Source: a virus. Taken from it: DNA of 28,921 bases. The stretch lies in IMG/VR virus record IMGVR_UViG_3300043788_000153, positions 1 to 28,921 of that record; one strand, 5' to 3'. This document shows, in pieces, positions 1 to 28,921 of the stretch (positions are counted from its first letter, which is position 1; each line of letters begins with the position of its first letter). The notes beneath the pieces are model-generated. The model worked only from the letters and a program-made list of their open reading frames with translations. It was not told the DNA's origin and made no database searches. The translations under genes and the position numbers were made by a program.

Positions 1-2
1 CC

Positions 3-464
3 ATGCCCATTAGAACCGTTAAACAACATTCAGACCGAGGAAGCATTAAAGACTTAGTTAATCAAATTGATTCTCTATATGACAGCAGCTATGCTCCTAC
101 GGACGAAGAGTTGAAACTAAAAAACTTATATGAACATGCCCAGGCAACCAATGATGAGGGCTTGCAAAGCGCTTTGGGTTTTATTGTTATGCCTCAAGCA
201 GGAGATCGATCAGCTTTCCCAATTACCGTGTATCGACATCGAGAATATGTTAATTCTCTCAGCAAAAAGATAGCCGACAAAATTGAAAAGACTAAAAAAG
301 AATTAGAAGCTTGTTTTAACGCTCCAGATAAAACTTTAGTTAGAATAGCTCAATTAAAACAAGTTATCGCTAGACAGACAGTTTTATCTAGTGGGACCTT
401 AATCAAGATTGCGGGAACAGGCGCTTCTGGCCAAAAAACTCGCAGTTTTAGAAGAGTAAGATAA
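3..464 (+). CDS. Hypothetical protein, 153 aa (start uncertain)
   Basis: I do not recognise this protein. It begins with ATG three bases into the window, so no ribosome binding site can be seen and the true start could lie further upstream. The protein is hydrophilic and mostly helical in character, with a Lys/Glu-rich stretch around residues 80-105 (KKIADKIEKTKKELE) that could form a short coiled coil. The C-terminus is basic (KTRSFRRVR), suggesting nucleic-acid contact or a structural tail. Its stop overlaps the start of the following HNH endonuclease in a TAATG junction, so the two are probably translated from one message. The endonuclease may have inserted just after this gene. Confidence 0.7.
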   Translation: MPIRTVKQHSDRGSIKDLVNQIDSLYDSSYAPTDEELKLKNLYEHAQATNDEGLQSALGFIVMPQAGDRSAFPITVYRHREYVNSLSKKIADKIEKTKKELEACFNAPDKTLVRIAQLKQVIARQTVLSSGTLIKIAGTGASGQKTRSFRRVR

Positions 465-1180
465 TGGCGACTAAAGTTTGTAGTAAATGTATAATAGAAA
501 AAGATATTAGTTGTTTTTATAAACGTGGGGAAGGGTATAGGGCGCAGTGTAAAGATTGTGTCTCAAAAAGTAATGAACAATATAGGAATGTTGTTGAAAA
601 TAAAGAACATTCTAAAGAATACCAAAAACAATATCGTTATGACCACAAAGAAAATAGTAAAGAATATAGAAGGCAATATTGGATTGAAAATAAAGAAGAG
701 TTAAAAGAAGATAAAAAAAGTTATTATGTAAATAACAAGGAAGCCATTAAACAGCATAATAAAGAATACAAAAAGAATAGAAGAAGAAATGATCCACTTT
801 TTAAGTTGCGACATAAAGTTAGTTTGTCAATTTATAAATCATTATTTAATATTGGATCATCTAAGAATAATAATTCTATTTTAGAATATCTTTCATATAC
901 AATTCAAGAATTAAAAGATCATTTAGAAAAACAATTTGAGTCATGGATGACCTGGGACAATTGGGGCTCATATAATTCTGAAACTTGGGACGATAATAAT
1001 CAAGCAACATGGACTTGGAATATTGATCATATAATTCCGCACTCAATTTTTAATTATCAATCTATGAAAGATCAGTCGTTCAAGGATTGTTGGGCATTAA
1101 GTAATTTGAGACCGTATTCGTCTAAACAGAATATAATTGATGGTGCGCACAGATCAAAGCACAAAGGAAGTAAAAAATGA
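464..1180 (+). CDS. HNH homing endonuclease with N-terminal zinc finger
   Basis: A probable free-standing homing endonuclease that cuts DNA at a specific site and spreads its own gene. The N-terminus carries Cys pairs C6/C9 and C29/C32, a zinc finger seen in many phage HNH proteins. Residues 45-105 hold about four degenerate 15-residue repeats built on N-K-E..K-E-Y..Q-Y, a very polar Lys/Tyr-rich linker that probably wraps along DNA. The HNH core lies at about 186-226: D188-H189 (IDHIIPHS), then N214 (LSNLRP) and N223. The gene is more AT-rich than its neighbours. It overlaps the upstream gene by one base and the downstream gene by four (ATGA), so it sits in the operon without breaking a gene. 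No intron structure was seen. Confidence 0.88.
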   Translation: MATKVCSKCIIEKDISCFYKRGEGYRAQCKDCVSKSNEQYRNVVENKEHSKEYQKQYRYDHKENSKEYRRQYWIENKEELKEDKKSYYVNNKEAIKQHNKEYKKNRRRNDPLFKLRHKVSLSIYKSLFNIGSSKNNNSILEYLSYTIQELKDHLEKQFESWMTWDNWGSYNSETWDDNNQATWTWNIDHIIPHSIFNYQSMKDQSFKDCWALSNLRPYSSKQNIIDGAHRSKHKGSKK

Positions 1181-2067
1181 AATGTCTCTCATGTCAGGCT
1201 AATATTGATCCTAAGTGGCATCATGCAATTGAAATAAATGTTTGTCCTTATTGTGGCAACCCAGTTATGGAACAGTTATTAAAAGAATTGTTATCCACCT
1301 TACAAGATACTATGGAAAAACTACAATCTTATCCCGATCAACTTGGTGATTGGTTGCTATCTAATTATGATTATATTAAAACTGATAATCCTAACCTTAA
1401 AAATTATGTTCCCCAAGAAATATTAAAAAATATGAAAAAAGAATTAGATGATAATGATTTTGATAGGAATAAAAAAACTATTAAAGTAAAAACTGATAGG
1501 GGAGAGGAGGATGTTTTAGTAGAAAAGATTCAATCTGACTCTAAAACCGCCAGCTTTTTCGAGCGAGCCGAAATTATCAAAAGAGACGCCTCCAATGAAG
1601 ATGGAGACGACAGAAACGAAGATGTGGATTCCGGCGAGTCAGGGAGCATTCAGCTCGGCTCAAGCAAGCCGCAAAAACCCAAAACCTTCAAGACTGCCGC
1701 AGAAAGAACTAAATATCTTAAGAAGCTCAAAGAAAAGATTGAACACGAAAGTTCACAAGGGATTATTGGTGAAGAAGGTTTGGCTGCTATGATTGATCCG
1801 TCTAATGAGACTATGGATCCGGAAGACATGGCAGCTTTACAGTCTGTTGTCGGAAGTGGTGATATAATTAACTCGGCACTACCTGCTCCGTTGGATGATG
1901 AAGATAGGATGGCTGATCGTGTATTGTCTATGAACTTGTCGGCGTCTAACCGTAATAGCGTTAAGGGTCATGATGGTGGGTATAATCAAAAAGATGCTCA
2001 AGCCCTACAAAACTTAGTTGATAAGGCACAAGGCAAAAACATGGGTGGTGGATTTTCCCGCTCTTAA
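1177..2067 (+). CDS. Zinc-ribbon protein of unknown function, 296 aa
   Basis: The N-terminus shows a clear zinc ribbon with C3, C6, C23 and C26 (MKCLSC, then CPYCG). It is followed by a helical segment at about 30-60 and then a long charged, low-complexity region (about 90-160, rich in Asp, Glu, Lys and Ser) that is likely disordered. A Lys-rich helix lies near 170-190, and the C-terminus ends in Gly and Ser (GGGFSRS). There is no catalytic motif. The start overlaps the HNH gene stop in ATGA, implying translational coupling. Bases about 1545-1710, coding the disordered region, are visibly richer in G and C than both flanks. A scaffold or transcription-associated role is possible, but I cannot assign one. 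Confidence 0.8.
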   Translation: MKCLSCQANIDPKWHHAIEINVCPYCGNPVMEQLLKELLSTLQDTMEKLQSYPDQLGDWLLSNYDYIKTDNPNLKNYVPQEILKNMKKELDDNDFDRNKKTIKVKTDRGEEDVLVEKIQSDSKTASFFERAEIIKRDASNEDGDDRNEDVDSGESGSIQLGSSKPQKPKTFKTAAERTKYLKKLKEKIEHESSQGIIGEEGLAAMIDPSNETMDPEDMAALQSVVGSGDIINSALPAPLDDEDRMADRVLSMNLSASNRNSVKGHDGGYNQKDAQALQNLVDKAQGKNMGGGFSRS

Positions 2068-2075
2068 GGTAAGTG

Positions 2076-2387
2076 ATGATACAAATTATTGATAACAAGA
2101 AAATTGAGATGACGCCCGATGAACATCAACTGTATCAGAGGATTGTCAAGTCCTATACTACTATTTCTAATAAAGGCGAGGATCTATTTATAGATTTGTT
2201 TGAGACGGATCAGGATGGAGTCATTATTTTTCTGAAACCGCCCTCCAAACGCCAAACCAGCTTTGAGATATGGATGTTTTTGATGAGCCTTATGCAGAAC
2301 CAGCATCTGCGCATCATGCGTCGTCAAGTAGATGAAATGCATGCGGAAATTAAAGCTGAAATACAATCATTAAAAGCTAAAAAATAA
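2076..2387 (+). CDS. Hypothetical protein, 103 aa
   Basis: I do not recognise this protein. The ATG at 2076 is preferred over the in-frame GTG at 2073 because AAGGT at 2066-2070 then sits at good ribosome-site spacing. The N-terminal half looks alpha/beta (MIQIIDNKKIEMTPDEHQL), the middle has a beta-like stretch ending in FLKPPSK, and the C-terminal third is an amphipathic helix (VDEMHAEIKAEIQSLKAKK) likely to mediate oligomerisation. It follows the zinc-ribbon gene by eight bases and ends before a 57-base gap with a promoter candidate, so it is probably the last gene of the upstream operon. Confidence 0.75.
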   Translation: MIQIIDNKKIEMTPDEHQLYQRIVKSYTTISNKGEDLFIDLFETDQDGVIIFLKPPSKRQTSFEIWMFLMSLMQNQHLRIMRRQVDEMHAEIKAEIQSLKAKK

Positions 2388-2395
2388 ACATTAGT

Positions 2396-2425
2396 TTGTC
2401 GAGAAAAAGTTAGTAATTATATATT
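2396..2425 (+). promoter_or_regulatory. Candidate sigma70-type promoter before recombination genes
   Basis: A -35-like TTGTCG (2396-2401) and a -10-like TATATT (2420-2425) are separated by 18 bases, in the AT-rich 57-base gap before the gene at 2445. An AAGGAA ribosome site follows at 2435. The -35 match is only partial, so this is a plausible but unproven start of the replication/recombination operon. Confidence 0.4.
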
Positions 2426-2444
2426 GTAAAGTGCAAGGAAACAA

Positions 2445-2867
2445 ATGATTGACTATTCTGATATGGAAAAATTAATTGAAGAATGTTTTAATGAAATCTC
2501 TGCTTCTAGCAGAGATAAATATGACACAGATAAAGCAGATCGTACTGCGGCATTATTTCTGTCTGCTCAAATGAAATTATCATTTTTAATTGAAGATGTA
2601 GAACTTCGCGCCCGTCATGCCAAAAATGAAATTACCAGAATAGAGGGCGAAAAATACTTTGATTTTAAGATATCGGGTGGCGATAAAAAAATTACAGAAA
2701 ATATGCTTACTAACCATATAGCCAAGGAGCCCGATATAGTAGCAGCTAAGCTAGAGTGTGCTAAACAAGAAGCAGCCTTAAAAAAATGGAATTATGTCTT
2801 GGCTACGCTTAAAGATAGTCATATATATTTTCGTAATTTAAGTAAGAATAAAACTTGGAACGAATAA
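2445..2867 (+). CDS. Small helical protein, possible UvsY-like recombination mediator
   Basis: A 140-residue, almost entirely helical, charged protein. It starts at ATG 2445 with AAGGAA upstream and ends 13 bases before the RecA/UvsX-like gene. Its size (T4 UvsY is about 137 residues), the helical pattern around residues 30-75 (including RIEGEKYFDFK), the later segment about 85-130 (AKLECAKQEAALKKWNY then LKDSHIYFRNL) and its place beside the recombinase all recall the phage mediator that loads UvsX onto DNA coated with single-strand binding protein. That resemblance is my inference from layout and residue pattern; no diagnostic motif proves it. It could equally be an unrelated accessory protein. 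Confidence 0.45.
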   Translation: MIDYSDMEKLIEECFNEISASSRDKYDTDKADRTAALFLSAQMKLSFLIEDVELRARHAKNEITRIEGEKYFDFKISGGDKKITENMLTNHIAKEPDIVAAKLECAKQEAALKKWNYVLATLKDSHIYFRNLSKNKTWNE

Positions 2868-2880
2868 TTAGAGAGATAAA

Positions 2881-3885
2881 ATGACCGACAAACAAGTGGT
2901 AAAAACAGATAATAAAAATCTCGTGGCGGGCGTCGATATTAACAAATTAGTTAAGAAAGCCCAAGAAAGCTATGCTAAAAAAGATCAAGGATTAGCCAAG
3001 AAACTTTCTACTGGCAAAACTATCATTAGACCCAATGAAGATAAAGACTATGTGGTTTGGACCAAAGGTGATCACTGGAAAAGTTTAACTAACTTAAAGG
3101 GACTTCCTTTTGGAAGAATAGTGCAGATATCTGGAAAGCCAGATAGTGGTAAATCCACGCACGCCATGGCTTTCATGAAGTTTGCGCAAGATCAAGACGT
3201 GTTAGTAATTCTTTGGGATGCAGAACGAAAGTTTAGTTCCCGTCGTTTTGACGAAAAAATGGGCGGTATCTCAGATAATCTTTTAGTTGTGGATACTAAT
3301 AAAATTATTGACGGGGCTAAGGCTGTAGCTCAATTTGTGCATGCTGCCAAAGAAATGAACCCTGATATTAAGATACTCATTGTATGGGATAGCGTGGGCG
3401 CCTCTCTTAATTCTACAGAAGATAAGGATGATGGTACCGAGGATTTTTCACAACAACCAGGTGTTTCGGCTAAAGAAAACTCTTACGCCATAAAGAAGTT
3501 TAATAAGCTTGCCAACAATTATACGAACACCGAAACTGGTGAAGCGTCAATTGCTACCTTAATTATCAATCAAACATATGCTTCTATTGGAATGGGCGCC
3601 CCAACTCAAATAGAAAAAGGCGGCAATGAAATATATTATTTATCTTCTATAATAATTCAGCTTTCACGCAAACAAGATCTGAATAGAGTTAAGGGTGGAG
3701 ATAAATATAAATATGGAATTATTTCCAGAGCTAAAGTTAAGAAAAATCATTTGTTTGAGGGCGACGAATGTATTAGCGAGCTTGATCTCGTCATATCAGC
3801 CGATGGCGTTCATCTTGCCAAGGATGTTAAGACTTTTGATGATATAAAAGGATGGGACGATGAGTCCGAAGACGCCGATGAATAA
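2881..3885 (+). CDS. RecA/UvsX-like recombinase
   Basis: An ATP-dependent strand-exchange protein that forms filaments on single-stranded DNA for repair and recombination-primed replication. Walker A lies at residues 85-92 (GKPDSGKS, followed by T93), the glutamate-bearing segment around 112-120 is WDAERKFSS, and Walker B is at 165-170 (ILIVWD). A loop-like region at 180-200 (rich in Asp, Glu and Gln, near QQPG) and IINQTYASIG at about 228-237 fit DNA-binding loop L2 and its nearby residues. The 334-residue length and single RecA core fit phage UvsX-like rather than longer bacterial RecA proteins. The C-terminus is strongly acidic (DDESEDADE), as in recombinases whose tail tunes DNA binding. 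It starts at ATG 2881 after AGAGAG. Its neighbours are a mediator candidate and the single-strand binding protein. Confidence 0.9.
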   Translation: MTDKQVVKTDNKNLVAGVDINKLVKKAQESYAKKDQGLAKKLSTGKTIIRPNEDKDYVVWTKGDHWKSLTNLKGLPFGRIVQISGKPDSGKSTHAMAFMKFAQDQDVLVILWDAERKFSSRRFDEKMGGISDNLLVVDTNKIIDGAKAVAQFVHAAKEMNPDIKILIVWDSVGASLNSTEDKDDGTEDFSQQPGVSAKENSYAIKKFNKLANNYTNTETGEASIATLIINQTYASIGMGAPTQIEKGGNEIYYLSSIIIQLSRKQDLNRVKGGDKYKYGIISRAKVKKNHLFEGDECISELDLVISADGVHLAKDVKTFDDIKGWDDESEDADE

Positions 3886-3899
3886 GAAGGATAAGTAAT

Positions 3900-4250
3900 A
3901 TGCCAAATGATATCGCAATCTCCAGTATTGGAGTGCCAACTAATACTCCCACTCGTTCCCGACCTTACTACCTAATTACTTTAACAGATGTCGTACATAC
4001 TGCTAAAGGTGTTAAATCGGTGGAGACTTTCTTCATTTCTCAAGATCGTCCTACTTTAGAGCAGGGTTTTGTAGGTGCTAAAGGCATTTACTCCGCTCTT
4101 GCCGAAGATGTAATCGTAAAAGGATTTTCAGATATTATGGCGCAAGCCCCCAAAGACTCCGTATTAGAAATGATGTTTCCAACTCATCGAGTTAAACATA
4201 TTAGAAGCCTCATTTTCAATGCAGTGAAACCAACAATGGTTGCAAGATAA
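3900..4250 (+). CDS. Hypothetical protein, 116 aa
   Basis: I do not recognise this protein. It starts at ATG 3900, 14 bases after the recombinase, with GAAGGAT as ribosome site. The N-terminal 20 residues are Thr/Pro-rich and probably flexible. Residues about 24-50 look like beta strands (YYLITLTDVVH, VETFFISQD), and the rest alternates helices (IYSALAEDVIVKGFSDIM) and ends in a basic helix. Being placed between the recombinase and the single-strand binding protein suggests an accessory role in DNA metabolism, but the sequence shows no motif to support a specific one. Confidence 0.75.
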   Translation: MPNDIAISSIGVPTNTPTRSRPYYLITLTDVVHTAKGVKSVETFFISQDRPTLEQGFVGAKGIYSALAEDVIVKGFSDIMAQAPKDSVLEMMFPTHRVKHIRSLIFNAVKPTMVAR

Positions 4251-4269
4251 CCAAGAAAGTGAAATAATT

Positions 4270-4581
4270 ATGTCATCTAAAAGTAAGTCAACAATCCGTA
4301 GCAATGCTCAAACTAACGTGGATAACGTCGTTTTAACGGGCATTCTAACGGTGTTGGATAGAAGTAATGTTAGAAGTTGGTCAGGTACCATGACCGAATT
4401 GCAAACAGCTCTCGTCAGAGTATTAGGTAAGAAACGCTCTACAGTGCTACCAGGTTCCCCCGGTGCTCTCAGAGTAGTTGTTAATCGAGTAGTCAACCGA
4501 CTACGCTCACGCAGTGTCAGCGTCAGATTTTCTCGTACGCCTGACCATGCACGCACTCGCTTTGTTAGATTCTCACGCTAA
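4270..4581 (+). CDS. Small basic protein with winged-helix-like domain
   Basis: A 103-residue, very basic protein. Residues about 38-103 follow the pattern of a winged-helix segment I know from the C-terminal ends of some phage and plasmid primase/replication proteins: W-S-G-T followed by a helix (MTELQTALVRVLGKK), then a Pro-Gly-Ser-Pro turn with a helix of repeated Arg-Val (GALRVVVNRVVNRLRSR), then a beta hairpin (SVSVRFSRT...TRFVRFSR). It is here a free-standing gene. ATG 4270 is chosen over an upstream in-frame TTG that would overlap the previous gene. The ribosome site (AAGAAAGTG) is weak. Direct DNA binding, perhaps at an origin or with the neighbouring single-strand binding protein, is inferred. 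Confidence 0.6.
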   Translation: MSSKSKSTIRSNAQTNVDNVVLTGILTVLDRSNVRSWSGTMTELQTALVRVLGKKRSTVLPGSPGALRVVVNRVVNRLRSRSVSVRFSRTPDHARTRFVRFSR

Positions 4582-4663
4582 TGTGAAATCACGATCGATT
4601 GTTTTGTTAAATAGAAAAAGTACCTTAGTGTACAGTAAGAAAGAATAACGTTAGGAGATTAAA

Positions 4664-5386
4664 ATGACAACATTTGGTGAAATATCGTGGTCAGATGATG
4701 TTTTCGCAGGCGAAAACAAGAAACAAACAAATAGTAAAGACCTCTTCCTCCGTTTGGATGAAGGTTCTAATGAGATGAGAATTATCACTCAACCTTTTCA
4801 ATACTTGGTTCACAAGTTTAAGAAGGAAGGTGATACTGGATTTGGACAGAAGATTTCTTGTTCCAAGATTCATGGTGAATGCCCATTATGTGATTTAGGC
4901 GATAAAGCCAAGCCACGTTGGTTGTTAGGTGTGATTAGTCGCAAGACTGGAACTTATAAGGTGTTGGATATTTCTTTCGCTGTCTTTGGACAGATTCGTA
5001 AGTATGCCAGAAACACTAATCGTTGGGGTGATCCAACCAAGTATGATATCGATATCGTGGTCGACAAGAACGGCGGCGCTACTGGTTATTACTCGGTACA
5101 AGCCATTTCCAAGGAACCTCTTTCCGCTGAAGATCAAAAGATCAGAGACACGCAAGTGGATTTGGATGATCTTAAGCGTAGGGTAACTCCACCACAATCT
5201 GATGTAGTTCAGAGAAGAATGGACAAGATCAATGGAGTTGTGAGTGCTGATACCACTTCTACCGTTTCTGGTAAGAAGACGGCTAGCAAAACCACTGCCC
5301 CAGTTGCTACTGCTCCTGCAGTTAGCATGACCGACGATGAAGAGTTGGAGAACTCCTTCCCTTCTTATGATGGAAATCAAGCATAA
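4664..5386 (+). CDS. gp32-like single-stranded DNA-binding protein
   Basis: It coats single-stranded DNA in replication and recombination. The 240-residue protein has the layout of T4 gp32: a short basic/polar N-terminal segment, an OB-fold core with an embedded zinc site (C66, H70, C73, C76 in SCSKIHGECPLC), aromatic and basic residues for DNA contact around 80-125 (KPRWLLG, QIRKYARNTNRWGDP), then a Thr/Ala/Lys linker (about 195-220) and an acidic tail (DDEELE at 224-229) of the kind that recruits partner proteins. It has a strong ribosome site (AGGAG, 4653-4657), an 82-base leader and its own terminator just downstream, which fits a highly expressed gene. I found no convincing promoter in the leader. 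Confidence 0.85.
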   Translation: MTTFGEISWSDDVFAGENKKQTNSKDLFLRLDEGSNEMRIITQPFQYLVHKFKKEGDTGFGQKISCSKIHGECPLCDLGDKAKPRWLLGVISRKTGTYKVLDISFAVFGQIRKYARNTNRWGDPTKYDIDIVVDKNGGATGYYSVQAISKEPLSAEDQKIRDTQVDLDDLKRRVTPPQSDVVQRRMDKINGVVSADTTSTVSGKKTASKTTAPVATAPAVSMTDDEELENSFPSYDGNQA

Positions 5387-5404
5387 TTGTTTCGTTCCTT
5401 AATC

Positions 5405-5446
5405 AAAAGGGCTCAAGGTCTAATCACTTTGAGCCTTTTCTATTTT
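5405..5446 (+). terminator. Rho-independent terminator after the ssDNA-binding gene
   Basis: The stem pairs 5406-5418 with 5427-5439 (13 pairs including G-U), built on GGCTCAA and TTGAGCC. It has an eight-base loop and is followed by a T-rich run (TTTTCTATTTT). It begins 18 bases after the single-strand binding gene stop, so it caps that transcript. Confidence 0.88.
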
Positions 5447-5470
5447 CACGTTATATTATTGCGAGGCTTT

Positions 5471-5731
5471 ATGAATATAGAAGATGGTTATTATGCAGTT
5501 GGTGAACCAGAATATATTGGAGCCCTACCGATTAGGCAGGACTTAGAAATCCTCCATGATGAAAATATGCCGCCAGTTAAAGGGTGGATTATAGAGAAAT
5601 GTGTTAGCATTAATGGTAATAAGTATCTTAGGTTGCTCGCCAAATACTTGAAGAGGAAGGGGAAAACATCGGAAGACGAATTGTCTACAGAAGAAATCGA
5701 AAAGCTATATTCTAAGTGTGAGTACAAATAG
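5471..5731 (+). CDS. Hypothetical protein, 86 aa
   Basis: I do not recognise this protein. The reading frame is open from 5387, but that would run through the terminator, so the ATG at 5471 with GCGAGG just upstream is preferred. The sequence looks beta-rich at first (DGYYAVGEPEYIGALPI), has a strand pair around WIIEKCVSINGNKYLRLLAKYLKRK, and ends in an acidic helix (SEDELSTEEIEKLYSK). The hydrophobic and basic middle could form a small SH3-like barrel, which is only a guess. It lies between the terminator and the resolvase gene. Confidence 0.68.
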   Translation: MNIEDGYYAVGEPEYIGALPIRQDLEILHDENMPPVKGWIIEKCVSINGNKYLRLLAKYLKRKGKTSEDELSTEEIEKLYSKCEYK

Positions 5732-5758
5732 TTGTAGTGTTTGCGGTATATACCCAAT

Positions 5759-6310
5759 ATGAAAAGAATATTGGGCCTGGATTTAAGTTCCGCTTGCATC
5801 GGATATTGTCTATTAGATATAGACGAGTCTAATAATATTAAATATGTTAGTATGAATTATCTAAAGCCCTCTAAAAAAGGCAAGATAATGGAGCGCATTG
5901 TAGATACCAGAAATAAGTTAAATGCTATAATAAACGAAATGAAGCCCGACTATATTGGTATTGAAGATTTAATTAAGTTTATGCCTAAAAGTACGGCAAC
6001 TACTGTCGTTGTATTAACTACGTTTAATCGTATGGTATGTTTGTTAGCCCACGATTATTTACAACGACAACCAGAATTATTTAATGTGTTATCTATCCGT
6101 CATGGATTAAAAACTGATAAAGTTCTTCCTCAAAAACAAGATATGCCTGAATTAGTGGCACATCACTTAAATATTAAGTTTCCATATATCTATAAAAAAA
6201 GTGGTAAAATTAATGAGATTAGTATGGATATGGCAGACGGGGCTGCAGTAGCCTTGTACTACGCATTCCTATTAACTGGGCGCCTCCAACGTAAAAGTAA
6301 AAAGAAATGA
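5759..6310 (+). CDS. RuvC-like Holliday junction resolvase
   Basis: An RNase H-fold nuclease that would cut four-way DNA junctions and branched replication products before packaging. The first strand carries D8 (ILGLDLSSACIGYCLLD), the second acidic residue is E69 (YIGIED), and the last pair is D157/D160 (MDMADGAAVALYYA), the order and spacing of RuvC catalytic acids. The 183-residue length is close to RuvC. ATG 5759 is preferred to a TTG at 5741 because it places the first strand right at the N-terminus as in RuvC; neither start has a strong ribosome site. The stop overlaps the DnaJ-like start in ATGA, implying coupling. It could also be a related YqgF-type fold, but the acid pattern favours RuvC. 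Confidence 0.83.
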   Translation: MKRILGLDLSSACIGYCLLDIDESNNIKYVSMNYLKPSKKGKIMERIVDTRNKLNAIINEMKPDYIGIEDLIKFMPKSTATTVVVLTTFNRMVCLLAHDYLQRQPELFNVLSIRHGLKTDKVLPQKQDMPELVAHHLNIKFPYIYKKSGKINEISMDMADGAAVALYYAFLLTGRLQRKSKKK

Positions 6311-7263
6311 AATTATCTGAAGCTTATAAAATTATCAACCTATCTTCTGATGCTACCCCTGAAGAGGTTAAGAAACAATATAAGAAATTGGCCAAAGAGT
6401 TCCATCCTGACGTTAATAAGGCTCCCGATGCCGAAGCTACCTTCAAGAAAATCAGTGAAGCTTATCAAACTATTCAGGCGGGAAAGGACGAGCCACCCGT
6501 CGCTGATTGGGGTGGTTTTAATAATCAGCATATTTATGACATTTTTAATAGGAATGGTTCCGGACGAGCTACCAAACAACATTTATCTAGCAATATAGAT
6601 TTATATACTACCATTTCTTTCAGAGATGCGGTACAGGGATGTAAAATTGAAATAACTTATTCTAGACAAATTAAATGTCCGCATTGTCAAGGTAGTGGTA
6701 ATAAGCCAACTAATAATGGCTGTAAGACTTGTGGAGGTCAAGGTCAAGTTGTTTCTCGCAATGGTAGCCATGTATTTATACGCACGTGTAGTGAATGTTT
6801 AGGTCGTAGTCAAAGCAATCCTTGCACCAACTGTAGCAGTACAGGCTTAATAGAAACAGAAGCTTCGGTACATGTATCGGTGCCTGCGGCAATGGTGGAT
6901 GGTAATGTTTTACGTTTGCAAGGTATGGGTAACTTTGCTGGCACCTTTATGGGCTTGCAAGATCAATACACTGATGTGCATTTGCGTATTAAGGTTACTC
7001 CAGAACCTGGATTACGCTTAGAAGGTAAGGATGTAGTTTCTGATTTGCACCTTACTTTATTGGATGCTTTACGTGGTTGTGATACTACCATTAGTACGAT
7101 AGATGGATCTAAGGTGATTGAAGTTAATGCCGGTATTAAAAATAAAGAAGAAATAGTTCTATCAGTAGGGGGCCATAATATTAAGCATCGTGTGATTGTT
7201 CACGTGGAGTATCCTGCCAATATAGACAATTTGATTGATGTCTTATCCAAAGAGGCAAATTAA
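6307..7263 (+). CDS. DnaJ-like co-chaperone (J domain plus zinc finger)
   Basis: A J-protein that would stimulate the ATPase of a host DnaK/Hsp70. Residues 1-60 form the J domain with the essential HPD at 33-35. There is little or no Gly/Phe linker; only a short stretch (about 68-88) separates it from the next domain. The zinc-finger region has four CxxC pairs: C124/C127, C139/C142, C161/C164 and C173/C176. A substrate-binding beta domain with VPAAMVDGNVLRLQGMGN (about 192-209) and a final VHVEYP region follow. At 318 residues it is shorter than the usual 370-380 of bacterial DnaJ. No DnaK gene is in the window. The phage may use it to direct host chaperones to replication proteins or capsid folding. 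Confidence 0.9.
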   Translation: MKLSEAYKIINLSSDATPEEVKKQYKKLAKEFHPDVNKAPDAEATFKKISEAYQTIQAGKDEPPVADWGGFNNQHIYDIFNRNGSGRATKQHLSSNIDLYTTISFRDAVQGCKIEITYSRQIKCPHCQGSGNKPTNNGCKTCGGQGQVVSRNGSHVFIRTCSECLGRSQSNPCTNCSSTGLIETEASVHVSVPAAMVDGNVLRLQGMGNFAGTFMGLQDQYTDVHLRIKVTPEPGLRLEGKDVVSDLHLTLLDALRGCDTTISTIDGSKVIEVNAGIKNKEEIVLSVGGHNIKHRVIVHVEYPANIDNLIDVLSKEAN

Positions 7264-7602
7264 ATGGCGTTCAGTATGACTTGTACAAATAAGGGTTGTG
7301 GAGATACTATGGAGCCGTATTTGGATCCTCAAACGGATAAAGTATATTGTTCTAAATGTGATAAAGAAATAGTCAACGTCACTTATTTTGCCAAAGCCCA
7401 GATGAAGGCTTCCAAGCAATTCAAGAAAAAAGTGATTGCATCGTTTGCCGTCAAGTGTCCCAAGTGTGGTGCGGAAGAGCGCCCCAAGCTGGTGAAGGAC
7501 GATATAGTATGTCGAGCCTGTCAAAAACCGATGGACCATTTAAGTGAGCCATTCAAGATTATGTTAAAGGACAAATTAAAAACGGCAGGGAAAGACGTAT
7601 AA
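7264..7602 (+). CDS. Double zinc-ribbon protein, 112 aa
   Basis: Two zinc ribbons are visible. The first uses C7, C12, C29 and C32; the second uses C65, C68 (CPKCG), C83 and C86 (CRAC). A basic linker (about 45-60) lies between them. The ATG directly follows the stop of the DnaJ-like gene and the next gene, a primase, begins 11 bases after its stop. The second ribbon resembles the kind of zinc module that DnaG primases carry at their N-terminus, which the adjacent primase lacks. A role as a separate zinc module for primase or as a transcription factor is an inference from position; no specific motif proves it. Confidence 0.8.
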   Translation: MAFSMTCTNKGCGDTMEPYLDPQTDKVYCSKCDKEIVNVTYFAKAQMKASKQFKKKVIASFAVKCPKCGAEERPKLVKDDIVCRACQKPMDHLSEPFKIMLKDKLKTAGKDV

Positions 7603-7613
7603 GAAAGTAAATT

Positions 7614-8399
7614 ATGTTTGAGAAAATCGTAGAGTCTTGTCAGTTTCTGTTAAAGAGCTATCCAGAAGCACAAGGTGTTAAATCCTATTTAGACAGTCGT
7701 CTAAACCAAGAAAGTCAGGATCTTTTTCAGTTTGGATACTTCCCAAATACCGATAATATTCAGGTGTTATCGGATTTAGTGGGGGAAGATCAATTACTGA
7801 AAGAGGAATTATTATATTATAAATATGTGGATGGTTCTCAATATGTGGAGGATTCTCTTTTTCCTCGACGTTTCAAGTTCTGTCATTTTGAGCATCACCC
7901 CTTAATGATGCCTTTTCGCGATCCCTACGGCACCATTGTAGGTTTGGTATGTAGAACTTTATTGCCTGAATCTGAGTGGAAATCCAAAAAAATATCTAAG
8001 TATAAGAATACTAAGGGTTTTGAGAAGGGGCATTGTTTGTTTGGTCTCTATGAAAATAAACAACATATTTTAGACCAAAACAGCGTTTATATCGTAGAAG
8101 GACAGTTTGATGTTATCAAGGCTATGGAGGTGGGTTTTAGAAATATTGTAGCTATAGGAAATAATATCATGACTCCCTATCAATTTTCTGTCATTAGCAG
8201 ATACACCAACAACATATTTTTGTTGTTGGATAATGATGAAGCTGGCCAAAAAGGGAGGAAACGCACATTGGATAAGTTTGGCCAATTGGCCAATATTCGT
8301 AATTTTTACGTCCCAGAAAGCTTCAAGGATATTGACGAGTACATCACTAAAGACCAAATTAGTGATTACGCGGACTTGTCTTTTGTTGTTAAAGATTGA
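7614..8399 (+). CDS. DnaG-type primase catalytic (Toprim) protein without zinc domain
   Basis: It would make RNA primers for DNA replication. The core contains a DnaG-like N-terminal catalytic subdomain: FRDPYGTIVGLVCRTL (101-116) and KYKNTKGFEKGHCLFGL (130-146). It is followed by the Toprim fold with VEGQFDVI (161-168; E162 and D166), DNDEAGQKGR (206-215; D206, D208) and the later KDIDEY (238-243). The zinc-binding domain that usually precedes this core in DnaG is absent, as is a helicase-binding C-terminal domain, so the protein has 261 residues where DnaG has about 580. The upstream zinc-ribbon gene may supply the missing part. The stop codon lies inside a palindrome at 8397-8418. Confidence 0.85.
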   Translation: MFEKIVESCQFLLKSYPEAQGVKSYLDSRLNQESQDLFQFGYFPNTDNIQVLSDLVGEDQLLKEELLYYKYVDGSQYVEDSLFPRRFKFCHFEHHPLMMPFRDPYGTIVGLVCRTLLPESEWKSKKISKYKNTKGFEKGHCLFGLYENKQHILDQNSVYIVEGQFDVIKAMEVGFRNIVAIGNNIMTPYQFSVISRYTNNIFLLLDNDEAGQKGRKRTLDKFGQLANIRNFYVPESFKDIDEYITKDQISDYADLSFVVKD

Positions 8400-8418
8400 C
8401 AATTTATCTAAATTGTCA
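8397..8418. repeat. Perfect inverted repeat overlapping primase stop and a -35 box
   Basis: The arms TGACAATTTA (8397-8406) and TAAATTGTCA (8409-8418) are perfect reverse complements, with a two-base centre. The left arm begins with the primase stop TGA and the right arm ends with the -35-like TTGTCA of the promoter at 8413-8441. As RNA it can fold into a nine-pair, AU-rich hairpin followed by TAATTTTCTC, so it may be a weak terminator. As DNA it has the form of an operator for a dimeric regulator. Which use applies is not decided by the sequence. Confidence 0.7.
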
Positions 8419-8441
8419 TAATTTTCTCATTGATATATTAT
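8413..8441 (+). promoter_or_regulatory. Candidate sigma70-type promoter of the sigma region 4-like gene
   Basis: TTGTCA (8413-8418) and TATTAT (8436-8441) are each one base off the sigma70 consensus and are separated by 17 bases, the optimal distance. Transcription would start near 8448, leaving about 25 bases before the ATG at 8474. The -35 box is the right half of the perfect palindrome at 8397-8418, suggesting control by a repressor or activator bound there. Confidence 0.5.
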
Positions 8442-8473
8442 GATTGTGTCTTTATTTGGAATAGGTGGTTCTA

Positions 8474-8932
8474 ATGGTTAATAACTACGATAATAGAAGA
8501 AAGAACAGGTCTGACTCGTACCAGTGGGTACTTTTGGAGACAGCATGCTCCAATGATATGATGGAAGCTTTCTGCAATGACGACAGTATTTATGCTAGAC
8601 TATCTGGAGGTTTTGCGTATGATGAAAGAATGTTAGAACTAGAGGATCGATTGAAGAAAGAGTTCTGGAGAGTAGTAGATACTTTGTTAACCGAAAGACA
8701 AAGAGAAGTGATTCGTTTGTATGCTGATGGCTATACGCAAATGGAAATTGCTAAGATGTTGAATGTTAATCAGAGCAGTATTACCAAGAGCTTAAATGGA
8801 AATGTTGACTATAAGAACGGCAAACGTGTTTATGGCGGAGCTCGCAAGAAGATAAGGAAAATCATAGAGTTAGATGATACTATTAAAGGAATACTCCAAG
8901 AGATGAGCGATTTGCGTGATGAGGCATGGTGA
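8474..8932 (+). CDS. Sigma-70 region 4-like helix-turn-helix protein
   Basis: A 152-residue protein whose middle (about 70-108) reads like sigma-70 region 4: LTERQREVIRLYADGYTQ, then EIAKMLNVNQSSITKSL as the helix-turn-helix with its recognition helix. After it comes a basic segment (KNGKRVYGGARKKIRKI) and an acidic C-terminal helix. There is no region 2, so it is unlikely to melt promoters by itself; it may act as a partial sigma, anti-sigma or activator. ATG 8474 is chosen over GTG 8465 because AGGTGG (8463-8468) is spaced properly for it. It has its own palindrome-linked promoter and sits exactly between the replication and virion modules, which suits a regulator of late transcription (inferred). 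Confidence 0.75.
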   Translation: MVNNYDNRRKNRSDSYQWVLLETACSNDMMEAFCNDDSIYARLSGGFAYDERMLELEDRLKKEFWRVVDTLLTERQREVIRLYADGYTQMEIAKMLNVNQSSITKSLNGNVDYKNGKRVYGGARKKIRKIIELDDTIKGILQEMSDLRDEAW

Positions 8933-8971
8933 TTCGGAAAGTGTTTATATATAGTATTTCGGAGGTCTTAA

Positions 8972-9034
8972 ATGACAAACGAAATACCTAAGATATGGTC
9001 GTTGTATCGACGCGAAAGACGTAAAGTAAAGTGA
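8972..9034 (+). CDS. Mini-gene encoding a 20-residue basic peptide
   Basis: An ATG at 8972 follows a near-perfect ribosome site GGAGGT (8961-8966) at good spacing and opens a 20-codon frame ending with TGA at 9032-9034. The peptide starts MTNEIPKIWS and ends in a basic run (LYRRERRKVK). The strength of the ribosome site in an otherwise non-coding gap suggests that it is translated. It could be a functional mini-protein, for example binding RNA or RNA polymerase, or a leader peptide controlling the next gene. There is no family to compare it with. Confidence 0.45.
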   Translation: MTNEIPKIWSLYRRERRKVK

Positions 9035-9055
9035 TATATTCCTTATGAACCGTAG

Positions 9056-9069
9056 GGCACAGGAGTGCC
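9056..9069 (+). promoter_or_regulatory. Hairpin directly 5' of a strong ribosome site
   Basis: GGCAC (9056-9060) and GTGCC (9065-9069) pair around an AGGA loop, immediately before the AAGGAG ribosome site (9071-9076) of the gene at 9082. The stem leaves the ribosome site free, so it may stabilise the message or act as a protein-binding site. The loop itself contains a Shine-Dalgarno-like AGGA. Confidence 0.4.
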
Positions 9070-9081
9070 AAAGGAGATATC

Positions 9082-9834
9082 ATGTTAAGAATCATTGAAC
9101 TTTTTAATAATTTACCAGTTTGTGTTAGAGTGGATCCAGAGGCTTACTTCCAACCAGGACAGGTCGCCGCCCTCAAAATGAGAAAAGGCGAGACTGTGGC
9201 AGGAATATGTGACGGGCTACACCCCTGTGGCATCATTGATGACATCAGATCCAATGTGTTTAGGGTGGTTCCCAAACCTCCCCATCAAATCCATATCATC
9301 CCCATTCATCATCGCACCTTCGATGAAGAGAAGAAAGAAATAGTTTCCTCCCAGGATTACAAGGTAGAATTAAGTCATGCCGGTATTATTGCTGCCTCTT
9401 TCGTTAGCAGTGTACCTGGACACTTGAAGCCGGCTAATGGCGAGTTCATTCTGCCGAAGGGGACTGTTTGCAACTATTGTATCACCCCCACGGTGGAGGG
9501 GCGCGATATGAACGATGCCGTTCGTTTGACTTGTCGCTACGCCTATAATGTGCCTATGCTTAAAGCGGATGATTCTACTATCGGTTCGGGACGAGTTACT
9601 CTTTGGACTAAAAATATGATTGCTGACACCGACATGTATGATACCACGCAAGAATATCGCAAGTATGCCAATCTTTATGTAGAAAATGGCTTATTGACCA
9701 CCAAGCGCCTAAATTACACCTGTAAGTGCATAGGCATAGTTTTAGATGTTCCTAACGCTGATAGTTCTATGTTGCGATTTCTTTTAGATTTAGAGGGTAA
9801 TGTGGATGTTGGGCAGCAGTCTAGGGACTTTTAA
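9082..9834 (+). CDS. Hypothetical protein, 250 aa, beta-rich
   Basis: I do not recognise the family. The ATG at 9082 has a strong AAGGAG ribosome site. The protein seems mostly beta: the N-terminal stretch FQPGQVAALKMRKGETVAG then GIIDDIRSNVF is the sort of segment found in phage surface or capsid-decorating proteins, where a value/label segment follows F-x-P-G-Q. A Pro/His-rich segment (PKPPHQIHIIPIHH, about 64-77) comes next. Cys residues occur in CNYC and CKCIG. The end (LRFLLDLEGNVDVGQQSRDF) is polar. Codons here are less AT-rich than in the preceding genes. It sits alone between two regulatory gaps. A structural role is possible but low in confidence. Confidence 0.75.
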   Translation: MLRIIELFNNLPVCVRVDPEAYFQPGQVAALKMRKGETVAGICDGLHPCGIIDDIRSNVFRVVPKPPHQIHIIPIHHRTFDEEKKEIVSSQDYKVELSHAGIIAASFVSSVPGHLKPANGEFILPKGTVCNYCITPTVEGRDMNDAVRLTCRYAYNVPMLKADDSTIGSGRVTLWTKNMIADTDMYDTTQEYRKYANLYVENGLLTTKRLNYTCKCIGIVLDVPNADSSMLRFLLDLEGNVDVGQQSRDF

Positions 9835-9867
9835 TATCTCTTGTGGTAATATTCTGCAATTTATCTA

Positions 9868-9885
9868 TTAGTAGGGATCTACTAA
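9868..9885 (+). other. Seven-pair hairpin in the gap before the virion block
   Basis: TTAGTAG (9868-9874) and CTACTAA (9879-9885) are perfect reverse complements around GGAT, 31 bases after the gene ending at 9834. No run of T follows, so it is not a standard terminator. It may be a processing site or an attenuated terminator that ends the regulatory region before virion transcription. Confidence 0.4.
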
Positions 9886-9916
9886 AAGTATGGAATATTA
9901 TCAATATTTCTCTATC

Positions 9917-9924
9917 TATAATAG
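9917..9924 (+). promoter_or_regulatory. Candidate promoter (TATAATAG) before the first virion-block gene
   Basis: TATAAT (9917-9922) lies 29 bases before the ATG at 9952, with no recognisable -35 at 16-18 bases upstream. It may be a T4-late-like promoter that uses only a -10-type box, or a chance match in AT-rich DNA. Confidence 0.3.
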
Positions 9925-9951
9925 GGTTCCTTCTGCGTTACTGGAGATATG

Positions 9952-10404
9952 ATGTCCAAATTTCAAGTTGATTATACGGCTTTGCTAACTAAAAAGGCCT
10001 ACCGACTCTCTGATGTAAAAGATGAATTAGAGACTTATAGTTTCGATATTGTGCGCTTCAAGGATGGCGACAAGGGCGCCGAACTATGGGAAGTGCAAAG
10101 CGCCGATGATGGTGACTATATTGTGGCTTTATATGGTGATGAGGAAGAGAATAATAAGACGGCTTGTGATTGGAGTGTCTTGATTACCAAGACTGCCGGA
10201 GTACTTCAGGTAGCCTATAAGGGTGATCCTTTGGTGCGTTTACCTTTTACCAAGCTAGGCATTCCACGCGAAGAGCTAGGTCAAATTACCCAATACTTGC
10301 CAGAAAAATTAACCTCTAACAAGAAGCTGGTCAAGGCTTTACTCAACGAGCTAACTACTGAAGCTAAGCAAGAGGTACTCAAGAAGTACCCAGAATTAGC
10401 ATAA
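9952..10404 (+). CDS. Hypothetical virion-block protein, 150 aa
   Basis: I do not recognise this protein. ATG 9952 is preferred over ATG 9949 because GGAG at 9943-9946 then has workable spacing. The core (about 25-100) is beta-rich and acidic (FKDGDKGAELWEVQSADDGDYIVALYGDEEENN) and the C-terminal third is helical (KKLVKALLNELTTEAKQEVLKKYPELA). It is the first gene after the regulatory gap and 16 bases before a large, internally duplicated protein with which it may act. Acidic beta domains of this kind can be decorating or chaperone-like, but there is no direct evidence. Confidence 0.75.
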   Translation: MSKFQVDYTALLTKKAYRLSDVKDELETYSFDIVRFKDGDKGAELWEVQSADDGDYIVALYGDEEENNKTACDWSVLITKTAGVLQVAYKGDPLVRLPFTKLGIPREELGQITQYLPEKLTSNKKLVKALLNELTTEAKQEVLKKYPELA

Positions 10405-10420
10405 CGGAATAGGTGTATAC

Positions 10421-12142
10421 ATGAGCCTCGACAAAATACAACAACTAGTCAGTTCTTTAGCAAAGACGGTGGAGAACAATGAAAGATTGGCCACTCCAGT
10501 TTTAGCTGTCAAACTAACCAAGTGTATGGCTGCCTATCCGCACGATCAAACTATTGGTATGGTTTCCAGAGTTATTAGCGATATGGCTTCTAACAAGACC
10601 CTTTTTATTCGTAAGGGTGAGTTTAAGGCTCTTTACCAAAAATTATATTCTCGTGGCAGTAAGTTTGCTGAATTGTTCCAAGATGAATTGGGTGAAAAAG
10701 TTGCTTCTTCATTGTATAGTGTTAAGTATCCTCATAATGGTTGGGCTGCTTGTAAAAAACATGCTGATGAGCATGAAAAAAATGGGGCAAAAGTTGAGCC
10801 TATAGCTGAATCTGAAGTACATGCAAAATGCCATGACTGCACTGAGCAAAGAAAAGAGTCTTCTACTGCCAATCCATATCATGTAGGTGATCAAGTATTG
10901 GCTAATGCTTTGGAGAGCGCTTTCGATAAGCACATCCCATTGAAGATGTATTCTCAGCCTCTCGCCAATAAGGCGTTGAAGTCGGTTGGAGACACATTGG
11001 ATGCTTGGAATCTACGTCCTACTGTGTTGACCGTTAGTGCCGGTAGTGATAAGTTCCTTGTCATCAAAGCCGACTATGAGACTCCTAAGGGAATTACTAG
11101 TTTTTATGTTCCAGTGGAAGTTCACAATGCTAATGTGATAGAAGCATCCGTCTTTATGGGTAATGCTGGTCCACAAGAACTTAACCATAGTAATATTAAA
11201 TCTTATCTCACCGCTCTAGCGGGTTCCAAACTACAAGTAGATGCCGCCAGTATTTTAGGTGTTTTGACTAAGGCTGCTTCTGAGAATCGTGAAGTCAGTG
11301 ATGCTGAATTAGCTTTGACCCGTTTAACTGCTAAGCGTCAAGGTAAATCGGAGTTCTTCCAAGGTCAAGTGGTTGGTCAAAAAGTATCTGAAGCATCCCA
11401 AAAAGATGTGCAACTACCCAAGTTTGAGCAAGTTAACGATTTTGAAAGCAAGTTTAATACGGTACAAGGCCTAGCTACTTGGGAGTTTGGTGCGGATAAA
11501 GTTAATGCTGCCAGAAATCATATCGTACGCGAATTAGCCTCTTTTGGTCACCGTAACCCACAGGTAGTGGTGTTAGGTCATAAAGATCAAACGCTTTTGT
11601 TTGGCGTCTCTGTAGATACTGGTAAAGTGGCTTTCACTGTTCCAGTTAAGGTAGTTAATGGTAAATTAACCAAATCTACCGTGTTAATGTGTAACGGCTC
11701 TATTGCCAGCTTTAGTCAAGCAGGTCTTAATCAGTTAGTGGCTGATAAACGAGTAGACACGAAGGTGGCGGCGGCAGCTTCTACTATGTCAGCTCTCAAA
11801 CCTAGCCAAGTCATTGATGATTTGCGTGCTGCCCTTGCCGAAGATAATTATGATAAAGCGGAAGACGCTCTTAATGTGTTAGCTCACTCAGGAGATACTA
11901 AGGCTTATGCTACCGCTTTCCAAGTCTATATGAACGGATTAGCTGGCAATAAAGTAGCCGCTACTCAATGCTCTAAGATGATTAAGAGTGCTGTTAGTGA
12001 ACATCCAGTATGCTCTCATACCGGTCTACCTATCAACAAGGTATACCAAGACAAAGATGGTCATTGTCGTCCATTGTTTAGAAAAGGTATGGACGAAACT
12101 TACGAAGGCGCAGTTTTCAATAACTCTAAAATCTTTGGATAA
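10421..12142 (+). CDS. Virion-block protein with internal duplication and Cys/His insert, 573 aa
   Basis: No known family is recognised. The protein contains two copies of one alpha/beta domain, at about residues 163-262 and 341-440. Aligned landmarks are LESAFDK/FESKFNT, PTVLTVS/PQVVVLG, FYVPVEV/FTVPVKV and VFMGNAG/VLMCNGS. Before the first copy, at about 101-150, lies a Cys/His-rich segment (C111, H114, H118, H134, C137, C140) that looks like a zinc-binding insert. A helical region with Asp/Ala repeats (about 463-500) and a C-terminal Cys/His motif (HPVCSHTGLP, then DGHC) follow. It begins at ATG 10421 behind AGGTG. It could be a structural protein given the context, but whether it is capsid, baseplate or internal cannot be told. 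Confidence 0.85.
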   Translation: MSLDKIQQLVSSLAKTVENNERLATPVLAVKLTKCMAAYPHDQTIGMVSRVISDMASNKTLFIRKGEFKALYQKLYSRGSKFAELFQDELGEKVASSLYSVKYPHNGWAACKKHADEHEKNGAKVEPIAESEVHAKCHDCTEQRKESSTANPYHVGDQVLANALESAFDKHIPLKMYSQPLANKALKSVGDTLDAWNLRPTVLTVSAGSDKFLVIKADYETPKGITSFYVPVEVHNANVIEASVFMGNAGPQELNHSNIKSYLTALAGSKLQVDAASILGVLTKAASENREVSDAELALTRLTAKRQGKSEFFQGQVVGQKVSEASQKDVQLPKFEQVNDFESKFNTVQGLATWEFGADKVNAARNHIVRELASFGHRNPQVVVLGHKDQTLLFGVSVDTGKVAFTVPVKVVNGKLTKSTVLMCNGSIASFSQAGLNQLVADKRVDTKVAAAASTMSALKPSQVIDDLRAALAEDNYDKAEDALNVLAHSGDTKAYATAFQVYMNGLAGNKVAATQCSKMIKSAVSEHPVCSHTGLPINKVYQDKDGHCRPLFRKGMDETYEGAVFNNSKIFG

Positions 12143-12145
12143 TTT

Positions 12146-12955
12146 ATGAAAGTAGCCAGACTGGCCCAACTCCTATCGCTGAAGTACGGGTTTCAGTCCG
12201 AGGCTGCTATAGTTCCCGTCTCTGAAGATCGTCTCATTGCCGAGGTTAAAAGGGATATTCTGGATTCTTATCGCAATTATTTTTCTCGTTCTGCCAAGAA
12301 CTCCATGCTTCAGTATGTAGCGGATACGGGAGATCCTTTGACCATAGAGCTAACCTACAAAATGGACAAGTTGGTTCGAGACTTAAATACTTTATCTCCT
12401 GTTAAGATAATTAAGAGTCTTAATGATATCATTACGGTAGCTCATCAAATTAAGACGGATCCCGAGAAAAAAGCCCGTCAAACCATTCGTGATAGTTTGC
12501 GAGGCCATCCTGATCGTACCATTAAGCATTATTTGACCACGTTTGAAGGATTTTTGGCCCGAGCTTTTTCTACTTTGCAAAAAGCAGCCACCAAACTACA
12601 GGTAGTTGTTCCAGACGTAGCGGTCCATAGTGGGGAGGTGTCTCGTCAACGAGGAGATTTAACCAAGCAAGAATTGGTTAATTTCGTATTATTTACTCCC
12701 ATCTTCCAGAGTTATGGCCTTAATTCTTTGGATGTGATTGGAAAGTTTTTGGAAGACCCAGAGCTTAAATCTAAATTGACGACCCTAATTAATGCGGTTA
12801 AGAGGGGACACACTCCTGTAGATGGATCTGAGGTCAGTGCCATAGCTCAAGAAATCAAAAAGAAATTAGATCAGCAAGAGCAAACCAATATGCCTGTTTT
12901 GGAGCAAGCCGAACTTCCACCCATTAATCCGGAACCGAAAAAGTTAGAGGAATAA
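12146..12955 (+). CDS. Hypothetical virion-block protein, 269 aa, helical
   Basis: I do not recognise this protein. It begins three bases after the stop of the duplicated protein; the ribosome site GGATAA inside the previous gene's end is weak, so coupling is likely. The whole protein is predicted helical by eye (VKRDILDSYRNYFSRSAKNSM, then many Leu/Ile/Lys heptad-like stretches), with a basic patch around 108-125 (KKARQTIRDSLRGHPDRTIKH). It has a Pro/Glu-rich disordered tail (about 248-269, ELPPINPEPKKLEE). The shape suits an internal scaffold or tail-associated coiled protein. No catalytic motif is visible. Confidence 0.8.
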   Translation: MKVARLAQLLSLKYGFQSEAAIVPVSEDRLIAEVKRDILDSYRNYFSRSAKNSMLQYVADTGDPLTIELTYKMDKLVRDLNTLSPVKIIKSLNDIITVAHQIKTDPEKKARQTIRDSLRGHPDRTIKHYLTTFEGFLARAFSTLQKAATKLQVVVPDVAVHSGEVSRQRGDLTKQELVNFVLFTPIFQSYGLNSLDVIGKFLEDPELKSKLTTLINAVKRGHTPVDGSEVSAIAQEIKKKLDQQEQTNMPVLEQAELPPINPEPKKLEE

Positions 12956-12985
12956 TTTGGTATCCTTAATTATACGGGAGAAACT

Positions 12986-13702
12986 ATGAGAATTGCTGAA
13001 ATGTTAAATGCCATGGCTGCCTGGTTGGAGAGCCCGACTAACGAAGCCTTATTGCTTGCCGAAGAAAATGAAGATTGTATGAAGGTTGTTGCCGAATCAT
13101 GTGTATTGGCTGCCGCTCTATTGAAGAAAGCCGCTGATGAAGTGGATGGTCTAGAGCCGGCTGAACCTTCTAAAATCACCCCAGAATCTGTTCAAGAATT
13201 AGCTGATATTGCCAGCGCTTTTGACGCTTCTGGCGACCCCCAACTTAAAAAACAAGCTTCTGTTATTGATGAGCTACTATTAACTATTGCTGCTCCCCCT
13301 GGCGCTATGGCAGACAAGAAAGCTGCCGATGACTACCGTATTGAGGAGCTTCGCAAGAAGTATGAAGGCCCACGTAAAGAATTACATGCTATCGATAAGA
13401 CCGAAGAATCTATTAAGGCTATCGATAAAAGTAATTTGACTAAGCAGTACAAGATTTTAGAAGCTCCTTTGAGCACGAGAACATGTCCTGACCATCCTGG
13501 CGCACAAATGGGAAGAGTTGGCGAACATGTATTTCAATGCGAGTTAGATAAAAAAACATATAACTATGAAACGGGTTATGAATTGCAAAACGGAAGCAAA
13601 GTTCCTGGTGGAGATGTCTCTCTACAAACCAGCAATTCTTTCAGTGCTCCCTTCCAAACTATATTTGATTCCAGAGAAGGTAGACTCGGAACTAATAGAT
13701 AA
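12986..13702 (+). CDS. Virion-block protein with C-terminal zinc-like motif, 238 aa
   Basis: Unknown family. It follows a 30-base gap with GGGAG as ribosome site. The first 100 residues are helical and acidic. A hydrophobic/Pro segment (VIDELLLTIAAPPGAM, 93-108) leads to a charged helix (DDYRIEELRKKYEGPRKEL). Residues 160-200 form a ribbon-like motif: TCPDHPG (C167, H170), RVGEHVFQC (C185), then ELDKKTYNYETGYEL. It ends with KVPGGDVSLQTSNS and a polar tail. I recall this C-D-H-P-G with following V-F-Q-C layout from other large-phage structural gene clusters, but cannot name a function. It is probably a virion or assembly component. Confidence 0.8.
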   Translation: MRIAEMLNAMAAWLESPTNEALLLAEENEDCMKVVAESCVLAAALLKKAADEVDGLEPAEPSKITPESVQELADIASAFDASGDPQLKKQASVIDELLLTIAAPPGAMADKKAADDYRIEELRKKYEGPRKELHAIDKTEESIKAIDKSNLTKQYKILEAPLSTRTCPDHPGAQMGRVGEHVFQCELDKKTYNYETGYELQNGSKVPGGDVSLQTSNSFSAPFQTIFDSREGRLGTNR

Positions 13703-13719
13703 ACACTCGGAGTGTAAGA

Positions 13720-14481
13720 ATGAATAAGAATGCACTCAAGAAAATTTTAGATCATCCCGATAAAGACGAGATTATAGCCAAATTAGTTTTAGATGTTCCC
13801 CCCAAAGATATTTATGAGTGGTTGTCTAGCAAGTATACCAATGTTAGTGAGGCCAAGTTCGTTATTGCGGAAAAGTCTGTTAAGACTTTTAAGGACAACT
13901 ATTTAGATGTCTATTCTTTAATTCAAGAAGATATTACGAAAACTAAACGTGCAGTGGTTGCCGGCACTACGGAAGAGCAGTTAGAGTTATCCGTTAGGAA
14001 CAACTCTGCTTATCGTAGTAAAATGTTGGAATTAGCTGGTAAGGAAATTGATGTGCGCCAGATGATAGCTCATTTGTGCGTGGCCATCGAAACTCGTGTA
14101 GGCCAAGTTTTTGATGAAATTCAAGAGGATCCTCGTAATATCAATACTAAGTTAGATCGTATTTTAATTGAGTATGCCGAAGTGCTGGGTGGGATTCTAG
14201 AAAAATACTACAAATTCACTGAGGGCCCTACTGAGGCTCAATTTGTTCAGAATAACATGACCATCCAATTTATGGATCAGCATATTCTGGTATTTCAGGA
14301 AGCAATTCGAGAAACCTTGTCTGAACTAGATTTAGAGAGTTCCATGTTATTTATGGAGCGTCTTTATGAAAAATTGGCCAAATTGAAAGCTCCAGAAAAG
14401 GAAGTCATGCCTAATACGGAGGTAAGATTAGCCGAAGCCAAGATTCTCAATGAAACTATTAACAAAAAGTTAAACGAATAA
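13720..14481 (+). CDS. Helical protein, possible small-terminase-like DNA-binding subunit
   Basis: A fully helical, 253-residue protein. The first 60 residues (DEIIAKLVLDVPPKDIYEWLSSKYTN, then SEAKFVIAEKSVKTFKDNYLD) could form a helix-turn-helix, and the centre (about 60-210) has long amphipathic helices with coiled-coil-like spacing. These features and its position about 7 kb upstream of the large terminase resemble small terminase subunits, which bind the packaging start and oligomerise by coiled coils. The resemblance is general, so this is a hypothesis; a scaffold protein would look similar. Its GGAG ribosome site lies inside a 17-base gap after the previous gene. Confidence 0.75.
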   Translation: MNKNALKKILDHPDKDEIIAKLVLDVPPKDIYEWLSSKYTNVSEAKFVIAEKSVKTFKDNYLDVYSLIQEDITKTKRAVVAGTTEEQLELSVRNNSAYRSKMLELAGKEIDVRQMIAHLCVAIETRVGQVFDEIQEDPRNINTKLDRILIEYAEVLGGILEKYYKFTEGPTEAQFVQNNMTIQFMDQHILVFQEAIRETLSELDLESSMLFMERLYEKLAKLKAPEKEVMPNTEVRLAEAKILNETINKKLNE

Positions 14482-14482
14482 T

Positions 14483-16324
14483 ATGGCCACTATCATCTCA
14501 ACAACACTCCCAGATAAATCAGCTACAGACTTGGAAAATAAAATCCAGGATTTGATTCGGTTTTTGGGAGAACATGGTATCAATTATGATAAGTTTGCTA
14601 CCGCTTTGGATGATAAAAGGGCCTATCCCAACTATGATCAGTATATGTATGTTCCTGGTCAGCATAATCTTAATAAATGGTTAGAGACCGTTAGAAAGAT
14701 TTTTGCCGCCGAAAAAGGTGGGACAACCCGTGTTAATGCAGTTCGTCAAGCTACTAATGGTTGGAACCTAATGGAGACTTTTGATTTCTTGAATTGGTTA
14801 CGATTTTATCAAGAGGGTACTCACTTGAAATATAAAACAGCACAACTTTGGTATGAAAACGGTCAGCCAGGGTATTTTTTACAAATTAAACCTGATGCTC
14901 CTAAACCAACCGAACCAACCGTAGATCACAATGCCGTTGATAATGTTCGTGAGGATTCTGAACGTTCTGATGAACGTAAGCGCATTATTGAAAAGCAACG
15001 ACAAAAAATTATTGGTCGTTTAGATTCTGCAGAAAAATTATTACGTTCACCGGAAGGGCAGTTGTTTGCTGGCCCTGAATTAGAAAATTTGATGGAGGCC
15101 ATTTATAGTCTCAAAAAGAAGGTGCAGCTAGTTAATAAACTAAGCACTTCTACCCGTTTATATGAAGATATGATTGTACGAGAAGGCAATGTACTACGTC
15201 GCAATGGTTTCGTTAAAGCGGCAGAAGTTTTGTATTCCATAGCTCAAGCTAATAACCCACCACCACTGGGTACAGGTGTTAAAGGACCCATTAACGCAAT
15301 TCCTGCTGTAGTTTCTCCAGACGATCCTTCAGGTGCTGGACATCCCGGTGCTCCAGGTGGATTGCCCTCTGTAGGGCCAGGTATGCCACAATCGCCAGGT
15401 AGCCCTCCTACCGGAGCTAGTGAAACGCAACCAGTAGATCCCAAATCTCCTGCTAAAATGCCTGATGGATCTATTGCTCAAGGCCCGCCTTCTCCTATGC
15501 CAGAGGATGCTCCCAAAGGTATCACAGAGTTTTTAGAAGGCACTGAAACGGCTGGTAAAACGGTGCCAGAAGATCAGCAAGGTGTGGAAGATGAGTTGAA
15601 TGTGGAAGAAGATTCTTTAGAAGTACAAGACGAACAATTATTGGTGACGGAAGCTCAAATGGCGCCACCAGTTGAAGATGTTCCGATGACCACTCATCCT
15701 CGCAAACCTAAATCATTAGAACCACAAGCTCCGAAAGATGTGACAAATGACACTCCTCCAGCTAATGAGGCTGGTGTGACGGATGCTCCCTCTGGCGCTA
15801 AAGATTTTGATCGTATCATTGATTCAGCTTTAGCCAATGTAACGGTAGCGGATACAGTAGCTAAATTAGAAGACATCTCTAAGATTTTCAAGACTCGTGA
15901 GATTCCTCGTCAATTGGCTTTAGTTGATATGATGTTGGATAGTCTGGGTTTAGCTTCTTATTTCCCCACCTTATCTGAAGCTATTAACAAGTCTTTGGAA
16001 TCCAATAACTATGTAGCCACTCGTATAGAAGATATTATTTCTAGATTACGTGGAGCCATTAGTGGTAGAACTGTAGATCTTAAAGGGGAAACTACTCCAG
16101 ATCGTGCCGGTGGTGTAGCTCAAAACTTACAAAACCAAAACGACAAAGAACAGGCTAGTAAGAAAATGAGAAAAGAGCAAGAGAATGCCGAACTACAAGG
16201 TGGTGCCGGGAAAGAATCACCTCAAGTAGAAATCGGAGAAGATTTAGGTGCTCTTCCTGCCGCCCCAAGAACGACACCAGCTCAGGCTCCCGTCAATCCA
16301 CCACTACCTCGTCCCGCAGTTTGA
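14483..16324 (+). CDS. Large virion-block protein with Pro/Gly-rich centre, 613 aa
   Basis: I do not recognise this protein. Residues 1-135 look like a folded, aromatic-rich domain (MYVPGQHNLNKWLETVRKIF; YEN.QPGYFLQI). Residues 150-250 are helical and strongly charged (SERSDERKRIIEKQRQKIIGR). Residues about 255-350 are rich in Pro and Gly (NNPPPLGTG; GHPGAPGGLPSVGPG) and look disordered; an acidic linker follows to about 400. Residues about 425-520 form a helical domain (LEDISKIFKTREIPRQLALV). The tail is again polar and Pro-rich. A long protein with folded ends and a flexible middle fits a scaffold, internal protein or tail-tube component. The start follows the previous stop by one base with no clear ribosome site, so coupling is likely. 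Confidence 0.82.
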   Translation: MATIISTTLPDKSATDLENKIQDLIRFLGEHGINYDKFATALDDKRAYPNYDQYMYVPGQHNLNKWLETVRKIFAAEKGGTTRVNAVRQATNGWNLMETFDFLNWLRFYQEGTHLKYKTAQLWYENGQPGYFLQIKPDAPKPTEPTVDHNAVDNVREDSERSDERKRIIEKQRQKIIGRLDSAEKLLRSPEGQLFAGPELENLMEAIYSLKKKVQLVNKLSTSTRLYEDMIVREGNVLRRNGFVKAAEVLYSIAQANNPPPLGTGVKGPINAIPAVVSPDDPSGAGHPGAPGGLPSVGPGMPQSPGSPPTGASETQPVDPKSPAKMPDGSIAQGPPSPMPEDAPKGITEFLEGTETAGKTVPEDQQGVEDELNVEEDSLEVQDEQLLVTEAQMAPPVEDVPMTTHPRKPKSLEPQAPKDVTNDTPPANEAGVTDAPSGAKDFDRIIDSALANVTVADTVAKLEDISKIFKTREIPRQLALVDMMLDSLGLASYFPTLSEAINKSLESNNYVATRIEDIISRLRGAISGRTVDLKGETTPDRAGGVAQNLQNQNDKEQASKKMRKEQENAELQGGAGKESPQVEIGEDLGALPAAPRTTPAQAPVNPPLPRPAV

Positions 16325-16337
16325 TGGAAGCAAATGA

Positions 16338-17096
16338 ATGAAACTACGAGAATTGCTTCAACAAATGCAAGAAGTTCAACAAAAGATTGGGGCCTCGCCC
16401 GCATTCATATGCGGAGGAACGCCACGTGATAAGTTTATGGGACGTTTGGATAACGTCGCCGACATCGATATTACTACCGGTGATAAAACAGTAGACTACT
16501 TGTCGCAAGAGCTTGCTATTGAATTACGCAAGAAGTATAACTTGACCAGAAAAACGATGGAGGACGGACATTCAACTATTTTCATTGGTAATCTCAAAAT
16601 GGATTTTTCCTCCAACTTTATTGTACCCAACATTGATACTTACTTAGCTAAATTGGGTATGAACAAACCTAACAATATGCAACGAGAAATGTTCTCTCGA
16701 GACTTTACTTGTAATTCTTTATTGCTAACTATCGACCTCAAACAAATATTAGATCCCACCAAGCGTGGCTTTATTGACATCAAGAATAGGGTTATCAAAA
16801 CCTGTTTAGCTCCGGAGGTGACGCTCACCTCTAACCGAAACAGGGTTATCAGGGCTGTGTATCTAGCTTGCAAACTAGGTTTTGAGATAGATCCAGCGAT
16901 CATAGAGTTTGTGCGTGCTAATCCGCAAACATCCAAGCTGTCTACTGAAAAGGCTATGACGGAAAAAGTAAATCAGGCTTTTACCAAAGACCCAAACAAA
17001 GCAGCCCAGCTCATTACTCAAATGGGTTTGTGGCAGTACATTCCTATTACTGAAAAAGTATATCCATATTACCTAAAGGTTAAAAATGGAAAATAA
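16338..17096 (+). CDS. Poly(A)-polymerase/CCA-adding-like nucleotidyltransferase
   Basis: It shows the class II nucleotidyltransferase layout used by tRNA CCA-adding enzymes and bacterial poly(A) polymerases. Residues 26-31 form the GG..RD pattern (GGTPRD), followed by the catalytic Asp pair D42 and D44 (VADIDITTGD) and a third candidate Asp at D89 (LKMDFSS). The later RDFTCNSL (121-128) matches the usual R-R-D-F-T-I-N-A-L, and NRNRVIRAVYLACKLGF (166-182) matches the D-P-x-R-x-L-R-A helix. The protein has 252 residues, about 60% of a full enzyme, so most of the C-terminal body/tail is missing. The start at 16338 has GGAAG upstream. The end overlaps the next gene by 11 bases. Whether it still acts on tRNA, RNA or another substrate is unknown. 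Confidence 0.85.
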   Translation: MKLRELLQQMQEVQQKIGASPAFICGGTPRDKFMGRLDNVADIDITTGDKTVDYLSQELAIELRKKYNLTRKTMEDGHSTIFIGNLKMDFSSNFIVPNIDTYLAKLGMNKPNNMQREMFSRDFTCNSLLLTIDLKQILDPTKRGFIDIKNRVIKTCLAPEVTLTSNRNRVIRAVYLACKLGFEIDPAIIEFVRANPQTSKLSTEKAMTEKVNQAFTKDPNKAAQLITQMGLWQYIPITEKVYPYYLKVKNGK

Positions 17097-18381
17097 AAAA
17101 GCCTATTATCAAGGAGGCGGTGGTGTCAATGAACCCACTCCTGGTAAAAAGAAATACAAGTCGGACACCGCTATCACGGTACAGCCTCGTTTCGTAGAAC
17201 CATTTTATCGTAACTACGATTTATATACGATTCCTGGTATGGAAAATGTGGGTCCTGGCACTGGTTATCATGGTTTGCAAAATTATAAATCCATTCAAGA
17301 GTTTCTAGAGGCACGCAGAGCAAGACTTAAGCCTCGCTATATAGCGGATGATTCTTGGATAATCGACAATGGGGATCACGTCAAAAAGAATCCTGAGCGT
17401 AAAGCTCGTATGGCTCTTTTTCAGAAAATTATCAAGACAGCTGAAGGTGAAATCTGGAGAGGAAAAGACCCCCGTAAAGCAGATAAACCAATTGGGTGCA
17501 AAGATTCCGATATTAAATATACTGAAAATAGAGACGCTTACTATTGTAAGAAATGTGGACATCTCGGATTCAACGGACCATATGAGCCCAAGCCAACAGT
17601 GGAACAATTGCATTCTGGTAAAGATTACACTCAAGAGAGCATCAAAGAGGCAGGCCCGAACTATGATTTAGGTAAAGGTTTATATCAAGAAATGAGTGAT
17701 GGCAAAGTTGATAGTGTAGAAGAGTTTAGAGACGAAGGCAATCATGGTCCAAGCGCTTTCTTTGCCGATGACAATGCCGATCATATGTTGCCGCCCAAAG
17801 AGCATGGAACTAGCATTTACGATTGGAAGAATAGCCCTTATCAAGGAAAGCCTAAAGCTCCTAAAAAGCATGATTCCAACAATATAGACTTTCCTATCGA
17901 TGATCAAATCCATACTGGCCCCATCACTGGAGACTCTGGTCATTATGAGAAACCCATCAAATTAGGTCCGGCTGGGGATCCTGAATTGGATGGTATCATG
18001 CCAGGAACCGAAAATGAAGGAGAGTTTGAGTCTTATCCCTATTCTGCGCAATTGGGTGGTTTCTTGGATAAATACCTACCGGATGCCGATCAAGATGGTA
18101 AACCAGCCTCTTCTTTGGATTTTGGTCATGATTTAACTAATGATGATGCGCCAGTGGGTCGCCCTTATGGTAAAGACAGCGATGCCCCAATGGATGAAGA
18201 TCATTTGGACAAATTAGAGGAAAAATATGTTCTTCGTCCCGCCGAGACCGAGATTTATGGCTTACCCGATGGGGTAGACCCAGAAGCTAAGGATGCTGAT
18301 CAAACCATCCAAACAGAAAATCCTGACTATGGCATTACTGACTCAGGGCGTCAAATGTACGAGGATAAGTGGAATATATAA
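17086..18381 (+). CDS. Virion-block protein with zinc-ribbon-like insert, 431 aa
   Basis: Unknown family. Its start overlaps the nucleotidyltransferase by 11 bases, so translation is coupled. Residues 1-100 are Gly/Pro/Tyr-rich (YYQGGGGVNEPTPG; FVEPFYRNYDLYTIPG) and may bind partners. A helical stretch (IQEFLEARRARLKPRY) follows. Residues about 120-225 look like an insert containing a possible zinc ribbon: GCKDSD (C138) and CKKCG (C154, C157). The remainder (about 225-431) is strongly acidic, Pro-rich and low in hydrophobic residues (DDNADHMLPPKEHG; DGVDPEAKDADQ), thus probably disordered. It is likely a structural or assembly protein, inferred from context only. Confidence 0.82.
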   Translation: MENKKAYYQGGGGVNEPTPGKKKYKSDTAITVQPRFVEPFYRNYDLYTIPGMENVGPGTGYHGLQNYKSIQEFLEARRARLKPRYIADDSWIIDNGDHVKKNPERKARMALFQKIIKTAEGEIWRGKDPRKADKPIGCKDSDIKYTENRDAYYCKKCGHLGFNGPYEPKPTVEQLHSGKDYTQESIKEAGPNYDLGKGLYQEMSDGKVDSVEEFRDEGNHGPSAFFADDNADHMLPPKEHGTSIYDWKNSPYQGKPKAPKKHDSNNIDFPIDDQIHTGPITGDSGHYEKPIKLGPAGDPELDGIMPGTENEGEFESYPYSAQLGGFLDKYLPDADQDGKPASSLDFGHDLTNDDAPVGRPYGKDSDAPMDEDHLDKLEEKYVLRPAETEIYGLPDGVDPEAKDADQTIQTENPDYGITDSGRQMYEDKWNI

Positions 18382-18404
18382 AACCAACGATTATTATGGC
18401 ATAC

Positions 18405-18419
18405 AAATGCATATAAACA
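18405..18419 (+). promoter_or_regulatory. Candidate late promoter motif in gap before gene at 18448
   Basis: AAATGCATAT (18405-18414) runs into TATAAACA (18412-18419), about 28 bases before the ATG at 18448. TATAAACA resembles the T4 late -10 box TATAAATA, and no -35 is seen. The same AAATGCATAT decamer occurs in the gap before the terminase gene. Confidence 0.35.
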
Positions 18420-18447
18420 TAGACTAATCAGCTTTAGAGGTATCTAC

Positions 18448-19404
18448 ATGTCATTACAATCCCTAGCACAAGATCAACTTTTAGTGGTAGATCCATCTGC
18501 GCTTATGCCACTGGAAGTATCTCTTCCTATGGGAGAGGGCGATATGGCTGGCCATGCTCATGAAATGGGCGAACATATGCATGAACCTTCTATGCAAATG
18601 CATGATGGTACACCTGCTCTAGAAGTAACGGAACCAGTGGATGTAGAGATCGTAGTGGAAGAGTTACCAGGTGCCCCCGCTGGTACCAAGGATCCAGAGC
18701 CTATGTTAGAGGTGATGGATGAACCCATTCATACTGACGAGAAACCTGATGATGCTAATGATGCCAAGAAGTTTAAGAATGAAAAATGGGATTGGTCTGC
18801 TAGAGGTCCCCATGGTTTCGTAACTTGGATCAAAGAAAAGATTGATAGTGTGCCCAAGCACAGCGGTAAAGATACGGCTGGATGCGAAAGAGCTCAAGCT
18901 TATTTAGAAAAGTTGGATAATGAAATTTCCAGAGCTATGAGAATGGATTTGGACGGCGAGTTAGATGCTAATAAGATTGAAAAAGTTCGTGCAGATGTAG
19001 AAGACGGTATTGCTCGTTTACAAGATCGTTTAGAAAAAATTAAAGAAAGCAAAAAACCATACAAGAAACGAAAGAAGTCTTCTGAAGTACAAGTAGAGGG
19101 TTTCGTTAAAGATGCTCAAAAGATTTTAGGAGTATCAGGCGTGGTTATCGTAGCTCCATTATTGATTTCTGGTATCGCCAGAATATGTATTAACGGAGCA
19201 GTTTCGGCAGGACACGATATATCTGATCTATATAATAGACAAGTTAAACAATGGAAACTATCTGATCGTGAACAGTTTGAATTAAGGCAGCTGCTTTTTG
19301 ATTTTGGTTTCCCAATGCCTTACGATCGTTCAGTAATTGCCAACGAAGATTTTGATCCAGGTTCTGAAGATAATTTGGAATTGATGCAACAATTCAAGTC
19401 ATGA
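18448..19404 (+). CDS. Virion-block protein with His/Met-rich segment and membrane-like helix, 318 aa
   Basis: Unknown family. Residues 33-52 hold a His/Met-rich run (MAGHAHEMGEHMHEPSMQM, with H36, H38, H43, H45) typical of metal-binding segments. Residues 55-110 are acidic and Pro-rich, hence flexible. Residues about 112-205 are helical with many charges (WIKEKIDSVPK, DGIARLQDRLEKIKE), followed by a basic patch (KKPYKKRKKSS, 202-212). Residues 227-248 (LGVSGVVIVAPLLISGIARI) form one hydrophobic helix that could enter a membrane. The C-terminus (KLSDREQFELRQLLFDFGFPMPYDR) is helical. A good AGAGG ribosome site precedes the ATG. A membrane-interacting structural or ejected protein is one possibility, not established. 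Confidence 0.82.
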   Translation: MSLQSLAQDQLLVVDPSALMPLEVSLPMGEGDMAGHAHEMGEHMHEPSMQMHDGTPALEVTEPVDVEIVVEELPGAPAGTKDPEPMLEVMDEPIHTDEKPDDANDAKKFKNEKWDWSARGPHGFVTWIKEKIDSVPKHSGKDTAGCERAQAYLEKLDNEISRAMRMDLDGELDANKIEKVRADVEDGIARLQDRLEKIKESKKPYKKRKKSSEVQVEGFVKDAQKILGVSGVVIVAPLLISGIARICINGAVSAGHDISDLYNRQVKQWKLSDREQFELRQLLFDFGFPMPYDRSVIANEDFDPGSEDNLELMQQFKS

Positions 19405-19405
19405 T

Positions 19406-20293
19406 ATGAAAAAAATAAGTCAAGAAGATTTCATACAAAGATCTAATATTGCTAATAATAATTTTTATGATTATTCAGCGTCTATTTTCACTGGAACTAA
19501 AAATAAGGTGAGTATTGTATGTCCAATTCATGGAATATTTACACAAATAGCACAAAATCATATGCGTGGAGATAGGTGCCCCTCCTGCACTAGAAACAAA
19601 AAATTAGATACCCCAATATTTGTGGAAAGAGCGCAAGGTATTCATGGCAATGTTTATGATTATTCGTTGGTGGAATATAAAAATAATTCCACTAAGGTTA
19701 AATTAATTTGTAATATTCATCATTCAATTTTCGAGCAAACGCCCAATAAGCACCTTGAAGGGCACGGATGCCCTCAATGTGGTCCAGCAAAAATGGCTGA
19801 AGCTCAAAAGTTATCGTGGCAAGATTTTGCAGATAGGGCTTCGCTTATCCACAATAATAAATATGATTATTCTTTAATTGATTATCAAACTATTAAACAA
19901 TATGTAATCATAATGTGTCCAACTCATGGGGAGTTTCATCAAACTCCAGATAATCATTTAGCTGGACACGGATGTTCTAAATGCACTTCAAGTATTTCTA
20001 AAATGGAAACTAAATGGTTAGATTCTCTCAATATTAAAGAACGAAACAAAACCATTCACATTGCAGGTAAGATATTTAAGGTAGATGGTTTCGATTTAGC
20101 CTCTAATACTATTTATGAGTTTTATGGGGACTATTGGCACGGCAATCCAGATATCTATAATTCATCTGATTATAATCAAATGAATAAAAAGACATTTGGA
20201 GACCTATATAATCATACTATGAGGCGTCAAGAAACATTACAGAAGGCTGGCTATAATATTGTATATATTTGGGAAAATAATTTTCAAGGGTAA
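19406..20293 (+). CDS. Homing endonuclease with three zinc repeats and Vsr-like nuclease domain
   Basis: A probable free-standing homing endonuclease. Three tandem repeats of about 60 residues lie at about 8-61, 72-125 and 140-193. Each follows F..R(A/S)..I..N.YDYS and then zinc ligands C39/H42 with C58/C61, C102/H105 with C122/C125, and C171/H174 with C190/C193 (DUF723-like DNA-binding pattern). The C-terminal domain (about 200-292) has METKWLDSL (E201), FKVDGFDLA (D227, D230), YEFYGDYWHGNP (E238, D242, H245) and ETLQKAGYNIVYIWENNF, as in Vsr/EDxHD-type nucleases such as phage homing enzymes. The gene is much more AT-rich than its neighbours and starts one base after the previous stop, consistent with insertion between genes without disrupting either. 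No intron is seen. Confidence 0.85.
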   Translation: MKKISQEDFIQRSNIANNNFYDYSASIFTGTKNKVSIVCPIHGIFTQIAQNHMRGDRCPSCTRNKKLDTPIFVERAQGIHGNVYDYSLVEYKNNSTKVKLICNIHHSIFEQTPNKHLEGHGCPQCGPAKMAEAQKLSWQDFADRASLIHNNKYDYSLIDYQTIKQYVIIMCPTHGEFHQTPDNHLAGHGCSKCTSSISKMETKWLDSLNIKERNKTIHIAGKIFKVDGFDLASNTIYEFYGDYWHGNPDIYNSSDYNQMNKKTFGDLYNHTMRRQETLQKAGYNIVYIWENNFQG

Positions 20294-20300
20294 ATATTAA

Positions 20301-21239
20301 ATGTCCAAATATAATAGACATCAGTTAGTAGTTTCTAGAAACACTGACGAACATATTAGCGAAGATCATTGGTTGAAACAATTCGAGAACTCTTTGCAGA
20401 AGGGTGCTGTGCAACCCAAATCACCACAATCTTTGTTTGATCAAATCAACACTATTATGAATGGTAGCGGTTCCAAATATCCTTCTGTTCAAGCGGCAGT
20501 TGATGATATGATCCAAAGAAGTGGTTTAGCTAATTATCTCAAAGTTTCAGAACAAGAAACTAGTAAATCCAAAGTAGCTTCATTTAATAAATATTATGAT
20601 ATGGGTAATTTTGATGGAAAAGAAGATTTACAAAATGACGGATTTGGTACAGATATATTATCTTCAATTTTATCTCGTAAAGAACCATTACCAATAAATT
20701 ATAAAGCATATATGGAATATGCTTATGGATACTCTGATGGATGTAAAATGTCTCAAAATATTTTTGATCGTGAAGAACAAAGAATATCAAAATATATTAC
20801 ACATAAAACAGAACCAACAGAAAATGGTATTCCAACAGAATACGAATATCCAGATCAAAATAGTGATTTCGATAAGAGCATTCCAGTAGAGCAAAAGCAA
20901 CAAGATACCACTACTCCAGATGTGATTAGAACCAACCCTAATGTGCTGCAAACCTTAGAAAATTATATTCGAGCAACTAGAGGTAATCTACCTATCCCTG
21001 CCATTATTGACAAGATTAGATCTATTCATCATGCGGATGTGTCTGAAGATAAAGCCTGGGATGATGATAAACTAATAAGGTTAGTGAGCAAGTTAAATCT
21101 AGAGGCTAAGAAAAATAATCCAGCTAGTTATGAAAACTACAATAATTTGGCGGTAGGCGATCGTGATAATGCGGAATCAGATGTGGATCCTAGCAATACT
21201 GACGCTTTTAATGCGTTGATGCCTGCAACGAAGTTTTAA
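20301..21239 (+). CDS. Virion-block protein with AT-rich internal insert, 312 aa
   Basis: Unknown family. The N-terminus is polar; residues 44-80 form a helical module (SLFDQINTIMNGSGSKYPSV, then DDMIQRSGLANYL). Residues about 92-186 (bases 20574-20858) are coded by noticeably more AT-rich DNA and read differently, with MGNFDGKEDLQN, YKAYMEYAYGYSDGCKM and a Thr/Glu/Tyr-rich end. The remainder contains VLQTLENYIRATRGNLPI and IIDKIRSIHHADVSEDKAWDD, a second helical module, and a polar tail. The region resembles an insert between two folded modules. The ribosome site is AGGGTA before the ATG at 20301. Context suggests a structural or scaffold role. Confidence 0.8.
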   Translation: MSKYNRHQLVVSRNTDEHISEDHWLKQFENSLQKGAVQPKSPQSLFDQINTIMNGSGSKYPSVQAAVDDMIQRSGLANYLKVSEQETSKSKVASFNKYYDMGNFDGKEDLQNDGFGTDILSSILSRKEPLPINYKAYMEYAYGYSDGCKMSQNIFDREEQRISKYITHKTEPTENGIPTEYEYPDQNSDFDKSIPVEQKQQDTTTPDVIRTNPNVLQTLENYIRATRGNLPIPAIIDKIRSIHHADVSEDKAWDDDKLIRLVSKLNLEAKKNNPASYENYNNLAVGDRDNAESDVDPSNTDAFNALMPATKF

Positions 21240-21263
21240 TTATTAGATATCCTGAGTTTCCCG

Positions 21264-21276
21264 TATAAATGCATAT
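21264..21276 (+). promoter_or_regulatory. Candidate late promoter motif before the terminase gene
   Basis: TATAAATG (21264-21271) and the decamer AAATGCATAT (21267-21276), shared with the gap at 18405, lie about 20 bases upstream of the terminase ATG. The T4-late-like box has no -35 partner. The leader that follows is AT-rich and shows no Shine-Dalgarno site. Confidence 0.35.
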
Positions 21277-21291
21277 GTATGTATATATCAT

Positions 21292-23178
21292 ATGTCAGAT
21301 AAAGATGACTATAAGCGAATATTTGATAAACTAAAGAAACAGCTTTCTATGATCGATCCTGTGGTCTTCGCTGAGACCCATCTAAGCTTAGAAGGCCAAC
21401 CTTTTACCCTACACGATAATGGCTACAAACCTTTTGCCGATATCTATCGATATGTAGGTATCAAGGCTTTAGAGCCTACTGCCAAACCCATTATTATCGT
21501 TAAGGGTCGTCAGGTTGGTGCCACTACTATGGCTTCCGCACTTGAAATGTATTTCATGGGCAGTGGTCTTTTTGGTGTTGGTGATAAACCACCTATTCGT
21601 GTTATTCATACTTTTCCACAATTAGAATTAGCGGCAGCTTATTCTAAAACTAAATTAAACCAGATGATCGTGACCTCCAACGCGCCCGAAGGAATAGTCC
21701 CAGTCAAAGCGGGTGCTAAAGTCAAATCTTATATGCAAATGTTACTAGACCAATCTTCTGGCACTAGTGAATCCTTAACTTTTAAACAATTTTTGGGTGG
21801 CAACCATTTATGGGTAGAATCCATTGGCGTAGATGCTGACCGTATCATGGGTCGTACCGCCGATGTTATTTTCTTCGATGAAGTACAAAAGACCACTACT
21901 TTGGCTCTAGGAAACGCTCTTAAGATTTTAACTACTGCCAAATATGGTGAACCTTCCAAAGGTGTAAGAGTATATTTCGGAACCCCTCGTCGTAAAGGTT
22001 CTGATTTTCAAAAGATGTGGCAAAAATCCTCTCAGCAGTATTATTATTTAGGATGTGAGGGTTGTGAAAAATATTTTCCACTTTATACTCCAGGTTCTGA
22101 TGACTGGGAGAAAGTTTGGATCCATACCAAGGTGGTTAAGTGTCCATTATGCGGTCATGAGCAAGATAAACTACAAGCCCAAGAGCGCGGTAAATGGGTA
22201 GCCCTTAAAGATCCAGATGATCCAGATTGTGAAGCAGTTGGATTTCATATCAATCAACTATACATGCCCATGTTTACTCGTGAGGCTATTGAAAAAGAAA
22301 AACCAGGCAAGCACCCATTAAATACTGAACGTGTTTTTATGAATGAAGTATTGGGAGAGTTTTTTCAAGGAGATTCTAGCCCAATTACTGCTGAAGAAAT
22401 TGCTCAATTTTGTGCTGATCGTGAGAGGAAGTTTAGTTCACGCATTGTTACTAGTCCAGGATTAGTGCAACAAATAGCAGTATTAGGTATCGATTACGGT
22501 GCCAAATCAGATTTAGAACAAATGGCCAATGTAGATAAAATTACTAGTCGTGGACAATCTTATAGCACAGCGGTAGTTTTACTTTCTAAGGGTCCTGGGT
22601 TATTATCTATTGAATATGCTATGAAGTTTAAGCGTAATGAACCTGAACATAAAAAGGGTATTATTGACCAGTTGATGAGACAATATAATATTCAATTAGC
22701 TATAGGTGATATTGGTTTTTCTAATGACTTTTCTCAAACTCTACATCAAATATATGGTGATAAATATTTGGTATCTCGCGCTCATCCTTCTGTTAATGAT
22801 CACGTTAAGTTTAGACATGATGCTTTTCCTAAAGAACTAATTTTTGAGAAAGATTATTATATTGGCGAATTGTATGAACAAATGAAAAAAGGTATGATAA
22901 GATTTCCTTATGGTGATTATGAGAGAATAGGCTGGTTAATAGAACATTGTGCTAGTATGGAAATCAAACCATCTATTTCTAGAACGGGTGGGGATCCCAG
23001 CATCCATTATGTTAAAGGTGGAACGCCTAATGACGGTTTTATGGCATTACTTAATGCTTACTTGGCTTATAAGTTTTTAATAACTCGTGGCTTCACTAAT
23101 ATGAATCCGGCAACACAAAATGAAAAAAACATTAATAAACCATTGGTTATGTCAGGATATGTTGCTAGAAAGTTCTAA
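21292..23178 (+). CDS. Large terminase subunit (ATPase and nuclease)
   Basis: This motor pumps DNA into the capsid and cuts the concatemer. Walker A is GRQVGATT (72-79) and Walker B with the catalytic Glu is VIFFDEVQK (192-200). A zinc-binding loop has C255/C258 (CEGC) and C284/C287 (CPLC), as in some GpA-like and large-phage terminases. The nuclease is an RNase H fold: D401 (LGIDYG), D473 (IGDIGFSND) and D581 (NDGFMALLNAYLA). At 628 residues it is of usual length. ATG 21292 is the only sensible start, yet no ribosome site precedes it. It is followed by the portal gene after a 75-base gap with a promoter candidate. The family assignment is sure; the packaging strategy cannot be deduced. Confidence 0.95.
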   Translation: MSDKDDYKRIFDKLKKQLSMIDPVVFAETHLSLEGQPFTLHDNGYKPFADIYRYVGIKALEPTAKPIIIVKGRQVGATTMASALEMYFMGSGLFGVGDKPPIRVIHTFPQLELAAAYSKTKLNQMIVTSNAPEGIVPVKAGAKVKSYMQMLLDQSSGTSESLTFKQFLGGNHLWVESIGVDADRIMGRTADVIFFDEVQKTTTLALGNALKILTTAKYGEPSKGVRVYFGTPRRKGSDFQKMWQKSSQQYYYLGCEGCEKYFPLYTPGSDDWEKVWIHTKVVKCPLCGHEQDKLQAQERGKWVALKDPDDPDCEAVGFHINQLYMPMFTREAIEKEKPGKHPLNTERVFMNEVLGEFFQGDSSPITAEEIAQFCADRERKFSSRIVTSPGLVQQIAVLGIDYGAKSDLEQMANVDKITSRGQSYSTAVVLLSKGPGLLSIEYAMKFKRNEPEHKKGIIDQLMRQYNIQLAIGDIGFSNDFSQTLHQIYGDKYLVSRAHPSVNDHVKFRHDAFPKELIFEKDYYIGELYEQMKKGMIRFPYGDYERIGWLIEHCASMEIKPSISRTGGDPSIHYVKGGTPNDGFMALLNAYLAYKFLITRGFTNMNPATQNEKNINKPLVMSGYVARKF

Positions 23179-23197
23179 AATAGTCTAAATATCAACC

Positions 23198-23227
23198 TTG
23201 ACTGATATATCATATATTGAGTATTAT
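23198..23227 (+). promoter_or_regulatory. Candidate sigma70-type promoter before the portal gene
   Basis: TTGACT (23198-23203) and TATTAT (23222-23227) are each one mismatch from consensus and are separated by 18 bases. Transcription would begin near 23234 and leave about 20 bases of leader with GAGG before ATG 23254. This suggests that portal can be transcribed separately from terminase. Confidence 0.48.
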
Positions 23228-23253
23228 AGAAGGTATAGTGAAATAGAGGCTTT

Positions 23254-25173
23254 ATGTCTGAAATAAAATCATCGGGTTTAGGTAATGAACCGTCCTTCTC
23301 ATCTAGATATATGAAAAATAGGTCTAACACTCCACAAGTGAGTGCTATTATGGCTCAAGGTATCTCCGAAGAGAGAAGGGTTATACTTTCTAATGAGGTA
23401 GATCAGGGCCTATTTGCTGATGGATCTAGTCCTAGTTACAATAATCTATCCAACGCTTGGGACAGAGAAAACGGAGAAACTATAGCTGGTCGTGTAGTTG
23501 CCTCTTCCCATACTTCTTCTTCTATCATGTCTAAGTACGCTCAATCTATTAGTAGCGCAGGCGGTATGTTTCGTGGTATTCACGGCGACTCTGTTAAACA
23601 AACTCCAGAAGTTTATTCTCCTTTATGGTTGAATAGCAACCTTAATCTACCACGTGACCGTGCCACTATTAATGCTTGGTGTCGTAGCTTTTTTGCTCTG
23701 AACCCATTCGTTCATAATGCCATTTGTTTGCATAGTACTTATCCAATTAGTAAGCTTAACATCAAATGCCCTAACAAAGATATTGAGAAATTCTTCAATG
23801 ACATGATTGAAGAAATTGACTTGATGAATATTTGCGTGCAAATAGCTCAAGAATTTTGGCTATTAGGTGAGGCTTTTATTTATGCTGAATTGGATGAAAG
23901 TAAAGGTAAGTGGAGTCGTTTGCTCATACAAAATCCCGACTTTATGATTGTCAAACGCACGGTAGTAGCTAATGAACCTATTATTATGTTACGTCCTGAT
24001 GCCAACCTACAAAAGATTATTTTCTCCAATCGTCCTAGTGATGTGGAACAACGTAAACAATTGAACCAACATATTATTGATTCGGTTAGACGTGGAGAAA
24101 ATATTCCGCTAGACAATTTTCATGTCTCCCATTTGGCTCGTATAATTAGCCCTTATGAAATAAGAGGTACTGGATTACCAGTTTGCATTTTTCGTCAATT
24201 AATGTTATTCGATAAGCTACGTGAGTCAAAATATGCTCAGGCTGATAATATGATCAATCCGCTCACTATTGTCAAGATTGGTTCAGCTGATTACAAGCCT
24301 ACCTTTGCTGACTTGGAAGCTTGGAGAAATGTATTTGAGGAAGCTCAGTACGATAAGGATTTTAAGATTTTCACTCATGAAGGTGTAGATGTAACTAGAG
24401 TGGGTTATGGTCAAGGTATTTATGACATCTCTGGCGACATCACCCAACTAGTTAAGGAGATTTATGTGGGTTTGCAAGTTCCACCAGTCTTGATGGATGG
24501 TGGCGCTGATACTACTTATGCTAATGGCGGTGTAGCTTTAGATGTGCTTCGTCAACGCTATATGCAGTTTCGTAATATGATGTCTCAGTGGTTGAAACGC
24601 AAAGTTTTTGCCCCCATATCTAAGATCCAGGGATTTTATGATTACTCTGGTGGGCAGAAACAACTAATTGTGCCAGAAATTGATTGGAATCATATGTCTT
24701 TGTTTGATGCGGGCGACTACATCAACAGTTTGGTAACTTTGACTCAGGGCACCGATGAAGCTAAGAGAGTTTCTTTGCATACTTTGTATCGTTCCATTGG
24801 TTTGGAATTTGACGATGAAGCTAGGAAGATGCGCAAAGAGGCCATTCAAATTGCTATTGCTAAAAAAGAGAAGGCTGCTTTGGAAGCTATGGACCTAAAT
24901 GCTTTGAGATCCTTGGATGACGAGGATGAAATCCCAGAACCAGAAACTCAACCAGGTCAGCCACAAGATCAAACTGTGCCAGGTGAAACTCCAGGTGGCG
25001 GTTCTCCTGGTGGGGCTATGCCAGACTTAGGTATGCCTCCACCTCCGGGCGGCGCCCCACCTCCTCCTCCAGGTCCAGGCCCAGCCGGACCTCCAGGTGG
25101 TGACACAGGCGCTGCTCCTCCAGGTGGTGCAGGTGGCGGTGGTTCTCCAAGTGGTCCACCTCCTGGCCCATAA
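23254..25173 (+). CDS. Portal protein
   Basis: Twelve copies would form the ring through which DNA enters and leaves the head and that seeds capsid assembly. Identification rests on its place directly after the large terminase, its size (639 residues) and the portal-like core: PLWLNSNLNLPRDRATINAW, FWLLGEAFIYAELDESKGKW, then TGLPVCIFRQLMLFDKLRES and IYDISGDITQLVKEIYVGLQ followed by VPPVLMDGGADTTYANGG, the pattern of stem and wing regions in phage portals. The N-terminus (about 1-110) is polar. From about residue 570 to the end the sequence is almost entirely Pro and Gly (PPPPGGAPPPPPGPGPAG), a long flexible tail unusual for portals. T4 gp20-like is the closest type, but exact family is uncertain. 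Confidence 0.85.
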   Translation: MSEIKSSGLGNEPSFSSRYMKNRSNTPQVSAIMAQGISEERRVILSNEVDQGLFADGSSPSYNNLSNAWDRENGETIAGRVVASSHTSSSIMSKYAQSISSAGGMFRGIHGDSVKQTPEVYSPLWLNSNLNLPRDRATINAWCRSFFALNPFVHNAICLHSTYPISKLNIKCPNKDIEKFFNDMIEEIDLMNICVQIAQEFWLLGEAFIYAELDESKGKWSRLLIQNPDFMIVKRTVVANEPIIMLRPDANLQKIIFSNRPSDVEQRKQLNQHIIDSVRRGENIPLDNFHVSHLARIISPYEIRGTGLPVCIFRQLMLFDKLRESKYAQADNMINPLTIVKIGSADYKPTFADLEAWRNVFEEAQYDKDFKIFTHEGVDVTRVGYGQGIYDISGDITQLVKEIYVGLQVPPVLMDGGADTTYANGGVALDVLRQRYMQFRNMMSQWLKRKVFAPISKIQGFYDYSGGQKQLIVPEIDWNHMSLFDAGDYINSLVTLTQGTDEAKRVSLHTLYRSIGLEFDDEARKMRKEAIQIAIAKKEKAALEAMDLNALRSLDDEDEIPEPETQPGQPQDQTVPGETPGGGSPGGAMPDLGMPPPPGGAPPPPPGPGPAGPPGGDTGAAPPGGAGGGGSPSGPPPGP

Positions 25174-25267
25174 TTGGTTAAAACCTTTACAAAATCCAGT
25201 CTTCCATCCTTCACGTATGGATAATTTAGTATTGTTTTAGATATTGCCCTATAAACAGAAGGTTTCC

Positions 25268-26575
25268 ATGGATAAAAGTGCTCAACAAAGAGGTTTATTA
25301 AACAAATTGCATGAAGCGGTTAGTCCGTCTGGTGCTATGGAGAAAGCTTTTAAGCCTCAATTTGAGGAAATAATGAATAAATTGATTGTTAAAGACAATA
25401 CCATTAGATCCATTTTGTTAGGTAAAAAAGTAGGTAAAATATTACCTACCACTCAATTAGAAAATGTCTCGGTTAAAGATTTATTATTAAACGCTAAAAA
25501 TTATGTAAATCAGCGTGAATATATTTCTGCCGTATCTGCTTTAACCAAATTTCATAAAAAAATGTATGAAGCTTTCAATGTAGTTAAGGCATTGGATTTC
25601 GATTTGAGCTCTATTCATCATCAGTTTTTGTTTGGCAAGAATATGCCAAAAAAAGAGAAAGAATATATGGAGCATTTGTCAGACTTTGAAAATCGCCCCG
25701 TCATCGCAGCTTACGAATTTGAGTGGATGATTAAAGAAGCTGGTATGGCAGATGGTCTAGTAAATTCATTCAAGAACCTATTTACCGATCGAGGGCGCGC
25801 GCTTCGTTCTTGGGAAAAAAATTATGAGGATAAAGTTGCTCCCATTCGTGATGGCGTCAAGTTACAACTGGAGGCAGCTCAAAATTTGTTAAGCAATGTC
25901 TTAGAGCACCTGAAAACTATGGCTACTTTACGCGCTTCTCGTAAAGTAGATGCATATGCAAATACCGCCAAAGAAATCGAGACATCTTTTAAGATTTATG
26001 ACGCAAGTTTTCGTAAATTTTATGATACAACTATTAAGCCTGAAGTAAATCGTCAGCGTGAACAATTGAAATCAGATCAGGGTAAGGTTGAACTACCTAC
26101 ATTTCAAGGGTCGTCTTTTGATCTAGATCTTGGTGATAATCAAGTTAAAAAACCTTTTATATCACCATCTGATAACATTCCTATTGATTTAGTACAACGT
26201 CCTAACACACAAGCCCTGCAAAATGCTTTGCAACAAAAGTATGGGCCAGAAGATGCAATTAATGAACGATATAGTGTGCCAACACCCCCTACTTCGGCTC
26301 CTGCGATTGAGACTACCCCATCGTTATCTAATCCGCCATCTACTATACCACCTCCCAATAAACAAGTAGGCATTGACCCAGATGAGGTTGCCGCGCAATT
26401 GTTCGGTCCCAAAAAGTCATCCTATGAAGCTTTTGTAGATTCTTTAGAAGTATTTGCCTATGAGGACCCTTCTCTGTTAGCTGCTCACATTGCTAAGTAT
26501 GCTCGTTCCATTCAACAGGAACAACCAGAAGCGGCTGTTAAACTCTTTAAGATTGTTAAATCATTAAGGGGATAA
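25268..26575 (+). CDS. Hypothetical head-assembly or structural protein, 435 aa
   Basis: Unknown family. The frame is open from a TTG at 25244, but ATG 25268 with AGAAGG just before it is the better start. Residues 1-150 are helical and charged (KLHEAVSPSGAMEKAF; NAKNYVNQREYISAVSALTKF). About 150-290 is a long helical segment (LRSWEKNYEDKVAPIRDGVK; LEHLKTMATLRASRKVDAYA). Residues about 290-385 are Pro/Ser/Thr-rich and disordered (VPTPPTSAPAIETTPSLSNP). The last 50 residues (YEAFVDSLEVFAYEDPSLLA; AAVKLFKIVKSLRG) form a compact helical module. It lies directly after the portal, the usual place of scaffold or prohead proteins. The 94-base gap before it contains a TATAAACA box, but this falls too close to the ribosome site to be a convincing promoter. 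Confidence 0.8.
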   Translation: MDKSAQQRGLLNKLHEAVSPSGAMEKAFKPQFEEIMNKLIVKDNTIRSILLGKKVGKILPTTQLENVSVKDLLLNAKNYVNQREYISAVSALTKFHKKMYEAFNVVKALDFDLSSIHHQFLFGKNMPKKEKEYMEHLSDFENRPVIAAYEFEWMIKEAGMADGLVNSFKNLFTDRGRALRSWEKNYEDKVAPIRDGVKLQLEAAQNLLSNVLEHLKTMATLRASRKVDAYANTAKEIETSFKIYDASFRKFYDTTIKPEVNRQREQLKSDQGKVELPTFQGSSFDLDLGDNQVKKPFISPSDNIPIDLVQRPNTQALQNALQQKYGPEDAINERYSVPTPPTSAPAIETTPSLSNPPSTIPPPNKQVGIDPDEVAAQLFGPKKSSYEAFVDSLEVFAYEDPSLLAAHIAKYARSIQQEQPEAAVKLFKIVKSLRG

Positions 26576-26576
26576 A

Positions 26577-27719
26577 ATGGCTAATCTGGGCTCTAACTTT
26601 TATTCCAAGTTAGTGGAAATAGCCTCTGAAACTGGGATGAAACCAGAAGATATTTTGGCTATCATGGTTTCAGAGTCAGGTATTAACCCACAAGCGCATA
26701 ATCCTAATGGGGGTGCAACGGGATTGGTACAATTTATGCCTGGTACCTTAAAAAACTTAGGATTTGGTGGAAATACACAAGAGTTTAGTCAGTTGTCGGG
26801 CGAACAACAACTTCCTTATGTGCAAAAACTTATTGAAACTCAAATGAAATTTAACGGAGGTCCCTTTACTTCTGGTGCACAGTATTATGTCTCGGTATTT
26901 TGGCCAGTAGGCTTGAAATTGCCTGGCGTACGCCGAGGTGATCCCCAAACTCCTATTGTAGAGGAAAATCCTGCGGTAGAACAAGATCCACAGACTGGTA
27001 GAGAGTATAGTAAAAAATATTATGATTTAGGTATTAAAATTGATCCTCGTTTTGAGTCTTTGGCCTATAAAGAGAATCCTTTATTTCACGGCAGTACTCC
27101 TGGTGCCATTACTTATGGCGATATGATGAACCAAGTAGAGAAAAATAAAAGAAACCCTACTTATGAGAAAGCTTTAGTGGCCATGAGAGATGATACTGGA
27201 TATCAACCAGGTAAAGCGCCTGCTACTATGGTAGCTCAACAAACTCCTAACCCTACTTTTGTGCCGGGAGCTACTCCTACCACTAATTTTATGGATATGC
27301 TGGGACAATTTGTTCGTTCTTTTGCTTCCGCTAACAAGAAGACATATAAAAAGTTGTTACCTAACCATAACATTCTAATCCAAATTGCTGCTCCCGATCA
27401 TACCAGTGCTATTGAGTTCTCACGTATTTTATGTTCTGCTTTAGATGAGGAGTTGAAGGCTGATGCTTATCCTCATACTGATGGCAGTCAAGTAGAAGTG
27501 GAGTGTTCTATCGCTGGCCCCGCTTTAGAATGTTTACAAACAGTAGAACAATTAAGTCAAGCTCTCACCAGAACGTTTAGAGTAGCTACCAAGAAAATAG
27601 GTGGAATTAATGTTAGTGCCACTTGCGTTATGAATAAAAAGTCATCTTATCAAGAAATTAGCTTACGAACGGCTGATACTAATTATAGGAAGTTCCTCCT
27701 CAAGTTCATTCAAGGATAA
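26577..27719 (+). CDS. Virion lytic transglycosylase-like protein, 380 aa
   Basis: The N-terminal 110 residues match the SLT/goose-lysozyme-like transglycosylase pattern: catalytic E33 (MVSESGINPQAHNPN) and the GGATGLVQFMPGT motif (45-57), followed by QYYVSVFWPV. Such virion enzymes cut peptidoglycan during DNA injection. A linker with Pro/Thr (about 210-240, KAPATMVAQQTPNPTFVPGA) leads to a C-terminal alpha/beta domain (about 265-380; NHNILIQIAAPDHTSAIEFS, IGGINVSATCVMNKKSSYQE) that I do not recognise and that may anchor the enzyme in the virion. There is no signal peptide. The strong AAGGGG site at 26566 supports the ATG at 26577. It lies near the portal, unlike tail-located lysozymes. Confidence 0.85.
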   Translation: MANLGSNFYSKLVEIASETGMKPEDILAIMVSESGINPQAHNPNGGATGLVQFMPGTLKNLGFGGNTQEFSQLSGEQQLPYVQKLIETQMKFNGGPFTSGAQYYVSVFWPVGLKLPGVRRGDPQTPIVEENPAVEQDPQTGREYSKKYYDLGIKIDPRFESLAYKENPLFHGSTPGAITYGDMMNQVEKNKRNPTYEKALVAMRDDTGYQPGKAPATMVAQQTPNPTFVPGATPTTNFMDMLGQFVRSFASANKKTYKKLLPNHNILIQIAAPDHTSAIEFSRILCSALDEELKADAYPHTDGSQVEVECSIAGPALECLQTVEQLSQALTRTFRVATKKIGGINVSATCVMNKKSSYQEISLRTADTNYRKFLLKFIQG

Positions 27720-27722
27720 ATT

Positions 27723-28142
27723 ATGGCATCAGAGCGTGAAGTTAAATCTATGGTAGAGCAATGTAAGGGATCCGGTAAAACTTTTGCCGAGTTCATTGCT
27801 GAACTATTTAAGGATAGGTTTTTAGAGATTTATGTGGGAGATTCCTACGAAGAGTTAAGTACCGATCAAGTTTCAGTTTCATATCCGGCTGTTTTTTGTG
27901 GTAAAGTGGTGGCTGCTTATCGAGAGTGTTTAGTTGTTAATTCTGTTTTCGTAGATAAAGGTAAACATATGAAATTAGGTAATCTAATATTTATTAGTGA
28001 AAGATCCATTAGGGCTTTAACCGAAATTGACGGTAATGGTATCATCGAAGATATGATGTTGCGCAGCAAGGAATCCTTGGATATCAAGAAAAACTTTATT
28101 GATGGACAACTGCCCCTTATTCCCAAACCAAAAGATAAATGA
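27723..28142 (+). CDS. Hypothetical protein, 139 aa
   Basis: I do not recognise this protein. It starts three bases after the transglycosylase stop with AAGGA in the stop region. Residues 1-40 are helical (EREVKSMVEQCKGSGKTFAE), followed by a beta-rich middle (STDQVSVSYPAVFCGKVVAAYRE, CLVVNSVFVDKGKHMKLGNLI) and a helical acidic C-terminus (NGIIEDMMLRSKESLDIKKN). This order could be a small barrel domain attached to helices. Its stop overlaps the next start in ATGA. Its place in the head/virion cluster suggests an assembly role, without direct evidence. Confidence 0.76.
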   Translation: MASEREVKSMVEQCKGSGKTFAEFIAELFKDRFLEIYVGDSYEELSTDQVSVSYPAVFCGKVVAAYRECLVVNSVFVDKGKHMKLGNLIFISERSIRALTEIDGNGIIEDMMLRSKESLDIKKNFIDGQLPLIPKPKDK

Positions 28143-28885
28143 GAAACATAGATGAGATTGTACGGCTTGCAGACAACTTTTCACAGCGTTGTCAAACAGA
28201 TTTGGTAAAGATTGCGAGAATTCGTAAATTACCAAATGGCAAATGGCGTGTGCTTTCTAACAAGGGTAAGAACTTGGGCACTTTTGATTCAGAAAGGGCT
28301 GCCAAGAAACATTTAAAACAGGTAGAGTATTTTAAGTTTTTGGATAAATCTCATGCCGAAGATGATGCTTCTACTGTTATTGATTTGACGGGCGTAGAGG
28401 AGTTCGCCTATTCTGCTGTTATGCGCAAGCTACGTCAAAAAGCCTCCAAAGAGCAGGTACTTGATTTTCTCAAACTATTTAAGGCTCAATTTGATCGAGC
28501 CGTCAAAGCTAAGTTAAAAAGACCGGAACGAGTGGCTTTGCAAAATGCCCTAGTTAAGTTGGACAAAATACATAAGATTAAGTTAGATAAGAAACTAATT
28601 AAGAATGCTGCGGTCAGTGAGTTGGGAGATTCGCGAGCGGTAGGCGCTTATTTGGCTAACATCATTAATTTTATTCTTAATCGAGTACCTCCCGATAAAA
28701 GATTAATAGCTCGTGATAACCTCAAGCAGAAGTTTGCCCTGATGGGTGAGAGTGAGATCGCCAGTAAACATTTGCCAGATTCTGCCGCTATTGCTCAATC
28801 CATCACTTTCGTTAAGCATGTTTTGTTTAACCATGATGCTGCGTACATTCGAGAGGTTCTTAATAGTTTGGTGAATGCATTATGA
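28139..28885 (+). CDS. Virion-block protein with short basic N-terminal module, 248 aa
   Basis: The start overlaps the previous gene by four bases (ATGA). Residues 24-70 (KIARIRKLPNGKWRVLSNKG then KNLGTFDSERAAKKHLKQVE and YFKFLDK) form a compact module that I have seen as a fused or separate piece in many large-phage and phage-like proteins, with the pattern K-L-P-N-G-K-W-R-V-x-S-x-K-G. It may be a small nucleic-acid-binding domain like those preceding integrase or HNH cores. The remainder (about 85-248) is helical (FLKLFKAQFDRAVKAKLKRP; AYLANIINFILNRVPPDKRL) and could make a helical bundle. No protease or nuclease motif is visible, so the function is unknown. Confidence 0.8.
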   Translation: MRNIDEIVRLADNFSQRCQTDLVKIARIRKLPNGKWRVLSNKGKNLGTFDSERAAKKHLKQVEYFKFLDKSHAEDDASTVIDLTGVEEFAYSAVMRKLRQKASKEQVLDFLKLFKAQFDRAVKAKLKRPERVALQNALVKLDKIHKIKLDKKLIKNAAVSELGDSRAVGAYLANIINFILNRVPPDKRLIARDNLKQKFALMGESEIASKHLPDSAAIAQSITFVKHVLFNHDAAYIREVLNSLVNAL

Positions 28886-28921
28886 TTCATCGATTGCGTA
28901 AGGTGACAGACGGATTATTCA
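28882..28921 (+). CDS. Partial gene running off the right end
   Basis: ATG 28882 overlaps the stop of the preceding gene (ATGA), and the frame stays open to the window end: 13 residues starting MIHRLRKVTD. The overlap matches the coupling seen at several upstream junctions, so a real gene is likely, but nothing can be said about its product. Confidence 0.45.
   Translation, partial: MIHRLRKVTDGLF

Follow-up and report, generated by a model that had tools for sequence, protein, structure and literature searches.

The 28.9-kb window analysed here, which is the entire virus record, encodes a short nucleotidyltransferase of the class II type (252 aa; 16338..17096, +) that keeps the catalytic residues of CCA-adding enzymes and has lost the aspartate with which they read the incoming base. 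We consider it moderately probable that this protein belongs to a new phage subfamily of active terminal nucleotidyltransferases with a specificity other than CCA, targeted by a partner protein and made from the head/packaging operon.

Fold, family and motifs of the short nucleotidyltransferase

The protein is recognised by the Pfam PolyA_pol profile (PF01743; E=3.3e-11, 44 bits, curated cut-off 23), by the PHROG tRNA nucleotidyltransferase profile (E=2.5e-17) and, among PDB profiles, by a tRNA nucleotidyltransferase (E=1.3e-13), which places the family assignment far above chance. Structure prediction, which the preliminary description had named as a check against class II CCA enzymes, agrees: the AlphaFold model (16 family members as input) has a pLDDT of 91.3 and a pTM of 0.86, and the first 46 Foldseek matches in the PDB are all class II tRNA-processing enzymes, CCA/A-adding enzymes or bacterial poly(A) polymerase, the best being 4wby (E=1.2e-10, TMq 0.68; TM about 0.6-0.7 over the query). 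Thus, by its profile, its carboxylates and its head-neck fold, the protein is a member of the class II nucleotidyltransferase superfamily with the PolyA_pol head fold. It comprises the head and neck and lacks the body and tail that bind tRNA in CCA-adding enzymes (PMC3925840); its best cellular profile match ends at position 230 of 396, which bears out the truncation described earlier. PADLOC models gave no match to the protein, and a defence-system reading was dropped.

Class II motifs had already been noted in this reading frame, and fold and profiles agree with them. Three of the motifs listed (GGTPRD, DID and SRDFTCNSL) stand as described, whereas the fourth, given as R-x-L-R-A, reads RVIRA (R169-V-I-R172-A). 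The residue counts below refer to 67 distinct relatives, and the residues of motifs B and D were placed through profile alignments that included CCA enzymes of solved structure as well as further enzymes from phages and cells. Motif A starts with GGTPRD (residues 26-31; 16413..16430, +), in which G26, G27, R30 and D31 are invariant (67/67), as are both aspartates of the catalytic D-I-D (residues 42-44; 16461..16469, +). D89 (16602..16604, +), an invariant acidic residue on the strand that follows the DxD hairpin, is the proposed third carboxylate. Altogether, D42, D44, D89, R121, D122, N126, R169 and R172 are unchanged in all 67 relatives. A motif E-like stretch, STEKAMTEKV (residues 202-211; 16941..16970, +), carries Lys instead of Arg and was assigned by eye.

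Two motifs depart from the canonical pattern. Motif B, RRDxTxN in canonical enzymes, is here SRDFTCN (residues 120-126; 16695..16715, +), at the start of SRDFTCNSL (residues 120-128), and the first Arg is Ser (S120) in 67/67. In motif D, S165-N166-R167-N168-R169 (16830..16844, +) replaces E-D-x-x-R, and the family as a whole mostly has SN[R/K]NR. The Arg is kept in 67/67; the position of the Asp, however, is occupied by N in 61/67, S in 2, K in 2, H in 1 and D in 1 (an acid in 1/67), and the preceding residue, canonically Glu, is S, T, A, N, V or Y. L017 and L145 retain the Asp, and the same position is acidic in the enzymes of phage G, Lak, a 735-kb phage, Aeromonas, Vibrio and one Chitinophagales genome. 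The Asp of EDxxR bonds the amino group of C or A while the Arg bonds the ring (PMC3925840), and in a selection performed on the human CCA enzyme neither residue was ever replaced (PMC11784652); motif B has been described as taking part in ribose binding (PMC7730189).

Scans of viral contigs returned 16 relatives and then 139 (80 kept), with further members at 36% identity. About 70 distinct relatives share 36-97% identity and lie on phage contigs of up to 480 kb. These form a single clade separate from the canonical enzymes (100/100 support, stem of 2.96 changes per site), and dN/dS within the family is about 0.05 (about 0.04-0.10) for pairs with measurable dS. Cellular relatives with the same motif D were also considered and rejected, as the sole genome match is a family member on a phage-like contig, with identical synteny, in a Chitinophagales assembly. 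Searching 50,697 phage records for the nucleotidyltransferase yielded no close relative, and a search of the literature on phage virion nucleotidyltransferases, with most subscription journals outside its reach, yielded nothing describing the short family.

The head/packaging block and the downstream partner

The gene had been placed inside a virion gene block. Given the conserved gene order and the head maturation protease and major head protein found farther along the same strand in a 480-kb relative, this is fair in a broad sense that takes in terminase, portal, protease and head protein, but the adjoining genes have no assigned function. Directly upstream lies a gene for a 613-aa protein with Pro-rich linkers (14483..16324, +), present in 64/64 loci long enough to show it, preceded by one for an all-helical 253-aa protein (13720..14481, +; 63/63 such loci). 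A small terminase subunit was considered for the latter; its model has a pLDDT of 63 and no PDB match at E<=0.001, and the assignment was left as a guess. Downstream follow the terminase large subunit (21292..23178, +) and the portal protein (23254..25173, +). Of the upstream genes 12986, 13720 and 14483, the downstream genes 18448 and 20301, terminase and portal, none is absent more than once from the 45-71 loci that extend far enough to show it; gene 12146 was found in 39/56 loci and gene 17086 in 67/74, the others being missing or too diverged to detect. The gene is no stray tRNA gene, as members of the short family share the same position, upstream of genes for terminase, portal, head protease and a phage-G-like capsid protein.

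In the 480-kb relative, the major head protein (L109:17724-18737) shares 54% identity with gp27 of Bacillus phage G; together with the portal profile match, this ties the uncultured huge phages studied here to phage G. A homologous block in phage G was considered and rejected: in the phage G region examined for the nucleotidyltransferase block the portal alone matched, and the phage G nucleotidyltransferase match lies far from the head genes and keeps SEDPLR. Several further features of the region were observed. Between genes 18448 and 20301, a homing-endonuclease-like DUF723/treble-clef gene (19406-20293) has the look of a mobile element inserted into the head block; it is absent from that place in relatives such as L004, while L015 has a homologue at another site (6353-7255) and L002 a second copy (12556-13080). 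Another endonuclease-like gene with a Zn-binding N-terminus (464-1180) has a homologue placed differently in L014 (2862-3416), between a sigma-factor gene and the homologue of gene 9949. The protein encoded at 9082-9834 shares FQPGQVA and GIIDDI with the product of a gene (L109:9723-10412) that precedes the one for the major head protein in the 480-kb relative; this likeness, seen by eye, suggests a duplicated head-region protein. The terminase gene is present as two overlapping ORFs in L145 (11656-13483) and enlarged to 967 aa in L101 (10767-13670), possibly by an intron, an intein or a sequencing error. In the 480-kb relative, two adjacent tandem genes that look from their sequence like patatin-like phospholipases (L110:14989-16727) stand after large tail or fibre-like genes.

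The end of the nucleotidyltransferase gene overlaps the next start by 11 bases in the +1 frame (17086..17096, +), as first described, and relatives share such a +1-frame overlap, mostly of 8-14 bases. A programmed frameshift at this point was set aside: since most split members have a separate ATG at the opening of the downstream +1 frame, translational coupling is the simpler explanation. The partner gene (17086..18381, +) encodes 431 aa that are predicted, from charge and hydropathy, to be mostly disordered. Where the partner begins, or where it joins the nucleotidyltransferase in fusions, AYYQGGGGVNEPTP is conserved (usually AYFQGGGGVNEPTP; 17101..17142, +), followed by a conserved segment, RFxEPFYRNYDLY...GPGxGxxxxxxYKSxxEFLxxRR (17188..17325, +), a version of which is attached to the nucleotidyltransferase itself in L099. 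This segment occurs in about one copy per genome, and the idea that it serves as a widespread tag was rejected on that ground. In 14/67 distinct relatives the stop codon is lost and the partner homologue and the nucleotidyltransferase form one ORF; on the tree, the fused or split state needs at least three changes, either separate gains or one gain and two losses. Together, the fusions and the gene order indicate that the two proteins work together, and we infer that the partner supplies targeting in place of the lost tRNA-binding domains.

The same arrangement would also suit an effector packaged into the virion, carried by its partner and delivered at infection, that tails or caps the 3' ends of host tRNA or mRNA, the purpose being translation shut-down, or that protects phage RNA. 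The fixed place of the gene ahead of those for terminase, portal, head protease and capsid, the presence of a head maturation protease in the block and an enzyme fused to or adjoining a disordered protein speak for such an effector; however, the adjoining genes have no assigned function, no packaging signal was identified, and late operons also encode proteins that do not enter the virion. Virion packaging of the nucleotidyltransferase is possible, and the effector as a whole has some likelihood, if a minor one. It is unlikely that the domain is catalytically dead and has been reused as a head scaffold or connector, an explanation that would fit its fixed position in the block, its degenerate base-reading residue and its fusion to a probable structural partner. 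Against it stand the catalytic carboxylates and the RD..N of motif B, which are invariant across relatives of 36-97% identity and which a scaffold would not need.

Canonical CCA-adding enzymes and tRNA genes in the same phages

A second and far stronger PolyA_pol match, in frames of 415-466 aa, was found in 12/24 larger records (6/10 and 6/14), usually about 30 kb away from the short gene and on the opposite strand; records that show no second CCA gene may be fragments, and thus no conclusion is drawn from its absence there. Those canonical enzymes whose motifs were read have RRDLTIN and EDGLR intact. Moreover, tRNA genes, up to 58 of them, were detected in 9/10 records tested. None was found in the 28.9-kb window, as had been stated at the outset, but that true observation misleads, because in most of these phages the tRNA genes lie elsewhere. 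Outside the short family, a CCA-type nucleotidyltransferase with a canonical DDPLR motif is embedded in a 1,233-aa multi-domain protein of the 735-kb phage LR756501 (L018:5637-9338).

The preliminary description took the gene product for a CCA-adding/poly(A)-polymerase-like enzyme; a plain enzyme of either kind is not supported. With the CCA equivalog model PRK13299, the 252-aa protein reaches 62 bits against a cut-off of 290, which its canonical paralogue L024 passes with 311, and with the pcnB profile of bacterial poly(A) polymerase it reaches 35 bits against 305.65. Of the features by which CCA-adding enzymes are told, the short family has lost EDxxR in motif D (the base-reading Asp is gone in 66/67 members) and RRD in motif B, and the 252-aa protein stays below the equivalog cut-off and lacks body and tail; a separate canonical enzyme is encoded in half of the larger records. 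The suggestion that the enzyme repairs tRNA 3' ends by CCA addition is weakened by the same lost Asp, equivalog score and separate enzyme. Hence, it is quite unlikely that we are dealing with an ordinary enzyme of CCA addition or repair, pared down to serve the phage's own tRNAs, even though it has the fold and family profile of one, these phages carry many tRNA genes, and a second enzyme was not seen in the other 12 of the 24 records: the motif D acid, the body and the tail are all missing.

Proposed activity and comparison with known enzymes

Given that the base-reading residue has been exchanged while the catalytic residues are intact, the short enzyme probably tails some RNA in a way unlike any known relative. 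As we picture such an active, non-CCA nucleotidyltransferase, the late head/packaging operon would yield the enzyme together with, and often fused to, the disordered basic protein of the next gene; an NTP would be bound between catalytic head and nucleotide-binding neck and its nucleotide passed to an RNA 3' end, independently of a nucleic acid template, by the two-metal mechanism. The disordered partner would take over the targeting that body and tail provide in tRNA enzymes; it speaks against the proposal that RNA binding by a head-neck protein may be weak. With another residue, mostly Asn, in place of the base-reading Asp, CCA or poly(A) addition is not expected, and the enzyme would instead add another base or be relaxed in its choice. 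Which base this would be is not safely predictable, since the exchange of Asp for Asn reverses only part of the hydrogen-bonding pattern. C or A could still donate a hydrogen bond to the Asn, so that the exchange is no proof of a new specificity, and the variability of the position (N, S, K, H or D) could reflect relaxed or lost base reading. The fullest version of the proposal, a lineage in huge phages that lacks the EDxxR template, adds a non-C/A or mixed tail to RNA, is targeted by its partner and is carried in the virion, appears rather doubtful. Very unlikely is the idea that the enzyme nucleotidylates protein (its partner, a capsid protein or the terminase), which the lost RNA-binding body and tail, the linked protein partner and the lost C/A-reading Asp would suit, but for which no acceptor was identified, and we know of no class II enzyme that modifies protein.

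The Asp and Arg of EDxxR have been treated as a part of the protein template of class II CCA enzymes that cannot be compromised. Here, a large natural family under strong purifying selection keeps the chemistry and replaces the template Asp, with canonical paralogues in the same genomes; it lends itself readily to testing how the specificity of protein-templated polymerases changes, and points to a modification of RNA 3' ends that is linked to the head/packaging genes of huge phages.

With class II CCA-adding enzymes (PRK13299/TIGR02692; 1miv, 3h39, 7oqx) the short family shares the head and neck, GGxxRD, DxD, RDxTxN and the Arg of motif D; it differs in the loss of the motif D Asp and Glu, the change of the first Arg of motif B to Ser, the lack of body and tail, the position in the head/packaging operon and the fusion to an unrelated disordered protein. 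The best structural matches are the A-adding and CC-adding enzymes of split systems (Aquifex 4wby/1vfg and 3wfo-type). In CC-adding enzymes, as in the short family, the first residue of motif D is variable, but there the variation is confined to this first template position (PMC11784652), whereas the short family replaces the second, the Asp. Bacterial poly(A) polymerase PcnB (3aqk) belongs to the same superfamily, and the 252-aa protein matches its NCBIfam model at E=5e-9, but at 35 bits against a cut-off of 306, and lacks both the ED of motif D and the C-terminal RNA-binding part. The canonical phage CCA enzymes (L019-L024, L130-L134; frames of 415-425 aa), encoded in the same genomes, are, unlike the short family, of full length, have EDGLR and RRDLTIN and form a separate clade (100/100). 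Short phage proteins annotated as poly A polymerase head domain (167-220 aa; Pectobacterium PP2, Vibrio 1.204.O) have only a remote fold similarity to the short family (E about 1e-3). The fold and the existence of short phage head-domain proteins, as annotations, are known already; what is new is the conserved loss of the template Asp, the fixed position in the head operon, the fusion to a partner and the presence of a canonical enzyme alongside.
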